Origin: Oscillospiraceae bacterium
GTDB lineage: Bacteria > Bacillota > Clostridia > Oscillospirales > WRJC01
Direction of reading: 5' to 3'
Assembly: GCA_009780985.1 (NCBI GenBank)
Contig: WQYZ01000003.1
Coordinates: 1 to 61,166, forward strand
Length of the DNA stretch: 61,166 nucleotides
Made by a program: the position numbers and the translations under genes. The notes below the pieces were generated by a model, which did no database searches, had not been told where the DNA came from, and was given only the letters and a program-made list of their open reading frames with translations. Shown piece after piece: positions 1-61,166 of this stretch (positions are counted from its first letter, which is position 1; each line of letters begins with the position of its first letter).

Positions 1-362
1 ATAAAGTGCGGAATTGTGCTGTGATTGTTCTTGGGTACCTCAGCGGTAAGACCGTCTCCGTTCTGGATTATGACGGTGTCGCCTTCTTCGCGTATTACCT
101 GATACGGAAAAGACGGATTCATCCAGTAATTTCCGCCAAGACCGCCGAAAACGTCGAAAGAGAAAAACTGGTTTGCCTCCCATTCGTTTGTTATGCCGTT
201 GTTGACGAACAAATCCCATTGCGTATAATTTTCGTCCCAGTAGCCGAATTCTATATTAACCGTCCGGTCAAACGGTTTATAGTGCATCTGCGCGTTAAAA
301 CGGTCGCGCTGCGTCATTGTGCCTTTCCAGGGCTTTTTCATCGGTATTATTTCTTTTGCCAT
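1..362 (-). CDS. Uroporphyrinogen decarboxylase-family protein (partial)
   Basis: This gene is cut by the left edge of the window, so only about the first 120 residues are seen. The start is the ATG at 362, preceded by a strong AAAGGAG site. The protein opens with a basic segment followed by TQRDRFNAQMHYKPFDR and an EFGYWDENY stretch, a pattern I associate with URO-D/MtaA-type proteins of clostridia that probably act in methyl transfer rather than haem synthesis. It follows a decayed solute-binding protein gene and a GH3 glycosidase on the same strand, so a link to substrate utilisation is possible. The substrate is unknown. A second family member lies at 7736-8863. Family assignment is fairly secure; the reaction is inference. 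Confidence 0.7.
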   Translation of the reverse strand, partial: MAKEIIPMKKPWKGTMTQRDRFNAQMHYKPFDRTVNIEFGYWDENYTQWDLFVNNGITNEWEANQFFSFDVFGGLGGNYWMNPSFPYQVIREEGDTVIIQNGDGLTAEVPKNNHSTIPHF

Positions 363-420
363 TTTTGCTGACTCCTTTATGATTTAATTAAAATTATTAT
401 AATATTTATAATTATGTGAT

Positions 421-830
421 TTAATCGTTAGCTGATACCTGATTGTATATCTTATCGAGTTTTGTCTGCGCGGCAGTGCTTTTTTTCTCATACGATATTG
501 ATTTCGTAGGTTATATCCAAATCGTATACGCCGCCGGCGTATATTATGTTAAGCATTTCGATCGAATCTTCGTCGCGGGTAAGTTTTACGTTCATTCATG
601 CCCTCCCTTACCGCAATATTATGAATATTTTATTCCCAATTTAAATTATCGTGTTTTAATTATAAATATAAAAATTTTTTATAATGAGTTTGAGTTAAAA
701 CAACCACATCGGTCGGTTGCTCGCTTTTACTGCTCTGCGCCAGAGTTCCCGAAGTTCCGCCGCAGTTTATAATCGTGAACAAAATTGCAGTCAGCAAAAC
801 TCCGGTTATTATCTTTTTTATATTTTTCAT
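421..830 (-). pseudogene. Remnant of an extracellular solute-binding lipoprotein
   Basis: The reading from the ATG at 830 gives a lipoprotein signal peptide with a basic N-terminus, a hydrophobic core and Cys23 followed by GG, then Ser/Thr-rich linker sequence, and stops at 660. Further along the same strand, two fragments ending at 421 read EDSIEMLNIIYAGGVYDL and KSTAAQTKLDKIYNQV. They align by eye with the C-terminus of the intact solute-binding protein at 34444-36000 (QEMLDLIFASRLYDIAQVY). About three quarters of a normal gene of roughly 1.5 kb is missing, and the C-terminal part carries a frame break. It sits 13 bp downstream of the GH3 gene, consistent with a former sugar-uptake operon. 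Confidence 0.72.
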
Positions 831-843
831 CTCTGTCATTTCT

Positions 844-2763
844 TTATTTTATCGAAACCGTAACAATACTGCCTTTTTTTAGAAATACTTTTTTAAAGCC
901 CGCGAGATTTTTGCACTGAACGCCGTTCAGTATTGGGATATATTCATAGCGCAAAACAGTATAATTGACGTCATAATCGCCAGTATTCGTAAGTTCTACA
1001 ATATTCGCATCAATCCAGTTTTCTTTTATGTCGCAGTACGTAAGTCCGTAACCAAATTCATATAAAGGTTTTCCATGGAAAAATTTGTATGTGCGGTTTT
1101 CCATGGAATAATCGTTGAACGGCGGCAAATCCGCTGTACTTCTATAAAATGTCACGGGGAGCCTGCCGCATGGGGATTCTTTGCCGAAAATAATGTCTGC
1201 CAACGCTCCGCCGCCCTCCGCGCCGGGATAAAAACACTGGACGACAGCCGCGCATTTTTCGTCCTGTGCCGTCAGATTTACGCAGCTGCCGCTGACGTTT
1301 ATAAAAATCACAGGTTTACCGGTTTTTATTATCTCGTCAAACAATTTTTTCTGTATTTCAGGAAGTTCGATATCTCGTTTGTCGCCGCTGATTGAACCGT
1401 TATACGCGTCGCCTTCTTCGCCTTCCATTGACGGGTTTAACCCCATAATCATAATTACAGCGTCAGATTTGTCTGCCGCGATAATCGCTTCGCGCGTCGG
1501 CTGTTCCGCCCAATCGTGCGCCGCATCGCCGAATATATCGCACCCTCTGGCATAATAAACTTTTTGATTATTTTCTTTTGCGGCTTCCTGAATCCCGCGT
1601 AAAAGCGTCGTATATGACGACGGCGTTCCGTTGTAATTTCCGAGCAGTACGGATTTATCGTCTGCATTTGGACCGATGACGGCGATTTTTTTGATTTTAT
1701 CGCTTTTAATCGGCAGAATATTGTTGTTTTTGAGCAAAACGATACTTTCACGCGCCATTTTTCTGCTGAGACCGTGATGTTTTTCACAGTCCACAACGTC
1801 GTAAGATATCTTGTCGTATTCGCAGTCATTATCGAACATTCCAAGTCTGAACCGTGCTGTGAACAAACGCTCAACCGTCTCGGTTATTTTTTCTTCAGTT
1901 ATATAACCCTCGGCAACTGCAACTTTCAGATACGGATACGAACAGCCGCAATTCAAATCGCAACCGTTGTTGACTGCGAGAGCCGCGCTTTCCGCTTCGT
2001 TTTTCGTTATTTTGTGTCCGCTGTTGATGTCGTTGATCGCACCGCAGTCGGATACGACATAACCGTCGAAAGCGAATTCGCCGCGCAGAATATCTGTCAG
2101 CAAAGTTTTGCTCGCGCAGCACGCCTCGCCGTTTACGCGGTTGTATGCGCCCATGACCGCCGACGGGTCGGCGTTTTCGACGCAATATTTAAACGCTGCG
2201 AGATATGTTTCGTACAAATCTTTTTTACTTACGACCGCGTCGAAACTGTGACGTTCGGACTCCGGACCGCTGTGTACTGCGTAATGCTTGATTGTTGCGT
2301 CAAGTTTCCTGTATTTGCCGCTGCCCTGAAGTCCTCTTATAAACGCCGTTCCCATTTTCCCCGTAAGATACGGGTCTTCCCCATAAGTTTCGTGACCCCT
2401 GCCCCAGCGCGGGTCTCTGAAAATATTTATATTTGGCGACCAGTATGTGAGTCCCTGATAAATCAGGGTATTCCCGAACTTTTTGTACTCGTTGTATTTT
2501 GCCCTAGCTTCGTCGGATATGGCGGTCGCGACTTCATACATCAATTCTTCGTCGAAACTCGCCGCCATAGCTATCGCCTGCGGAAATACAGTCGCGGTAC
2601 CCGCCCGTGCAACTCCGTGCAGACATTCGTTCCACCAGTTGTACGCGGGGACGCCCAACCGTTCGATTGCCATTGATTCATGCGTCATCTGCGAAATTTT
2701 TTCCGCGAGCGTCATTTTCGACACAAGTTCTTTTGCTCTTTCTTTGAAATCCGTATTATTCAT
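844..2763 (-). CDS. Glycoside hydrolase family 3 (beta-xylosidase/beta-glucosidase type)
   Basis: The enzyme probably removes terminal beta-linked sugars from oligosaccharides. It has no signal peptide, so it should be cytoplasmic. The N-terminal barrel contains the YNWWNECLHGVAR motif seen in xylosidase-like GH3 members, KHYAVHSGPESERH at about 159-172, and VVSDCGAI with Asp239 as the expected nucleophile. The second alpha/beta domain holds EGEEGD at 446-451, where the acid/base Glu is expected. A fibronectin-III-like tail starts near 585 but ends abruptly, so at 639 residues the protein is shorter than the usual 700 or more. The start has an AGAGGTG site. The gene lies 34 bp after a LysR gene and 13 bp before a solute-binding protein remnant. 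Family is certain; sugar specificity is not. Confidence 0.93.
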   Translation of the reverse strand: MNNTDFKERAKELVSKMTLAEKISQMTHESMAIERLGVPAYNWWNECLHGVARAGTATVFPQAIAMAASFDEELMYEVATAISDEARAKYNEYKKFGNTLIYQGLTYWSPNINIFRDPRWGRGHETYGEDPYLTGKMGTAFIRGLQGSGKYRKLDATIKHYAVHSGPESERHSFDAVVSKKDLYETYLAAFKYCVENADPSAVMGAYNRVNGEACCASKTLLTDILRGEFAFDGYVVSDCGAINDINSGHKITKNEAESAALAVNNGCDLNCGCSYPYLKVAVAEGYITEEKITETVERLFTARFRLGMFDNDCEYDKISYDVVDCEKHHGLSRKMARESIVLLKNNNILPIKSDKIKKIAVIGPNADDKSVLLGNYNGTPSSYTTLLRGIQEAAKENNQKVYYARGCDIFGDAAHDWAEQPTREAIIAADKSDAVIMIMGLNPSMEGEEGDAYNGSISGDKRDIELPEIQKKLFDEIIKTGKPVIFINVSGSCVNLTAQDEKCAAVVQCFYPGAEGGGALADIIFGKESPCGRLPVTFYRSTADLPPFNDYSMENRTYKFFHGKPLYEFGYGLTYCDIKENWIDANIVELTNTGDYDVNYTVLRYEYIPILNGVQCKNLAGFKKVFLKKGSIVTVSIK

Positions 2764-2797
2764 ATTTTGGCACCTCTTGTTTATATTTTATAATATT

Positions 2798-3673
2798 TTA
2801 CTTAGGGTTCATACATAAATCTATAAATTTTTTCATTGACGGAGTAAGATATTTATTTTTATGATAAGCAATTTTAAAAGTGCGGCAAAAACGCATTCCT
2901 TCGATAGTTTTTGCACACAGTTTCTCAAAATCAACTTCTTTCCGAACCGCGATTTTTGATATGACAGATACGCCTAATCCAGCCATAACCGCTTCTTTAA
3001 TAGTATCCGTATTATTGCATACCCATTTGGCGTTCCAAGAAATTTGATAAGCCGACATAACATCCTCAAATGTTTTTCTGGTTCCGCTTCCGGGTTCGCG
3101 GATAATAAAATCTTCTTTTTCGAGCTCGTGAGATTCTATAACAGGCATCGAGGCAAATCTGTGTTTTACGCCGCAAATAAGCGTCAGTTCGTCGTCCGCA
3201 AAAGACATAGTTATAATATCAGGCGATATGATTTCGCCCTCCACTAATCCTAAATCTGTTTTATCCGACAATAACCGTTCTTCAATCTTTACCGTATTGT
3301 CTTCAAAAACCGTTATGTCAATCTGAGGATTGGACTGTTTGAAAGACGCAACAAGGGCGGGCAGGACATTCGCGCCTACCGTGACGCTCGCGCCGAGCCT
3401 TATTGAACCGCTTTCTTTCAAAGCCTTCATTTCTTTCTCGATGTCCGCGTTCATTCCTATGATGTGCTGCGCATAACTGTACAGTTTTTCCCCAGCCGGC
3501 GTGAGATAAAGTTTGCGCGAAAGGCGTTCAAACAGACGGACGTCATAATATTTTTCGAGGTCGTTTACCGCCTGACTGATTGCGGACTGCGATATGAAAA
3601 GCTGTTCTGCCGCTGCAGTCATGCGCATAGTATTACAGACGGCGACAAAGATTTCAAAATAACGGAGCGTCAA
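2798..3673 (-). CDS. LysR-family transcriptional regulator
   Basis: This is a DNA-binding regulator with an N-terminal winged helix-turn-helix (LRYFEIFVAVCNTMRMTAAAEQLFISQSAISQAVNDLEK, written here only to mark the region at residues 1-45 as its first part LRYFEIFVAV) and a C-terminal effector-binding domain from about residue 88, which contains GASVTVGANVLPALV. I place the start at the TTG at 3673, because AAAAGG lies about eight bases before it; a GTG at 3682 is in frame but overlaps that site. It is divergent from a YeiH-type exporter, a pairing also known in enterobacteria, and probably controls it through the inverted repeats between them. The effector is unknown. Confidence 0.93.
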   Translation of the reverse strand: MTLRYFEIFVAVCNTMRMTAAAEQLFISQSAISQAVNDLEKYYDVRLFERLSRKLYLTPAGEKLYSYAQHIIGMNADIEKEMKALKESGSIRLGASVTVGANVLPALVASFKQSNPQIDITVFEDNTVKIEERLLSDKTDLGLVEGEIISPDIITMSFADDELTLICGVKHRFASMPVIESHELEKEDFIIREPGSGTRKTFEDVMSAYQISWNAKWVCNNTDTIKEAVMAGLGVSVISKIAVRKEVDFEKLCAKTIEGMRFCRTFKIAYHKNKYLTPSMKKFIDLCMNPK

Positions 3674-3702
3674 AACAATCACCTTTTATAAATTAGTTTT
3701 AA

Positions 3703-3741
3703 CTTATGTATATAATAAGATTATAATATTTGACTTATAAT
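3703..3741. promoter_or_regulatory. Candidate LysR operator in divergent intergenic region
   Basis: Two inverted repeats lie between the LysR gene and the exporter gene. CTTAT-N7-ATAAG spans 3703-3719 and has the T-N11-A form of LysR sites. ATTATAA-N8-TTATAAT spans 3720-3741 and overlaps the exporter's -35 box. This arrangement would suit an activation/recognition site pair. AT-rich DNA makes chance repeats common, so this stays a prediction. Confidence 0.4.
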
Positions 3742-3758
3742 ATATTGTGTGCTATAAT
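3730..3758 (+). promoter_or_regulatory. Sigma-A promoter of the YeiH-family gene
   Basis: TTGACT at 3730-3735 and TATAAT at 3753-3758 are separated by 17 bases. This is close to consensus and lies 43 bases before the ATG of the exporter gene. Confidence 0.72.
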
Positions 3759-3801
3759 TTAAACACGCAATAAATATATTACGAAAGGATTGGTTATTAC
3801 A

Positions 3802-4851
3802 ATGGCTGCCTCAAAGTGGTATCATATTATACCGGGTATAATGCTGTGTTTCGTGCTGGCTGTGCCGTCATGGCTTCTCGGCAAAACGTTCCCGATTATA
3901 GGAGGTCCTGTTTTTGCGATTGTCATCGGTATATTAATTTCCTTGTTTTTCCCAAAGCTAACTGTTTATAAGTTTAAGAAAACGCTGACATTTGAACACG
4001 GCGTCAAGTATACGTCAAAAAAATTACTTCAATACTCTATTGTCCTTTTAGGATTTGAAATGAATCTCTACAACGTTATAAACGTGGGGGGACAGTCTTT
4101 GCTTGTAATGCTTTTTACGCTTTCCGCGGCGTTTCTGACAGCGTTTTTCGTAGGCAAAGCGTTAAAACTTCCGGGCGACGCCACCACTCTAATTGGGGTC
4201 GGGACGTCCATATGCGGCGGTTCGGCGATCGCCGCAACCGCTCCGATAATCCGCGCTAAGGACGAAGACGTAAGCCAGGCGATTTCCACAATATTTCTGT
4301 TCAATATAATCGCCGTCTTTATTTTCCCCATATTGGGCAGACTAATGCACATGAGCGACATCGGATTCGGTATGTGGGCTGGAACCGCCGTCAATGATAC
4401 ATCGTCCGTCGTTGCGGCAGGCACGTCATGGAGCAACGCCGTCGGCAACAATACCGCGCTCCAGTTTGCGACAATCGTGAAACTCACGCGGACGCTTATG
4501 ATAGTCCCGGTTACGCTTGCTCTGGCTGTCTATACCACGCGCAAACGCGACCGTAAAATCGAACAGGACGGAGGCGGGAATTTTAGTTTTGTAAAAGTCT
4601 TTCCGTGGTTTGTAATTTTTTTCGTCATTGCCGCCGTATTAAACACATTTGCCGGGATTCCAGCGCAATGGTCGTCTGTATTGACAGAAATAGGCAAATT
4701 TGTGATTATAATGGCTATGGGCGCAATCGGACTGAACACAAACCTGAAAAAACTTGTCTCAAACGGAATAAAACCGATTTTACTCGGACTTTCCTGTTGG
4801 TTTGCGGTTGCCGCCGTCTCGCTGATAGTTCAAAATGTAATGGGGATTTGA
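3802..4851 (+). CDS. YeiH/UPF0324 family putative sulfate exporter
   Basis: This is an integral membrane protein of about 349 residues with roughly ten hydrophobic segments, the usual size of the family. Recognisable family motifs are GVGTSICGGSAIAATAP in the middle, AGTAVNDTSSVVAAG about fifty residues later, and a C-terminal AMGAIGLNTNLKKL. I prefer the ATG at 3802; AAAGGA at 3784-3789 is about a dozen bases upstream. An in-frame TTG at 3790 is too close to that site. Family members are annotated as putative sulfate exporters and, in some bacteria, linked to sulfonate or taurine use, but transport has rarely been shown. It is divergent from a LysR regulator and converges with the ABC transporter gene 14 bp downstream. 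Confidence 0.88.
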   Translation: MAASKWYHIIPGIMLCFVLAVPSWLLGKTFPIIGGPVFAIVIGILISLFFPKLTVYKFKKTLTFEHGVKYTSKKLLQYSIVLLGFEMNLYNVINVGGQSLLVMLFTLSAAFLTAFFVGKALKLPGDATTLIGVGTSICGGSAIAATAPIIRAKDEDVSQAISTIFLFNIIAVFIFPILGRLMHMSDIGFGMWAGTAVNDTSSVVAAGTSWSNAVGNNTALQFATIVKLTRTLMIVPVTLALAVYTTRKRDRKIEQDGGGNFSFVKVFPWFVIFFVIAAVLNTFAGIPAQWSSVLTEIGKFVIIMAMGAIGLNTNLKKLVSNGIKPILLGLSCWFAVAAVSLIVQNVMGI

Positions 4852-4865
4852 AGTCTTTATTTTTA

Positions 4866-7481
4866 TTATTCTGTTCTGAGTGCGACGACAGGGTCTTTCT
4901 TCGCCGCCATTTTAGACGGTATAAGACCTGCGATAAACGTCAAAATCATGCTGATTATTATCAGCGCAATCCCGCCGAGCAGCGGGAGAGCCGCAACTCC
5001 CGATATTTTCGTCAGAGCTTTTATTATAATATTCGCCGGAATACATAACAGCAGCGTCACACCTATCCCGATTAATCCGGCAACAAATCCGACAATTAAA
5101 GTCTCCGCGTTGAACACTCTCGATATATCTCCCTTTGCCGCTCCGATACTGCGCAGGATTCCGATTTCTTTTGTGCGTTCGAGAACTGAAATGTATGTGA
5201 TAATTCCAATCATAATTGAAGAAACCACAAGCGATATTGCTACAAACGCGATTAAAATATAACTTATTGTTTTGATTATATTGCTTACCGACGACATCAT
5301 CAGCCCTACATAATCTGTGTAATGTATAACGTATTTGTCATTTCCCGCCGCAGTCATGCTGTTATTATAATCGTCTATTATTTTTATTATTTTATCTTTT
5401 GACGCAAAATCCGCCGGATATATGCTTATGCTCGTCGGATTGTTCAAGTCTGAAACTCCCAGAGTTGTCATATTTCCGTCGTATGTCGCGTCAGATTTGT
5501 TATTCGCCAAGTAATTTTGTATTAATGCCGAACGTTCGTCGTCTGTGAGCGTCGCCAAATATGCCTGCTGGTCTGCAGGAAGAACGCTGTAGTCGAAAGT
5601 GGACGGGTCAACCGGCTGAGTGCTATCGGAAAAAGGCAGACCGGTGAATATATCCGCGTTCGGGTTAGCTTCCTGAGCCTTTACTATTTCGCTGTTGTTT
5701 ACTTCATCTATCAGGTGATTCATTAATGCGGTCGTATAACCTATATACCCGCCGGTCTGATTCATATTTGTGGCGGAGGTGTCCGCCGGTTTTACAATGC
5801 CGACTACTTTTAGCATTTCACCGTTGTCTACAACCTGTTTCATAAATATATCGTCGTCTTTTTTACTTTCCCATTTTGTATCGCTGTCTTTTTGGTAAAA
5901 AGCTGTATTCAGCACAAGTTTAAAAGTGAGGGACAGCAAGTCGTCATAAGTATATACGGACTGATCTTCGTTGAGCATGATTTTCTGGTCGGAGCCTATA
6001 TTGTTTACGGCGTCGGTTAAAGCCGTCGTGTCTTTCAATCCGAGAGAATATAAAGTGTAATCTGTAATTTCGTTTTTATCATTTACGACTAACATGACTT
6101 CGTCATACGCTTCAGGGAACCGTCCGGCGATTATATTGTACTGCTCTTTCAATACATCGGGATTATCCAAAAGCTGCTGCCAAATATCTGTGTTTGTCAT
6201 GCCGCTGCTCATGATACCGCCGCCCATGCCTCTCACGCCGAGCGAGCGCAGTAAATTACTTGGATTTACCTGCACAATATCTGCAGACGTATCGGTTTTA
6301 TATATATTTAAAGTAGTGCCGTAGCCGTACTGAATATCGCTAGAAAGACTTTTAATGCTATCTTTGTCCTGCTGACTTTCCGTCTCTATATAATTTTTAA
6401 AATTTTGCAAATCGTTTGTGGAAACCTGCGATATCATTGTATTAAGCATTTTTTCCATCACGTTATTTGAGTATATTTTATCGAGAGGGTGGTCTGTCTG
6501 GGATTTGCTCATTCCCATAGACGCACTAACAAGCGCGCTTACGTCAACTGCGCTCTGCTGTATTGTAATCGGGTAGCTTGAAAGGGTGTCATGCTCGACT
6601 CTGGTAATATAATTCTGCGCCCCGTTGGACAGCGACATAATCAAGGCAATTCCGATAATTCCTATGCTTCCGGCAAAAGACGTAAGGATAGTTCTCGCCT
6701 TTTTTGTCATAAGATTCGTAAGGCTCAGAGATAAAGCCGTAAAGAACGACATATAAGTCTTTTTTTTCTTACCGGTCTTTTCTTCTTTTTTCTGTTCTTC
6801 TTCGGAATAGGGATTCGAATCGCTTATGACTGTGCCATCCAATAATCTGATAATTCTGGTGGAATATTTTTCGGCTAAATCTGGATTGTGAGTAACCATG
6901 ATAACGAGCCTGTCTTTTGCGATTTCTTTAAGTATCTCCATAATCTGCACGCTCGTTTCGGAATCCAAAGCCCCTGTAGGCTCGTCTGCGAGAACTATCT
7001 CGGGGTCGTTGACAAGAGCTCTGGCGATTGCGACTCTCTGCATTTGCCCGCCGGATAACTGATTTGGCTTTTTGTGTATCTGGTCGCCGAGACCTACCTG
7101 ATTTAACACTTCTACGGCGTGCTGGCGGCGTTTTGACTTCGATACGCCGGATAATGTCATGGCGAGTTCAACGTTTGCAAGAACAGTCTGGTGGGATATT
7201 AAATTATATGTCTGAAACACAAATCCTATAGAATTATTTCTGTAAGCATCCCAGTCGCCGTCTTTGAATTCTTTTGTGGAAATTCCGTCCACAGACAAAT
7301 CGCCGCTTGTATATCTGTCAAGACCGCCGATTATATTGAGCATAGTCGTTTTTCCGCATCCCGACGGTCCGAGAACGGAAACAAACTCGCTTTTTCTGAA
7401 CTCTAAATTTATTCCTCTGAGTGCCTGAACGACAGTATCGCCTGTGACATAGTGTTTGACGATATTTTTCAACAATAACAT
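4866..7481 (-). CDS. MacB-like ABC transporter, ATPase and FtsX permease fused
   Basis: One 871-residue chain carries both transporter halves. The N-terminal ATPase has Walker A GPSGCGKTT (38-46), the signature LSGGQMQR (142-149) and Walker B LADEPTG (164-170). A charged linker leads to a first transmembrane helix near 262-285, a large extracytoplasmic region of about 450 residues, and three C-terminal helices from about 730 onward with the FtsX pattern ERTKEIGILRSIGA. MacB-type proteins act as mechanotransmission pumps for peptides, lipoproteins or antibiotics; cargo cannot be read here. Gram-positive relatives often have separate ATPase and permease genes, so the fusion is notable. Start: ATG with AAAAGGAG about ten bases upstream. 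Confidence 0.93.
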   Translation of the reverse strand: MLLLKNIVKHYVTGDTVVQALRGINLEFRKSEFVSVLGPSGCGKTTMLNIIGGLDRYTSGDLSVDGISTKEFKDGDWDAYRNNSIGFVFQTYNLISHQTVLANVELAMTLSGVSKSKRRQHAVEVLNQVGLGDQIHKKPNQLSGGQMQRVAIARALVNDPEIVLADEPTGALDSETSVQIMEILKEIAKDRLVIMVTHNPDLAEKYSTRIIRLLDGTVISDSNPYSEEEQKKEEKTGKKKKTYMSFFTALSLSLTNLMTKKARTILTSFAGSIGIIGIALIMSLSNGAQNYITRVEHDTLSSYPITIQQSAVDVSALVSASMGMSKSQTDHPLDKIYSNNVMEKMLNTMISQVSTNDLQNFKNYIETESQQDKDSIKSLSSDIQYGYGTTLNIYKTDTSADIVQVNPSNLLRSLGVRGMGGGIMSSGMTNTDIWQQLLDNPDVLKEQYNIIAGRFPEAYDEVMLVVNDKNEITDYTLYSLGLKDTTALTDAVNNIGSDQKIMLNEDQSVYTYDDLLSLTFKLVLNTAFYQKDSDTKWESKKDDDIFMKQVVDNGEMLKVVGIVKPADTSATNMNQTGGYIGYTTALMNHLIDEVNNSEIVKAQEANPNADIFTGLPFSDSTQPVDPSTFDYSVLPADQQAYLATLTDDERSALIQNYLANNKSDATYDGNMTTLGVSDLNNPTSISIYPADFASKDKIIKIIDDYNNSMTAAGNDKYVIHYTDYVGLMMSSVSNIIKTISYILIAFVAISLVVSSIMIGIITYISVLERTKEIGILRSIGAAKGDISRVFNAETLIVGFVAGLIGIGVTLLLCIPANIIIKALTKISGVAALPLLGGIALIIISMILTFIAGLIPSKMAAKKDPVVALRTE

Positions 7482-7637
7482 TTAATATGAAAATCTCCTT
7501 TTAACTTTTATAACTTTTGCCTTTTTAACTATATAAAACTATATATTTTTTTATTATATGCTTTTAATATAAACTAAATTTAAACTAATATTTGTATAAT
7601 ATAAACTTTTTTGTGATGAATTTAACAAATACACAGT

Positions 7638-7664
7638 AAAAGACGGCGCGACAGCCGTCTTTTT
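7638..7664 (-). terminator. Rho-independent terminator
   Basis: A perfect 10-bp stem, AAAAGACGGC with GCCGTCTTTT, encloses a six-base loop. It lies downstream of the URO-D-family gene on the minus strand. T-runs on both sides make it usable in either direction. Confidence 0.75.
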
Positions 7665-7735
7665 GGAGTTTTATTTGTAATGCTTAATTATCTAATCGAC
7701 AGCTTTCAGTCCGCAAACCGAAAGCCGCCGTCGTT

Positions 7736-8863
7736 TTAATCTTTAAATTCAACCATTCTTTTTCTGAAATGCATATAGTCGTTAAAATCCACTTCCTCCG
7801 GCACACCATGGTCGCATACCGGAATATATCCCCCGCGCTTCTTCATAACCGGCATAATCCTGTCGATTTCGCGGTCGATTGCGTCTTTTCCCGCCGCCAA
7901 AATACGCTTGTCTATTCCGCCGCGTATTTTCAAATCCGGGTACTTTTTCCCGACTTCCACAACATCGCAGCCAGCCGCGACTTCAAACGGCGACATATGA
8001 TCAAGTCCGATTTCCTCGTACAAATCTATAATCGGGTAAACAAATCCGTCGGTTGCGAGATGAAAAAATAAATGCCGCGATTTGTCTGTCTGCCGCGATT
8101 TTGTATTGTTTATCAACTGCCGATAATAGGGAAACAAAAATTCATGAATCATATCGGACGAAATAAGCGGTCCGTTTTTATAACATATATCTTCATCAAA
8201 TATAAGTTCATCTAATACAACATATTTCTGCTGTTCGGCTATAATTCTGTCCGCAAGTTCGAACCATGTTTTCATACAGTCATGTATAAGCTCCGGCTCG
8301 TCGTAGAATTTATATAAAACACCCTCGGGTCCCATGAGGCTTCGCAGATACATGTAACCGCCCACTAAATACTGCTGGATTACGCACCCTTCTTCTTCCC
8401 TGTCTATTGCAGGTTTTATATTTTTTTCAAAATTCGCATATCTTTCCGGCGAATTAGGGTTCATACGCCATTTGCAGTTTTCTTCCCACGATTTCATATC
8501 TTTGACAGGGTGATCGACATATTCGGGCATAAATCCGTTTCTGCGACCTTTAAAATACAGCACGCGCCGACCCGCGAAATCCTGAACTAATTCGTAATCG
8601 CCTCTGTCTTCCAAAATTTTTTCCTCAAAATACGGACAGAACGCAGCTTCGCACCCGCCGAGCCCTCCTAGCGTGGTGCACCCGGCATCTTCATACATAA
8701 ATAATTCGTTTAAATTCGTGCCGTCGGATATATATCCCTGACTTTTCCACTTATCAAGGCAGTAAAATCCGAATTCTGTCTGGATTATTCCCGAATCCGG
8801 CTTTATCGCGTAAAAATCGCGTACTTTTTTTGCCGCGGACGTCATTTTTTTATAATCTGTCAT
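7736..8863 (-). CDS. Uroporphyrinogen decarboxylase-family protein
   Basis: This is a soluble protein of about 375 residues with no signal peptide. Its overall pattern (FGFYCLDKWKSQGY near the N-terminus, EYVDHPVKDMKSWEE in the middle, HLATDGFVYPIIDLYEEIGLDHMSPFEV and KIRGGIDKRILA toward the C-terminus) fits the URO-D superfamily branch that includes methyltransferases such as MtaA and CmuA. These branch members are often near sugar or C1 genes and seldom make haem. No corrinoid protein gene is nearby. I chose the ATG at 8863; an in-frame GTG at 8884 lies just after AAAGGG-like sequence and cannot be excluded. A terminator at 7638 ends the unit. Confidence 0.8.
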   Translation of the reverse strand: MTDYKKMTSAAKKVRDFYAIKPDSGIIQTEFGFYCLDKWKSQGYISDGTNLNELFMYEDAGCTTLGGLGGCEAAFCPYFEEKILEDRGDYELVQDFAGRRVLYFKGRRNGFMPEYVDHPVKDMKSWEENCKWRMNPNSPERYANFEKNIKPAIDREEEGCVIQQYLVGGYMYLRSLMGPEGVLYKFYDEPELIHDCMKTWFELADRIIAEQQKYVVLDELIFDEDICYKNGPLISSDMIHEFLFPYYRQLINNTKSRQTDKSRHLFFHLATDGFVYPIIDLYEEIGLDHMSPFEVAAGCDVVEVGKKYPDLKIRGGIDKRILAAGKDAIDREIDRIMPVMKKRGGYIPVCDHGVPEEVDFNDYMHFRKRMVEFKD

Positions 8864-8905
8864 TATTTTATCACGCCCTTTCACTGCGCTTATTATCTTG
8901 TATTA

Positions 8906-10270
8906 TTAATTCCCCGGCACGGCAACAGTTGTATCTGGAACCTCTGTTGTGTCTGGAATATTTGCCATTCCGGTCGTATCCGCCGAATTTGACGTATCTG
9001 TAGTATCCGGCACATCGGCGGGTTTTTCAAGAACCATTTTCCCGTTGTCGAACCATCCCGAATATGTTCTGCCGCTTGTCCAGTAATATGTCCCCCACCC
9101 GTGCATGGTGTTGTGCATAAAATCCCCCTCATAGTATTCGCCCGAAGCCCATGTATATTTGCCTGTCCCGTTATACGAATCATTTTCAAAATTGCCCTCG
9201 TACACGTCTCCGTTCGCCCATGCGTACTTGCCTTCGCCCTGTTTTACATCGTTCACATAGTTTCCGTCATATACGGACCCGTCTGCGAAAACATTCACTC
9301 CATGTCCGTTTTTCATATTATTTTTAAAACTCCCGGTATAAGAAGTACCGTCGCTCCATGTGAATACACCGTCGCCTTCTTTTTGACCGTTTAATATGTT
9401 TCCGACATAACTGTCGCCCTGAGCAAATAAAAATTCGCACTTCCCGGTTTTTTCGTCCGCGGCAAAATCGCCGTAATATATATCTCCGCTTTTATAATAA
9501 TACAAGCCTTTGCCGTCTTTCTGAATATTGCTGTTTATCGCTCCGATATACAAATCTTCCGCGTGGCCGCCTTTTTCGTAATATATTCTGTATATGTCAT
9601 ACGCAGGGTATAAATTTATTATATTGCCGCTGGCAAGCGTGAAAGTCGCAAAAGTTATCTGTTCGCTGTTTACAAACTGCAAAACGTCGCCTTTGTACAC
9701 TTTTGATTTATCGTCCTGCTGCGACACGTCAAAATCCACATATGACGATGTATTTGTTTTTGTAGCCACTAAAATCCACACTTTTCCGTCAGACGTGTGA
9801 ATTTCGCCGTATTTTATGTTATTCTTATCGGATTGATAATTTTTTATCAAAGTGCCGAAATCTTCTTTATGAAACATTATTCTGTCGTCCGAAGTGTTAA
9901 ATATAAAATTGTTCATCGGAAAATAATCCGTCATTTCTTTCGGCAAAGTATCGTTTATAATTTTTAAAACGTCGTCTGCGGGCGTAAGATTCAGAATTTT
10001 AAGCTGCCCGGCAAGATTCTTGTCTTTGATTTCTACCGTATAAAATTTCTGCAGACCGATACTCGCAACGGTATCTTCAAACCACATACTGCCGTTTGCT
10101 ATATTGCCGCTTTTGTCTACGCTGCCGAAATATTTTATTCCGGTATCCGCAGTTTTCATGTATCTTAAACCGGATTGATATATTATAATCACAACCGCTA
10201 TTATACAAATAATGGCGGCAATAAATATTGAAAGTATTATCGCGCCCGTTCTGTGATATTTTCTTTTCAT
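8906..10270 (-). CDS. MORN-repeat membrane protein
   Basis: The 454-residue protein has one N-terminal transmembrane helix (about 11-31), a region of about 200 residues without a recognised fold, and then about seven MORN repeats (roughly 245-415) with the usual G-x-Y-x-G-x-F/W rhythm, for example GDVYEGNFENDSYNGTGKY. The tail is a Pro/Asp/Thr-rich low-complexity segment ending in VPGN. The single N-terminal helix suggests the repeats lie outside the cell. In bacteria MORN repeats are poorly understood; lipid binding is proposed in eukaryotes. The start has AAGGGTG about a dozen bases upstream. It follows another small membrane protein gene 35 bp away on the same strand. Confidence 0.85.
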   Translation of the reverse strand: MKRKYHRTGAIILSIFIAAIICIIAVVIIIYQSGLRYMKTADTGIKYFGSVDKSGNIANGSMWFEDTVASIGLQKFYTVEIKDKNLAGQLKILNLTPADDVLKIINDTLPKEMTDYFPMNNFIFNTSDDRIMFHKEDFGTLIKNYQSDKNNIKYGEIHTSDGKVWILVATKTNTSSYVDFDVSQQDDKSKVYKGDVLQFVNSEQITFATFTLASGNIINLYPAYDIYRIYYEKGGHAEDLYIGAINSNIQKDGKGLYYYKSGDIYYGDFAADEKTGKCEFLFAQGDSYVGNILNGQKEGDGVFTWSDGTSYTGSFKNNMKNGHGVNVFADGSVYDGNYVNDVKQGEGKYAWANGDVYEGNFENDSYNGTGKYTWASGEYYEGDFMHNTMHGWGTYYWTSGRTYSGWFDNGKMVLEKPADVPDTTDTSNSADTTGMANIPDTTEVPDTTVAVPGN

Positions 10271-10305
10271 ATAAATATTTTAACACCCTTATTAATTTAT
10301 TAAAC

Positions 10306-10806
10306 TCAGCCGCCGTTATTAGTGCCGAACATATTGCTGAAAACTGTAGACGCGTAATTTAAAAGAGACGGCAAATAAAGCAATACTAACGCAGAGAATA
10401 TAAAAAAAACTATGATTACAGCGGCAAGCATTAATACATCTACATCTTTTCCGCCGTACATTCTGCCTGCCCTGTATAATTTATCTTCGGGAATATAATA
10501 TGCGCCGGCAATATTATTATGGGTATTGCCTATTATTTGCCCATCGCTGTCTACGTCTAAAACATTGTCTTTGCGCTCCAAAACGATTTTACGCAAAGTT
10601 CCTCTATTTCTCAGAGCAAAAGAAATAAATATATTTTTCCTGATTTTTAAATCTTCAAAAGTCTTAGCAAACGCAGGATGAACCGCTTCGGCTTTTATAA
10701 GAGCTTTAACAAATCTGCCTATAACAAGTTTATTATATCCGACAACTAAGACTGCGACTATAACCCCTGCGAATATTCCCTGTAAAATGTAATCGAGAGA
10801 AAGCAT
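10306..10806 (-). CDS. Small membrane protein of unknown function
   Basis: The 166-residue protein has an N-terminal transmembrane helix (about 7-26), a basic cytoplasmic or external core of about 90 residues with the notable stretch AGAYYIPEDKLYRAGRMYG, and a second strongly hydrophobic helix (about 123-147). I do not recognise the family. It lies between serS and the MORN-repeat gene on the same strand, so all three could be co-transcribed. The codon pattern is consistent with its neighbours, and the start ATG at 10806 has AAAGGA upstream at a long distance. Confidence 0.7.
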   Translation of the reverse strand: MLSLDYILQGIFAGVIVAVLVVGYNKLVIGRFVKALIKAEAVHPAFAKTFEDLKIRKNIFISFALRNRGTLRKIVLERKDNVLDVDSDGQIIGNTHNNIAGAYYIPEDKLYRAGRMYGGKDVDVLMLAAVIIVFFIFSALVLLYLPSLLNYASTVFSNMFGTNNGG

Positions 10807-10875
10807 TTATACACACACCGGTCCTTTCTATCATAAATTATAATATATAATAATCAAACTTAACAAATCTAAAAA

Positions 10876-10891
10876 TGTTTCACGTGAAACA
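10876..10891. promoter_or_regulatory. parS centromere site 1
   Basis: TGTTTCACGTGAAACA is a perfect 16-bp palindrome identical to the canonical ParB/Spo0J binding site. It lies just downstream of the serS stop codon. Confidence 0.95.
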
Positions 10892-10901
10892 TTTTACCGC
10901 A

Positions 10902-12194
10902 TCATTTTTTCCTTTTTTCGATTAAAGTCTGACCGCCCATATACGGTCTCAAGACTTCCGGAATCGTGACCGTACCGTCCGCATTTTGATAATTTTCAAG
11001 AATACACGCTGTTGTTCTCCCGACAGCTACACCGGAGCCGTTCAATGTGTGGATAAACTGCGCCTTGTCTTTCTGGTTTCTTTTATATCTGATATTTGCC
11101 CGCCGCGCCTGAAAATCTTCGTAGTTGGAACATGACGAAATTTCCACGTAACGCTCATATGACGGCATATAGACTTCCAAGTCGTACGTCTTTGCGCTGC
11201 CGAAACCGACATCGCCCGTGCATAACAGCGAAACCCTGTATGCAAATCCCAATCCTTGCAAAACTTTTTCGGCATCAGCCGTGAGCTTTTCGTGTTCTTC
11301 ATATGAATTTTCAGGCAGCGCAAATTTTACAAGCTCGACTTTATTAAACTGGTGCTGTCTTACAAGACCCCTTGTGTCTCTGCCCGCGCTCCCAGCTTCG
11401 GATCTGAAACACGCCGTATACGCGCAGTATTTTATCGGCTCGGCGTTTTCAAACATCAATATCTCATTTGCGTGATAATTTGTAACTGGGACTTCTGCAG
11501 TCGGCGCCAAAAAATAATCTGTGCCGCTTAACTTAAACGCGTCTTCTTCAAATTTCGGAAGCTGCCCCGTGCCAATCATGGAATTTCTGTTGACAATAAA
11601 AGGCGGAAGGATTTCCGTATATCCCGATTTTGCATGAGTGTCGAGAAAATAATTAATAACAGCCCTTTCCAGTCTCGCGCCGTCGCCTATATAAAAATGA
11701 AATCTCGCTCCCGTAACTTTAGCGGCGTTTTCGGGGTCGAGAATACCGAGCTTCTCCCCTATTTCCCAGTGCGGAAGCGGAGCAAAATCAAATTTTCGCG
11801 GTTCGCCTATAATTCTGACGACCGGATTTTCTTTGTCGTCTTTGCCAACCGGCACTGATTTGTGCGGCAGATTTGGGATTCCGTAAAGTATATTATCTAT
11901 TTTACCGTCGATTTCTTTGATTATAATATCGGCTTCTTTTATTTTATCCGCAATCTCTTTCATTTGATTTAAAAGGTCCGACGTATCTTTTCCCTCTTTT
12001 TTGAGTGCGGGTATTTCTTTTGACACCTGATTTTGTTTTGCTTTCATTTGTTCTGCGTTATATATCAGTTCGTTGCGTTTAGTATATAATTCGACAGCCC
12101 GATTTATTTCGCTGTCGAAATTTTTGCTATTGCGTTCGTTCAGTCTTGTTTTAACAAAATCTGTATTGTCTTTGATAAACTTTATGTCAAGCAT
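10902..12194 (-). CDS. serS: Seryl-tRNA synthetase
   Basis: The enzyme charges tRNA-Ser with serine in the cytoplasm and is a class II synthetase. The 430-residue length is typical. Residues 1-110 form the long coiled-coil arm that grips the tRNA variable loop. Class II motif 2 is seen as [19 protein letters not shown] and motif 3 as [16 protein letters not shown], followed by the usual [11 protein letters not shown] ending. The start ATG has a good GGAGG about seven bases upstream. The gene is bracketed by parS sites 1 and 2 and follows spo0J on the same strand, with only 64 bp between them, too short for a T-box leader. Confidence 0.98.
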
Positions 12195-12230
12195 GATTTT
12201 CCTCCAAAATTATATAAACAATCTTAAAAA

Positions 12231-12246
12231 TGTTTCACGTGAAACA
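12231..12246. promoter_or_regulatory. parS centromere site 2
   Basis: A perfect TGTTTCACGTGAAACA palindrome lies between the spo0J stop codon and serS. Confidence 0.95.
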
Positions 12247-12258
12247 TTTATCTGTGTT

Positions 12259-13200
12259 TTATATCTCATTTTCTTCAAATATATTTTCCCCGCATAAAAC
12301 TTTTATTATACTCTCAAGTTCGTCGTTGTCTTTATATTCTATTTCGAGCTTACCGTGATTGGCCCCCTGTTTCTTTGCCTTATTTATCACTACTTTTCTG
12401 CCAAACACTTCGGAAATTTTTTGCTGAAGATTTTTTATGTAGACGGCTTCTTGACTTTTTGCGTTTTCGCTGTCGTTTCTCTCTCTTATATCTTCGTCCG
12501 ACGATTCGAATACGCTTTCAAGCGATGAGCTTTTTCTCATTTTGACAATTTTTTCGGTATCTCTTACAGATAAGTCATTTTTAATTATACGCTGGGAAAT
12601 CATAACCTGCTCGTCCGGACTGTCTATTGCTAGTAACGCTCTCGCGTGCCCCGCCGACAATTCGTTGCTCTCAATATATTTCAATATTTCATCCGGCAAA
12701 GAGAGCAATCTTAAAGCGTTTGCGACGACCGAACGACTCTTTGCAACCTGACGCGATATTTCTTCCTGCGTCATATCGTAATGGTCGGCAAGATATTTAT
12801 ATCCCATAGCTTCTTCTATAGGATTCAAATCTTCTCTTTGCAAATTTTCTACCATAGTCATTTCGGTCGCGGTTAAATCGTCCACGTTTTTTATAACTAC
12901 AGGCACTTCGTCCAGCCCCGCCATTTTTGCGGCGCGCCAGCGTCTCTCCCCCGCTATTATCTGATAATAGCCGTTCGGTTGACTTCTGACGACTATCGGC
13001 TGAATTATGCCGTGTTTCGCAATAGAATCCGCAAGTTCTGCCAGAGCTTCTTTATTAAAATCTTTTCTCGGCTGCGTTTTCTTGGGTTCTATATGCGTAG
13101 TGCGCATAACCGTTATATCCCTGTTATCGATTGTCATATCTATAGAATTGTCGGCAAACAAAGCGGCGATTCCGTTCCCCAATCCCGTCTTTTTAGCCAT
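12259..13200 (-). CDS. spo0J: Chromosome partitioning protein ParB/Spo0J
   Basis: ParB-family CTP-dependent clamp that loads at parS and spreads to organise the origin region. The 313 residues show the CTP-binding N-domain with IIAGERRWRAAKMAG and ENLQREDLNPIEEA (about 80-130), the helix-turn-helix region MTQEEISRQVAKSRSVVANALRLLSLP, and a C-terminal dimerisation domain. The N-terminus KKTGLGNGIAALF resembles the ParA-interacting tail of Spo0J. It starts 6 bp after the soj stop codon, with AAAGGGG inside the end of soj, so the pair is translationally coupled. I call this one Spo0J rather than Noc from its adjacency to soj and its N-terminal tail. Confidence 0.95.
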   Translation of the reverse strand: MAKKTGLGNGIAALFADNSIDMTIDNRDITVMRTTHIEPKKTQPRKDFNKEALAELADSIAKHGIIQPIVVRSQPNGYYQIIAGERRWRAAKMAGLDEVPVVIKNVDDLTATEMTMVENLQREDLNPIEEAMGYKYLADHYDMTQEEISRQVAKSRSVVANALRLLSLPDEILKYIESNELSAGHARALLAIDSPDEQVMISQRIIKNDLSVRDTEKIVKMRKSSSLESVFESSDEDIRERNDSENAKSQEAVYIKNLQQKISEVFGRKVVINKAKKQGANHGKLEIEYKDNDELESIIKVLCGENIFEENEI

Positions 13201-13206
13201 ATATTT

Positions 13207-13992
13207 TTATACCCCTTTCATACATATCCTATCAATTTCTTTTGCCAAATCCATGTAACAGTCATTGACTTTCGACGCTTTATCGTAATAATAAATTGGC
13301 ATTCCCTGAGTTTGCGATTCGCCTAATTTTACCGTTCGCGGCACTAATGTTTTTAATATTTGGTCCGGGAAGATTTTTTTCAATTCTTCGAGCATTTGTA
13401 TAGAGAGGTTTAATCTGCCGTCGTACATCGTAATTAATATGCCTGCGATAGCAATCTTGGGATTATATAACTGTTTAACCCGTCTGATTGTTTGGGTGAG
13501 CATCGCAAGTCCTTCCAAAGCAAAAAATTCGCACTGCAGCGGCACAACTATATAATCGCTTGCCACTAGCGCATTTATTGTCAGAACCCCAAGAGACGGC
13601 TGACAGTCTATTATAATATAATCGAAATCTTTTTCCGCAGTCAAAACGGTATTCTTAAATCTGAAATGTCTTTCAGAGACAGATACAGTTTCGTCCTCGA
13701 CAAATTCAATCTCAGCTCCCGCCAAGTTTAAATTCGACGGCAGCAGCCAGAGATTTTCATATTTCGTTTTTAATTTTGCTTCATCAACAGAACTTCTCCC
13801 TATAATCACGTCGTATATTGAGAGCGATAAACTTCTTTTATCCTGAAATCCAACGCCGCTTGTAGTATTAGACTGCGGGTCCAGGTCGCACAGCAAGACT
13901 TTTTTACCAAGAACTCCGAGAGACGCCGCAATGTTGATTGCCGATGTAGTTTTGCCGACCCCGCCTTTTTGGTTTGCGAATGATATTACCAT
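13207..13992 (-). CDS. soj: Chromosome partitioning ATPase ParA/Soj
   Basis: Walker-type ATPase of 261 residues that works with Spo0J in origin segregation and control of replication initiation. The deviant Walker A KGGVGKTT lies at 9-16, FDYIIIDCQPSLG marks the Walker B region, and LCDLDPQSNTT is the conserved A-prime motif. I chose the ATG at 13992, with AAAGGA about eleven bases upstream; an in-frame TTG at 14001 sits too close to that site. It is flanked upstream by two parS sites and directly precedes spo0J. Confidence 0.96.
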   Translation of the reverse strand: MVISFANQKGGVGKTTSAINIAASLGVLGKKVLLCDLDPQSNTTSGVGFQDKRSLSLSIYDVIIGRSSVDEAKLKTKYENLWLLPSNLNLAGAEIEFVEDETVSVSERHFRFKNTVLTAEKDFDYIIIDCQPSLGVLTINALVASDYIVVPLQCEFFALEGLAMLTQTIRRVKQLYNPKIAIAGILITMYDGRLNLSIQMLEELKKIFPDQILKTLVPRTVKLGESQTQGMPIYYYDKASKVNDCYMDLAKEIDRICMKGV

Positions 13993-14128
13993 AGTATTCA
14001 ATGTCCTTTTTTTATTTATATTTGATACTGTGTTTTATTATACCAACATAAACAAAAAAAGTCAATATATTTGCTTCAAATTTTATACTAAATCTTATAT
14101 TCGTTTGCGATTTGTTAAAACATATAAA

Positions 14129-14144
14129 TGTTTCACGTGAAACA
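14129..14144. promoter_or_regulatory. parS centromere site 3
   Basis: A perfect TGTTTCACGTGAAACA palindrome lies between noc and soj, 37 bp from parS site 4 centre to centre. Confidence 0.95.
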
Positions 14145-14165
14145 TTTTTGGCATACTCCCATTTT

Positions 14166-14181
14166 TGTTTCACGTGAAACA
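14166..14181. promoter_or_regulatory. parS centromere site 4
   Basis: A perfect TGTTTCACGTGAAACA palindrome lies just downstream of the noc stop codon and makes a tandem pair with site 3. Confidence 0.95.
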
Positions 14182-14199
14182 TTCTGTTTTTATATTTTT

Positions 14200-15147
14200 C
14201 TATGCTTTCCTTTTCGGAACAGTCAGACAGATTTCTATATATTCTCCTTTATCTGTTTTTTCGCTCTTTATATCTATTCCGCTCTGCGCAACTGTGTCCA
14301 CGGCTTTATCTATCGTATTTAAAAATAAACGTATATCTTTTACTATAATCGTCTGTCTCGGATTTTTTTCACGCGTAATTTCTTTTTCTTTTCCGGCGAT
14401 AATTTTGTCTATATATTTATCTGTGGACGATACGTTCATAGCCCGTTTTATCACAGTGTTTAATACATTTTTACGTTCTTCGTCGTCTTGTATCCTAATT
14501 ACCGACCGCGCATGCCTTTCTGTTAATCCGTATTCTGTAATTAGATTTTGTTCTTCTTTCGAAAGCTTCAAAATCCTGAGTTTATTCGCTATATAAGACT
14601 GACTGACTGATAATCTTCTCGCGGTCTGCTCCTGAGTATAACCGAACATTTCGATTAATTTCTGCACCGCTCGCGCCTGCTCGAAAAAATTCAAATCTTC
14701 TCTTTGCAGATTTTCTATTATAGCCATTTCGGCGGAAATCTGTCTGTCTGCATTGATTATAACGCATGGAACAGTTTCCATAAATAAAAGTACCGCCGCT
14801 CTCAACCTTCTTTCCCCGGAAATGAGTTCGTAAACCGGTTGATTATCCCCGCTCTCGGTCACGGATTCACGATTCGCTAATCTGACCGACAACGGCTGTA
14901 TTATACCATAGTCTTTTATACTCTGCGCAAGTCCGTAAAGGGAACGTTCGTCAAATTCTCTTCTCGGCTGATTGGGATTCGGCGCTATATTTTTAATTGG
15001 GATATTGTATATCAGGTTTTGAATATTTTGAATTTTCGTCAACTGTTCTTCTTCCCTGTTTACTGTATTAATTGTATTTGTCCGCGTATTGCTGCTGACG
15101 ATAGTTTTTTCTTTTTTGTTTACATCTGTTTTAAATAAATTGAGCAT
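14200..15147 (-). CDS. noc: Nucleoid occlusion-like ParB paralogue (Noc)
   Basis: Second ParB-family protein, about 315 residues. It carries the CTP-binding motifs SGERRLRAAVLL and ENLQREDLNFFEQA and the helix-turn-helix segment YTQEQTARRLSVSQSYIANKLRILKLS. In Bacillus the gene between rsmG and soj is noc, whose product binds its own sites and blocks division over DNA; position and similarity point to the same here. No Noc-type ATTTCCCGGGAAAT site was noticed in the window, so binding specificity is open. Start is uncertain: the ATG at 15147 has GGAA six bases upstream, while a GTG at 15159 is in frame. A terminator separates it from rsmG. Confidence 0.88.
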   Translation of the reverse strand: MLNLFKTDVNKKEKTIVSSNTRTNTINTVNREEEQLTKIQNIQNLIYNIPIKNIAPNPNQPRREFDERSLYGLAQSIKDYGIIQPLSVRLANRESVTESGDNQPVYELISGERRLRAAVLLFMETVPCVIINADRQISAEMAIIENLQREDLNFFEQARAVQKLIEMFGYTQEQTARRLSVSQSYIANKLRILKLSKEEQNLITEYGLTERHARSVIRIQDDEERKNVLNTVIKRAMNVSSTDKYIDKIIAGKEKEITREKNPRQTIIVKDIRLFLNTIDKAVDTVAQSGIDIKSEKTDKGEYIEICLTVPKRKA

Positions 15148-15288
15148 ATGTATTTCCACAACCCTCTCGTTACATCATTTTTCTTTATATATTATTTTAT
15201 AAATTTACTGTCTGTATATTATCATATTTTTTCGCATATTATTGTCGTATTGCGCATAAAAAAAACATAAAATAATAATATAAAACAC

Positions 15289-15316
15289 AAAAAATCCCGT
15301 TTATAAGGGATTTTTT
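15289..15316 (-). terminator. Rho-independent terminator of rsmG
   Basis: AAAAAATCCC pairs with GGGATTTTTT around an eight-base loop. The rsmG stop codon (15301-15303) lies inside the loop, so the last codons form one arm of the hairpin. Confidence 0.75.
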
Positions 15317-16035
15317 GATATATTAGAAAAACTTCTCGGATATTTTGGCGATGTCTTTTTTAATTTTTTTATTTTTATTAAAATTCTTTTATTATCTTCT
15401 TCTTGTGAAATATTAAAATTTACAGTTTCTGTTATATGCAGGTCTAAAACTTTAATGGCATTTTCGGATTCTTTTATTTCTTCACCGGAATTTTTGCTTT
15501 TGTACGAGATAAAATATCCGCCGGATTTTATAAACGGAACCGCAAGCTCGCATAGAATATTCAATTTAGCCACTGCCCGCGAAACGGCGAAATCATATTT
15601 TTCTCTGAACTCTATATCTTTTCCCGTATCTTCTGCCCTGCTGCAAATAAATACGTTTTCATGTTTGCATTCTAATTTATTTAAAACATTTTTTATGAAG
15701 TTTATCTTTTTATTTGAACTGTCAAGAAAAGTTATACTCAAATCATTGCGCATTATATATAAAGGCACGGACGGAAATCCCGCCCCTGCTCCTATATCAA
15801 TAAGCGACGAATTTTCCGGTAAGTCAAAATATTTTAAAACAGAAACGGAATCTATATAATGCTTTTGAATCATATCGTCTATATCCGTTATTGCGGTCAG
15901 ATTATATTTTTCGTTTTCGCATATAAGATATTCTGTAAAAATATAAAAATCCCGAAGTATTTTTTCGTCGAATGTAATCCCGAAATTTGTGAAATAATAT
16001 GTAAACTTTCCTTTGAATACATCAAAATCAATCAT
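15301..16035 (-). CDS. rsmG: 16S rRNA (guanine-527-N7)-methyltransferase RsmG
   Basis: SAM-dependent methyltransferase that modifies G527 of 16S rRNA. The 244 residues include the YNLTAI segment, the SAM-binding motif DIGAGAGFPSVPLYI at about 76-90, and the family motif DFAVSRAVAKLNILCELAVPF. The C-terminus runs straight into a transcription terminator. It overlaps the end of trmK by 8 bp, so the two are probably translated together. It sits upstream of noc-soj-spo0J as in Bacillus, but its usual upstream partners mnmE and mnmG are replaced by trmK and unrelated genes. Confidence 0.96.
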   Translation of the reverse strand: MIDFDVFKGKFTYYFTNFGITFDEKILRDFYIFTEYLICENEKYNLTAITDIDDMIQKHYIDSVSVLKYFDLPENSSLIDIGAGAGFPSVPLYIMRNDLSITFLDSSNKKINFIKNVLNKLECKHENVFICSRAEDTGKDIEFREKYDFAVSRAVAKLNILCELAVPFIKSGGYFISYKSKNSGEEIKESENAIKVLDLHITETVNFNISQEEDNKRILIKIKKLKKTSPKYPRSFSNISKNPL

Positions 16036-16729
16036 AATTTTTCAACTCCGATATAAGATTTTCTATGTCTTTGTAATATCCGAATTCCGTTTTTATATTA
16101 AACTTTTCATCGCATTTTTCGTCTAAGTCGATTAATATATTATATAATTTCCCAATCACTTTATTTATATATCCAGGGTGTTTTATATTTTTCCCGGCGA
16201 TTATTTCTATTGGTTTCGGTTCATAATATTTTCCGATAAATACGGCGCATATTATATTATACAGCCTGTTTTCATCTTCGACAACATTCTCTTTTGTTAA
16301 ATCAAACCCGCTTTTATATAAAAATTCCCGCAGAAATTCAACTTTTGTATTCGGCTGTAAAATAAAATTAATATTTTCCATATTGTCTGTTTCTATATTT
16401 TTTATTATCTGTGAAATATTTTCCCCGCCTATACCTGCGATAACTATATCCGTGACTTCATACAATTCTGCAAGCCCCAAAAGTCCGTCAGATAAAACCG
16501 GTATAATTATATTTTCGGATATATCATATTTTTTTAAATTCTTTTTTATTTTCGTTATCGAATTTACGCTTATATCAAGCGCATATGCTTTTTTTATCTT
16601 TTTATTTTGCCACAGCCAGATTGGCAAATATGCGTGGTCGCTTCCTACGTCGGCAATTATGTCTCCCGCTATCATTTCTGCGATCGCCTTTAATCTGCTA
16701 TCTATAGATATATTTATATTCCGATTCAC
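16028..16729 (-). CDS. trmK: tRNA (adenine-22-N1)-methyltransferase TrmK
   Basis: SAM-dependent enzyme expected to methylate A22 of tRNA. About 233 residues show DSRLKAIAEMI at the start, the SAM motif ADVGSDHAYLPIWL, DGLLGLAELYEVTDIVIAGIGGENI and ILQPNTKVEFLREFLY, all characteristic of the family. I favour the GTG at 16729, close to where relatives begin. The reading frame continues upstream to a GTG at 16756, but that stretch lies inside a palindromic element and is unlikely to be ancestral coding sequence. No good ribosome site is seen for the 16729 GTG (GAGG overlaps it), so the start is unsure. Confidence 0.9.
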   Translation of the reverse strand: MNRNINISIDSRLKAIAEMIAGDIIADVGSDHAYLPIWLWQNKKIKKAYALDISVNSITKIKKNLKKYDISENIIIPVLSDGLLGLAELYEVTDIVIAGIGGENISQIIKNIETDNMENINFILQPNTKVEFLREFLYKSGFDLTKENVVEDENRLYNIICAVFIGKYYEPKPIEIIAGKNIKHPGYINKVIGKLYNILIDLDEKCDEKFNIKTEFGYYKDIENLISELKNYD

Positions 16730-16736
16730 CTCGTTA

Positions 16737-16789
16737 TTCGTAGGGGGCGACTTCACGAACGTGTTCGTGCTATGGTCGTCCCCTACGAA
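16737..16789. repeat. GTAGGGG-family palindromic element, copy 1
   Basis: TTCGTAGGGG at 16737-16746 is the exact inverse of CCCCTACGAA at 16780-16789. An inner GCGAC/GTCGT pair and the perfect 16-base palindrome CACGAACGTGTTCGTG lie between them. It abuts the 5' end of trmK and belongs to a family with copies at 27938, 29061, 55203 and 58792. Confidence 0.85.
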
Positions 16790-16801
16790 TTTTTCTATAT
16801 T

Positions 16802-17404
16802 TTACGCTTTTCTAAGCGAGTTTTCGATTATCTTGAAAATCCTGTCTTTTTGCGGATGAGATACATAATAAACATAATTCCCGTAACTGCGCACTTCCGC
16901 ATTGTTTGCAGTTTCTAAAAAATTGATGTTGTTTCTGCTATTCATATTTTTTACATTTTCTTTTTGCATTTCCTGCTTTTTAGAGATTCTTTTACTCATA
17001 AAGTCTTTTATATAATCCGCATTCACTCTGTCATATAATTTAAATATTCCGATTTCGACAGCAGGATTTTCTTTTGACTGCCTTACAGAATACTTTTCTA
17101 TTTTAGACAAATCTATCACACTGTCATCATTTTTTTTATTTGACTCCGAATATAATTCTTTCGCAGTTTTTTCTGATAATTCTTTTGCTTTTATTCCGCT
17201 TTTATACACAATACAATCTGATGATTTTACTGCATCGTGTTCCGAATCGGAAAAATCGGCAAGTATTTTTTTCATTATGTCGTCAGGATTAGCTTCAACC
17301 GCCGGTTCCTTTTTTTCACAGGAATAAAGGCATGATATAAATATTATAATAACTGTTATATTAATAAGAAAGTTTATAATCTTTTTTGGTTTAATATTCC
17401 GCAT
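16802..17404 (-). CDS. DUF4358-type lipoprotein
   Basis: The 200-residue protein has a lipoprotein signal peptide ending at Cys29 (LYSC), followed by a charged linker and a domain whose pattern matches DUF4358: repeated short alpha/beta stretches, AVEIGIFKLYDRVNADYIKD in the centre and GNYVYYVSHPQKDRIFKII near the end. Function is unknown for the family, which is common in clostridia. AAAGGTG precedes the ATG. The gene lies between an RNHCP-domain gene and trmK on the same strand. Confidence 0.75.
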   Translation of the reverse strand: MRNIKPKKIINFLINITVIIIFISCLYSCEKKEPAVEANPDDIMKKILADFSDSEHDAVKSSDCIVYKSGIKAKELSEKTAKELYSESNKKNDDSVIDLSKIEKYSVRQSKENPAVEIGIFKLYDRVNADYIKDFMSKRISKKQEMQKENVKNMNSRNNINFLETANNAEVRSYGNYVYYVSHPQKDRIFKIIENSLRKA

Positions 17405-17469
17405 TTTTTAACATCACCTTTTTTAATTTGCATACCGTTTTGAATATACTTAATATTTTCCGCATTTTT

Positions 17470-17814
17470 TCATATTTTATGCCTTTCCGGATTTGTCAGT
17501 TCTATCAACAGATTGACATCGTCGTCATTTGCCGCGCGATTTCGGACTTTCGTCCCGCACCTTCTGCATTTGAACGTAATTACATACCCTTTTTTTAAAT
17601 CCGCGCTTGGTTCAGACGAAATTGGCTCCAACATTCCTCCGCATGAATTTTCCCTGTCGCCGGGCATTATATCAACGTGAAGCGAAAAAAGGCAATGCGG
17701 ACAATGGTTTCTTGAAGTATATTTCAACGGTTTAACTTCTTTCTCGCAATTTTTGCACGTAAATCCGGCGTCGTTTTTCGTAAATCTTTTATTTTTAAAT
17801 TTATTAATATCCAT
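17470..17814 (-). CDS. RNHCP-domain zinc-ribbon protein
   Basis: A 114-residue cytoplasmic protein named for its RNHCPHCLFSLHVD motif (36-47). Cysteine pairs at 20/23, 38/41 and 83/86 plus Cys58 suggest one or two zinc ribbons, and the family-typical PGDR...CGGMLEPI follows. Function of the family is unknown; the cysteine pattern suggests RNA or ribosome association, which is only a guess. The ATG has no clear ribosome site. It is the first gene of the leftward run toward trmK and rsmG. Confidence 0.85.
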   Translation of the reverse strand: MDINKFKNKRFTKNDAGFTCKNCEKEVKPLKYTSRNHCPHCLFSLHVDIMPGDRENSCGGMLEPISSEPSADLKKGYVITFKCRRCGTKVRNRAANDDDVNLLIELTNPERHKI

Positions 17815-18120
17815 TCCATAATAACCATTTATTAAATATTATTCAATTTTTTTAGATTTTTTTTACCTGCTCTTATATTTTAATACATTTACTGTAATAT
17901 TTATTTTCATAAATAAGCAATTTTCAAAAATCATAGCATAACTTACATTATATTCTTCGTTTATGAAGTAATTATTACGGAGATACTACATTCAGGTTAT
18001 AAATTTTATTATCTCAATTTTATTTTTACATGATTTATATATAAAATAAATTTATAATCGGAAGTTAAAATAAAAGATAAAAAAAACAAGGATTAAAAAT
18101 TTAAGGAGAAAATAAAAATT
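17815..18120. other. AT-rich intergenic region, divergent
   Basis: About 300 bases separate the leftward RNHCP gene from the rightward Asn-rich protein gene. It is very AT-rich and must hold promoters for both sides. I see AAGGAG just before 18121 but no convincing -35/-10 pair and no RNA gene. Confidence 0.5.
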
Positions 18121-20067
18121 ATGAATAAGAAAATAAACAAAAAACCATCAATGTTTATTTTGACTTTCATAGCCTGTATAACTGTTTTTTCTTTTGCCTT
18201 TTCTACTGTATCAAGCGTTGCGGCATATGCATACACTTCGCCGACACCCGGCGGAATTTCTAACAGCGCCACAACCAGAGGCTTGATTGACAACAGAACA
18301 GGCGGCGGCAGTTTATATGACAATTACAGAACATTAAGCGGAGTCCCTACAAATTATAACAATTACAGAAGCGGCGGCGTATACACTCCTCCGGGCAATA
18401 ACTTTGCTGCAAATTCTGCAAATTACGGAACCACTGTAAATCCTGCCAACAATTTAAATAATAATTACGGCGGATATAGAGGTTTTACCGGAACAACCGG
18501 AACAATCGGTTTAAACGACACAATGTACAGATCTAATATGAACGCTACAAATTCTTACACCAATATGAATATCCCCAATATAAACAATTATCCTCATAAT
18601 CCCAGCAATTTGGGTACGGCTGTAAATACGGACTACTATGCACGCGGCGCATACAATATGTACAGAAGCAACAATAATTATAATAATTCTTTAGGTATGC
18701 CTTACGGATACAATAATACCAACACCCCCGGTATGTACAATTATTCCGGCAGTCTTAATAACGCAAACACCGCTAATAACAATATTAATAATGCTACAGC
18801 GATGAATCAAAATCAGGGCATAACTCCTACGCGTAACAACAATACAGCAGTAAATAATAACAATATGTTTGGCAGAAACAATAATACAATGATGAACAAC
18901 ACTGCCGGCGGAAATATGAATTCCACTTTCAGAAGCGGCACAACAGCTAACAATGTAAATCGTAATACTACTGCGGCTCAAACTCCTGCAGCCAACAGAG
19001 GCTCTATGATGACTTCAACTCCAGCAGCAACTAACAGAGCTAATTCTGCAGCCGCAGCAGGACATTCAAGAACAACAACATTCAGATCTGCAAAAGTTAA
19101 TTCAATTAACCCGACTACACAAGCTGCAACAAGTAAAGCAACTACCACTAAATCAACAATGAAAGCAGCTCCCGCAACAGCGGCAAATACAAATACTGCT
19201 ACAAAAGCGAACCCGTCTAAAACTCATACGACAAGAGCCAATGCGGCGGCAACTCATAATAAAGCAATAACCACAAGAAATCATACAGCCGTACAACAGC
19301 ACGCAACAGGTTCGACAGCAAGACACGGCTACAGAACAAATGCAAATGCGGATACCGGCTCAAAAGTTACCAATAACTACGTTTATAATTATTATAACAG
19401 TGCATCTGACGGCAACGCTTACAGAAGCGGCAGAAATAACGCTGTAAACAGCTCAAGCAATATGAATAACGATATGCACTCTACAAGATACGCTTTCAAA
19501 AATAACATGGCAGGACAGGATAACAGCTACGGTCATAATACCAGAAATTCTATATCCAACAGAACCGGCAGAAATAATGTCGTAAACAGCGCGAACAATA
19601 TGACTGGATATAATAACAATAATTACGGCAGAAACTATAGATACAACGACAACAATTCTATGTATAGCAGAAATGACAATTACGCCAATTACAGAACCGG
19701 AAGCAATTATCAAACCGGCAATTACAGAGCCAATAATCACGGTACAGCAGGTACGGCAGGAGCTTACGGCAACACTTTCAGAAGCGCAACTCCTTCAGCA
19801 ACCGCTAACAATAATATAAATCAAGTTGCGCCTGCGAACAGAACAACAAAAATGACAAACGCTCCCGCTACAAGAAACGTTGTAAATAATAACAGAACAG
19901 CGGCGACAAGATACAGAGACACAGTCACCGAAAACAGAAACGCTACAATCACATTCGTCATACTCTTAGTCGCAATAGCTGCTTTGCTCGCACTTGCAAT
20001 ATATGCTTTGATGCGTCCTCGCCACGACAGAATTTCAGACAATGACAGCGCGCAAAGAAGACGTTAA
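18121..20067 (+). CDS. Asn-rich low-complexity secreted, membrane-anchored protein
   Basis: The 648-residue protein has an N-terminal signal peptide (basic start, hydrophobic core at about 11-38 ending near AYAYT) and a C-terminal transmembrane helix (about 609-631) followed by a basic tail, so it should be exported and held in the membrane. Everything between is low complexity: Asn dominates, with Thr, Ala, Ser, Gly, Tyr and Arg, and almost no aliphatic residues. A short motif, aromatic-Arg-Ser/Thr (MYRS, TFRS, AYRS, GYRT, NYRT), recurs throughout at irregular spacing. Codon choice favours AAT/AAC and ACA and the frame is open across 2 kb, so the gene is real. AAGGAG precedes the ATG. No family recognised. 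Confidence 0.85.
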   Translation: MNKKINKKPSMFILTFIACITVFSFAFSTVSSVAAYAYTSPTPGGISNSATTRGLIDNRTGGGSLYDNYRTLSGVPTNYNNYRSGGVYTPPGNNFAANSANYGTTVNPANNLNNNYGGYRGFTGTTGTIGLNDTMYRSNMNATNSYTNMNIPNINNYPHNPSNLGTAVNTDYYARGAYNMYRSNNNYNNSLGMPYGYNNTNTPGMYNYSGSLNNANTANNNINNATAMNQNQGITPTRNNNTAVNNNNMFGRNNNTMMNNTAGGNMNSTFRSGTTANNVNRNTTAAQTPAANRGSMMTSTPAATNRANSAAAAGHSRTTTFRSAKVNSINPTTQAATSKATTTKSTMKAAPATAANTNTATKANPSKTHTTRANAAATHNKAITTRNHTAVQQHATGSTARHGYRTNANADTGSKVTNNYVYNYYNSASDGNAYRSGRNNAVNSSSNMNNDMHSTRYAFKNNMAGQDNSYGHNTRNSISNRTGRNNVVNSANNMTGYNNNNYGRNYRYNDNNSMYSRNDNYANYRTGSNYQTGNYRANNHGTAGTAGAYGNTFRSATPSATANNNINQVAPANRTTKMTNAPATRNVVNNNRTAATRYRDTVTENRNATITFVILLVAIAALLALAIYALMRPRHDRISDNDSAQRRR

Positions 20068-20094
20068 TATAACAATATAAATTAAAACACAGTA

Positions 20095-20130
20095 GTACAG
20101 GCGGGAAAATCCCGCCTGTACATATATTTT
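20095..20130 (+). terminator. Rho-independent terminator
   Basis: A perfect 12-bp stem GTACAGGCGGGA/TCCCGCCTGTAC with an AAA loop at 20095-20121 is followed by a T-rich run. It ends transcription of the Asn-rich gene and may serve the converging kinase gene. Confidence 0.8.
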
Positions 20131-20181
20131 TTATTTCACAGTTTGCTTGTTCCGACTTTGAAACTCTCTTTTTATAATTTT

Positions 20182-21156
20182 TTATATAAAAATAAAATTT
20201 GTTTTATTTACAAGCGGCTTGAATATATCACGGCACCACCAATCCATTTTATTAGGAAACCATTCCCATTCTTTTGCCATTTCGTATTGAGATGAAAGAA
20301 ACAATATAATTATAAAAGCAAAATATGCTTCAATATAACGAGGATTTATTTCACATTTTCGAACTCTTTTATATTCTTCTATCATAGATTTACTGTCGCC
20401 GTCAACATGATTGAGACCGTATATACCGGCTATGTCCATATAAAAATGACTATATCCGCAAAGACCGAAGTCTATCGGTGCTAAATGTCCGTCAACGCCC
20501 ATAATTACATTTGATTTTCCTAAATCAGCATGAACAATATGCTTTTCCTGCATATTATCAAGTTCGTCCAACCGACGCTGTATTTCGTAAAGAGATTTAA
20601 TGATAATATCCGCTTGTTTTTCGGTTATCGCTCTAATCCGCATGGCGTTTTCAATTCGTTCTGCAATTTTTGGTAATATTGACTGGTCGAAGTTATATCT
20701 TTTATACAATTTATTTAATTCTGTTTTTTTATAAAAAAAAGAATGTATTTCAGCCATTAATTTTCCACTTTTTATAAGTATCTTCGGAGTCATTATAATA
20801 TTTTCAAGAGTTTGCCCCTCAACCCATTCAAGCAGAGTAACAGGGGTATTATCCGAAAAAGTCTGTACAAGATCGCCATTTATTCCATACACAGGCATTT
20901 GAATAGGTAGATTCGTCCCGTTTTTCAAAGACGAAATTATTTCGAGTTCAGCTTGTACCATTTCGATACGGCTGTAACCTTTATTTAAAAAATCATATGA
21001 AAATCCTTCAATAGACTTGTGTATACGCAGCATATACTTTTTTTCTGCGTCGGTAATTTTGTATGTCATATTTTCACTGTGGCGCAAAAGTTCTGCATGC
21101 GGATGTTTAAAATCGTAAAATTTCAATGCTTGATTTAAAAACTGTTCGTTTATCAT
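20182..21156 (-). CDS. Aminoglycoside phosphotransferase-family (APH) kinase
   Basis: A 324-residue protein with an APH/choline-kinase fold. The catalytic loop HADLGKSN lies at 209-216 and the metal-binding IDFG at 228-231; an N-lobe segment NMTYKITDAEKKYMLRIH fits the nucleotide-binding lobe, with TLLEWVEGQTL as the hinge. Substrate cannot be told: relatives phosphorylate small alcohols, amino sugars or antibiotics. The ribosome site is weak. It stands alone between a convergent terminator and a DUF1858 gene. A second, only distantly similar APH-type kinase lies at 24925-25827. Confidence 0.85.
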   Translation of the reverse strand: MINEQFLNQALKFYDFKHPHAELLRHSENMTYKITDAEKKYMLRIHKSIEGFSYDFLNKGYSRIEMVQAELEIISSLKNGTNLPIQMPVYGINGDLVQTFSDNTPVTLLEWVEGQTLENIIMTPKILIKSGKLMAEIHSFFYKKTELNKLYKRYNFDQSILPKIAERIENAMRIRAITEKQADIIIKSLYEIQRRLDELDNMQEKHIVHADLGKSNVIMGVDGHLAPIDFGLCGYSHFYMDIAGIYGLNHVDGDSKSMIEEYKRVRKCEINPRYIEAYFAFIIILFLSSQYEMAKEWEWFPNKMDWWCRDIFKPLVNKTNFIFI

Positions 21157-21333
21157 TTTACACCATTCGTTTACGCTTTTTGTATTATAGAAAATTTATT
21201 TAACGGCGGATTTTATTTGTACTTTCCTCACCATTTTAAGATCCGCTATAATAACAACAAAATACAGCAATATAGGGACATAATAAACTGTCCCTATATG
21301 TTTCGCATAATTTAATTTCTTATTATTTTATTA

Positions 21334-21552
21334 TTATTTTTCAGATGCCAAATAATCGTTTATTTTTTCTAAAAGTTCGTTGACGTCTACATCGTGTACT
21401 TCGCACGCTTCTTCAAGCGATTCGCCTCTTGAAGCTGGACAGCCTAAACAGTGCATACCGATTTCTAAAAGATATTGCGCTATTCCCATATCAATATCGA
21501 GTATTTCTCCGATTAACATGTCTTTTGTTATTGTTGTAGCAGGTGCAGCCAT
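21334..21552 (-). CDS. DUF1858 redox-disulfide protein
   Basis: A 72-residue cytoplasmic protein with the DUF1858 pattern: MLIGEILDIDMGIAQYLLEIGMHC is the region at 12-35, ending in a CLGC pair (Cys35/Cys38), then Cys50 and an acidic helix. Such proteins occur beside hybrid-cluster proteins and in anaerobes, where the CxxC is thought to be redox active or metal-binding. A GAAGGAG ribosome site lies before the ATG. It is monocistronic here. Confidence 0.88.
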   Translation of the reverse strand: MAAPATTITKDMLIGEILDIDMGIAQYLLEIGMHCLGCPASRGESLEEACEVHDVDVNELLEKINDYLASEK

Positions 21553-21694
21553 TTTATATTACTCCTTCTATTATTTAAAATAATTATTTTTAAATATAAC
21601 AAATCATTAAATTTATTATATAGTTATTATAACATATAAAAATTAAAAATTCAACTGAAATATAAAATTTTACAGAGGTATCCGCATAATTTTT

Positions 21695-22321
21695 TCAGGA
21701 ATTATAAGAATTATATAAAGCTAAAAGATAACATATAGGTATTTTTTGAGACACAAAATTTTTTTCGTATTCCGTTTGAACATTTCCGTTCAAAAATTCG
21801 CTGTTATATAAATCGTAAGTCGAATTTTCCACATTAAATCCGTTCGACGATAAATTTCTGATTGAGAAGTCAAAAAAATCCTGATTGTCTGTTTTCAATT
21901 CAATTTTAGATTTGGGTTTAAGAATCTTTTTGTAGACTTCAAGGAATAACGGGTGAGTCAAACGTTTATTATGCTGATAGCGTTTGTTCCACGGGTCGGA
22001 GAAATTCAGATATATTCCGGAGATTGAAGAATTGTTTATATAACTTTCAAGTTCCTTGGCGTCGGCGATCATGAATTTAACATTGGATAAATTTAGATTT
22101 TTTGCTTTTTCCATTGCTATGACGATAACGTCCGAAATTTTTTCTACGGCGATAAAATTCGCGTCGGGATATTTCTGCGCCATATCGCATATAAAATTCC
22201 CTTTGCCGCACCCGATTTCCAAATACACCGGTTTGCCGTCTTCGAACATATCGTTCCAGCGCATATAATCCATACACTCCTGTATTCTTTTGTCAGCGTG
22301 TTTCTTTTTGCGCATTCTCAT
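21695..22321 (-). CDS. trmB: tRNA (guanine-46-N7)-methyltransferase TrmB
   Basis: SAM-dependent enzyme that forms m7G46 in the tRNA variable loop. The 208 residues include the N-terminal MRMRKKKHAD typical of Gram-positive TrmB, the SAM site YLEIGCGKGNFI, and the hallmark YLNFSDPWNKRYQHNKRLTHP. The start at 22321 matches the family. parS site 5 lies in the gap upstream, between trmB and fabD, which share the strand. Confidence 0.96.
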   Translation of the reverse strand: MRMRKKKHADKRIQECMDYMRWNDMFEDGKPVYLEIGCGKGNFICDMAQKYPDANFIAVEKISDVIVIAMEKAKNLNLSNVKFMIADAKELESYINNSSISGIYLNFSDPWNKRYQHNKRLTHPLFLEVYKKILKPKSKIELKTDNQDFFDFSIRNLSSNGFNVENSTYDLYNSEFLNGNVQTEYEKNFVSQKIPICYLLALYNSYNS

Positions 22322-22371
22322 ATTCTTTTATTTATACTCCAAGTTTTATTTGTTTGTTTCTTTATACAAAA

Positions 22372-22387
22372 TGTTTCACGTGAAACA
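22372..22387. promoter_or_regulatory. parS centromere site 5
   Basis: A perfect TGTTTCACGTGAAACA palindrome abuts the fabD stop codon, about 8 kb from the next parS. It extends the partition complex footprint to the fatty-acid locus. Confidence 0.95.
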
Positions 22388-23350
22388 TTATTTTATATTA
22401 AACAGTTCAATCGCAGACTCCAGTGTATCCGCGTCCTGAATATTTGTGATCCGCGCGTTTTTGCATGTGCGTTTCACAAGCCCGGATAACACCTTCCCCG
22501 CTCCGATTTCTATAAATAACCCACAGCCGTCCGATTCTAAATTTTCAAGTTCTTTCCTGAATTTTACAGGGTTTGACATCTGTTTTGGTATATAATCTAT
22601 CATAAATGATTTTATATTTCTGTCAAAAATAAATTTTTCTCCTGTTAAGTTCGAGTACAAATCTATTTTCGGAGCATTGAAATTTAATGTCCCGAGAAAT
22701 TTTATTAGTTCGTCCTGTTTATATTGCATAAGGCTGCTGTGAAAGGCTCCTGCGACATTTAATTTCATTGCTCTTATTTTTTTCTCTGAGAATATCCTGA
22801 CAGCCGTTTCGACCGCCTCAGTTTCGCCGCTTATCACAACCTGTCCCGGACAGTTATAATTCGCCGGGATTACATATCCTCCCCCGCTTGATAATACGCC
22901 TGTGCAGACTTCTTCGACAGCGTCGTCCGCCGCTCCGATTACGCTGTACATCAGTCCCGGTTTGTATTCGCATGCCGCTTGCATAACTCCGCCGCGTACT
23001 TTTATTAAATCCAATGTGTCTTTGAAAGTCAGAATTTCCGAAACGCATAGAGAGGTCATTTCGCCAAGCGAAAATCCCGCGATAAAATCAGGCTTGATAT
23101 TATATTCGTCAGCTAAGAGTTTATATATCCCGTAAGATACGGCAAAAATTGCCGACTGCGCATTGTTCGTTTTTGATAATTCCTGTATATCGCCGCAAAT
23201 ATCTATTAAGTTTATTTTTAAATGTTCGCTCGCTTCGTCAAATATTTGTTTAAAAGCATTATACTTTTCGTATAAATCCTTTCCCATTCCCGCATACTGC
23301 GCTCCTTGTCCTGTAAACAGAAACGTCGTTTTACATATATTTTCGCTCAT
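22388..23350 (-). CDS. fabD: Malonyl-CoA:ACP transacylase FabD
   Basis: Transfers malonyl groups from CoA to acyl carrier protein. From the ATG at 23350 the protein has 320 residues and begins SENICKTTFLFTGQGAQYAG, with the conserved GQGAQ loop. The nucleophile Ser is in GFSLGE (usually GHSLGE), and the partner His is in NVAGAFHSSLM. Upstream in-frame codons extend to 23422 but run through the predicted promoter, and AAAGGGG lies ten bases before 23350. It is transcribed away from the other fatty-acid genes, an unusual layout, and its stop codon touches parS site 5. Confidence 0.96.
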   Translation of the reverse strand: MSENICKTTFLFTGQGAQYAGMGKDLYEKYNAFKQIFDEASEHLKINLIDICGDIQELSKTNNAQSAIFAVSYGIYKLLADEYNIKPDFIAGFSLGEMTSLCVSEILTFKDTLDLIKVRGGVMQAACEYKPGLMYSVIGAADDAVEEVCTGVLSSGGGYVIPANYNCPGQVVISGETEAVETAVRIFSEKKIRAMKLNVAGAFHSSLMQYKQDELIKFLGTLNFNAPKIDLYSNLTGEKFIFDRNIKSFMIDYIPKQMSNPVKFRKELENLESDGCGLFIEIGAGKVLSGLVKRTCKNARITNIQDADTLESAIELFNIK

Positions 23351-23393
23351 ATTATTTATTCCCCTTTTATTTAATTTTTTCTGTCTGTAGATT

Positions 23394-23422
23394 ATTATAC
23401 AATATATTTTCAAATTAAGCAA
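23394..23422 (-). promoter_or_regulatory. Sigma-A promoter of fabD
   Basis: On the minus strand TTGCTT (23417-23422) and TATAAT (23394-23399) are 17 bases apart, about 44 bases before the chosen fabD start. No FapR- or FabT-like operator was recognised around it. Confidence 0.6.
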
Positions 23423-23509
23423 TATGATTTGTTATTTATTCAATTTTTGCTAACATATTATGTTTATAATAAGATTAAAATATCATAGAAAGGGCTGAGG
23501 GCATATCAT

Positions 23510-24523
23510 ATGAAAAACATAAATTCTGTCATAACCGGAACCGGATCATATCTTCCGGAGTTTGTTTTGGACAACAAAATGCTGGAACAAACAGTAGAAA
23601 CATACAACGACTGGATTGTCTCAAGAACCGGAATAAAAGAAAGACGAATGGAACAGGAGAAACTGACTTTTGAAATGATAGGCGAAGCGTGCAAATGCGC
23701 CCTGAACAACGCAGGACTTACTCCTGATAAGATAGATATGATAATCGTCAGCACAATTACATCGGATTACAGCTTCCCATCCACAGCGTGTCTTGTGCAG
23801 AATTATATACAGGCGGATAACGCCTCGTCATTCGATGTTGCGGCGGCATGCGCGGGATTTATATTTGTGCTTGACATGGCCGACGCATATATAAAAGCCG
23901 GCAGGGCGAAGAATATCCTGATTGCTTCCGGCGATGTGCTCACCCGCACAGTCAATTATTTTGACAGAAGCAACTGTATTTTATTCGGAGACGGAGCGGG
24001 CGCGGCAGTTGTCTCTGCGTCGGAAGAACCGGAGAGGGGCGTCATAGCAAGTTATACGGCGAGCGAATGTGACGGGTTAAAGCCGTTTTTTATTCAGGCG
24101 GAGTTATATAAACCCTCTCAGATTTTCGATAAAGAAACTAAATTATTCAAGGGTAACGTTGATAAAGTGCGCAACAGTTATATTACGCAGAACGGGCGTG
24201 AAGTCATGCAGTTTGTGACAAAGGTCGTGCCCAAAGCCTTAGACGAGGTTTTAAGAAGAGCGAATAAAAATATGGCTGATTTAAAATATATAATTCTTCA
24301 TCAGGCAAACAAGAGAATAATAGACCATGTTGTTGACAAGTGCCAGATAGACCGCGAGAAAGTGCCGCTGACTATAGATAAATATGGCAATACTTCAAGT
24401 TCTACTGTGCCTATACTTTTACACGAATTAAACGAACAGAATTTAATACGCCGAGGGGATTTAATCGCCCTTGCAGGATTCGGTTCGGGTCTCGTATACG
24501 GTGCGGTTTTAGTCAAATGGTAA
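23510..24523 (+). CDS. fabH: Beta-ketoacyl-ACP synthase III FabH
   Basis: Starts fatty acid synthesis by condensing an acyl-CoA with malonyl-ACP. The 337-residue protein has the full catalytic triad: Cys114 in AAACAGFIF, His264 in ILHQANKRI and Asn294 in YGNTSSSTVPI. NDWIVSRTGIKERR near the N-terminus is a family signature. AGGG-rich sequence precedes the ATG. It is the first gene of the rightward fatty-acid block. Confidence 0.97.
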   Translation: MKNINSVITGTGSYLPEFVLDNKMLEQTVETYNDWIVSRTGIKERRMEQEKLTFEMIGEACKCALNNAGLTPDKIDMIIVSTITSDYSFPSTACLVQNYIQADNASSFDVAAACAGFIFVLDMADAYIKAGRAKNILIASGDVLTRTVNYFDRSNCILFGDGAGAAVVSASEEPERGVIASYTASECDGLKPFFIQAELYKPSQIFDKETKLFKGNVDKVRNSYITQNGREVMQFVTKVVPKALDEVLRRANKNMADLKYIILHQANKRIIDHVVDKCQIDREKVPLTIDKYGNTSSSTVPILLHELNEQNLIRRGDLIALAGFGSGLVYGAVLVKW

Positions 24524-24595
24524 TTATTTGAATAAAAAATTTTTAAAGCGCTCAATAATTTGGCTTCCTCAATCGTTTTAATAAGGGGGCAACAT

Positions 24596-24925
24596 ATGGA
24601 ACAGAAAAAATTCATGGCTAAAGAAAATTTTTACGAAGTAATTCAGGAAATACGGGAAATAGTTAAAGACCCGGAAAACCTGAGATGCACATGTCCGAAT
24701 ACATTCTGCGAGTGGTACGGCAAATGCAGGGAATGTGTTGCCCAGCACAGATATTTCGGGAAACATCTGCCGGTATGTTTACAGCCGATACTAAAAGATA
24801 AAATCAACGCTTTAGCCGAAACGGCTGAACTGTATACAGACGCAAAAGAGCGTTCTACTATAGAAGATTGGCAGTATGTCAGCGAAAGAGATAATTTAAA
24901 TAAACAAAACGGTGATAATAAATAA
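24596..24925 (+). CDS. Small Cys-rich protein, putative metal binding
   Basis: A 109-residue soluble protein whose centre is a dense cysteine block: Cys31, 33, 38, 44, 47 and 61, with His51 and His57 (CTCPNTFCEWYGKCRECVAQ). This pattern recurs in short clostridial proteins of unknown function and suggests zinc or Fe-S binding. I chose the ATG at 24596, with GGGGG eight bases upstream. Its stop codon overlaps the start of the following kinase gene (TAATG), so the two are coupled. It sits where many clostridia have the enoyl reductase gene fabK, but shows no flavoprotein features. Confidence 0.78.
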   Translation: MEQKKFMAKENFYEVIQEIREIVKDPENLRCTCPNTFCEWYGKCRECVAQHRYFGKHLPVCLQPILKDKINALAETAELYTDAKERSTIEDWQYVSERDNLNKQNGDNK

Positions 24926-25827
24926 TGACGGAATATATTTTTAAAAGCGAAATTTCAGGAAAGGCTTCATGGGCAAAAATTTATCAGTCTATTGAGATAT
25001 GGGAGCCCTTGATTAATTTTATTTTGGAGAAAGAGAATTTGCCCGTATCAAAAATCGAAAACCTTTCGCCCGGAACAAACGCCGTATTTAAATCCGGCGG
25101 ATATGTTGTAAAGATATTTTCTCCCATAGAAGCCGACTACGGCGGCGAAGCGGAGTATAAATCTGAAAGTTACGCGTTATCTTTTGCGCAGTCGCACGGA
25201 GTTTCGGTTCCGAAAGTGATTGCAAACGGAGAAATTGACGATAAATATCATTTCCTGTATATGATTATGAAATATATAGAGGGCGTAGAATTCAACGAAG
25301 CCTCGGCAAAATTTACAGACGATGAAAAATTCGCGTTCGCAAAGCGTTTGCGGGAATTTACGGATTTAATGAATATACCGTGTGAAGATTTTAACGGAAT
25401 AGATGCTATACGCGACCCATGCAGACATAAACGCTGGGATGAATATTCTGAAAATTTTAAGAAAGAACGCCTTGAATATCTCAACACTCACGATTTCGGC
25501 GAAAAGGTTCTTGTTCACGGTGATTTAGGCAACGATAATATGTTGATTGATAATGCAGGTAATATTTATATTATAGATTTCGCAGATTCTATTGTTGCAC
25601 CGCAAAGTTATGAACATGCTTATTTGATAAGTGTGCTATTTAAGTTTGACAAATCATATTTGCAAGGTTATTTCGGCGAATATAAAGCAAGCGAACTTGT
25701 TGACATCTGTTTTGACGGAATATTGATACATGATTTCGGCGGATGGATTGTCGAGGAGATAGGCAAAACCGAAGAAATAAATTGTCTGAAAGATTTACGG
25801 GATAGATTATACGATAAAATAAAATGA
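24925..25827 (+). CDS. APH-family kinase in the fatty-acid operon
   Basis: A 300-residue protein with a kinase-like fold. The N-lobe has GTNAVFKSGGYVVKIF, with Lys63 a candidate nucleotide contact; the catalytic loop VHGDLGNDN covers 197-205, and IDFAD follows at about 218-222. The substrate is unknown. The gene overlaps the upstream Cys-rich gene by one base and precedes fabG by 25 bp, so it is firmly inside the operon. Phosphorylation of a CoA- or lipid-related alcohol is possible but unsupported. Confidence 0.83.
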   Translation: MTEYIFKSEISGKASWAKIYQSIEIWEPLINFILEKENLPVSKIENLSPGTNAVFKSGGYVVKIFSPIEADYGGEAEYKSESYALSFAQSHGVSVPKVIANGEIDDKYHFLYMIMKYIEGVEFNEASAKFTDDEKFAFAKRLREFTDLMNIPCEDFNGIDAIRDPCRHKRWDEYSENFKKERLEYLNTHDFGEKVLVHGDLGNDNMLIDNAGNIYIIDFADSIVAPQSYEHAYLISVLFKFDKSYLQGYFGEYKASELVDICFDGILIHDFGGWIVEEIGKTEEINCLKDLRDRLYDKIK

Positions 25828-25852
25828 ATTACATAAAGAGGTGTTTTAAATT

Positions 25853-26590
25853 ATGAATAAAAAAGCTGTTTTAATCACAGGAGCCGCCGGAGGAATCGGC
25901 GCGTGTGTCGCGGAAACTCTTGCGGGCGAAAGATACAATATAATAATAACAGACGTAATTCCCGAAGAAAAGGCAGAGAATACTATAAATAAATGCAAGG
26001 AAAAAGGCGCGGAAGTTTTGTATATACAAAGCGATGTCTCGTCTTATTCTTCGTGCGAAGAAGCAGTGAAACAATCCGTCGAAAAATTCGGCGGGATATA
26101 CGGACTTGTAAATAACGCGGGAATTATAAAAGACGCTCTTTTAATGCGTATGACTGAAGAACAATGGGATAATGTTATATCAGTAAATTTAAAGGGTGTT
26201 TTTAATATGTCACACCATGTCGTTCCTCATATGGTAAAAGCAAAAGCGGGCAGGATTGTAAGTCTTTCGTCAGTCGCGGGAATATACGGCAACGCCGGAC
26301 AGACAAATTATTCGTCAACTAAAGCGGGAATTATCGGATTTACAAAATCGCTCGCCAAAGAAGTCGGAGCCAGAGGTATAACCGTAAACGCAGTCGCTCC
26401 GGGATTCATAGAAACGCCTATGACTGCAAATTTGCCTCAAAAGGCTGTTGAGGAAGCAACATCGAGAATCTCTCTGAAATCGTTCGGCTCCGCGCAGGAC
26501 ATCGCAAATGCAGTATCATTTTTGATAAGCGACAAAGCTTCATATATAAGCGGACATGTTCTTTCAGTCGACGGCGGCATGAGTCTATAA
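25853..26590 (+). CDS. fabG: 3-oxoacyl-ACP reductase FabG
   Basis: NADPH-dependent short-chain dehydrogenase that reduces 3-ketoacyl-ACP. The 245 residues hold the cofactor site TGAAGGIG (9-16), NNAG (87-90), and the catalytic Ser140, Tyr153 and Lys157 in SSVAGIYGNAGQTNYSSTK. The usual VAPGFIETPM segment follows. AGAGGTG precedes the ATG. It lies between the APH-type kinase and fabF. Confidence 0.97.
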   Translation: MNKKAVLITGAAGGIGACVAETLAGERYNIIITDVIPEEKAENTINKCKEKGAEVLYIQSDVSSYSSCEEAVKQSVEKFGGIYGLVNNAGIIKDALLMRMTEEQWDNVISVNLKGVFNMSHHVVPHMVKAKAGRIVSLSSVAGIYGNAGQTNYSSTKAGIIGFTKSLAKEVGARGITVNAVAPGFIETPMTANLPQKAVEEATSRISLKSFGSAQDIANAVSFLISDKASYISGHVLSVDGGMSL

Positions 26591-26660
26591 TTAACAAATT
26601 TAACAAATATTAGATAACAATTTATAATTACATTATACGCAAAGGAGAAAAAATACAATA

Positions 26661-27917
26661 ATGAGCAGCAGAGTTGTCGTTACCGGAATAGGCATGATAA
26701 CATCCGCCGGAAAAAATGTAAATGAAAGCTGGCAAAGAGTTTTAAGCGGCGATACCGCTATTGATAATATCACAAGATTTGATACTTCAAATTTTAAAGT
26801 TAAGCTCGCCGCAGAAATAAAAGATTTTGACCCTGCGCCTTTTGTCGAGGACAGAAAAGATATAAGACGGCTTGACAGGTTTGCGCAGTATGCGCTTGCC
26901 GCAGTCCACGAAGCCGTAACGTCGTCCGGGATTGATTTCAAAAACGACGCCGGTTTGGATAAAAGACGGTGCGGGATTATATTCGGTTCCGGAATCGGCG
27001 GTATCGAAACATTGGAAACAGAAATTATGAAATATCAGAATAACGGAGAGAAAGGCGCGTCAAGGGTTTCTCCTCTCTATATTCCCATGCTGATCGCAAA
27101 TATAGCGGCGGGACATATATCGATAAAATACGGGCTCGAAGGACACGGTTTTTGTCCGGTCACAGCCTGCGCGACAAGCGCGCACGCTGTAGGCGAAGCG
27201 TTCAGGGCAATAAAGCACGGCTACGCGGATATAATAATAGCAGGCGGAAGCGAATCCGCTATAACTCCTACGGCTATCGCAGGGTTCCAGAATACGACCA
27301 CAATGTCAACTTCGGCTGATAAAAACGCGGCGTTGCTCGCATTTGACAAACGCAGAGACGGGTTTATCATGGGCGAGGGTTCGGGAGCGTTGATTATGGA
27401 GAATTACGAGAGCGCAAAAAAACGCGGCGCGGTTATATACGGCGAGGTCGTCGGGTATTGCGCAAACTTTGACGCGTTTCATATCACAAGTCCCGAACAG
27501 ACAGGAAAAGGCGCGGCTAATGCGATTTTAGGAGCAATTGACGACGCAAAGATTGACATGAATCAAATCGGCTATATAAACGCTCACGGCACAGGCACCG
27601 CGATAAACGATAAAACCGAAACGCTCGCGCTCAAACGCGCTTTCGGCGAAAACGCGTATAATATCCCCGTGTCTTCCACAAAAGGAGTCACAGGGCATAT
27701 GCTCGGAGCTACCGGAGCGGTCGAGTCAATATTCTGCATTAAAACAATAAACGACGGCATACTTCCGCCCACCGCAAATCTGCGGGAAATCGACCCGGAG
27801 TGCGATCTGGACTATATTCCGTTAAACGCACGGGAGAAAAAGATAGATTATGCGTTATCAACTTCTTTGGGATTCGGTTCGACTAACGCCGTGCTTATTA
27901 TAAAGAAATTTATGTGA
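26661..27917 (+). CDS. fabF: Beta-ketoacyl-ACP synthase II FabF
   Basis: Elongating condensing enzyme of fatty acid synthesis. The 418-residue chain has nucleophile Cys170 in VTACATSAHAVGEAF, and His309 (NAHGTGT) and His346 (KGVTGHMLGATGA) completing the Cys-His-His triad. AAAGGAG precedes the ATG. A long palindromic element fills the gap between it and accB. Confidence 0.97.
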   Translation: MSSRVVVTGIGMITSAGKNVNESWQRVLSGDTAIDNITRFDTSNFKVKLAAEIKDFDPAPFVEDRKDIRRLDRFAQYALAAVHEAVTSSGIDFKNDAGLDKRRCGIIFGSGIGGIETLETEIMKYQNNGEKGASRVSPLYIPMLIANIAAGHISIKYGLEGHGFCPVTACATSAHAVGEAFRAIKHGYADIIIAGGSESAITPTAIAGFQNTTTMSTSADKNAALLAFDKRRDGFIMGEGSGALIMENYESAKKRGAVIYGEVVGYCANFDAFHITSPEQTGKGAANAILGAIDDAKIDMNQIGYINAHGTGTAINDKTETLALKRAFGENAYNIPVSSTKGVTGHMLGATGAVESIFCIKTINDGILPPTANLREIDPECDLDYIPLNAREKKIDYALSTSLGFGSTNAVLIIKKFM

Positions 27918-27937
27918 TTGCAAAATTATTCCAATGT

Positions 27938-28009
27938 GTAGGGGCGGGGTTTTCCCGCCCGCGAAATAACACCAATGTAGATTCAAGGGCGGGAAAACCC
28001 CGCCCCTAC
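27938..28009. repeat. GTAGGGG-family palindromic element, copy 2
   Basis: A perfect 23-bp inverted repeat (27938-27960 against 27987-28009) begins GTAGGGGCGGGG and ends CCCCGCCCCTAC, with a 26-base spacer. Each arm is itself a short hairpin (GGGCGGG/CCCGCCC type). It lies between fabF and accB. As RNA it would form a very stable stem inside the operon without a T-run at the end. Confidence 0.9.
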
Positions 28010-28038
28010 GAACAAAATGATTCACAGGGAGGAAACAT

Positions 28039-28593
28039 ATGGCAGTAATTAAAAAATTTGATAGTTTTGAAAACAAAGATGATATTTTTGAACTCATAGA
28101 TAAATTTGATAAAAGTTCGCTGTTTGAGTTAGACATTTCGATTGCTTATCCAACTGATGTTTTTCAGGTTGAACGGGAAGTAAAAATAAAAATGATGAAA
28201 ACGTCGGGCGCAAGGAATAATTATTGGGATACGCACAGAGATATTGATGAAGAAGATGATGAGGATAATTTCGATGATGTTGACGACAACCGGAAAGAGA
28301 ATGCGAAAACTATAAAAATGACAAAATCGGAAAAACCTGCGGATGCAAATTCTGTCGCAGACAGTATAATAAAAGCGCCGTTAATCGGGACTTTTTACGC
28401 GTCGCCGTCGCCGGATTCGGAAGCGTATGTAAAAGTGGGCGATAAGGTTGAAAAAGGCATGGTTTTATGTATAATCGAAGCGATGAAAATCATGAACGAA
28501 ATAGAGAGCGAAACAAACGGAGAAATCGCCGAAATTCTGGCGAAAACAGGCGATGTTGTGGAATACGGACAGCCTCTGTTCAGATTAAAATAG
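28039..28593 (+). CDS. accB: Biotin carboxyl carrier protein of acetyl-CoA carboxylase AccB
   Basis: Carries the biotin that shuttles carboxyl groups between AccC and AccA/AccD. The 184 residues end in a biotinyl domain with the modification site Lys150 in EAMKIMNE. The first 55 residues form a family-typical leader domain, followed by an unusually acidic linker ([16 protein letters not shown], about 69-84) in place of the common Pro/Ala-rich linker. GGGAGG precedes the ATG. Confidence 0.95.
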
Positions 28594-28618
28594 ATTGAAA
28601 ATAAACGGAGATATATAA

Positions 28619-29047
28619 ATGTTGTATAATCAGGAGCAGATAAAAGCGGTAATACCACACAGAGATCCATTTTTACTTATAGATGAAATTGAGGAATATG
28701 TAGAAAAAGAGAGTGTCACCGCGATAAAGCATGTAACAGGCGAAGAAGATTTTTTCAGAGGACATTTTCCGGAATATAAAGTTATGCCGGGAGTATTAAT
28801 TCTTGAAGCGTTGGCACAGGCGGGAGCGTTTATTGTTTTAAACATTGAAGAATACAAGGGTAAAATCGCGTTTTTCGCGGGAGCGGACGATGTCAAATGG
28901 CGTAAACAGGTCAAGCCGGGCGACACTCTTAGATTATGTGTAAAAGTCGATAAATTCAAACTCGGCATAGGAATCGCGGACGCAGTCGCGTATGTCGGAC
29001 AAGACGCCGTATGCACGGCGAAGATAAAATTCGCAGTGCAGAGATAA
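28619..29047 (+). CDS. fabZ: 3-hydroxyacyl-ACP dehydratase FabZ
   Basis: Hot-dog fold dehydratase that removes water from 3-hydroxyacyl-ACP. The 142 residues show VIPHRDPFLLIDEI, catalytic His49 in RGHFPEYKVMPGV and Glu63 in LILEALAQAG. ACGGAG precedes the ATG, 25 bp after accB. Confidence 0.97.
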   Translation: MLYNQEQIKAVIPHRDPFLLIDEIEEYVEKESVTAIKHVTGEEDFFRGHFPEYKVMPGVLILEALAQAGAFIVLNIEEYKGKIAFFAGADDVKWRKQVKPGDTLRLCVKVDKFKLGIGIADAVAYVGQDAVCTAKIKFAVQR

Positions 29048-29060
29048 ATATAGAAATATT

Positions 29061-29144
29061 GTAGGGCGTGGCATCCCTGACACGCCGCAAATGTACACCA
29101 ATGCGGGGGTTTCACACGGCGCGTATAGGAATCCGCGCCCTATA
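29061..29144. repeat. GTAGGGG-family palindromic element, copy 3 (divergent)
   Basis: GTAGGGCGTGGCATCC at the left and its imperfect inverse ending CGCGCCCTAT at the right bracket an 84-base element between fabZ and accC. It differs from the other copies at several positions, suggesting an older insertion. Confidence 0.7.
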
Positions 29145-29201
29145 AATATTACGTTTTAATTGTAATATATACAATATAAATTTCAAAGGTTATATAATAA
29201 T

Positions 29202-30554
29202 ATGTTCAAGAAAATACTGATTGCAAACAGAGGCGAAATCGCCGTAAGAATTATAAGAGCGTGCAGGGACATGGGAATAATAAGCGTCGCTGTCTATTCC
29301 GAAGCGGACAGGGATTCTATGCACGCCAATATCGCCGACGAAAGTCTGTGTATCGGCGGAGCAGCCGCGAAAGACAGCTATCTCAATATGCGCGCGATTA
29401 TTACAGCCGCGCAGATTTGCGGAGCCGACGCAATACACCCGGGTTACGGTTTTTTGTCTGAAAATACGCTTTTCGTCAAATTGTGCGAAGAAAATGGGAT
29501 AAAATTTATAGGACCGAGCGCGAAATCAATCGCGCTCATGGGCAATAAAGCCGAAGCGAAAATTATGATGACAAAAGCAGGCGTCCCGACAATCCCCGGT
29601 TCAGACGGAGCGGTTCACAGCCTTAAAGAAGCTGATGAAGTATGCGGTCAGATACAATATCCCGTGATGATAAAAGCCTCCAGCGGAGGCGGCGGGCGGG
29701 GAATAAGAAAAGTTGCAGATTTTGATGAGTTAAAAAATGCGTATGATATGTGCAGAGCCGAAGCCCAGGCATCTTTCGGGGACGATTCTGTTTATATAGA
29801 AAAATTTATAGAAAATCCAAGACATATAGAAATACAGATACTTGCCGACGAATACGGCAACACTATACATCTGTTTGAGCGCGACTGTTCTCTCCAGAGA
29901 CGTCACCAGAAAATTATGGAAGAAGCTCCGTCAACTTTTATGGACCCTGAGCTTCGCCAAAAAATGGGGGACGCGGCGGTCAAAGCGGCAAAAGCGGCAA
30001 ATTACGCGAACGCCGGGACGATTGAGTTTTTAGTTGACAAAGACAAAAATTTTTATTTTATGGAAATGAACACAAGAATACAGGTCGAACACCCTGTAAC
30101 TGAATTTATCACGGGAATAGATATAGCGGCGCAGCAAATCAAAATAGCGAACGGGGAACCGCTCGGATTGTCGCAGAGCGATATAAAACTTCTCGGGCAC
30201 GCTATAGAGTGCAGAATAAACGCGGAAAACCCGGATAAAAATTTCGCTCCGTCGCCGGGTATCATAAAAGAACTGAACGTTCCGGGCGGTCCGGGGGTGC
30301 GCGTTGACAGCGCGGTATATCAGGGGTATAATATACCGCCGTATTATGATTCTATGATTTCAAAGTTAATCGTATTCGGAAACAACAGAGAAGAGGCAAT
30401 CGCGAGAATGAGGCGCGCGCTTGCAGAGTATTTATTCGATGGAATAATAACGAACGTGGATTATCAGATAGAACTTTTATCGACCGAAGAGTTTCAGACG
30501 GGCAATTTCCACAACAATTTTGTGGACGAGTATAATAAACGCAGGAACAGATAG
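29202..30554 (+). CDS. accC: Biotin carboxylase AccC
   Basis: ATP-grasp enzyme that carboxylates the biotin on AccB. The 450 residues begin FKKILIANRGEIAVRIIRA, carry the Gly-rich ATP loop SSGGGGRGIRKV near 160-172, and have ERDCSLQRRHQKIMEEAPS and MNTRIQVEHPVTE, all diagnostic. AAAGG precedes the ATG. Overall length is normal. Confidence 0.98.
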   Translation: MFKKILIANRGEIAVRIIRACRDMGIISVAVYSEADRDSMHANIADESLCIGGAAAKDSYLNMRAIITAAQICGADAIHPGYGFLSENTLFVKLCEENGIKFIGPSAKSIALMGNKAEAKIMMTKAGVPTIPGSDGAVHSLKEADEVCGQIQYPVMIKASSGGGGRGIRKVADFDELKNAYDMCRAEAQASFGDDSVYIEKFIENPRHIEIQILADEYGNTIHLFERDCSLQRRHQKIMEEAPSTFMDPELRQKMGDAAVKAAKAANYANAGTIEFLVDKDKNFYFMEMNTRIQVEHPVTEFITGIDIAAQQIKIANGEPLGLSQSDIKLLGHAIECRINAENPDKNFAPSPGIIKELNVPGGPGVRVDSAVYQGYNIPPYYDSMISKLIVFGNNREEAIARMRRALAEYLFDGIITNVDYQIELLSTEEFQTGNFHNNFVDEYNKRRNR

Positions 30555-30623
30555 ATTTGCGTGGGAAATAAATAGATTATGTTGAGTAGTCATGTATTTG
30601 TTAGCGGGTACGGAAGTAATACT

Positions 30624-30971
30624 ATGTTTTCTGTATCGGTAATGATTTTAATATTTTTTGTAATTTTTATAGGCATTTTTATATTTATAATTGTGCGGGG
30701 GCTTATAAGTTGGCATAAAAATAATACTTCGCCGATAATCTCTGTCGGCGCAAGTATTGTCGCAAAACGCATGAGAGTAAGCGGAGGAGCGGAGATGTCA
30801 AACCAAATGCACACTCCGCCGTCAACGATATACTATGTGACTTTTGAATTTTTATCTGGGAGCAGACAGGAATTTCATGTTCATGGAAAAGAATACGGAT
30901 TGCTTGCCGAGGGTGACAGCGGCATTTTGACGTTTCAGGGAACAAGATACATAAGTTTTGAAAGAAAGTAA
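30624..30971 (+). CDS. DUF2500 membrane protein
   Basis: A protein of about 115 residues with an N-terminal transmembrane helix and a C-terminal beta-rich domain typical of DUF2500: TIYYVTFEFLSGSRQEFHVH, then KEYGLLAEGDSGILTFQGTRY. I prefer the ATG at 30624, with GGAAG eight bases upstream; an ATG at 30579 is in frame but lacks a good ribosome site. Family function is unknown. Its place between accC and accD suggests chance insertion rather than a role in carboxylation. Confidence 0.8.
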   Translation: MFSVSVMILIFFVIFIGIFIFIIVRGLISWHKNNTSPIISVGASIVAKRMRVSGGAEMSNQMHTPPSTIYYVTFEFLSGSRQEFHVHGKEYGLLAEGDSGILTFQGTRYISFERK

Positions 30972-31002
30972 AATATATAAAATAAAATCAGGTGAATAAA
31001 AA

Positions 31003-31857
31003 ATGCTGAAAGATTTGTTTAAAAAAGCGAAATATATCTCCGTCCCCATAGCCAAACGCGCTATAAACGAAATGGGTGACAGCGATAATATTCAGGACTT
31101 TATTGTGTGTTCAAAATGTGAAAAGAAGATTTCCGCCGAAAAATACGAAAGCCTCCAGAAAGTCTGCCCGTCATGCGGGTATCATACGAGACTGAGTGCG
31201 TTTGAGCGGATTGAATATACAATAGACGGCGAAAGTTTTGTCGAAAAATACAATAATATTCATACTGTAAATCCGATAGAGTTTGAAGGTTATCTCGAAA
31301 AAATAGAGAAATTACAGAGAATGACCGGTGTTGACGAAGCTGTTGTCACTGGATTCGGCAAAATCGACGGGATTGAAACGGGTATCGGCATAATGGACAG
31401 TTCATTTTTTATGGCGACTATGGGGTCTGTAGTCGGCGAAAAAATAACGCGCCTTTTTGAGGAAGCAATAGAAAAAAGACTGCCTGTCATTATATTTGCG
31501 GCGTCCGGCGGCGCGAGAATGCAGGAAGGGATAATCTCTCTAATGCAAATGGCAAAAGTGTCGGCGGCTGTGGGTAAACATTCGGACGCAGGATTATTGT
31601 ACGTCACAGTTATAACAGACCCGACAACCGGCGGTGTAACCGCGTCTTTCGCAAGTTTGGGCGATATAATATTGGCGGAACCCGGCGCGATTTACGGATT
31701 TACCGGACGGCGGGTTATAGAGGGTACAATCGGGTCAAAACTGCCGGACGATTTCCAGACAGCGGAATTTTTATTGGAGCACGGTTATATCGACAGTATT
31801 GTGCCGCGCAACGAGATGAAACAAATGCTGGCATTGCTGCTGAAAATGCACGTATGA
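31003..31857 (+). CDS. accD: Acetyl-CoA carboxylase carboxyltransferase beta subunit AccD
   Basis: Transfers the carboxyl group to acetyl-CoA together with AccA. The 284 residues have the N-terminal zinc ribbon Cys36, 39, 55 and 58, then the crotonase-like domain with FAASGGARMQEGIISLMQMAK and PTTGGVTASFASLGD. AGGTG precedes the ATG. An XRE-TPR gene separates it from accA. Confidence 0.97.
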   Translation: MLKDLFKKAKYISVPIAKRAINEMGDSDNIQDFIVCSKCEKKISAEKYESLQKVCPSCGYHTRLSAFERIEYTIDGESFVEKYNNIHTVNPIEFEGYLEKIEKLQRMTGVDEAVVTGFGKIDGIETGIGIMDSSFFMATMGSVVGEKITRLFEEAIEKRLPVIIFAASGGARMQEGIISLMQMAKVSAAVGKHSDAGLLYVTVITDPTTGGVTASFASLGDIILAEPGAIYGFTGRRVIEGTIGSKLPDDFQTAEFLLEHGYIDSIVPRNEMKQMLALLLKMHV

Positions 31858-31944
31858 TTTTTGCGTAAGTAATGCAGAAAATTTATATTTTGTGAGATTA
31901 GAATAATTCAACTATTGTTAGAAATCAATTCTAATATTACGTTA

Positions 31945-31973
31945 TTGAATCCTACAAATTTTCATGATATACT
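31945..31973 (+). promoter_or_regulatory. Sigma-A promoter of the XRE-TPR gene
   Basis: TTGAAT (31945-31950) and TATACT (31968-31973) are 17 bases apart, about 43 bases before the ATG at 32017. It implies separate control of this gene and perhaps accA inside the fatty-acid block. Confidence 0.65.
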
Positions 31974-32016
31974 AAACACAAACGAGCTTGTTAATAAAAT
32001 TTTTAGGGGGATATAC

Positions 32017-33102
32017 ATGAATATTTATATAAGCGAAAATATAAAACGTCTGCGACGAGAAAAAAATCTTACGCAGGAAGCACTTGCGGATTTTATCGGG
32101 ATTAGCTTTCAGGCTGTGTCAAAATGGGAGTGCGGCGACGCATACCCCGACATCACACTATTACCTACGCTTGCGAACTTTTTTGAAGTAACGCTTGATG
32201 AACTTGTGGGCATGAACGAAATAAAAAACGCGAAAAAACTTGATGAAATCAAAGAACAGTATAGAAAATTTAATACCAACAAGACACATAAAGAAGTTAG
32301 AGAATTATTGCGCGGCGGTCTTAAAATTTTCCCGAATGATTATTGGTTGCTTTCAGAACTTGCGTTTAATTTATCTTTTCAAGACAACGGCGAAACAGAT
32401 GAGGAATGTAATAAAAATAATGAAGAAGCTGTTAAGATTTCGGAGCGCATTCTTGAATTTTGCACCGATTCGGAAATCCGCAATAGAGTACAGGCTAATA
32501 TGTGTCTTAGTTTATGGAAAATGGGAGAAAAAGACAAAGCCGTTGAACTCGCGAAAAAGTTGCCGAAAATTAATGAAACGAGCGAACGCACATTAACTTT
32601 TATTCAGGACGATGGAAAAGAAAAAATAAAACTGCGTCAGGACAATGTTTTAACGTTTACAGCGGAATTAGAGGATAATATACGGGGTCTTGCACAAACC
32701 GACCATTATACAGACGATGAAAAGTTTAAATTATATCAAAAAGCCATAGATATTTACAAAATTATCTATGAAGAAAGAAATTATGACATAGGTCACGTAT
32801 ATTTGTGCGATATTTATATAAACATGGCGAAGATTTATATAAAACGTGATAATAAAAACGAAGCTGTGAAAAGTCTGGAAGAAGCGGCAAAAAATATAAT
32901 TGCTTATTTAAATCGTATCGACTCACCGCTTGAAATAGGCAAATCTTTGCTTATAAATTCTATCGGAAAAACAACAACCATGAAAGGAGTGAATCATGCA
33001 AGAGATACAAAAAATCGGATTGACGGAGAACCTTTTGAATCAATCAGAGAACGGGAAGAAATCAAAAACATATTGACTGAACTTGATAAATACGCAAATT
33101 AA
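32017..33102 (+). CDS. XRE-family regulator with TPR-like C-terminal domain
   Basis: A 361-residue protein. Residues 1-65 are a helix-turn-helix of the XRE type (LRREKNLTQEALADFIGISF then QAVSKWECGDAYPDI), and the rest is helical, with tetratricopeptide-like pairs such as ISERILEFCTDSEIRNRVQA and MAKIYIKRDNKNEAVKSLEEA. Such proteins can sense peptides or partner proteins. The ATG at 32017 has AGGGGG nine bases upstream. It interrupts the accD-accA gene pair and has its own promoter, which suggests insertion; whether it controls lipid synthesis is unknown. Confidence 0.88.
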   Translation: MNIYISENIKRLRREKNLTQEALADFIGISFQAVSKWECGDAYPDITLLPTLANFFEVTLDELVGMNEIKNAKKLDEIKEQYRKFNTNKTHKEVRELLRGGLKIFPNDYWLLSELAFNLSFQDNGETDEECNKNNEEAVKISERILEFCTDSEIRNRVQANMCLSLWKMGEKDKAVELAKKLPKINETSERTLTFIQDDGKEKIKLRQDNVLTFTAELEDNIRGLAQTDHYTDDEKFKLYQKAIDIYKIIYEERNYDIGHVYLCDIYINMAKIYIKRDNKNEAVKSLEEAAKNIIAYLNRIDSPLEIGKSLLINSIGKTTTMKGVNHARDTKNRIDGEPFESIREREEIKNILTELDKYAN

Positions 33103-33182
33103 TATGTTTATTTAATTGCACAAATTAAGCATTTTCTTCAGTCGCAAAATCAATAAAACATACTAAAAAAGGATAAATAATT

Positions 33183-34016
33183 ATGGCAAACGAAATACCT
33201 GAATTAACAAAAGACGAAATGATAATAAAAAGATATGAAATATCAATGCACAAAAACCGCCCGACAATACGCGACTATATCCCCAATATTTTCGACGATT
33301 TTATAGAGCTTCACGGAGACAGGGGATTTGCCGACGACAAGGCTATTTTATGCGGACTTGCGCATTTTAACGGAATCCCTGTGACTGTAATCGGACATGT
33401 CAAAGGCAGAAATACAAAAGAGAATATCGCCTCAAATTACGGTATGCCAAACCCGGAGGGATACAGGAAAGCGTTGCGCTTCATGAAACAGGCGGACAAG
33501 TTTCACCGTCCGATTATAACTTTTGTCGATACTCCCGGCGCGTACTGCGGGGTCGGCGCAGAAGAAAGAGGCGAGGGGGAAGCTATAGCAAAAAACCTCA
33601 TGGAGATGTCCCGTCTGAGAACTCCCGTTATCGCGGTAATAACCGGCGAGGGCAGAAGCGGCGGAGCTTTGGGAATCGCGCAGGCAAACTGCGTTTTAAT
33701 GCTCGAAAACGCGACATATTCGGTTATATCGGCAAAAGGGTTTGCCAGTTTGCTGTGGAAAGACCCGAAACGCGAAAAAGAAGCGATTATCAAACAGCGT
33801 ATGACTGCGGACGATTTGCTCGAACTCGGAGGAGTAATAGACGGGATAATTCCCGAACCGCCGGAGGGCGCGCACAAAGACCCTGTATTGACTGCGCTCA
33901 CGATTAAAACCGCTCTGGAAAATAAGTTAGGAGTTTTGTTGGATATGTCGCCGGATGAAATATATAACCAGAGGTATAAAAAATTCAGGGAAATCGGATT
34001 TTTCAGCGAGTTTTGA
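33183..34016 (+). CDS. accA: Acetyl-CoA carboxylase carboxyltransferase alpha subunit AccA
   Basis: Partner of AccD in malonyl-CoA formation. The 277 residues have FDDFIELHGDRGFADDKAI, NPEGYRKALRFMKQADKF, FVDTPGAYCGVGAEERGEGEAIA and ITGEGRSGGALGI, the family hallmarks. It lacks the longer N-terminal helix of proteobacterial AccA, as usual in this group. AAAAGG precedes the ATG. Confidence 0.97.
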   Translation: MANEIPELTKDEMIIKRYEISMHKNRPTIRDYIPNIFDDFIELHGDRGFADDKAILCGLAHFNGIPVTVIGHVKGRNTKENIASNYGMPNPEGYRKALRFMKQADKFHRPIITFVDTPGAYCGVGAEERGEGEAIAKNLMEMSRLRTPVIAVITGEGRSGGALGIAQANCVLMLENATYSVISAKGFASLLWKDPKREKEAIIKQRMTADDLLELGGVIDGIIPEPPEGAHKDPVLTALTIKTALENKLGVLLDMSPDEIYNQRYKKFREIGFFSEF

Positions 34017-34057
34017 TTAATGCTGATTAACAAAATGTAAATTTATCGCTGAAAATA

Positions 34058-34086
34058 TTTACTTTTGCAGATATTTTATGTATTAT
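34058..34086 (+). promoter_or_regulatory. Possible separate promoter of acpP
   Basis: TTTACT (34058-34063) and TATTAT (34081-34086) with a 17-base spacer lie in the 128-bp gap before acpP. ACP is usually needed in excess, which fits an additional promoter, but the boxes are only moderately close to consensus. Confidence 0.4.
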
Positions 34087-34144
34087 TAAATATATAAAAT
34101 TATATAATAATTTTAATAAACTATAAATTTTGGAGGATTCTGTC

Positions 34145-34372
34145 ATGATAGAACAAATAAGCAAAATAATAGCCGAACAGCTTTGTATAGACGTAAGCGA
34201 AGTAAAACCGGAATCGCACATAATGGAAGATTTGAACGCTGATTCTCTTGCCGTTGTGGAGATTTTAATGGCAATCGAAGAACAGTTCGGCATTAAAGTC
34301 CCCGACGAGGAAGTCCCGTCGCTGAAAACAGTTAAAGATATATCAGACTATGTGGAAAGTCATTCGGTGTAA
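34145..34372 (+). CDS. acpP: Acyl carrier protein AcpP
   Basis: Carries growing acyl chains on a phosphopantetheine arm. The 75-residue acidic protein has the attachment site Ser34 in DLNADSLAVVEIL. I chose the ATG at 34145, with GGAGG seven bases upstream. It is the last gene of the rightward block and is followed by a terminator. Confidence 0.96.
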   Translation: MIEQISKIIAEQLCIDVSEVKPESHIMEDLNADSLAVVEILMAIEEQFGIKVPDEEVPSLKTVKDISDYVESHSV

Positions 34373-34394
34373 TTAATATTTTTTGTAAACATAA

Positions 34395-34430
34395 AACAGC
34401 AGGAGTATTTGCTCCCGCTGTTATTTTTAT
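34395..34430 (+). terminator. Terminator shared by acpP and the converging lipoprotein gene
   Basis: AACAGC-A-GGAG pairs with CTCC-C-GCTGTT around a six-base loop with one mismatch, followed by ATTTTTATTAT. The reverse strand also ends in TTTT, so it can stop transcription from both sides. Confidence 0.7.
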
Positions 34431-34443
34431 TATATTTTAATAA

Positions 34444-36000
34444 TTATTGTTGAATCTGGTCGAATTGAGCGATAGTTTTCTCCATAGCCGTAGTTATTTT
34501 CGCTTCGTTTTTGTCCCAGTACGACGCCATTGTATTTGTGCCTTTGTTTAACGAGTTGAAGAAATCGGTGACATTGCCCCAGTTGTAAACCTGAGCTATA
34601 TCATATAATCTGCTGGCAAAAATGAGGTCGAGCATTTCCTGCGATTCATTGTCGCGCGCAAATTTTGTTTTCAGCGATATATCGTAATATGCCGGAAGAA
34701 GAGTATATTGGCTTTCCGCAGTCAGGGCTTCGAGTATTATTCCGGTCCGGTCTTTATCCGTCACAGTGACGGGAATGGCGACGCTGCTTGTGCATCCCAC
34801 TTCGACGCTCGGATAATATCCGTCCTGCTGTTCATCGTATTTCGGCGGCGGAATTATCCCGAAATCAGTCGCCATATCGCGCAGAAGAGTTACCCTGTTC
34901 ATTCCCGCGTAATAAAACATTGCTCTGTTTGTGTTGAATACGACAAGCTGCATGCCGTCCCATACTGTATCGTTGGGATATTTTGACGCATAATCGTCGG
35001 CGTTTATCGTTATCTGTTTATCGGACTGTAACTGAAGTATTTTATCGCATATATCAACTGCGCGCTGGCTGAACATAGTAAGTTCGGGCTCGCCTGTCGA
35101 TTGATTGACTTTTGCTATATACTCCCCCGCTCCGTTGTAGAACGCCATCGCGTTTCTGTACTGGCTGACAAGCCCCCACTGATCTGTCTGGTCCATTACT
35201 CCGTCGCCGTTCAGGTCTTTTGCGACGGCTTTTATCATGTCGAGCATTTTACCCATAGTCCATGTGCCGTCTTTGACTAACTGATACGGGTCGTCAAGAT
35301 TATAGTCTTTCTGAACCTGTTTGTTGAACATAAGTATCCATGTCGCGTCCTTATCGGTTATAAGATAATTGCTGACTGTCGCGAACAATCTGCCGTCCAT
35401 TGTCAACTGTTCGGCGGCTTTCTGGTCCCACCACGGCTTGGTTAAATCAAGATACGGGAACGTTTTAAGGTCATATAAATATCCTCCGGTCATAAGCGTA
35501 GTTATTTGTGATAAACCATGGCACATGAGGTCAAACGCGTCGTCCCCGGCTTTTATGGATTTTGACGCTCTCGGTGTCAAATCCCCGTTTTCGGGAAGAT
35601 TCACGATTTTTATGTTGTATTTGTCTTCTATTGTCTTATTTCTCAGATAAACCGCGTCGTTTATAGGGTCTCCGTTTTCCTGTTCGGCATATATATCTTT
35701 TGCGTACCAGTGAACATTATACGACGGTCCCCTGCTTAAAATCCTGAACTCATATCCGTTGTAATCTTCCTGTGGCAACCCGGGGTCAATGCGGGCGACT
35801 GTTGTCGTCTGGTCGGATACTGTACTGTCAATGTTTGTCTCTCCTGAATTTGCGGTTGTTGTGTTTTCGGTATTGTCCGCATTTTTCGCGTCGCTATTGC
35901 TTTTCGCGCAACCCGAACTTATCCACGCGGAAAATATAATAATACACGCCAATAACAGAAATAATAAAATTGTATTGAGCTTTTTTATTTTTTTAACCAT
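34444..36000 (-). CDS. Extracellular solute-binding lipoprotein (ABC type)
   Basis: A 518-residue lipoprotein with a basic N-terminus, a hydrophobic core and lipid-anchor Cys31 (ISSGCA), then a Thr/Asn-rich linker and a family 1-like binding domain. It resembles the large sugar-binding proteins of clostridia: DAFDLMCHGLSQITTLMTGGYLYDL, YPSVEVGCTSSVAIPV, and a C-terminal DLIFASRLYDIAQVYNWGN. No permease or ATPase gene is nearby, so it is an orphan in this window. GGAGG precedes the ATG. The remnant at 421-830 is a decayed relative. Confidence 0.88.
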   Translation of the reverse strand: MVKKIKKLNTILLFLLLACIIIFSAWISSGCAKSNSDAKNADNTENTTTANSGETNIDSTVSDQTTTVARIDPGLPQEDYNGYEFRILSRGPSYNVHWYAKDIYAEQENGDPINDAVYLRNKTIEDKYNIKIVNLPENGDLTPRASKSIKAGDDAFDLMCHGLSQITTLMTGGYLYDLKTFPYLDLTKPWWDQKAAEQLTMDGRLFATVSNYLITDKDATWILMFNKQVQKDYNLDDPYQLVKDGTWTMGKMLDMIKAVAKDLNGDGVMDQTDQWGLVSQYRNAMAFYNGAGEYIAKVNQSTGEPELTMFSQRAVDICDKILQLQSDKQITINADDYASKYPNDTVWDGMQLVVFNTNRAMFYYAGMNRVTLLRDMATDFGIIPPPKYDEQQDGYYPSVEVGCTSSVAIPVTVTDKDRTGIILEALTAESQYTLLPAYYDISLKTKFARDNESQEMLDLIFASRLYDIAQVYNWGNVTDFFNSLNKGTNTMASYWDKNEAKITTAMEKTIAQFDQIQQ

Positions 36001-36058
36001 TTTAATTTCGCCTCCTATATAAAATAATTTTATATTTATACTTACATGAAAAAAATGA

Positions 36059-36535
36059 TTATTCGGTACGTTTAGAATATAAAAAATTATCTATTTCGTC
36101 CGCACGCTCAAATCGCCCAAGTTTTCTATAGGCTGAACTTTCATAGGAAAGATTCAATACAGGTAATTTCATATTTTTATAAACTATTTGTTCTATAAAC
36201 GGGCGTAAGTCAATTATATCTTCCCAAATATCATTGCATTTCTTTTGAATATCTCCCATTACTTCAATTTCCACTCCATTGATTGCAAAATATCCGATAT
36301 GTGACCGTACTTTTTCTATTGCTGAAAATAAAACAGGTCTTACAACATAATTCTTTAATAACTCATTAATCTCATATGCTCCCGCTTTATTTGTTTGAAT
36401 ATCAATATCGCGGGGGGTTAATTTCATCCCCTGAATTGTAAACGATGTACTTCCAGTTAGTACCCAAATTATTTCTCGCTGATTTAAATAATTGTATATA
36501 GTAACCAAAGCCGAATCTTGATTTAAACTTAACAT
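36059..36535 (-). CDS. Nucleotidyltransferase-like protein
   Basis: A protein of about 158 residues from the ATG at 36535, which has CGGAG ten bases upstream; the frame stays open to 36640 but that part has no ribosome site. WVLTGSTSFTIQGMKLTPRDIDI has the pattern of a minimal nucleotidyltransferase (G-S near the start and a D-x-D pair, here PRDIDI). No partner HEPN gene lies next to it, so a toxin-antitoxin role is not supported. Function unknown. Confidence 0.65.
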   Translation of the reverse strand: MLSLNQDSALVTIYNYLNQREIIWVLTGSTSFTIQGMKLTPRDIDIQTNKAGAYEINELLKNYVVRPVLFSAIEKVRSHIGYFAINGVEIEVMGDIQKKCNDIWEDIIDLRPFIEQIVYKNMKLPVLNLSYESSAYRKLGRFERADEIDNFLYSKRTE

Positions 36536-36673
36536 CTTGCTATCTCCGAATATAAACTTTCCACGTTTAAATAATAATTTAAAACTATTTAATAATATAA
36601 GTATAACATATCGCTTATAATTCGTCAATGAAATAATCATTATTTTTCAAAAATTTATAAATATAAAATAAAA

Positions 36674-36707
36674 AAATATGCCATGTATTTTATTACACGG
36701 CATATTT
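36674..36707 (-). terminator. Rho-independent terminator of the penicillin-binding protein gene
   Basis: AAATATGCC and GGCATATTT bracket an inner TGT/ACA pairing; on the minus strand the stem is followed by a run of T. It lies 16 bp after the stop codon. Confidence 0.7.
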
Positions 36708-36722
36708 CTTTCAATTAAAGCA

Positions 36723-38396
36723 TTAATACAAAAACAGTCCCAAGTAATCGCATATCTCTTTAAATATCGCGGCAGATTGTACGTTTTCCGTTACGCCGCC
36801 TTCCGCAATCACGGCAATTGAGTATAACGCCCCGTTAGCGTCAGTGTTTGCAGGATAATATCCGGCAAACCAGCTGTGCACTATCTGCTGCGTCGTGACT
36901 GTTCCGTCGTCTCCAACAACCTGCTCGTACTGCCCTGATTCCGCGCTCGACGTCTTGCCTCCTGCAACTCCGTATTCCGGCTGAGCCGGCGACCCTGTTC
37001 CGTGGTCGACACACGCTTTTGTCATTTCAAGCAGATATTCGACCGTCTGGTCGCTTAAGACTTTTTCAGATTCGGCGTTCTGTACGTTTACCGTTTCATT
37101 TTCGAAATCTAAGGATTTCACGATAGATAGTTCCGGCATAATTCCGTTGTTTGCTATACAGCAGAAAATCCTCGAAATTTCGAGCGGGGTTACCAACAGT
37201 TCGCCCTGCCCTATAGCAGTGTTTGCAATCATAGCGGGCGGCGGGTCGTCGACTTGCGGGATATTCCCGTGCTGAACAGACAGTCCGTCCAAATCGGTCA
37301 TTTCGCCTATGCCGAGTTTTTTTGCCATGGCGTATATTTTATCGTAGCCTATATGCAAGGCGAGGTTCATAAAATAAGTGTTGCAGCTGTGCGCATACGC
37401 CTCGCACATATCCATTTCCCCGTGTCCCCAGCCGCCGCGGCATGTAAAAGTTTTGCCGTCAACGTCAATATATCCTGTGCAGTCATAAGTATAATTATAA
37501 TAATTCTCATCTTCTTCAAGAGCCGCCGCCGCAACTACCGTTTTAAATATAGAACCGGGAGTAAACGTGCTGAAAGCCCTGTTTATAAATTCCCCGTTTG
37601 TGCTGTTTATATAATCGGCTAAATTATCCGGCGAATATGTCGGACGGCTGACGCTTGCGAGTATTTCACCGGTAGATACGGACGTCACGACAATCGCGCC
37701 TTTTTTCATATATTTAGCGGCTATTTCCTCAACCTTTTTCTGCAAATCCAAATCTATAGTCAGGGATATGCCGGTTTGCGCATTATATCCGTAATCTATT
37801 GTCCTGATAGGAGAACCTTTCAAACTCTTTTCCAACGCGTCGGAATCATATACAGCCTCTATTTTTGAACCTGTTTTAGTCAGAAAATCGTTATACGCCG
37901 CTTCAATTCCGGTTACGCCGTTTCCTGTTTTGTCGACGTAACCCACAATATGCAGAGCCGGGAAACTCTCCCCGTCGTTTCTTTTGTATGTTCTGTAGGA
38001 TTGCATGTATGCGTTGTTAATATTTTCGTTTATGCGGATTACAAACGGCTTTCCCTGCGTTATTTCATTTAATACATCATCCTGTTTTAAACCGCTGACT
38101 TGCGCGATACTTTTTGCCGCGTCGTCATATGTTTCCGTACTCAAATCTATTTTTGACGGGTCAACGAGACAGTTGTACGCATCCGGAAAACCGGCGACTA
38201 TATTGCCGTTTCGGTCAAATATGAATCCCCTGCGTTGAACCACGTCTAATTTTCTCGTATATTGATCCGCAAGAGCCGGCATAACTTCTTTATAATCGCT
38301 TGTGGACACGGTATATAACTTAAAAAATATAAAACCTGTTATAATTATAATAACAACATATAAACCGACTGTTTTTCTTTCGTTAATTGACAGCAT
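36723..38396 (-). CDS. Class B penicillin-binding protein (peptidoglycan transpeptidase)
   Basis: A membrane-anchored cell-wall cross-linking enzyme of 557 residues. One N-terminal transmembrane helix (about 10-30) leads to a dimerisation domain (RRGFIFDRNGNIVA, 55-68) and a transpeptidase domain with Ser282-x-x-Lys285 in TPGSIFK, Ser337-Cys-Asn339, and KTS at 481-483 where nearly all relatives have KTG. It belongs to the PbpA/SpoVD/PBP2 group; which one is unclear because no mre, rod or fts genes are adjacent. AGGAGA precedes the ATG. Confidence 0.92.
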   Translation of the reverse strand: MLSINERKTVGLYVVIIIITGFIFFKLYTVSTSDYKEVMPALADQYTRKLDVVQRRGFIFDRNGNIVAGFPDAYNCLVDPSKIDLSTETYDDAAKSIAQVSGLKQDDVLNEITQGKPFVIRINENINNAYMQSYRTYKRNDGESFPALHIVGYVDKTGNGVTGIEAAYNDFLTKTGSKIEAVYDSDALEKSLKGSPIRTIDYGYNAQTGISLTIDLDLQKKVEEIAAKYMKKGAIVVTSVSTGEILASVSRPTYSPDNLADYINSTNGEFINRAFSTFTPGSIFKTVVAAAALEEDENYYNYTYDCTGYIDVDGKTFTCRGGWGHGEMDMCEAYAHSCNTYFMNLALHIGYDKIYAMAKKLGIGEMTDLDGLSVQHGNIPQVDDPPPAMIANTAIGQGELLVTPLEISRIFCCIANNGIMPELSIVKSLDFENETVNVQNAESEKVLSDQTVEYLLEMTKACVDHGTGSPAQPEYGVAGGKTSSAESGQYEQVVGDDGTVTTQQIVHSWFAGYYPANTDANGALYSIAVIAEGGVTENVQSAAIFKEICDYLGLFLY

Positions 38397-38583
38397 TGAA
38401 ATTTAATCTCCTATAGAAATATAATATTTATATTTTTATTATGGATTTATTTCCCATACTTTATTCTGTGAAAATATATAAAAAAGCAATTAATCATTGC
38501 TTTATTTTAGATATTTTTTAGTGTATAATATTAAGCAAACAAATATAAAAAATATAAATTAAATAAATTCGAGGTGTAATCAT

Positions 38584-39273
38584 ATGTTTAACATAAGAAA
38601 ATTCGGGGCATATATATCAAAACTGCGTAAACATGCGGATATGACGCAGTCTGTTCTGGGAGAAAAATTAAACGTCACGAGACAGGCTGTGTCAAGATAC
38701 GAAAACGGCGACAGTTTCCCGGATATATCTATATTGGTTCTGCTTTCAGAAATTTTTAACGTTTCTGTCGACGATTTAATAAAAGCCGGAGAACCCACAA
38801 AAGCCGAGGCAATTTTATTGCAAAGCGATATAAAACAATCTGAAATTCCTCAAGAAATATTTAAAGAAAAAACAATAACTGACGATATATTAAATATAGC
38901 CTCTCTGTTAAAACCCAGCTTGTTGGACAAAATAGCAAAAGGATTCGAAAAACACGATATAGATATATCAAAACTTACAAATCTTGCCGAATATCTGTCG
39001 GATGAAACTTTTGTTTCCATGCTCGAAAACTCCTCTTTTGAAACGCTCGACAAAAATATTTTAGAAAAATTTGTACCGTTTTTAGACGATAATTCGAGGG
39101 GCAACATATTTAAGCAGGTTATCGACGGAGAGCTTGATTATAACTTTTTGGAATTGCTCGCGCCTTATGTAGACCCGTATTATTTTTCCACGCAGGTTGA
39201 AGCCGCGGTCGTTTACGGCGTTCTGCCGGCTGAGGCTTTAAAAACATTGGAGAAATTACATTGGCCTGCATAG
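38584..39273 (+). CDS. XRE-family helix-turn-helix regulator
   Basis: A 229-residue protein with an N-terminal helix-turn-helix (residues 5-60, YISKLRKHADMTQSVLGEKL then VTRQAVSRYENGDSFPDIS) and a helical C-terminal part with no recognised domain, rich in short LLDKIAKGFEKHDID-type helices. GAGGTG precedes the ATG. It lies between a divergent penicillin-binding protein gene and a chemoreceptor gene; it could control either, but nothing in the sequence shows this. Confidence 0.85.
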   Translation: MFNIRKFGAYISKLRKHADMTQSVLGEKLNVTRQAVSRYENGDSFPDISILVLLSEIFNVSVDDLIKAGEPTKAEAILLQSDIKQSEIPQEIFKEKTITDDILNIASLLKPSLLDKIAKGFEKHDIDISKLTNLAEYLSDETFVSMLENSSFETLDKNILEKFVPFLDDNSRGNIFKQVIDGELDYNFLELLAPYVDPYYFSTQVEAAVVYGVLPAEALKTLEKLHWPA

Positions 39274-39329
39274 TGAAAAACATGTGTAAAAAAATTAACA
39301 TTTTAATTTGTTAAATTTTCAAAAAAGAC

Positions 39330-39358
39330 TTGTATTTATAAAAAATTTATGATATTAT
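39330..39358 (+). promoter_or_regulatory. Sigma-A promoter of the chemoreceptor gene
   Basis: TTGTAT (39330-39335) and TATTAT (39353-39358) are 17 bases apart, about 114 bases before the ATG. The long leader shows no recognised riboswitch. Confidence 0.55.
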
Positions 39359-39471
39359 ATGAAACAGTATTTTATTAAGGTAATTTTAAGGCAAATAATA
39401 GAACCACAGGAAAAAAATAAAAAAGGAAAGTAAAAAATCGTTGTATTTATAAAACGGAGGATGTATTAGAA

Positions 39472-41313
39472 ATGAAAAGGAAAAAAAGAAGTTTAGCAGC
39501 AAAAATGATTTCTATCATGGTGGTAATCTGTATTGTCGGAGTGGCGGCAATCGTCACGACGGGCACAATATTATCCGGGAATTCGGTATTTCAGGAAACT
39601 TTAGATAAAGTGCAAAACAGCACGGCGGTTAAAGCCGAAGACATAGAATCATGGGTAACCAGTGAAACCGCTTATTTAGATTCTATTGACCACAGTCTGG
39701 CTTTTATAACGGATCAGTCGAAAGACAATATGCAAAATATTTTCAATTCATATGTCCAGGCTCACCCTATATATTATTCTTTATATACGGGTATGCCCGA
39801 CGGCAGCGCGGTATTCAACGACGGGTGGATTCCGGGCGCAGGCTGGGTGCCGTCTGACAGAGAATGGTATAAAGGAGCCGCTGCAGACAAGTCTTCGGTC
39901 TATATCTCGTCAGTATATACCGACGCAGAAAGCGGAAAATTGTGCACTTCTATTTCAAAAGCAATCATTGACGAATCAACCGGGGAATTTAAAGGCGTAT
40001 TGAGCGCGGATATATTTATTGACGACATCACAAAAATGGTAATTGAAACAAATATCGCAAAAGGCAGTTACGCATTTGTTGCAGACGCGCAGGGAAATAT
40101 TTTAATGCATCCGGATGCAAACTATCAGCCGGTTTACGATGCGGCTAACGACACAGATACATTTAAAAATCTCAGTACGGTAGACAACGGCTCTTTGGCA
40201 AATATGTGGAGGGAATCAACCCAAAGCGGCGACCCTGTAAAGGCTGTGGGTCCCGATGGTATCGCAAAATTTTACACCATGGCTGCGATTCCGTCCACCG
40301 GATGGATAATGTATATCGCCGTCCCGACAAGCGTGATATACGCTCCAGTATATCAGCTGCTCTATGTAACTGTGCCGATATGCTTGGTTCTTTTGATTAT
40401 ACTCGTAATAGTTGCGGTAAGCATAGTTAAGTCTATAGACAAAGTACTGAAGCAAGCCGCAGTTCAGCTCCAGCAGTCCACGGGCGATATAATAAACACA
40501 GCCGCAGAACTTACAGAGACGTCAAATAATCTCGCTCAAAGCGGCAGCCAGCAGGCGGCGTCAATCGAGGAAACGTCAGCAACTATGAATCAAACCGCGA
40601 GCATGGTGGAACAAAATACAAGAAGCACGCATCACGCATTGACGCTGACAAAAGAAACGTCTGAAGAAACGTCTAACGGAGCGCAGAAAATATCAAGTCT
40701 GATAAACTTTATGGACGAGCTTTCAAAATCGAGCCATGCCATATCAAACGTTATAAACACTATTTCAGGCATAGCTTCGCAGACCAATATACTTGCGCTC
40801 AACGCGTCAGTAGAATCCGCAAGAGCGGGAGAAGCGGGGAAAGCGTTCTCCGTAGTATCAGAAGAAGTGCGCGCGCTCGCGCAAAAATGTAACGACGCAG
40901 TCAGAAGCACTTCGGAAATAATCGAAAACAACGCGCGTCTGACTGAATTGAGCATAGATAATTCTCACGAAGTCAGCAGGGCGTTCGATGCCATATCGAA
41001 TAAAATCGACAAAGTAAATCAAATAATGGAAGAGATAACAACCGCGAGCGAAGAACAGTCAAAAGGCGTCAAATATGTAAACGAGACGCTGAGCCAAATG
41101 GAAAAGCTCACCCAGTCAAACGCGGCGATTTCGGAAGAATCCGCCGCCGCCGCAACCGAACTGAAATCGCAGTCTGATATATTGCAGGAACTCACAGACA
41201 ATTTAAATCGTCTCGTCGGGCATGATTACTCCCAAACAGATGAAATTCAAACAAAATCAGCCGGCGCGAGACAGTTCAACACCAATTCCCCTCTTGCCAT
41301 GAACGAGCGATAG
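39472..41313 (+). CDS. Methyl-accepting chemotaxis protein with dCache sensor
   Basis: A 613-residue transmembrane receptor. Helix 1 spans about 12-32 and helix 2 about 298-322; the extracytoplasmic domain between them has the dCache pattern WYKGAAADKSSVYISSVYTD. The cytoplasmic part contains the conserved signalling hairpin EEVRALAQKCNDAVRSTSEI and long Gln/Ser/Ala helices. A clear HAMP domain between helix 2 and the signalling helices is not seen. No che or flagellar genes are in the window. ACGGAGG precedes the ATG. Confidence 0.93.
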   Translation: MKRKKRSLAAKMISIMVVICIVGVAAIVTTGTILSGNSVFQETLDKVQNSTAVKAEDIESWVTSETAYLDSIDHSLAFITDQSKDNMQNIFNSYVQAHPIYYSLYTGMPDGSAVFNDGWIPGAGWVPSDREWYKGAAADKSSVYISSVYTDAESGKLCTSISKAIIDESTGEFKGVLSADIFIDDITKMVIETNIAKGSYAFVADAQGNILMHPDANYQPVYDAANDTDTFKNLSTVDNGSLANMWRESTQSGDPVKAVGPDGIAKFYTMAAIPSTGWIMYIAVPTSVIYAPVYQLLYVTVPICLVLLIILVIVAVSIVKSIDKVLKQAAVQLQQSTGDIINTAAELTETSNNLAQSGSQQAASIEETSATMNQTASMVEQNTRSTHHALTLTKETSEETSNGAQKISSLINFMDELSKSSHAISNVINTISGIASQTNILALNASVESARAGEAGKAFSVVSEEVRALAQKCNDAVRSTSEIIENNARLTELSIDNSHEVSRAFDAISNKIDKVNQIMEEITTASEEQSKGVKYVNETLSQMEKLTQSNAAISEESAAAATELKSQSDILQELTDNLNRLVGHDYSQTDEIQTKSAGARQFNTNSPLAMNER

Positions 41314-41334
41314 ATTAAAACAAAAATAATAAAT

Positions 41335-41376
41335 AAAAAAGGGCGATGAAAACTGTTTCGTTTCATCGCCCTTTTT
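41335..41376. terminator. Bidirectional terminator
   Basis: AAAAAGGGCGATGAAA and TTTCATCGCCCTTTTT form a perfect 16-bp stem with a nine-base loop and T-runs on both sides, between the convergent chemoreceptor and htpG genes. Confidence 0.9.
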
Positions 41377-41399
41377 GGGTTTTATATATATTTATAAAT

Positions 41400-43484
41400 C
41401 TATTGATTCGTCTTATCGCACAAATCAATGCTGTATTCCATGAATTTTTCGAGTTCTTCCGCAGTTAATTCACGCTTGCTTATCAGCGAAAGCATATAAA
41501 TATATCTTGCCGTTTCTTTATTCTTTGTGTTCATGAGTTTTTGTATAAGAGAGTTGTTTGAATTAATTATGAGCGTTTCTTCGTAATCCATGTCTGCCAT
41601 ACCCGCCATATTTGAATCTACCGCTTTATACTGTTTCATCATATCGGCAATTCTTCTTGACTGTTCGGATAAAGTCAGCAAAGCCGGTATTTTATCGTCG
41701 CTGAGTTTGCTCACTTCCATTTTGAGATTTTTGAATTTATCTGGATTTTCCGTCATGCCTATCGCGTCTTTGAATAAGTCGATAAGTCCTTGATTTTCAG
41801 GACTTTCTTCTTTTTTATCTTTATTATTTTTATCGTCTTTTTTGTCTGCTGTTTCGTTTAAATCGGAATCTACTCTGACAAATTTTACTTTAGGCTTGTC
41901 CTTATCTCCCCCGCCGCGCATTTCCACAAGACTTATAAACTGCGTCTCTATTATGTTTTCGAGAATTAAAACTTCTCTGCCCGCTCTCTGATGCATAGAC
42001 ACATATACAGCCTGCGCGGACGGGTTGTTTGTATAATATATGCTGACTTCTTTTTTATCTTTACTGTCTTTAATTTCTGCATTATCTTTTGACATGGCAT
42101 TTATATATTCGTCTAAAGTTTTATATTCGCCCTGCGTATTTTTATATATTATAATGTCTTTCAGTCTGTCGTAGAATTTTTGGTCGCGCAGACAGCCGTA
42201 TAATATAAAAGTCTTTATATCCTGCCAGAATCCCTCATATTCTTTGCGTTCGGTGTTAAACAGCGACGTGAGTTTATCTCCCACTTTTTTCACGATATGC
42301 GCCGAAATTCTGGAAACATACCCGCTGTTTTGCAAATAGCTTCTCGAAACGTTCAGGGGAAGTTCCGGGCAGTCGATAACGCCTTTCAGCATCAAAAGAT
42401 ATTCCGGGATAACTTCTTTTATATTATCCGCGACAAAGACCTGATTATAATACAGTTTCACCTGACCCTCAAGGCTGTCAAACTGTGTGTTTATTTTCGG
42501 GAAATATAAAATCCCTTTAAAATTAAGCGGATAATCCGCATTTATGTGGATATAGAACAGCGGTTCTTTAAAATCTTTAAAGACTTTTCTGTAAAATTCC
42601 GAATATTCTTCTTTTGTGCAGGACGACGGATTTTTCGTCCAAAGCGGCGAAATGTCGTTTATGGGTTTTTCTACCTCTGTCGTCTCTATCATGTCTTCCT
42701 CTTCGCTATGTTCGTGGTCGTGATGCTCATGTCCGTCGTTTTCATCATGTTCATGTTTCTTATTTACGTCTGTAAAATATATCGGAACAGGCATAAAAGC
42801 GCAGTATTTGTCGAGTATATCTTTTATTTTATACTCGCTCATAAATTCTTTGTTTTCGTCGTTTATGTGAAGAATGACTTCGGTTCCCATGTCTGTTTTT
42901 TCGGGAGCGTATATGCCGGACGCGTCCGGCGAATCCCCTTCGTAAAGTTCAAAATTGCCGTCGTCCGTACACGTCCAGAACACGCCCGGACTCCCGGCAT
43001 ATGATTTTGTTCTGATATCGACTTTATCAGAAACCATAAACGCCGAATAAAATCCCAATCCGAAATGACCGATTATGCCGTTTTTAGCGGTGTCTTCTTT
43101 TAAATTTTTATCGGTTTCACCGGACTTATCCGAATTTTCCTGACTGTCGTTGGATTCATATTTTTCGATAAAATCCAACGCCCCTGAAAGCGCGATTTGG
43201 TTTATATATTTTTTAACTTCTTCGGCGTTCATTCCGATACCATTGTCTGTTACTTTAAGCGTATTTTCCTCGGAATTAAGCTCGACGGTAATTTTAAATT
43301 CCGTGTTTTTGATATCCTCCGATTGTATTTCCCCAAGAGATATTAATCTTTTTATTTTAGTTACTGCGTCGCATGAATTTGAGACAATTTCCCTCAAAAA
43401 TATTTCTTTGTCAGAGTAAAGCCACCTTTTAATTATAGGAAATATATGTCTGGTTTCTACTGATATTCCGCCTTTTTCAAGCAT
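41400..43484 (-). CDS. htpG: Chaperone HtpG (Hsp90) with His-rich charged linker
   Basis: ATP-dependent chaperone of 694 residues. The N-terminal ATPase domain has EIVSNSCDAVTK, DNGIGMN and GIIGHFGLGFYSAFMV; the middle and C-terminal domains are complete. Two unusual insertions are seen. One of about 25 polar residues (110-135) sits in the ATP lid. The other, in the linker at 244-259, has seven His within 16 residues (HEHDENDGHEHHDHEH) followed by an acidic stretch, which looks like a metal-binding loop. A terminator lies downstream, and the ribosome site before the ATG (AGGAGG-like) is good. Confidence 0.96.
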   Translation of the reverse strand: MLEKGGISVETRHIFPIIKRWLYSDKEIFLREIVSNSCDAVTKIKRLISLGEIQSEDIKNTEFKITVELNSEENTLKVTDNGIGMNAEEVKKYINQIALSGALDFIEKYESNDSQENSDKSGETDKNLKEDTAKNGIIGHFGLGFYSAFMVSDKVDIRTKSYAGSPGVFWTCTDDGNFELYEGDSPDASGIYAPEKTDMGTEVILHINDENKEFMSEYKIKDILDKYCAFMPVPIYFTDVNKKHEHDENDGHEHHDHEHSEEEDMIETTEVEKPINDISPLWTKNPSSCTKEEYSEFYRKVFKDFKEPLFYIHINADYPLNFKGILYFPKINTQFDSLEGQVKLYYNQVFVADNIKEVIPEYLLMLKGVIDCPELPLNVSRSYLQNSGYVSRISAHIVKKVGDKLTSLFNTERKEYEGFWQDIKTFILYGCLRDQKFYDRLKDIIIYKNTQGEYKTLDEYINAMSKDNAEIKDSKDKKEVSIYYTNNPSAQAVYVSMHQRAGREVLILENIIETQFISLVEMRGGGDKDKPKVKFVRVDSDLNETADKKDDKNNKDKKEESPENQGLIDLFKDAIGMTENPDKFKNLKMEVSKLSDDKIPALLTLSEQSRRIADMMKQYKAVDSNMAGMADMDYEETLIINSNNSLIQKLMNTKNKETARYIYMLSLISKRELTAEELEKFMEYSIDLCDKTNQ

Positions 43485-43588
43485 AGATTCAACAATCCTC
43501 CTTTTGTTTTTGCTTTTGTTTAATATATAATTTTATAATATTATAACATAATATTATAATAAAATCAATCAATTACAAAAAATTTTTA

Positions 43589-43617
43589 TTGACATCTAAT
43601 AAAAAATATGATATAAT
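43589..43617 (+). promoter_or_regulatory. Consensus promoter of tRNA-His
   Basis: TTGACA (43589-43594) and TATAAT (43612-43617) with a 17-base spacer match the sigma-A consensus exactly. The predicted start lies about 60 bases before the tRNA. Confidence 0.88.
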
Positions 43618-43682
43618 ATTTAAACATGAATAATTTCAAGCGCACTTTTGATTTTTATAATTGTTATCTGTTAATTGAATAT

Positions 43683-43757
43683 GGTGGGTGTGGCTCAGTT
43701 GGTTAGAGCGCCAGGTTGTGGCCCTGGATGTCGCCGGTTCAAATCCGGTCATTCACC
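43683..43757 (+). tRNA. tRNA-His (GTG)
   Basis: The sequence folds into a full cloverleaf. The acceptor stem is GTGGGTG/CATTCAC, with an extra G(-1) at 43683 facing discriminator C73 at 43757, the identity mark of tRNA-His. The anticodon arm is CCAGG-TTGTGGC-CCTGG with anticodon GTG. The D-arm has GGCTCAGTTGGTTAGAGC, and the T-arm is GCCGG-TTCAAAT-CCGGT. CCA is not encoded. Confidence 0.97.
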
Positions 43758-43764
43758 CTATGGA

Positions 43765-43806
43765 AAAAATCCCGATATATTACGATATATCGGGATTTTT
43801 GTTTTT
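43765..43806 (+). terminator. Rho-independent terminator of tRNA-His
   Basis: A perfect 16-bp stem (43765-43780 with 43785-43800; AAAAATCCCG and CGGGATTTTT at the base) closes on the four-base loop TACG and is followed by GTTTTT. Confidence 0.9.
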
Positions 43807-43835
43807 ATGCTGTGTTTACCTGTCTTAAATTATGT

Positions 43836-45101
43836 TTACTGTAAATCTACAGAAGCATTAAGTATATCCTCGAACGCCCAGTGATTTGCAGACAAGTCAT
43901 TATATAAACTCCGTAAACTGTCAGGAATTTTATCAAGGCTTGGTCTGCCAAGTATACGATTGACAATTACCACGCATTCGGCGCGCGTAATATTCGCCTC
44001 AGGTCTGAATGTATTGTCCGGATAGCCGGACAGCCATCCTTTGGCGTATGCTGATGCAATGCTTTCGTATGCCCAGTAGTCTTTTGAAATATCTGTGAAT
44101 GGTATAGTTGCGTCGTCTAAAATATCATAAAAACGTGATGCAATTACTACAAATTCTGCTCTTGTGATGGGTTCGTTGGCTCTGAATGTATCGTCCGCGT
44201 AGCCTCTCAGTATGCCTTTTGAAGCTAAATATGTCACCGCTTGCGCGTACCATTCGTTGCCGGTTATATCGCTGAATGGGTTGACAATAATATCATTTTT
44301 ACTGCCGTCTTTTACCAAACGGAAGAATATCATAGCAACTTCAGCGCGAGTAATCGCAATGTCCGGTTTTACGCTTCCGTCCCCGTAGCCGCTGATATAC
44401 TTTTTGCCTGTTTCAAATGGATTGCTATTATTTGTTATAATATTACCTAAAGCTTGCGGTACAGAATTATCTGGAATGTCTTTGGTTTCTTCTCCTGATG
44501 CCGTCGTTTCAGCTCCGTTGGTTCCTGTGCCGCCGTTGTTACCGCCGGTTCCGGTACCGCTGTAGTCAGGGTGAGGCGTAACAGGAGCAGGAGGAGCAGG
44601 TGTAACGTTAATCGCACCGTTCACGCCGTTCAATGGAAATGGATTTTCTATATCGTTGGCTGAAGCCGCCTGAGCGGTAACTGTTAATGATATTGTATCA
44701 GTCGTAACACCGTTCGCTATTTTGAAACTAAGAACAGCCAATTTGCCATTTACATTGCTATCTTTTAAACCGTCGTTAGACGCAGTAACTGTAACACTCC
44801 CTTGTTTATTCGCTACATCGGACTTAGTTGATACAAACGCTACTGTTTCTGCAAATACATCAAATTGTTGTGCACATCCTAAGTACGTTAATTTTGTATT
44901 GTCATAGCTAACATCAAATTCATATCCTGCGATACCTGTGTTACCCGATAATTCCACCGGCACGCTCACCGTGTCGCCTGCTTTACCTGTTACCGTACCT
45001 ACCGTTATTGTCGGGCTGGCGGCTAAAACCACCATAGGCAGCATACTTATCACCATCATAACTATAATAATCAGACAAAATGTTTTTATTAATTTTTTCA
45101 T
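43836..45101 (-). CDS. Cohesin-SLH cell-surface anchor protein
   Basis: A 421-residue exported protein: signal peptide (1-28), a cohesin domain at about 30-165 (TITVGTVTGKAGDTVSVPVE, then YDNTKLTYLG), a Pro/Gly/Thr linker (about 165-215), and three S-layer homology repeats (about 225-421) with the ITRAE motif repeated (ITRAEVAMIF, ITRAEFVVIA, ITRAECVVIV). In cellulosome-forming clostridia this architecture anchors dockerin-bearing proteins to the cell wall. The large protein encoded just upstream on the same strand has a dockerin-like end and a cohesin, and would be a natural partner. A good GGAGG precedes the ATG. Confidence 0.9.
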   Translation of the reverse strand: MKKLIKTFCLIIIVMMVISMLPMVVLAASPTITVGTVTGKAGDTVSVPVELSGNTGIAGYEFDVSYDNTKLTYLGCAQQFDVFAETVAFVSTKSDVANKQGSVTVTASNDGLKDSNVNGKLAVLSFKIANGVTTDTISLTVTAQAASANDIENPFPLNGVNGAINVTPAPPAPVTPHPDYSGTGTGGNNGGTGTNGAETTASGEETKDIPDNSVPQALGNIITNNSNPFETGKKYISGYGDGSVKPDIAITRAEVAMIFFRLVKDGSKNDIIVNPFSDITGNEWYAQAVTYLASKGILRGYADDTFRANEPITRAEFVVIASRFYDILDDATIPFTDISKDYWAYESIASAYAKGWLSGYPDNTFRPEANITRAECVVIVNRILGRPSLDKIPDSLRSLYNDLSANHWAFEDILNASVDLQ

Positions 45102-45150
45102 TGCATGTCCTCCGTTTTTTTATATTTTTTATTTTTTAACGTTTATAACA

Positions 45151-48100
45151 TTATTTTAACGAATATGCCGTAGTGAATTCCCTGAAAGCAAGCGTGTCAT
45201 CCTCAATGTCGCCTGTAACTCCCAATGCCAACTGCCGCGCCGCGCCAAGCTCATCAAGGTTCTTGTCGCCGTAATATCGGGAGAATATCATGAAATCCTT
45301 AAAATTCAAATCCCCGTCGCCGTTCAAATCAAACTTGACTACAACTGTTTTCGTGTCTTTATTATCGCCGTTCTCCAAAATAATTACCATTCCTGTGCCA
45401 AGCAGAGTATCCGGGTCTGTGATTTCATTGCCTTTACGGTCATATACTTTTATATTGTCGTGGTTATTCGCAAGTTCGTTCAGCAGGTCGCCGACTGTTG
45501 TTCCGTCTCCTGCTATAGAGCCGGTTATGAATCCGTTCTCAATATTGAAGTGCGACCCGCCTTTCAGGGTTATTCCCAACGGTTCATATATCGCCGTAAC
45601 AGTCAAGTCACCTTCGATGTCGCTGAAATCAGTTACCTTAGTGTTCGAATCAGTGAACCAGCCCGTGAATTTGTAACCTGGTACAGCCGGTGCCATGGGC
45701 GCAGTCGCAAATTCGCCGTACTTCACACTCTGTTCCTTTATCAAATTGCCGTCTTTATCGTTGAATATAACCGTATATGTGTTTTTATCGTATTGTGCTG
45801 TCACTGTAAGGTCTGATTTTATATTGCTGAAATCAGTGACTTTAGTGTTCAAATCAGTAAACCAACCTTTGAACGTATAACCTGTCCTCGTCGGATTTGT
45901 CGCCGGAGGCGTCGCTGACGTATTGTAGTCTACCATTTCACTTTTTAGCGTCGTACCATCCCAGTCTACGAATGTCACCTCGTAGCTGTTTATCTTATAT
46001 TGTGCCGTAACTGTGAGGTCGCCTTTGATATCTTCGAAAGAGTTGTCCCAACCTGTGAACGTGTAGCCTGTTACTGCCGGTGCTGTAGGCGCTGTTGCCG
46101 ATTCGCCGTATTTCACCGTCTGCGTATCGCCAATCGGGTTGCCGTCAAAGCCTATGAACGTAACCATGAAAGTAGGAACGGTTATTTTAATCCAACCGTC
46201 GCTTTTTGTGATGTCGGAAATCGGAACCTCGTCTGAACCAAGAAGAACGGAATCAAGCGATAAATCTACTTTAGCATATGTTACTGCGTCATCTTTTATT
46301 TTGAATTCAAGAGTAAACATAGTTCCGTCACCGGAGAAAACCGAAGAACCATTATCTGCAGTAACCCAAAACTTTCCGGCTGCATTTATCTCATTCAAAA
46401 AACCTGGCATAAACCTTCCGTCTCCGGCGGCAACGCTATCGGCAAATACGTCACTTTGCTCACAGCCTACATACTCTAATTTTGTATTGTCGAATGTTAT
46501 TTCGACTGTATATGTTACGATACCCGGGTTTTCCGTCAATGTAACCGGCACCTTTACCGTGTCGCCGGCTTTGCCTGTTGCCGTACCTACCGTTACTGTC
46601 GGATTATTTGTTGAAATCAGTTCCCACTCCGCCGTCAACTCTACGTCTGACGTAATCGGCGTGCTGAAATCGAACGCGGATCCCTCGTCGTCAGAATACC
46701 AATAGCAGAAATTGCAGCCGTCTTTAACTGGATCTGGCATTGGTCTGTCTACATAGTCGCCATTTGTCACTGGCACTGTGGTTGGATCGGTTCCATTGTC
46801 TGCGTCGAATGTAACGGTATAGATTATTGCCGGTACTTCTTCCCATTGTGCCGTCACGGTCGTGGGTTCGGTGATATTGCTGTAATCTCCAACCCAGCCA
46901 ATGAACGTGTAACCCGCTTTCGTCAGATTTGTCGGAGGCGTCGCCGTTTCGCCGTATGGAACGCTGTCAGTTCCGAGTACAGTAGTGCCGTCGCTGTCTA
47001 CAAATGTAACATTTATATTATACTGCGCTGTCACAGTTGTGGGTTCGATGATTTGGCTGAAATCTTCGGGGTCCCAGCCTGTGAACGTATAGCCTGTCCT
47101 CGTCGGATTTGTCACCGGAGGCGTCGCTGACGTATTGTAGTCTACCATTTCACTTTTTAGCGTCGTACCATCCCAGTCTACGAATGTCACTTCATAGCTG
47201 TCTATCTTATATTGTGCTATTATGGTGAGGTCGCCTTTGATATCTTCGAAAGAGTTGTCCCAACCTGTGAATGTATAACCTGTTCTCGTTGGATCACTCG
47301 GAGCTTTCGCATTGCCGCCTTCTGCCACGCTCTGCTGTTCGCCAATCTTATCGCCGTTCCAGTCTTGGAATATTACCGTGTAGTATGTCGTTACCGGAAC
47401 CGCCGTCCACTGTGCTATAAGCGTTACATCTGATGTGATCGCCACACCGAAATCAAACAACGTAGCTCCGCCGTAGCTCCAGCCGTCGAATGTGTATCCG
47501 TCTTTACTTGGGTCTGCGGGCTGTTTAGCCTTACCGCCGTCTGCCACTGTCTGACTGTCTGCCAGAGTTGTTGTGCCGTCGCTGTCGAAAAATGTTACTT
47601 TGTGGGTAACTGTAGGAGTTGTTCCGTCTGGAATAAACACAACGTCCCTTAAATAATTGTGACCGAGCGATACGGCTGGATATGTACCATATGCGGAGTA
47701 AACCCCTGTTTGCTTCGGATACGAAAGATTACTGCCATTATCTCCCGCACTTTCGGGATTGTTTGAGATCGCCGCATAATTCCCAGCCGCGTCGGTGGAA
47801 ACGGAAACGGTGTAGCTGACATCGGCTTTAACAGGCGTAGATGTTATTGGTAGGTATACCCAACCGTCATTGCCGTCAAAACTTACAGTGTCCTCGTAAA
47901 TTGCCTCACCAGTGCTGTTGTTGTATATTGCCACATGATGGTCTCCGGTTTCTTCCGCATACGCGAACACCCTAATATATGTTATCGTTCCGTCTACTGA
48001 TGGAGTGAATATTGTTCCCAGTTCACATGTTCCCGAGTTTGTGCATAGAATAATTCCGTCATCCGTGCTCAGATCGCCCCAAATTGTTTCGGCGTTGTCC

Positions 48101-51100
48101 GGTAGAACGAAGTCGCCGCTCGCTTTTACGGTTATTCTGACCGTATAGCTCGCTTCGTTCGTTCCGTCTGTCGCGGTGAACGTCACGGAATATATTCCGT
48201 GTTGTCCGACGTCAGGCGTCCAACCGAACTTCTGAGTATCAGAGTCAAAACTTGCGCCGCCAGGCAGATTAGCCGCAGAGTAAGTCAAGTCTCTGTCACT
48301 GACCGCGTGTACTGTGAAGCTGAGGCTGTTCCCCTCCGCTACGGTTTTATCTGCTATCGCGTCAAATATTGGAGTGTTATCCACCTCTGCCGCGTTGACC
48401 GTAACGTCAAAGCTCGTGGTTTTGGTTACTCCATTTTCGGTGTAGCTCACTGTCACAGTCTGAGTGCCTTCGGTATCGAGTTTTGAACCCTCAGCCGGAT
48501 TCGTTTTGTAGCCGCTGACTGCCTTGCTATCTTCGCTGCTGTAGGTCGCCGTTACCACCATACCTGTAAGGTCAAGGACATCGCCTACGGTATATTCTAT
48601 CGTTTTCGGCGGGGTTGTGACGGCTAACTTATCCAGTGTCACCATTGGCGGCTCTACGCCATCGGGAATGAAGACAACATCACGAAGGTAATTACAGCCG
48701 TATGTGTCCGTAGGGCGTGCCGTGAACGTTAAGTCTGTGTTAGCTACACCAAAATTATCTGGATAGTAAAGGCACCCGCCGTTGTTCCCACTGACCGAGG
48801 CATGTTGGATGGCTGGATAAGCCGTTGCGTCGTCCGTGCCAGTTGAAACAGAGACGGTGTAGTAGACGTCAGCGTCGATATGAAGCGGACTATCTAAATT
48901 ATAATACTCCCATTTATTTGCTCCGGTATAGTCAAACACTTCCGGTCCGAAGACTAGGTCCCCGTCATTGTTCCATATTGTGATTGTGTGCTCACCTGTT
49001 TCCCCTGGGATTCCGTATACCCTTACGGATGTTATGTTACCCGGTTCGGATGAATAGAACACAGTCCCTAAGTTATATGAAACGCCGTCTCCCTGGAATG
49101 CCCCTATGTCGGCTGTTTCATCGATATTGCCCCAGATGGTTTCCTCGCCGCCCTGCGGGACAACAGTTGCGGTTACGGTTATTGTTATTGTTTTGTTGCT
49201 GACCATTACCCCGTCGTCCGCCGTAAATTTTACGTTATACACACCGGACTGTCCGACGCTCGGCGTCCACTTGAATTCGCCTGTCTGCGCATTAAGAGTC
49301 GCGCCGTCGGGCAGCACATCCGCCGAATATGTAACCTGTCCGTTTTCGCTTGTTGCGAGTACGGTAAAACTGAGGCTTTCGCCTTCCTTCACGGTTTGAT
49401 CAGTCAAGTCAGAAAAGGTCGGAGCCTTGACCGCGCCGTCGTTCGGCACGAATACTACATCACGCAGATAGTTGTTATGATATTGATTATCCATGGGCTG
49501 CGTGCCTAAGTCGCCGTATACCCCGGCATATGCAGGATAAATGAGGTTCTTCCCATTGTTGCCCGCAGTTGCCGGCGAATTGTTGATCGACGCGTATAAA
49601 TACGGGTCACTCAATTGGGTGGAGACAGAGACGGTGTAGTAATGTCCGGCTTGAACCTGCACAGGTTCGGGTAATTCTATATAGACCCACTCGTTATCGC
49701 CCGTATATGTAGCAGTACCGCTGTAAATTTGCGTTCCGGGCACGAAAGCCGCGTCGCTTTCCCAAATGGATACGTTGTGAGTACCGGTTTCCTGCCCAGA
49801 GATATTCGCGTCGCCGTATACCCCACTGAACCCGAATATTTTGACGTGGGTTATCTCACCGTCAACGATCGGGGAAAACACCGTCCCAAGCTCGTACGCC
49901 CCGCCGTAACCCGCCGTTATGCCTTTTACGGAGGTACCCCAAATGGATTCGGAGTTATCCGGCAGGTTGTAAAAGCTTTTCACGGTTATCGTGATGGTCA
50001 CGCTGTCGAGGCTCAGCTTGTCGCTCGCGGTGAACGTTATGTTGTATACGCCGTATTGCCCGACACTCGGCGTCCACTTGAATTCGCCTGTCTGCGCGTT
50101 AAGGGTCGCGCTGTCTGGCAGTTTGTCCGCCGAAAAGGTTATCGGGACCAAAACCTCATTGCCGCCGTTATCCGCTGACAGCGTAAATCCTATCTGATCC
50201 TTTTCCGTTACGGTTATGGAATTCCCATCCACGTTGGACTGTATTGTCACCGCGGGGATGGCGTCGTTGGAATACTCAGCCGTAAATAAATCGCCGTCGT
50301 GCGCAGTGACGAACGCGTATCCGTTGCCTTTGACGGTTTCAACATCATAGCCGCTGGCCGGAACGCCATTTATGCTTTCCAGAATATGCCCATCATAAAA
50401 AGCTGGAATCATCGCGGTTAGGTTCCCGTAACCCTGACCCTGCGCTGGGGAAGAGACATTGAACGTCAGGACGCTCGTATTATTGTCCCAAGCTATGTTT
50501 TTGAAGCTTGCGCTGTCGCGCATGTTAGTGAAATTGTACATATCCCTGCCGCTGCAGATGGGGATGCCGTTGCTTTTAGAATAAGCCAATACTTGTACGG
50601 CTTCGCTCTTATAGCCGCTTCCGTCTCCGTTAAGCCAGCCTGCGGGATGGAAGTTGGCGGTCAGCCAGGCATAGTCCTCATTATTAAGGGCGTTGTCAAG
50701 CATTGTTTTATAATTTGCGGCTATAGTATAGTGGAAATATTCGTCCGGAAGCTGGGTGTCGTTCTGGTATATGTCCAGCACCTCGCCCTTGCTTGTGGAG
50801 AACTTCATGGGCATACCGCTTCCGTTCTCAAAGCCGGGGTTGCCGAGGTTCAGGAAGTCAAACACATTATAATAGTTGAAGTCCATCATAATGCCGTATT
50901 TCCGCTCTAACATTGCCTGAGCGGCGAACTCCGGCAATCCGTTTGAGTCTGTGCCGCACCATATCACACAGTGGTTGCGCACGGAAGTCGGTGACGGGCT
51001 GACACTGCCATATTTATTGTCGAAAATACTCTCAGCACTTGCGATAGTCGCGTCCGCAGACGCCCAAGACGGCTCAGATGCGTGCTCGAAATGGATCGCG

Positions 51101-52140
51101 AACTCATTACCTTCGTCAGTCCATGTCTTGATCTGCGCCGGCGAATCTATCATGTCGCTCACCCACGAATAAATGGATGCGTGACCGCCGTAACTCATAA
51201 CGGTATTGAATTCGTCCGCAAAATTTTGCTGCGCGCCATCCGAATCGCCCGTAAAGACAGTCATCGCCTTTTTACCGTCGGGGAAGTACCACAAGCGCGG
51301 CAAAGGCATCGTGGAGGTGTTCATCCATTCGATTATGTGAGACAGAAGCCGCATTTGCTCATCCGCCTGTGGTATTTCGACTTTTGTGTTGTCGTTGTAT
51401 GAACCGCCGTCTTTTTGGTACATTAAATCCCCCGCGCGGAGATAACCGTCATTGTTCGTATCCACACCTGCGTTGGCTGGATTCCCCTGCCTCGTATACA
51501 CGATGCTTTTGCATAGATCGAATGAAAACGCGGCTGTTCTGCCTCCGCCGTATTCATTCGCCGCGACTGCGGCACTGCCGGAATCTGTAACGCTGTTGTT
51601 ATATAAAGACGCTATTTTGCTGCCGGTTGTGAGTCCATATTTATCCGCGTCGCCATGGAATTTCATGGTTTCGGATATCAACCCCCGACCGATTTCAGTG
51701 GAAGTGTCAATTTTTATGTACCCTTCGGAAACTGCGCCGGATGTGCCTGAAATTCCGAATAGATTATAAAGCTGTGCGTCCGGCTGTATCCCGATTAAAT
51801 TTCCGCCGTCATTCACATATTGCTCAAGCATTGCGCTCTGCTCTGACGTGACTGATGTTTCTGTCAGAATAACTACGTCAAACTGATTGAGGTAATCTTC
51901 TGATAGATTATTTATATCTTCTGTTTCAAATTCATTGAATCCTTCTTCTTTTAATATCTCGCCCATATACGCGCCAAACGTGTTTGCAGAGTTGCTGTTT
52001 ACTACTAGAATAGGGTTTGATGAGCTTAGAGATGCCGAAGTATTTTCATCGGCTGCAAATATCGTAGTGGAAGGAAGAAGCCCGAATAACATACACACAA
52101 ATAATACAAAAGCCAATAATTTTCTAAATTGATTTTTCAT
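45151..52140 (-). CDS. Giant multidomain surface protein with deacetylase-like, cohesin and dockerin modules
   Basis: The 2329-residue exported protein has a signal peptide (1-29); an alpha/beta domain resembling ThuA/glutamine-amidotransferase folds (44-140); a polysaccharide-deacetylase-like region (about 285-600) with TGDSD (297-301) and HFEH (350-353); then Ig-like He_PIG modules (about 640-720, 906-990, 1255-1340), each with DSATLNAQTGEFKWTPSVGQ-like sequence, alternating with DUF4082 modules (733-898, 1000-1158, 1350-1504). A Big-type Ig domain lies at 1168-1250, five InlB-type repeats at 1513-1840, a cohesin at 1847-1990, three more InlB-type repeats to 2186, and a dockerin-like end whose first repeat, DLNGDGDLNFKDF (2271-2283), has all calcium ligands while the second is degenerate. 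AAGGTG precedes the ATG. Domain family calls are good; catalysis is unproven. Confidence 0.9.
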   Translation of the reverse strand: MKNQFRKLLAFVLFVCMLFGLLPSTTIFAADENTSASLSSSNPILVVNSNSANTFGAYMGEILKEEGFNEFETEDINNLSEDYLNQFDVVILTETSVTSEQSAMLEQYVNDGGNLIGIQPDAQLYNLFGISGTSGAVSEGYIKIDTSTEIGRGLISETMKFHGDADKYGLTTGSKIASLYNNSVTDSGSAAVAANEYGGGRTAAFSFDLCKSIVYTRQGNPANAGVDTNNDGYLRAGDLMYQKDGGSYNDNTKVEIPQADEQMRLLSHIIEWMNTSTMPLPRLWYFPDGKKAMTVFTGDSDGAQQNFADEFNTVMSYGGHASIYSWVSDMIDSPAQIKTWTDEGNEFAIHFEHASEPSWASADATIASAESIFDNKYGSVSPSPTSVRNHCVIWCGTDSNGLPEFAAQAMLERKYGIMMDFNYYNVFDFLNLGNPGFENGSGMPMKFSTSKGEVLDIYQNDTQLPDEYFHYTIAANYKTMLDNALNNEDYAWLTANFHPAGWLNGDGSGYKSEAVQVLAYSKSNGIPICSGRDMYNFTNMRDSASFKNIAWDNNTSVLTFNVSSPAQGQGYGNLTAMIPAFYDGHILESINGVPASGYDVETVKGNGYAFVTAHDGDLFTAEYSNDAIPAVTIQSNVDGNSITVTEKDQIGFTLSADNGGNEVLVPITFSADKLPDSATLNAQTGEFKWTPSVGQYGVYNITFTASDKLSLDSVTITITVKSFYNLPDNSESIWGTSVKGITAGYGGAYELGTVFSPIVDGEITHVKIFGFSGVYGDANISGQETGTHNVSIWESDAAFVPGTQIYSGTATYTGDNEWVYIELPEPVQVQAGHYYTVSVSTQLSDPYLYASINNSPATAGNNGKNLIYPAYAGVYGDLGTQPMDNQYHNNYLRDVVFVPNDGAVKAPTFSDLTDQTVKEGESLSFTVLATSENGQVTYSADVLPDGATLNAQTGEFKWTPSVGQSGVYNVKFTADDGVMVSNKTITITVTATVVPQGGEETIWGNIDETADIGAFQGDGVSYNLGTVFYSSEPGNITSVRVYGIPGETGEHTITIWNNDGDLVFGPEVFDYTGANKWEYYNLDSPLHIDADVYYTVSVSTGTDDATAYPAIQHASVSGNNGGCLYYPDNFGVANTDLTFTARPTDTYGCNYLRDVVFIPDGVEPPMVTLDKLAVTTPPKTIEYTVGDVLDLTGMVVTATYSSEDSKAVSGYKTNPAEGSKLDTEGTQTVTVSYTENGVTKTTSFDVTVNAAEVDNTPIFDAIADKTVAEGNSLSFTVHAVSDRDLTYSAANLPGGASFDSDTQKFGWTPDVGQHGIYSVTFTATDGTNEASYTVRITVKASGDFVLPDNAETIWGDLSTDDGIILCTNSGTCELGTIFTPSVDGTITYIRVFAYAEETGDHHVAIYNNSTGEAIYEDTVSFDGNDGWVYLPITSTPVKADVSYTVSVSTDAAGNYAAISNNPESAGDNGSNLSYPKQTGVYSAYGTYPAVSLGHNYLRDVVFIPDGTTPTVTHKVTFFDSDGTTTLADSQTVADGGKAKQPADPSKDGYTFDGWSYGGATLFDFGVAITSDVTLIAQWTAVPVTTYYTVIFQDWNGDKIGEQQSVAEGGNAKAPSDPTRTGYTFTGWDNSFEDIKGDLTIIAQYKIDSYEVTFVDWDGTTLKSEMVDYNTSATPPVTNPTRTGYTFTGWDPEDFSQIIEPTTVTAQYNINVTFVDSDGTTVLGTDSVPYGETATPPTNLTKAGYTFIGWVGDYSNITEPTTVTAQWEEVPAIIYTVTFDADNGTDPTTVPVTNGDYVDRPMPDPVKDGCNFCYWYSDDEGSAFDFSTPITSDVELTAEWELISTNNPTVTVGTATGKAGDTVKVPVTLTENPGIVTYTVEITFDNTKLEYVGCEQSDVFADSVAAGDGRFMPGFLNEINAAGKFWVTADNGSSVFSGDGTMFTLEFKIKDDAVTYAKVDLSLDSVLLGSDEVPISDITKSDGWIKITVPTFMVTFIGFDGNPIGDTQTVKYGESATAPTAPAVTGYTFTGWDNSFEDIKGDLTVTAQYKINSYEVTFVDWDGTTLKSEMVDYNTSATPPATNPTRTGYTFKGWFTDLNTKVTDFSNIKSDLTVTAQYDKNTYTVIFNDKDGNLIKEQSVKYGEFATAPMAPAVPGYKFTGWFTDSNTKVTDFSDIEGDLTVTAIYEPLGITLKGGSHFNIENGFITGSIAGDGTTVGDLLNELANNHDNIKVYDRKGNEITDPDTLLGTGMVIILENGDNKDTKTVVVKFDLNGDGDLNFKDFMIFSRYYGDKNLDELGAARQLALGVTGDIEDDTLAFREFTTAYSLK
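45872..46070. repeat. Intragenic DNA repeat, copy A
   Basis: About 200 bases encoding InlB-type repeat units are nearly identical (about ten differences by eye) to 47084-47282, offset by 1212 bases (404 codons). The two copies flank the cohesin-coding part of the giant gene. Confidence 0.8.
47084..47282. repeat. Intragenic DNA repeat, copy B
   Basis: Partner of 45872-46070 in the same orientation. Recombination between the copies would delete or duplicate the 404-codon segment containing the cohesin module without shifting the frame. Confidence 0.8.
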
Positions 52141-52742
52141 AATACACCTTCTATTATTTTGATTATATATTGTTTTTATTTATGCCTATTCAATCTTTGA
52201 CATCCTTTAATTTTAACAATATTTTAAGAAACGTCCGTATTTTTTTATATCCAGTGTAATATGCGCACCTCGGAAATCTTAAATTTCCATATTTTTATAG
52301 ATTTAACGCTACCGGCAATCACCTTCTCTTCATTTCAGACTTATGATTTACATTTTAATATTCTTAAGTTTATTTTAATAAAAGCATTGTACCATAATCG
52401 TCAAAAAAATGCAAGCGATTTCTTAAAATTTCCTTAACTATACGAATAATTAAAAAATAATTCATAAAATTTATATCGATTTTGCAAAATTCATTCAAAA
52501 TAATGTCATATAACGTAAAAGTCGTGTTTGTAATATATTATTTTACTTTTATGCGGCATATCTTTGAAAAATAGATATTTTTAAATAAAAAGGCGATGAA
52601 ATATTTATAAAAGTCAATGGAATTTATTATTTTTATGTATAATTTTGTTTGAATTTAATCTGTTCATATAATTCCAATTTGTCATTAAGTTTATTTGTTC
52701 TGTAAAAACGGTTTAATTTTCCGTTTGAATTTAAGCAAAATA
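52141..52742. other. Long AT-rich intergenic region
   Basis: About 600 bases upstream of the giant surface gene hold no reading frame that looks coding. A weak promoter (TTGAAT, about 18 bases, TATATA) may lie within 50 bases of its ATG on the minus strand. I compared the stretch at 52261-52340 with riboswitch patterns and found no convincing match. Confidence 0.45.
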
Positions 52743-52783
52743 AAAAAGCCCGTCATCGCCTATAACGGCAAAAGCGGACTTCT
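52743..52783 (-). terminator. Terminator of the GH30-like gene
   Basis: On the minus strand AAGTCCG pairs with CGGGCTT (one mismatch) around an inner GCC/GGC hairpin, followed by TTTTTTATTTT. It lies about 40 bases after the stop codon. Confidence 0.6.
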
Positions 52784-52823
52784 TTATTTTTTTATTTTGC
52801 GGATAACATCGGTCTTTACGGAT

Positions 52824-55049
52824 CTATTGGCTGTTCTTCGTTTTAACTTTGTGTCGAAACCAAAAGAATATTAACGCCCCTATTGTTATAACTATAATTA
52901 CAGTTATTATAATTATTACTTCCGCCGGTATTTGTTTTTGAATATCAGAAGCAGTCGCAGTCAATATTTCTGTCTTCGTTATCTCACTCGCAGGATTTGT
53001 GTTTGTTACCGGTGTTTCTATGCCGGCGACGGCGTTTTTATCATTGTTGGCAGAATTGACAAAATCCGCATCGTTGGCAGAAGTGACAACGACAATGACG
53101 GTGTTAGTGGGAACTTCCACGACAATGCTGCCATTTTCAAGATTGCGAGGGGGCAAAACCTTCGGCTCGTAATTGTTCGGAGCGACTTTGCCGCCATTCA
53201 TCGAAATTTCTTCGTCAAAATAATATACCGTCGCCGATTTGCCGTTAAGATTATTTAAACGGTAATATCTGTCCGTCGTTTTCTTCGTATCAGCCAGTAA
53301 GACGATATCGGCATTGTCGTTTCTCCATGCGCACATGTCTATACGCTCGCCCATTGCCGTGTTTATCTCCGGGTCGTCCGTTTCAAGTAAAGCTACTTTG
53401 GAGCCGGGTACGGCATTTTTGTATATTATAGAGAGTAAGTTGTACTGCATACTCTTGTTTAACGTCGTGGTCCCGTTGCCTGACAGAAGCGTTTCCTGAT
53501 TGGGAACGTTTATTTCGTACCCGGACGCAAAGGCAGTCCACCAGAACCAGTCGTTTATGCGGGCATTTACCATGTTGGAACTGAGCACTTCGGCGAGATC
53601 CATGGTTTTGGAAAGCATTGTAGGACTCGGCAGCCCTTCACCGGTGCAAAATTCCGTCATCCATGCTTGTTTTTCAGGATACAGCTCCAATGCTGCGCGC
53701 CAGTTGCGCACATCATTGTCGCTGGTCCACCCCGGATGAACATAAGCGTGAACAGCGACTATTGGAATCGCCGAATTTAATTCGGGGTCGGCGGCGAATT
53801 GACTGAATTTATTGCCAAAGAATTTTATATTCCTCAGGAAAACGTCTCCGATGCCAATCAAGGGAACATCAGTATAACCGGCGGCATCAAGCGTTTTGCG
53901 CATAAGTTTTGCAACCCGTACATATTGTTCCGGCGTGTATAAGCACGACTGATAATCAGCGACATTTTCCGGTTCATTCTGCAAATCGAAAGCATATGGC
54001 TTGGGCAATCCCAAATCTTTAGTAAAGTAATCAAGACACTTCACGATGTAGTCGCAGTAGTCCTGTTCATTTTCGACTTTGAGCGAAGCGTCAGTTCCGT
54101 CGGCGTTCAGTCCGCTTATTGAATTATTTGTTTTAAATTCCGGCGGCGGCGTCCATACGCTTAACAGGTACTTCTTGATTCCATACTCGCAACCGCTTTT
54201 TATAGCGCTTGCAACCTGATTCAACCGGTCATAGTCGAGCGTTTTGTTCGGACCGCCGCATTCGCCGTATAATTCAATACGGTAATTCGTTATGCCCATG
54301 TCTTTAAATACGGCATCTTTAAGCAGCGTTCTGCCGTCTGTTCCCGAGCTGTCCGAACCGAAAAATACTCCCCAGTCGGTAATCTCCTGCTGCAGTTCTC
54401 CTGTAAGGGTAATATTGTATATATCAGGATTTACATACGGCTCTTGGGGAACTACAACAGTCTCGACAGTTTTGTAAGGCGGCGGTAAATTCGGGTCATT
54501 TGTCGCGGTAAGGGCGAAACCGGAACCCAACGCTTCCCATGCCTCGCCAAAATCTTTAGGCCACAAAACCTTTATGTATTTGGAATTTATCCCCGTTAAA
54601 GTATATATTCCGCGAACCCAGGCGGCGCCAAGATCCGTTGCGTCTTTAGTATAATGGTCAAATTCTGTCCAGGGACCGTCCGGATTGTCGGATACTTCAA
54701 AACTGAAATCAACATCGAAAGTAGGATGCTTGACGGCTTTCCATACCAACGCCGTTATTTTGTCGTCAGGATAAGCCGCGCCGGGATATAAAATCATACT
54801 GCTTTCGTCCGAAGCGTCGTAATTACCCGCGGGCTGGAAGCACTCTGTGTAATCGGAATCCGCATTCCAGTGTCCTGCCTGTACCTGATTGTATGAATAA
54901 ATATTTTGGTCATCCATACCGCTGGCATCGCTTGCGCTTATATGCGCCGTTTCTGCAATCTGAGTTGGCGTTTCAGCCGCAAGAGCCTGTGAAGTTAAAG
55001 GCGTCATCATCGCGAAAAATAGCAAAAAAGAAATCACCTTGCCTTTCAT
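52824..55049 (-). CDS. Membrane-anchored GH30-like glycoside hydrolase
   Basis: A 741-residue exported enzyme: signal peptide (1-25), a beta-sandwich-like N-terminal region (about 35-185), a clan GH-A barrel (about 212-520), a small beta domain after it, a Thr/Asn-rich linker, and a C-terminal transmembrane helix (about 708-729) with a basic tail. The barrel has DLQNEPENVADYQSCLYTPE with acid/base Glu359 and WMTEFC with nucleophile Glu466, a pattern close to GH30 xylanases. Attack on xylan or a related plant polymer is likely but specificity is inferred. The transmembrane tail, instead of dockerin or SLH, keeps it at the membrane. It lies upstream of the cohesin/dockerin gene on the same strand. 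Confidence 0.85.
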   Translation of the reverse strand: MKGKVISFLLFFAMMTPLTSQALAAETPTQIAETAHISASDASGMDDQNIYSYNQVQAGHWNADSDYTECFQPAGNYDASDESSMILYPGAAYPDDKITALVWKAVKHPTFDVDFSFEVSDNPDGPWTEFDHYTKDATDLGAAWVRGIYTLTGINSKYIKVLWPKDFGEAWEALGSGFALTATNDPNLPPPYKTVETVVVPQEPYVNPDIYNITLTGELQQEITDWGVFFGSDSSGTDGRTLLKDAVFKDMGITNYRIELYGECGGPNKTLDYDRLNQVASAIKSGCEYGIKKYLLSVWTPPPEFKTNNSISGLNADGTDASLKVENEQDYCDYIVKCLDYFTKDLGLPKPYAFDLQNEPENVADYQSCLYTPEQYVRVAKLMRKTLDAAGYTDVPLIGIGDVFLRNIKFFGNKFSQFAADPELNSAIPIVAVHAYVHPGWTSDNDVRNWRAALELYPEKQAWMTEFCTGEGLPSPTMLSKTMDLAEVLSSNMVNARINDWFWWTAFASGYEINVPNQETLLSGNGTTTLNKSMQYNLLSIIYKNAVPGSKVALLETDDPEINTAMGERIDMCAWRNDNADIVLLADTKKTTDRYYRLNNLNGKSATVYYFDEEISMNGGKVAPNNYEPKVLPPRNLENGSIVVEVPTNTVIVVVTSANDADFVNSANNDKNAVAGIETPVTNTNPASEITKTEILTATASDIQKQIPAEVIIIITVIIVITIGALIFFWFRHKVKTKNSQ

Positions 55050-55202
55050 AAAAAATAAACCCCCGAGTTATTATTTTTGCCTCAGTATTGTAATGTAATT
55101 TCTCTACCGTATTTATTCTAACATCATATAAATTTTTTGTCAAGCATATTTTCACTTAATTTTTAACACCACAGAAAATTCAGGAATATGATATATTAGA
55201 TG

Positions 55203-55314
55203 TGTCCGGAAACCCCGATTTATGTAGGGGCGGATGGTAATCCGTCCGTGATTTTACGGGACGATTACTTAAATTCAACGAAGTTGAATTTGTGTCCCCT
55301 ACAGTTTCCGGACA
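55203..55314. repeat. GTAGGGG-family palindromic element, copy 4, in an 11-bp inverted repeat
   Basis: TGTCCGGAAAC (55203-55213) and GTTTCCGGACA (55304-55314) are perfect inverse copies enclosing TGTAGGGGCGGA...GTCCCCTACA. Inside are a CGGAT/ATCCG hairpin and AAATTCAAC-GAA-GTTGAATTT. The element fills most of the 327-bp gap before the serine recombinase gene. Confidence 0.82.
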
Positions 55315-55376
55315 GATATATTGTATAAATTTCTTGGCTAAAAATAATAAAAAATTTAAGAAAAGAAGCGGAAAAT

Positions 55377-56939
55377 ATGAATAATACAGCAATATATCTT
55401 AGGCTTTCTTCGTCTGACGAGAACTACGGCGAAAGCAACAGCATCAAAAATCAGCGCGATTTACTGACGATGTTTGTCGCAAATCAGCCGGATTTACGCG
55501 AGACAAAAATCATAGAGGTATGCGACGATGGTTACAGCGGCACTAATTTTGACCGCCCCGGAGTGAAACGTCTGCTTGAACTCGTAAAAAACGGCGAAGT
55601 GAAGTGCATACTTGTCAAGGATTTTTCGCGTTTCGGCAGAAACTATATCGAAACCTGCGACTATATCGAGCAGATTTTCCCAAGCCTGGGAGTGCGGTTC
55701 ATCAGCGTGAACGACGGTTATGACAGTGACAAAACAGATATGTCGGCAGGCAATCTCAACGTCGCGTTTATGAATCTGATTCATGATTTATACGCCAAAG
55801 ATATATCCACAAAAATCAAAACCGCGCAAAGAGTCCGTTGGGAAAAAGGCGAAATATCAACCCCTTCCACGATTTTTGGCTATGCCAAATCACCTGACGA
55901 CAAGCATAAAATTGTTATTGATAAGCCTGCGGCGGATATAGTCAAACAGGTATTTAACATGGCGGCAAATGGTTACGGAACTGCGGAGATAGCGCGATTT
56001 TTGAACGCGAATAATATACCCACGCCGGGTAAATATAAAAAACGCGCCGATAAAGTTAATAACGACTCGTCAATATTTTGGACTAATAGTATGGTGCGTA
56101 AAATTATAACGGACGAGAAATATACAGGCAAGGCGATATTCGGTAAAACCCGCAGAAAAGCCGTCGGCAGCAGACAAATTCTTGAAGTGAACAGAAACGA
56201 GTGGATAATAAAAGAAAACGCCTTTGAAGCGATTATTACGGAAGATATTTTTACCCGGGCGCAGAAAAAAGATTCAAGAGAAAGATTACCCGTTCATAAA
56301 CAAAAAGAACAGCGCATAATATATGGGAAAGTCCGCTGTTATAACTGCGGGCGTCTCATGGACCGCCGGACTTATAAAAATCCCGTATATGTATGCGAAA
56401 CACCGAAATTCATCAATTCGCCGGGCTGTGTCCGCGGGCATACTTCAGAGAGAGCGGCTGCGCACTGCCTGTTTGAGATGGTACGAATAAGATTAGAAAT
56501 TTATTCAGATTCAGAAAATGACATATTGAAACGTAACGAAGCTGATTTATCAGAGAATAAACGCCGCCAAATATCGCTTAAAATACAAGAAACCCGGCGC
56601 TTGCTGCAGAAATTGTCGCAAAATCAAATATCGTTGTACGAGAGTTATCAGGATAAAAAAATAAGCCGCGAACAATATTCAACCGAACGCGAAACGTTCA
56701 ATTCGCAGATTGAAAGCCTCGAAAATCAGTTACAGTTGTTAAGATCCGAACTTGAACTGACTGCGCTTCCTAAATCCGCGCCGCCTGAACAAACTTATAT
56801 GCGGTCTGTGAACGGCACGGAACTATCGCGGAAAATGGTTGATTGCCTGATTGACGGCATTATCGCATACGGCGCAGACAGAATTAAGATTAACTGGAAA
56901 ACGTCTGATGATTTGACCCTCATTGAAAAAAAGCGGTAA
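55377..56939 (+). CDS. Large serine recombinase
   Basis: A site-specific DNA recombinase of 520 residues. The resolvase domain (about 1-150) has nucleophile Ser11 in YLRLSSSD and DFSRFGRNY (82-90). A recombinase domain (about 165-265) has IFGYAKSPD and AEIARFLNANNIPTP. A zinc ribbon with Cys321, 324, 340 and 351 follows, then a coiled coil (about 400-455). It resembles TnpX/Tn4451-type and phage-like integrases of clostridia. The length is complete. No other transposon or phage genes are nearby, so it may be an orphan or the relic of an element. The ATG lacks a textbook ribosome site apart from AAGCGGAAA. Confidence 0.93.
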   Translation: MNNTAIYLRLSSSDENYGESNSIKNQRDLLTMFVANQPDLRETKIIEVCDDGYSGTNFDRPGVKRLLELVKNGEVKCILVKDFSRFGRNYIETCDYIEQIFPSLGVRFISVNDGYDSDKTDMSAGNLNVAFMNLIHDLYAKDISTKIKTAQRVRWEKGEISTPSTIFGYAKSPDDKHKIVIDKPAADIVKQVFNMAANGYGTAEIARFLNANNIPTPGKYKKRADKVNNDSSIFWTNSMVRKIITDEKYTGKAIFGKTRRKAVGSRQILEVNRNEWIIKENAFEAIITEDIFTRAQKKDSRERLPVHKQKEQRIIYGKVRCYNCGRLMDRRTYKNPVYVCETPKFINSPGCVRGHTSERAAAHCLFEMVRIRLEIYSDSENDILKRNEADLSENKRRQISLKIQETRRLLQKLSQNQISLYESYQDKKISREQYSTERETFNSQIESLENQLQLLRSELELTALPKSAPPEQTYMRSVNGTELSRKMVDCLIDGIIAYGADRIKINWKTSDDLTLIEKKR

Positions 56940-57126
56940 ATAAAATATCATTTTTAGTTTCCTGTATTAACTGCACTATTTTTTTATATCGTGCATATTC
57001 TTTTTCAGAGCCTTCTTTTGCCGTGCTGCAGACCGCCGTTTCAGAGTATTTGCGGAGTTCTCCAACTTCTATTTCCATAAGCTCGTTTAATTTTGTTAAA
57101 AGTTTGTTTTCATCCAATGTAATCAT
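56920..57126 (-). CDS. Small hypothetical protein, antisense-overlapping
   Basis: A 68-residue acidic, helical protein (TLDENKLLTKLNELMEIEV near the start) with AAGGAAG before its ATG at 57126. Its 3' end overlaps the end of the convergent recombinase gene by 20 bp. It has no recognised family. The ribosome site and position suggest it is real, but it could be spurious. Confidence 0.5.
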   Translation of the reverse strand: MITLDENKLLTKLNELMEIEVGELRKYSETAVCSTAKEGSEKEYARYKKIVQLIQETKNDILFTAFFQ

Positions 57127-57292
57127 AGTTTTCGCTTCCTTATCATTTACTATAAAGTATTTATGTTATTATTATATCATAAACAAAATATGATTGCAAT
57201 AGTTATATCAAATTTCAATATTAAATTTCAAATGCTTTCAAGGCATATATTATAGACTATAATATATATATCAAATTACGAGGTGATTTTAT

Positions 57293-57481
57293 ATGCCTGA
57301 ATTCAATCCCCAAAAGATAGAAAAAATAGCGATTACTCTTCGACTTGAGGAATCTACAATAGAGAAATTAGATAAATTATCAATTAAACGCGATTTATCT
57401 CGAAATGAGTTGATGGTTCAATGTATTGATTTTGCACTAAAACATATAATTGATGATGAAGAAAAAGAAAATAAACTGTAA
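57293..57481 (+). CDS. Ribbon-helix-helix (CopG/Arc-type) protein
   Basis: A 62-residue protein with an N-terminal strand AITLRLEESTIEKLDKLS and a helix-turn-helix KRDLSRNELMVQCIDFALKHI, the ribbon-helix-helix DNA-binding pattern. CGAGGTG precedes the ATG. It could regulate the recombinase or be an antitoxin; no toxin gene is adjacent. Confidence 0.75.
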   Translation: MPEFNPQKIEKIAITLRLEESTIEKLDKLSIKRDLSRNELMVQCIDFALKHIIDDEEKENKL

Positions 57482-57559
57482 ACAGATTGCTAATATTTCA
57501 GTAAATTAGTATATTAGCATATTAAAATATATTTATAAGCAAGGTGAATTGTACAAACT

Positions 57560-58780
57560 ATGTTATATCGCGAAAATCAAAGAAACGGGGATAAACTTTC
57601 CCAGCTCGGATTCGGCTGTATGAGGCTTCCCCGAAAAGGCGTGGGAATAGATATTTCCCGCTCGGCTGATATGGTGCATTCCGCAATAGAAAAAGGCGTA
57701 AATTATTTTGATACTGCGTATGTTTATCCAGGAAGCGAAAACGCTTTAGGTCAGATACTTTCAGGCGGGTGGCGCGAAAAAGTTAATATTGCGACTAAAA
57801 TGCCGCTTTTCTTAGTGCGCTCCGCCAATGATTTCGACAAGTTCTTTTCCCAGCAATTAGAACATCTCAAAACCGGTTTTATAGACTATTATCTGCTTCA
57901 TATGCTGACAGATTTTGAGTATTTCGACAAACTGCGCAGTCTCGGAATAGAAGACTGGATAAAAAAAGAAAAAGCAAGCGGCAGAATACGAAATATGGGA
58001 TTTTCTTTTCACGGCAGATACGATTCGTTCGCGAAGATTATCGACGCGTATGACTGGGACTTTTGCATGATTCAGTATAATTATTTAGACGAAAATCATC
58101 AAGCCGGAACAGCCGGTTTAAAATACGCGAACTCAAAGAATCTGCCGGTTATAATCATGGAGCCCCTGAGAGGCGGCAAACTCGCCGCCGGACTTCCCGA
58201 CGAAGCTATGCGGGAATTCCGCGCGGTAAATAACGACAGAACTCCCGCCGACTGGGGACTGCGATGGGTCTGGAATCACCCGGAAGCGACGGTCGTTTTA
58301 TCCGGTATGAACAGCGAAACGCAGTGCGAACAGAATATTGCGACAGCGTCCGAAGTAGCCGCCAACAGTATGACTGAAGAAGAATCAGAGGCTGTAAAAA
58401 AAGTCACGGCGATCATGAAATCGAAAATAAAAATAAACTGCACAGGTTGCGGATACTGTATGCCGTGTCCGCACAGCGTAGATATACCGGGGACTTTCAG
58501 CAGTTACAGCAACAGCTATATTTTTGACCGTATGCATATAATTACAAATTATATGATGACTACCGGAGTGCTCGCGGAAAAACCGGGATTTGCGTCGCAG
58601 TGCAAAAAATGCGGAAAGTGCGAGAAGCACTGTCCGCAGAATATAAAAATCATGGACGAGCTTGAAAATGCGTCGAAATATTTGGAACCGTTCTGGGTTA
58701 AAGCGGCGGCGAAAGTTATGCGCCGGTTCACTATCGGCGGCGTAAAGAACAAAAATAAAACAGATACGCAGAGAAATTAA
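57560..58780 (+). CDS. Aldo/keto reductase with C-terminal ferredoxin domain
   Basis: A 406-residue cytoplasmic oxidoreductase. The barrel part has YFDTAYVYPGSENALG (catalytic Asp and Tyr), NIATKMP (Lys) and YYLLHMLTD (His). The C-terminal domain has two cysteine clusters, CTGCGYCMPCP and CKKCGKCEKHCP, that can bind 4Fe-4S centres, as in a family of anaerobic aldo/keto reductases. The electron partner and substrate are unknown. AAGGTG lies before the ATG. Confidence 0.92.
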   Translation: MLYRENQRNGDKLSQLGFGCMRLPRKGVGIDISRSADMVHSAIEKGVNYFDTAYVYPGSENALGQILSGGWREKVNIATKMPLFLVRSANDFDKFFSQQLEHLKTGFIDYYLLHMLTDFEYFDKLRSLGIEDWIKKEKASGRIRNMGFSFHGRYDSFAKIIDAYDWDFCMIQYNYLDENHQAGTAGLKYANSKNLPVIIMEPLRGGKLAAGLPDEAMREFRAVNNDRTPADWGLRWVWNHPEATVVLSGMNSETQCEQNIATASEVAANSMTEEESEAVKKVTAIMKSKIKINCTGCGYCMPCPHSVDIPGTFSSYSNSYIFDRMHIITNYMMTTGVLAEKPGFASQCKKCGKCEKHCPQNIKIMDELENASKYLEPFWVKAAAKVMRRFTIGGVKNKNKTDTQRN

Positions 58781-58791
58781 CGTTATTATTC

Positions 58792-58866
58792 TGTAGGGGC
58801 GGAATCTATTTCCGCCCGAGACCTAATTTTGCTGAAAAACGGGCGGATATGGAATCCGCCCCTACA
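58792..58866. repeat. GTAGGGG-family palindromic element, copy 5
   Basis: TGTAGGGGCGGAAT at the left and GGAATCCGCCCCTACA at the right form a near-perfect inverted repeat; each arm also folds on itself (GGCGGA/TCCGCC). It lies between the convergent aldo/keto reductase and LRR-SLH genes, where it could also act as a terminator. Confidence 0.85.
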
Positions 58867-58896
58867 ATTTTTCCGCTCAATTTAACATTGCGTCGC

Positions 58897-61002
58897 TTAT
58901 TTTATCCCCTGCGCCAATAAAACCATAAGCCTGTTTAAAACGGTCGCGGCTTCCGCTCTTGTAAGAGTTTTCGCGGGCATAAACATGCCGTTTGAACCTT
59001 GTAAAAGTCCTAAATTTGTGCAGGTCCTCACGTCGTTTGTATATACCGGATTTATGGAGTTCAAATCGGAATAGTTAAGCGCGGGCGTAATAAATTTTGA
59101 CGTGTCGATTCCCGCATATTCCGCGGCTCTCGCTATCATATACGCCATTTCCTCGCGCGTGACCGCTTTGTTCGGATTATAGTCAAGCCCCGTCGCATAT
59201 CCGTTAAGCCCCATTGTATCGCCGGTTTGAATGTCGTTATAAAACCAATCCGAAGATTTTACGTCGCTGTAAGTCTTTGCAGTTTTCGGCGCGGGCGCGT
59301 TATATATATTTGACAAAACCCTTGTCAGCATTGCGCAGAATTCCGCGCGCGTCAAAGTGCCGTCGGGTTGATAAGTTCCGTCCGTATAACCGTTTACTAT
59401 AAACGAGTTCGCGGCGTTTAATATATCGGTTTTTGCCCAATGATTTGATATGTCGCTGAAGCTCGCGTTTCTCTGCGCTATCCAGTATGTGACTGCGCTT
59501 CTCGGCAGTTTTATTTTTATTACGCCGCCGGATTTAACCTGAGGAATCGGGAAAGCCGGGCTGCTCGTTATAAATCTGTAACTGTCGTCTTTTACGGGAA
59601 CGCTTAAATAAACGTTGTCAGGGAATTTACCGTTCAAATAAGCGGAACCTACACTATTGCCCGATTTGTCGTATACGGTGAAAGCGATGAAGTACAGAAA
59701 CTGCTGAGACGTGTCCATTTTAACCGCGAGATTATAATCCCCGGTCAGATAATCGCTTTTCAAGCCGTTTGCATAACTGAACGGAACGTCCAAATATCCG
59801 CCCGCAGTGAAATTAAATCTGAAAACTCCGTTGTTATATTGTTTGCAGAGGTCGGACATTGTCTTTGCGTTTATCAGACAGGTATAAACTCCGGTTTTGA
59901 TATTGTAACTGTAAATCCCGTTGTTTATATTGCTTATATTGTCCTGAACGTCAAACTTATCGATAATTGCGCCGGTCGAGTCAATTACGGTGAAGTTTAT
60001 ATTCGGGGTTTTTACCGGAACTGCCGTATTTTTCGTCGAGAACGTTGTTATGCCTGTCGTCTGTCCGGCGATTGTAACGATGCACGACAAAGTTATGGTT
60101 ACATTATTTATCGTTATGTCAACCATATATCTTCCGGAGTAACCTTCTGAAGCATTGTTTATTACAAGAGTGTCTCCCGTAGCGTTTGATATTAAAGTGC
60201 CTTTGGAATACCATTGATATTGTACAGAAGAATTGTTTTTATCGCTTACGTCAACTGAAAGCTCCAAATCTATGCCCGCCGCAGCATATATATTTGACGG
60301 AACTTTATGAAAATTCCACTCCACTTTTCTGAAATTACTGAACACGGAACTGTCGTATCCCGCTGCGTCCGACGGGATTATAAACACGCAGTTTGACGGA
60401 ACCCCGGCAAACGCGCTGCTTACTGCATTGTAAGCTGCGCCGTTTGAATTGAACGCCACCACTGTTTTAAGTCCGGCGCAGTTTGCAAAGGCATTTTCGC
60501 TTATGCTTGTCAAATACTGCGGAAGCGCAACGCTGTCGAGAACGTAACAGTTTGAAAAAGCGTTCGCGCCGATTGTCTGCACATACGGGCTTATACTAAC
60601 GTTTAAAAGAGAGTAGCAGTTCGCAAACGCGCTGTCCCCTATCGCGGTTACGCTCATCGGAATAGCTATGCTCTGTAAACCTGCGCAATTCTGAAACGCT
60701 CCGTCGGGAATTTTATTGTCTTTGAATGTCGCGTCTGTGAGATTAAGAGATATAATATTCGGCAGAGTTTTTATAAAATCACAGTCGGCTTTTGTGATTT
60801 GTCCGTTTCCGGTTATAGTCAGCACATAAACGCCTGTGTCGTTTGAACCAAACGCGGTTTCAAAATCCGCGTCGGAGCTGCTGTAATTCACCGTAAGATA
60901 AGCCGACGCCGCCGATATGGCGATATTCATAACCGGCACAATCAGAAATACCGCAATCAACAGAGATAATGCTTTTTTTAATTTATTTTTCATATTTACC
61001 AT
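58897..61002 (-). CDS. BspA-type leucine-rich repeat protein with SLH anchor
   Basis: A 701-residue exported protein: signal peptide (about 1-31), leucine-rich repeats of the BspA/LRR_5 type (about 80-205; IPDGAFQNCAGLQSIAIP, then IGDSAFANCYSLLNVSI), an Ig-like domain (about 230-313; VQYQWYSKGTLI), a beta-rich region, and three SLH repeats (about 520-700; SDISNHWAKTDILNA, TRAEFCAML). It should be bound to cell-wall polymers and may mediate adhesion. The start ATG at 61002 has AAGGATT about ten bases upstream. It is the second SLH protein in the window. Confidence 0.9.
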   Translation of the reverse strand: MVNMKNKLKKALSLLIAVFLIVPVMNIAISAASAYLTVNYSSSDADFETAFGSNDTGVYVLTITGNGQITKADCDFIKTLPNIISLNLTDATFKDNKIPDGAFQNCAGLQSIAIPMSVTAIGDSAFANCYSLLNVSISPYVQTIGANAFSNCYVLDSVALPQYLTSISENAFANCAGLKTVVAFNSNGAAYNAVSSAFAGVPSNCVFIIPSDAAGYDSSVFSNFRKVEWNFHKVPSNIYAAAGIDLELSVDVSDKNNSSVQYQWYSKGTLISNATGDTLVINNASEGYSGRYMVDITINNVTITLSCIVTIAGQTTGITTFSTKNTAVPVKTPNINFTVIDSTGAIIDKFDVQDNISNINNGIYSYNIKTGVYTCLINAKTMSDLCKQYNNGVFRFNFTAGGYLDVPFSYANGLKSDYLTGDYNLAVKMDTSQQFLYFIAFTVYDKSGNSVGSAYLNGKFPDNVYLSVPVKDDSYRFITSSPAFPIPQVKSGGVIKIKLPRSAVTYWIAQRNASFSDISNHWAKTDILNAANSFIVNGYTDGTYQPDGTLTRAEFCAMLTRVLSNIYNAPAPKTAKTYSDVKSSDWFYNDIQTGDTMGLNGYATGLDYNPNKAVTREEMAYMIARAAEYAGIDTSKFITPALNYSDLNSINPVYTNDVRTCTNLGLLQGSNGMFMPAKTLTRAEAATVLNRLMVLLAQGIK

Positions 61003-61166
61003 ATTACATTTAATCCTTTCTGTTATTTAATAATTATTTTTATATAAAACGCTTATTTTTATACAAAATCGAAAATACCGCAAAATGCTATGTCCGCCAA
61101 ACGCTTCAAACCGACTGCGCATTGTCCGGCTTTTTTTATATCGCCGAAAATCCCGAACAGAGCCGA

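Follow-up and report, generated by a model that had tools for sequence, protein, structure and literature searches.

A Giant Cohesin-Dockerin Protein and an Adjoining SLH Anchor as a Candidate Two-Gene Surface Display Unit in an Oscillospiraceae Bacterium

Introduction

Surface assemblies built on cohesin-dockerin pairing have been described before, as have SLH anchors and monovalent adaptors (PMC11557425, PMC5814915, PMC12997984). Cohesins and dockerins outside cellulosomes are likewise no recent finding, as far as can be told from their citation in later papers. Paenibacillus guangzhouensis carries cohesin-SLH anchors and adaptors with a single cohesin and a single dockerin, some of which have an N-terminal enzyme, together with almost no other dockerins (PMC11557425). 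The locus described here resembles that system in encoding such an anchor (P1) and such an adaptor (P2). However, P. guangzhouensis has 28 adaptors and 5 anchors, many of which include GH modules, whereas here one adaptor adjoins one anchor, no GH is recognised in the adaptor and the genome contains a lipase-type dockerin protein (PMC11557425). In the amylosome of Ruminococcus bromii, Amy4/Sca1 likewise combines cohesin and dockerin in one protein, and Amy4 binds a cohesin held in the wall and may bind itself as well, as is predicted from sequence for P2; that system comprises amylases and sortase-anchored scaffoldins, in contrast to the SLH anchor and the absence of an amylase in the DNA analysed here (PMC5814915). 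Clostridium perfringens NagJ-type complexes assemble by pairwise cohesin-dockerin contacts without a multi-cohesin scaffold, as we propose for P1 and P2, but consist of host-glycan glycosidases, unlike the present pair (PMC12997984). Acetivibrio thermocellus CipA shares with P2 the order of its end, in which a cohesin is followed by an X module and a dockerin (CipA fragment 3kcp), and cohesin-SLH anchors occur in both systems, although CipA has many cohesins and a CBM3, as against a single cohesin and no recognised CBM in P2. The C. perfringens complexes are not known to have an SLH anchor.

What appears less described is a very small, gene-linked form with one adaptor, one anchor and a lipase-type rather than fibre-degrading partner, which recurs in differing shapes across the order. 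Our literature search found no description of such a form, and one may exist. Low-copy linked pairs escape cellulosome surveys because these demand a multi-cohesin scaffold and dockerin-bearing glycosidases.

Results and Discussion

Gene Order and the Wall Anchor

The window, by which we mean the whole stretch of 61,166 nt that was analysed, contains three adjacent ORFs on the minus strand at 43836-45101 (P1), 45151-52140 (P2) and 52824-55049 (P3), with coordinates and a same-strand arrangement exactly as given in the original prediction; all features of these genes listed below lie on the same strand. P2 and P1 are spaced by 49 bp, with a GGAGGA ribosome site ahead of P1 and no terminator between them. 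The spacing between P3 and P2 is 683 bp and includes a terminator-like hairpin 3' of P3 (52750-52768), which parts P3 from the other two genes. At the opposite end, a 16-bp hairpin with T runs on either side (43765-43800) is terminator-like in both directions and could serve P2-P1 as well as a tRNA-His gene on the opposite strand. The short gap and the hairpins flanking the pair suggest that the transcription unit is most likely P2-P1, with P3 merely a neighbour.

P1 (421 aa) begins with a signal-peptide-like N-terminus, followed by a cohesin at aa 31-166 (44604-45011; PF00963, 60.4 bits) and three SLH domains spanning approximately 43869-44429 (PF00395 x3, 122.3 bits), in agreement with its earlier reading as a cohesin-SLH wall anchor. 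Under the published classes, in which SLH domains combined with one or more cohesins define an SLH-anchoring scaffoldin, these Pfam scores place P1 in that class (PMC11557425).

A Giant Surface Protein with a Divergent Dockerin

P2 (2329 aa) is a large surface protein with a signal-peptide-like N-terminus, a ThuA-like start, an uncharacterised region, three DUF4082 domains, Ig-like domains, eight List_Bact repeats, a cohesin, an X-like module and a dockerin. The ThuA-like stretch (aa 57-119, 51784-51972) scores 30.0 bits, just below the cut-off of 33.4. Free-standing relatives of the N-terminal module occur in distant genomes only (37% over aa 159-470 in G306), and none was found in the genomes of the order or in the contig-collection scan. 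An HxxH motif had led us to consider a polysaccharide deacetylase at aa 280-560, a guess without Pfam support that was set aside. The AlphaFold model of the N-terminus (mean pLDDT 38.3) was too poor for a fold search. The single cohesin lies at aa 1848-1986 (46183-46599; Pfam 56.9-63.6 bits).

The tail of P2 comprises an X-like module at about aa 2199-2268 (45337-45546), also present in dockerin tails from other members of the order, and a dockerin at aa 2269-2329 (45154-45336). We took type I dockerins (PF00404) to require a score above the curated cut-off and two complete calcium-loop repeats, and the P2 tail has neither: it scores 13.3-15.5 bits against a cut-off of 22.9, and while its first calcium loop (aa 2271, DLNGDGDLNFKDF, 45292-45330) is intact, its second repeat (aa 2310, GDIEDDTLAFREF, 45175-45213) is degenerate, with calcium-loop residues lost. 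Nevertheless, dockerin proteins of six other genomes have C-terminal tails to which that of P2 can be aligned over both X-like module and dockerin. When these six sequences alone, with the window left out, were made into a profile, it scored 38.5 bits against aa 2212-2295 (E 8.4e-11), whereas the lowest E-value among 500 shuffled P2 tails was 0.18. In a phmmer search of the PDB the last 82 residues had the dockerin chain 2y3n_B as their best match (E 1.3e-6), and a longer segment matched the CipA fragment 3kcp at the cohesin and, more weakly, at the X-DocII end. Despite the low PF00404 score, these alignments and profile matches identify the tail, at the level of sequence, as a true yet divergent dockerin behind an X-like module. 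The model of this region (mean pLDDT 42.7) was too poor for a fold search, and a contig-collection scan with the P2 X-dockerin returned matches in just two genomes, both seen before.

The family-profile check thus came out as anticipated for the cohesins and SLH domains but failed for the dockerin with PF00404, for which the held-out profile was positive. The double-ended architecture originally ascribed to P2 is upheld by the cohesin (56.9 bits) and the held-out X-dockerin match. With exactly one cohesin by Pfam and a dockerin assigned by homology in the same protein, P2 is classed as a monovalent adaptor scaffoldin (PMC11557425).

The GH30-like Neighbour

P3 (741 aa) matches GH59 (PF02057, 31.4 bits) and GH30_2 (PF14587, 28.5 bits) weakly, just above cut-off, and its closest solved structures are the GH30 enzymes 5cxp and AcXbh30A. 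Its NEP (aa 357) and WMTE (aa 463) glutamate motifs align with the GH30 structures 5cxp and 7n6h, and a hydrophobic helix is found at the C-terminus (aa 707-731). These features fit the GH30-like enzyme with a membrane anchor first described. Its proposed part as third partner of an assembly is not supported: Pfam and dockerin searches of the protein found no dockerin, it has its own membrane anchor, and 683 bp with the terminator-like hairpin lie between it and P2. We therefore rejected P3 as a member of the assembly.

Two Related Cohesins

A comparison across 394 genomes shows that the P1 cohesin has its closest relative in the P2 cohesin and vice versa (45% identity, E 2.8e-20; the next best gave 7.7e-12). 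The start of both is encoded by a direct DNA repeat of 147 nt (44868-45014 and 46456-46602, 75% identical), a sign of local cohesin duplication, and the two domains diverge beyond the first strands. Among solved structures both resemble type I cohesins. The dockerin of P2 is nearest to a Cel48 dockerin chain (2y3n), which comes from B. cellulosolvens and has a type II cohesin as its partner, so that the match between the P2 dockerin and these type I-like cohesins is not obvious. In two other genomes (G017:C7 and G021) the cohesins of adaptor and neighbour are likewise mutual best matches; this within-locus similarity does not hold in G057.

Inventory of the Genome

The gut-type clostridial genome is a fragmented MAG of 4.9 Mb in 387 contigs (88% complete, 6% contamination). 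Contamination of the window contig was considered and rejected, as the htpG adjoining P1 shares 79% identity with its counterpart in each of the two congeners, which places the contig in this genome; this rejection does not extend to the 3-kb contig C355 discussed below. Cohesins above cut-off were found in P1 and P2 only, one per protein. Outside P2, the sole real dockerin belongs to a Lipase_3 protein on C355 (L017, 1-2877), with an identical tail on C206. The Lipase_3 protein contains a GHSRGA motif, and its dockerin, with two repeats, is interrupted by the contig end. The dockerin end at the other end of C355 (3058-3174) is identical over 123 nt to the start of C206 (L019, 2-118), which suggests that there are probably at least two such genes and that assembly breaks may hide more; the two contigs probably carry tandem genes, with the assembly broken at their repeats. 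Other PF00404 matches were discarded, being calcium-loop motifs within solute-binding lipoproteins (C5, C4, C1 and C291) or located inside other proteins (C87, C86 and C192). Two RCC1-repeat surface proteins, one of them with a subtilase domain (C154, L021:1495-4554; C221, L022:1-1752), end in a cohesin-like domain below the Pfam cut-off (22.1 and 14.8 bits, respectively).

The expectation of further dockerin proteins elsewhere in the genome was thus confirmed by at least one, the lipase-type protein on C355. The multi-enzyme, cellulosome-like assembly envisaged for the locus was not: in the assembled genome (88% complete) we found no protein with two or more cohesins and no dockerin-bearing glycosidase, so the P1-P2 set is not a cellulosome as defined in PMC11557425, which asks for both of these together with demonstrated cohesin-dockerin binding.

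In the congeners, P1-P3 are missing beside htpG, and profile searches of their genomes detected no cohesin or dockerin at all, which indicates that the P2-P1 unit is accessory. The GC3 of P2 is 0.53, only slightly higher than in neighbouring genes, and base composition does not decide on horizontal import.

Linked Pairs across the Order

We sampled 59 genomes of the order, taking low copy as at most three each of cohesins and dockerins, and 15 of the 59 carry both in low copy. In 11 of these 15, a distance of about 3 kb or less separates a cohesin gene from a dockerin gene, compared with an expected 0.08 under a simple null of random gene placement (P about 4e-23); when each genus is represented by one genome, linkage is seen in 9 of 12 (P about 2e-19). 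Small linked cohesin/dockerin pairs therefore recur in the order. In G008 and G032 a cohesin-SLH gene directly adjoins a dockerin gene. G057 is most like the window, with a cohesin+dockerin gene and then an SLH gene, the cohesin of the SLH protein being detected by a custom profile only and not by Pfam.

Two families contain strikingly similar pairs, in which a protein with SH3_3, cadherin-like and dockerin domains is encoded beside a cohesin protein with an apparent membrane helix at its C-terminus (L087:5655-9590 in G016; L088:4519-8446 in G014). In G031 a GH25 lysozyme-type protein carries a dockerin (L094:7938-10196), which suggests cell-wall hydrolases as dockerin cargo in the order.

A Proposed Display Mechanism and Its Alternatives

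We consider it reasonably probable that P2-P1 is a two-gene unit that displays a giant surface protein through non-covalent contacts. The two proteins would be exported, P1 being held in the cell wall by its SLH domains and presenting one cohesin into which the C-terminal X-dockerin of P2 would plug. The N-terminal module of P2 and its long repeat stalk would thereby be placed outside the wall, where a role in adhesion or in lipid/glycan processing may be envisaged. The cohesin of P2 would offer one further docking site, either for another P2 molecule, leading to chain growth, or for the dockerin-bearing lipase-like protein encoded at another site in the genome. In cellulosome terms, the pair would supply the terminal anchor and adaptor while lacking the scaffold that gathers many enzymes; it has the look of a surface display system reduced to its essentials rather than of machinery for degrading plant fibre.

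The kinship of the two cohesins, their common 147-nt repeat and the two loci with a similar pattern favour a single dockerin specificity for both and hence chain growth. The P2 dockerin may accordingly bind P1 and P2 cohesins alike and build a head-to-tail, wall-tethered filament begun by P1, much as has been proposed for the self-aggregation of R. bromii Amy4, which likewise unites a cohesin and a dockerin (PMC5814915). We regard such a self-extending chain as a tentative and rather doubtful possibility, since the two cohesins diverge after their first strands and the pattern fails in G057. It is also unlikely, we think, that the P2 dockerin is a decayed remnant and that P1 and P2 are surface proteins from adjacent genes with no mutual binding. 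The sub-threshold PF00404 score and the degenerate second repeat would fit decay, but the first loop and the X-like module have been kept within an open frame of 2329 aa and cohesin/dockerin gene linkage recurs through the order.

Capture by the cohesins of dockerin-bearing proteins of other microbes, an idea put forward for P. guangzhouensis (PMC11557425), would account for two cohesins facing few own dockerins; we judge it very improbable, as own dockerins are present in P2 and in the lipase-type gene and the gene pairs linked in relatives suggest partners from the same genome. If the locus encoded a genuine miniature cellulosome that degrades polysaccharides, P3 would be its working partner, being adjacent, co-directional and equipped with both GH30 catalytic motifs. 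The missing dockerin, the membrane helix and the separate terminator-like hairpin of P3, together with an assembled genome that has neither a dockerin-glycosidase nor a multi-cohesin protein, make this reading highly improbable.

If binding in the display unit occurs as predicted, cohesin-dockerin pairing would serve as a simple wall-display clip, and pairs of this kind would provide small orthogonal modules for protein engineering and a tractable case for the growth of cellulosomes from one-to-one pairs. It is tempting to speculate, although we think it unlikely, that small, linked cohesin/dockerin sets are a general-purpose device for surface display, widespread in the order and unrelated to fibre breakdown, in which P2 would form chains from the SLH anchor that end in a lipase-type cap.

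Surroundings of the Locus

The tRNA-His gene (43684-43758, plus strand) lies between htpG and P1, is preceded by a perfect extended -10 promoter (43589-43617) and shares its terminator-like hairpin with P1; in the congeners it is not beside htpG. We considered it as an integration site and rejected this, there being no second copy of its 3' end anywhere in the window. A serine recombinase gene (55377-56939), oriented divergently to P3, lies at the outer end of the segment that the congeners lack; the segment is possibly mobile, yet no copy of the tRNA end serves as a flanking repeat. Elsewhere in the window, positions 36059-36640 encode a protein that matches the aminoglycoside 2''-adenylyltransferase family (PF10706, 60.9 bits), and a second SLH surface protein of 701 aa with BspA-type leucine-rich repeats is encoded at 58897-61002.

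Follow-up and report, generated by a model that had tools for sequence, protein, structure and literature searches.

A predicted two-gene surface-display unit joining an esterase-like head to cohesin and dockerin-like modules in an Oscillospiraceae bacterium

Analysis of a 61,166-nucleotide stretch of an Oscillospiraceae genome (the window), from a gut-type anaerobe, revealed two adjacent minus-strand genes that can be read as a surface-display unit, in which an enzyme-bearing monovalent adaptor would be docked on its own SLH anchor. Based on the sequence, a probability of about 0.6 is given to this reading. The adaptor, a protein of 2329 aa, is presumed to be secreted and to be tethered to the S-layer or cell wall by an SLH protein whose gene begins 49 bp downstream and whose cohesin would receive the X-plus-dockerin-like end of the adaptor. 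A long stalk would be built from the InlB repeats, the Ig-like domains and the DUF4082 copies, the last perhaps sugar-binding, and the head carried at its end would most likely act as a metal-dependent carbohydrate esterase or de-N-acetylase, both activity and substrate being predicted. An internal cohesin would leave one further socket, into which a single additional dockerin protein could fit, perhaps a second molecule of the adaptor itself, which is why the protein would work as an enzyme-bearing monovalent adaptor. This reading is favoured by the position of the cohesin-SLH gene, by the likeness of its cohesin to the internal one and by 26 of 60 order relatives in which cohesin and dockerin share an ORF or lie in neighbouring genes.

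The larger gene could be identified in the list of open reading frames and translations as one ORF (45151-52140, minus strand). The preliminary description of a single chain is thereby confirmed, and most of the parts listed in it are real. Pfam analysis of the protein gave eight Flg_new/InlB-type repeats, three DUF4082 copies, three He_PIG domains, one cohesin and one Big_3 domain, the strong matches lying far beyond chance. The first four kinds, all named before with the same copy numbers, are each well above the Pfam cut-off, while Big_3 (aa 1177-1248) had been missed. The DUF4082/He_PIG alternation exists as three units, although in each of them He_PIG comes first and DUF4082 second. No credible Pfam match was obtained for aa 286-640 up to an E-value limit of 10. 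The features of the gene pair and its borders are as follows.

52750-52768, minus strand: terminator-like hairpin past the upstream GH30-like gene (pattern scan, consensus match only)
52054-52140, minus strand: signal-peptide-like N-terminus, aa 1-29 (by reading the translation)
51310-52020, minus strand: ThuA/GATase-like head domain, aa 41-277 (Pfam near-match and model alignment)
50506-51276, minus strand: NodB-like (beta/alpha)7 putative carbohydrate esterase domain, aa 289-545, with D299, D301, H350, R388, H390 and H498 (model alignment)
50269-50508, minus strand: C-terminal beta domain of the head, aa 545-624 (model strands past residue 505; position as in Agd3)
49978-50229, minus strand: He_PIG Ig-like domain 1, aa 638-721 (Pfam)
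49465-49914, minus strand: DUF4082 copy 1 (48.2 bits, above cut-off)
49168-49410, minus strand: He_PIG domain 2, aa 911-991 (Pfam)
48688-49098, minus strand: DUF4082 copy 2 (66.4 bits)
48397-48612, minus strand: Big_3 Ig-like domain, aa 1177-1248 (26.9 bits, cut-off 21.2)
48124-48360, minus strand: He_PIG / Big_9 domain 3, aa 1261-1339 (Pfam)
47653-48036, minus strand: DUF4082 copy 3 (58.3 bits)
46621-47601, minus strand: InlB-type (Flg_new) repeats 1-5, aa 1514-1840 (Pfam)
46183-46599, minus strand: cohesin domain, aa 1848-1986 (PF00963, 63.6 bits, cut-off 24.1)
45583-46170, minus strand: InlB-type repeats 6-8, aa 1991-2186 (Pfam)
45367-45588, minus strand: X-like module preceding the dockerin, aa 2185-2258 (alignment with class relatives)
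45154-45369, minus strand: dockerin-like C-terminus with one canonical and one degenerate calcium loop (Dockerin_1 15.5 bits; alignment)
43836-45101, minus strand: downstream gene of 421 aa, presumed anchor, with a cohesin (60.4 bits) and three SLH repeats (122.3 bits) (Pfam)
44604-45011, minus strand: cohesin of the downstream gene (Pfam)
43765-43800, unstranded: palindromic terminator-like hairpin of 16 pairs at the boundary of the gene pair and tRNA-His (pattern scan; a consensus match, no proof)

The fold of the head was predicted with confidence (pLDDT 91.2, pTM 0.94) from 63 aligned sequences; it comprises three domains, of ThuA-like, NodB-like (beta/alpha)7 and beta type. For the ThuA part, Pfam gave 30.0 bits at aa 57-119, slightly under the cut-off of 33.4, and VIA-align aligned model residues 1-237 to the ThuA-like chains 2gk3, 4jqs and 1t0b with Z 17-18, in agreement with the GATase-like domain proposed earlier. 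The deacetylase-like fold, for which structure prediction had been asked, is borne out as well: CE4-type chains with the (beta/alpha)7 NodB fold (3qbu, 3rxz and 1z7a) align at Z 18.5-18.9, with 18.5 for 3qbu over residues 249-505 and 18.9 for 1z7a over residues 171-505 (VIA-align). Sequence searches of the head against PDB chains gave no relevant match. Foldseek ranked Agd3 (6nwz, E 3.2e-15) first and PelA (9cgy) second, in a list from which the absence of a family carries no meaning. The Agd3-type order of alpha/beta/alpha, esterase and beta domain could be followed in the secondary structure of the model, while superposition of the whole head on Agd3 is loose (469 residues aligned, rmsd 10.1). 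On the model, the head shares its layout with Agd3 (CE18) and PelA (CE21), both of them exopolysaccharide deacetylases, and most likely is a metal-dependent carbohydrate esterase or de-N-acetylase.

Four residues, D299, H350, H390 and H498, are invariant in the 63 aligned heads, and R388 is kept in 60. Position 301 holds His in 58 heads, Glu in four and Asp in the window protein alone, and no other residue. The metal site expected from the motifs TGDSD and HFEH could be supported in part: TGDSD was rightly placed, but the second His of HFEH (H353) occurs in one of the 63 heads, that of the window, and HFEH was rejected as a metal pair. The partner position in a canonical HxxxH, 354, is Ala in the window protein and Cys in 56 heads. 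Compared with CE4, the adjacent Asp-Asp of motif 1 and the HxxxH of motif 2 are replaced by D299-S300-D301 and by H350 with A354; the Asp-Asp (CM1) and HxxxH (CM2) motifs of CE18 are likewise absent. From CE21 the window protein has the D-x-D of base and metal Asp, as D299-x-D301, with His (58) or Glu (4) at 301 in the other heads, and lacks the HxxxH metal pair. Because the site differs from those of CE4, CE18 and CE21, the head may be inactive or run another reaction. One such possibility is a sugar-binding adhesin, in which a degenerate NodB-like fold would recognise glycans without cleaving acetyl groups; the altered CE4 motifs (no HxxxH, Ser at 300) and the long, adhesin-like stalk of InlB repeats and Ig domains agree with it. 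We regard this as unlikely, since four polar residues of the metal-site and acid-base type never vary and position 301 admits only His, Glu or Asp, which argues for catalysis rather than decay. For an esterase head, D299 may serve as base, residue 301 with H350 and H390 as metal ligands, and H498 as acid.

A scan of named genomes gave 342 stretches encoding head relatives, from which 80 loci (L036-L115) of many phyla were kept, some of them cut by contig ends. All 80 contain the head and 67 also DUF4082, accompanied by He_PIG in six, while neither InlB repeats (Pfam) nor a significant SLH match was found in any. A cohesin is present in one homologue, L047 from an Acidobacteria metagenome assembly, which combines the head and two DUF4082 copies with a cohesin that passes the cut-off (51.5 bits) and a sub-threshold dockerin-like stretch (18.1 bits). 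This architecture search argues against the earlier statement that the window protein is not of a described type, as head and DUF4082 recur together and L047 adds cohesin and sub-threshold dockerin. At 1385-9334 of L047, one chain carries DMFA2_C, DUF4082, the same type of head, cohesin and the dockerin-like stretch. Dockerin-like stretches were found in two further homologues, L079 (26.1 bits, above the cut-off) and L068 (17.9 bits, below). Plasmid-borne homologues were identified in 27 Sinorhizobium records, one Pararhizobium and one Falsirhodobacter; the head was not found in phage records. In Sinorhizobium meliloti the homologue (L030, 8584-10761) has an extra N-terminal Ig-like stretch and lies in an exopolysaccharide-type region of a large plasmid, near sugar-transferase and CpsD/CapB-type kinase genes. 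The Falsirhodobacter homologue adjoins a gene annotated as exopolysaccharide biosynthesis. For the ThuA-NodB-DUF4082 proteins of many phyla no family name was found, and this widespread head family seems to have been studied by nobody.

Among 147 genomes of the order, the head was found in the window's own genome only, and DUF4082 above the cut-off in two including it. Across 398 genomes of the phylum, two (the window's own included) match over most of the head model and three further ones match in the ThuA part alone. Weak matches were obtained in two of 391 class genomes besides the window's own. The one in G194 is a divergent, stand-alone relative of 597 aa (L034, 4184-5974) in which the D, E, H, H, H pattern can be recognised by eye; the one in G368 is confined to the ThuA part. 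A second rare Bacillota relative beside L034 occurs in G531 (L260 and L264), apparently split across two frames. Given this rarity of head and DUF4082 in the order, the front half of the protein looks foreign and the back half native, and the head may have been gained by gene transfer. Its G+C content (47.8%) is only mildly higher than that of neighbouring genes. In the tree the window head sits on a long branch (1.25), not firmly placed and with the fork above it open; the rows nearest by path are Bacteroidales, which names no donor.

The C-terminus can be called dockerin-like. Its first calcium loop (D-x-N-x-D-G-x5-D, aa 2271-2282) is canonical, which supports in part the dockerin of the preliminary description, but the second repeat is degenerate and the two calcium-binding loop-helix repeats of a type I dockerin are not both present. 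Dockerin_1 (PF00404) scored 15.5 and 13.6 bits in two scans, where Pfam requires 22.9. With a profile made from dockerins of relatives, the domain E-value was 0.029, and this end was not called by the profile in the survey of 60 regions described below. A single-sequence model of the X-dockerin end was of low confidence (pLDDT 47.7). The stretch aa 2185-2329 is matched in 19 of 391 class genomes, the window's own included, where X-like modules precede dockerins; no second copy of it was found in its own assembly. Cohesin and dockerin-like end may on the other hand have ceased to be plug and socket and serve as stalk or capping domains, with the protein released or held in some other way. We consider this rather improbable. 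It would account for the sub-threshold score and the degenerate loop, and a cohesin together with a weak dockerin is also present in the Acidobacteria homologue, whose setting is quite unlike this one. It fits poorly, however, with the similar cohesin in the cohesin-SLH gene 49 bp downstream and with relatives that have the same arrangement and dockerins above the cut-off.

Docking on the neighbouring protein, the favoured reading, draws on the structure of the gene pair. The downstream gene (43836-45101) combines cohesin and SLH repeats as in SLH-anchoring scaffoldins; it is separated from the 2329-aa ORF by a 49-bp gap and has an AGGAG-like site before its ATG. Its cohesin is 46% identical to the internal one in an alignment of 110 columns, and at the DNA level the two form a 75% direct repeat over 147 nt, so that one is probably a duplicate of the other. 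Because the hairpin at 52750-52768 follows the GH30-like gene, the pair probably has its own transcription, and we read the two genes as one unit.

The wider surroundings carry further genes of interest. At 52824-55049 (minus strand) a GH30/GH59-like protein with a hydrophobic C-terminal stretch is encoded; among solved structures it comes closest to GH30-type enzymes. A further S-layer-linked protein, with BspA-type leucine-rich repeats and SLH repeats, is encoded nearby (58897-61002, minus strand). A serine recombinase gene (55377-56939, plus strand) and a tRNA-His gene (43684-43758, plus strand) flank the cluster, and an Rfam scan of the window gave this tRNA only. Both same-genus genomes match htpG to the left of the cluster and one matches the aldo/keto reductase gene to the right, with hardly any match between; the cluster between these two genes is possibly an inserted segment.

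Cohesin-dockerin pairs are best known from fibre-digesting complexes, and the internal cohesin might accordingly gather dockerin-bearing glycosidases for polymer breakdown, as part of a mini-cellulosome. One cohesin is free in principle and a dockerin above the cut-off is present on contig C355. We judge this to be very unlikely, since the assembly has two cohesins above the cut-off, few dockerins and no multi-cohesin scaffoldin that could be seen. Moreover, no dockerin was matched in the GH30-like protein encoded upstream, which by eye ends in a hydrophobic anchor. A cellulosome proper was rejected on the two cohesins in two proteins and the few dockerins, counted in an assembly that is 87.7% complete. 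Both cohesins belong to the gene pair discussed here. With 6.2% contamination in addition to that completeness, partners may be missing from the assembly or foreign to it.

The internal cohesin is the single one in the adaptor (63.6 bits), as expected of a monovalent adaptor. Chaining of the protein to itself, as suggested earlier, is possible given the alike internal and anchor cohesins, but the more direct partner of the dockerin-like end is the cohesin-SLH protein of the next gene. If both cohesins share specificity, one dockerin could bind either and chains could form.

Cohesins are present in 66 and dockerins in 84 of the 147 order genomes, counting the window's own in each case. For 60 of the 65 order relatives with a cohesin, the region of the best cohesin was surveyed with profiles built in this analysis (the location was not listed for the other five); second regions of counted genomes (L190, L196) and class genomes (L202, L203) were not counted. 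The cohesin was found again in 54 regions and missed in six. As raw counts, with adjacency defined as less than 400 bp on one strand, cohesin and dockerin share an ORF in 18 of the 60 regions and lie in adjacent genes in 19, with either arrangement in 26; in 35, a cohesin ORF also carries SLH or ends in a hydrophobic anchor. The plug-and-socket layout is thus common in the order, judged by these profile matches. The nearest counterpart is L189, where a 1427-aa protein combining nine InlB-type repeats with cohesin and dockerin precedes a cohesin-SLH protein (confirmed by Pfam). L200 and L192 are similar, and in L192 two cohesin-dockerin proteins stand in line with a cohesin anchored by a hydrophobic C-terminus. 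In L192 (5782-14108) and L246 (8522-16001), neighbouring genes with near-identical dockerins (0.90-0.96) stand beside an anchored cohesin and are candidates for ordered surface chains. In another genome (G043, contig C2, 56482-56643) a dockerin match lies inside an open frame of 8376 aa, a giant protein.

Cohesins from different ORFs of one region are on average 0.337 identical (22 pairs), against 0.196 for different regions (2528 pairs). Eleven of the 22 exceed 0.275, the 95th percentile of different-region pairs, and the window pair reaches 0.42. For dockerins of neighbouring ORFs the identity is 0.703 (8 pairs) against 0.310 (658 pairs). Gene duplication alone would give the same likeness, and these values support chaining without proving it.

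A broader and tentative proposal, which we think has the odds against it, takes the head and the display system together. The head would found an esterase family sister to CE18 and CE21, spread across many phyla and mostly fused to DUF4082, with the second metal His relocated from HxxxH to the invariant R-x-H motif. Cohesin-dockerin surface chains would be found order-wide, growing outward from an SLH or membrane cohesin anchor and unrelated to fibre digestion, and this species would have spliced a foreign enzyme into that modular surface fibre system. If the reading of the gene pair is right, a large secreted family (annotated in databases only as 'DUF4082' or 'Ig-like domain-containing') would gain a predicted reaction, exopolysaccharide deacetylation, with named residues. 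Cohesin and dockerin in one order of anaerobes would often be a socket and plug for hanging repeat-rich surface proteins, and the adjoining anchor gene would tell which cohesin pairs with a dockerin protein. Follow-up is merited by the head family and its altered metal site, and by the use of cohesin-dockerin pairs for surface display across the order.

The combination of cohesin, dockerin and DUF4082 was not found in the literature searched, outside which most subscription journals lie. DUF4082 was encountered there as one protein in a secretome table, in the part of that source available (PMC4257694). What looks new here is the head family, together with the joining of such a head to surface-docking parts native to the order. 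The ThuA-NodB-DUF4082 proteins of other phyla share the head of the window protein and are without its InlB repeats.

According to the accessible part of its description, Agd3 (CE18, 6nwz) is ordered as an alpha/beta/alpha domain, a distorted (beta/alpha)7 esterase domain and a beta domain, and the arginine of its CM3 motif is R613 (PMC7229062). R388 of the window head is a candidate counterpart of this arginine. The window head has the same order of three domains, and in both the acid His, presumed to be H498 in the window head, comes late in the esterase domain. Agd3 uses Asp-Asp and HxxxH metal motifs, whereas the window family shows Asp-x-(His/Glu/Asp), a single His and an R-x-H motif whose His never varies. 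In PelA (CE21, 9cgy), as far as the excerpt goes, a ThuA-like domain precedes the deacetylase and base and metal Asp are spaced D-x-D (PMC12022489). The window head likewise begins with a ThuA-like domain and has D299-x-D301; PelA differs in its HxxxH, in an extra hydrolase domain and in working in the Pel system.

Enzymes that have a cohesin and a dockerin of their own have been published, in the sections of the papers available, as Amy4 (PMC5814915) and as adaptors of Paenibacillus guangzhouensis (PMC11557425), which again argues against the view that the window protein is of a type not described. Cohesin and dockerin in one chain as an unprecedented feature was rejected on these two systems and on the order survey. 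A GH31 protein of C. perfringens also has both in one chain, by the portion of the report at hand (PMC12997984). For the Ruminococcus bromii amylosome, the same partial source proposes that Amy4 (Sca1), an enzyme carrying both modules, aggregates with itself. Cohesins of anchored scaffoldins link its dockerin to the cell surface, and this binding depends on calcium (PMC5814915). Amy4 and the window protein both join an enzyme, putative in the window protein, to a cohesin and a dockerin or dockerin-like end. In Amy4 the enzyme is a GH13 amylase, in a system anchored by a sortase signal, while the window protein has an Agd3/PelA-like head with DUF4082 and InlB repeats, and an SLH anchor. P. guangzhouensis encodes 28 monovalent adaptors, many of them with N-terminal glycosidases (GH2, 20, 29, 31, 43), and SLH anchors, as stated in the part of that study consulted (PMC11557425). 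These adaptors resemble the window protein in having an N-terminal enzyme, one cohesin, one dockerin (in the window protein a dockerin-like end below the cut-off) and SLH anchors with no conventional cellulosome. They differ in that their enzymes are glycosidases, borne by many of the 28 proteins, while the window encodes one such protein, with a putative esterase.
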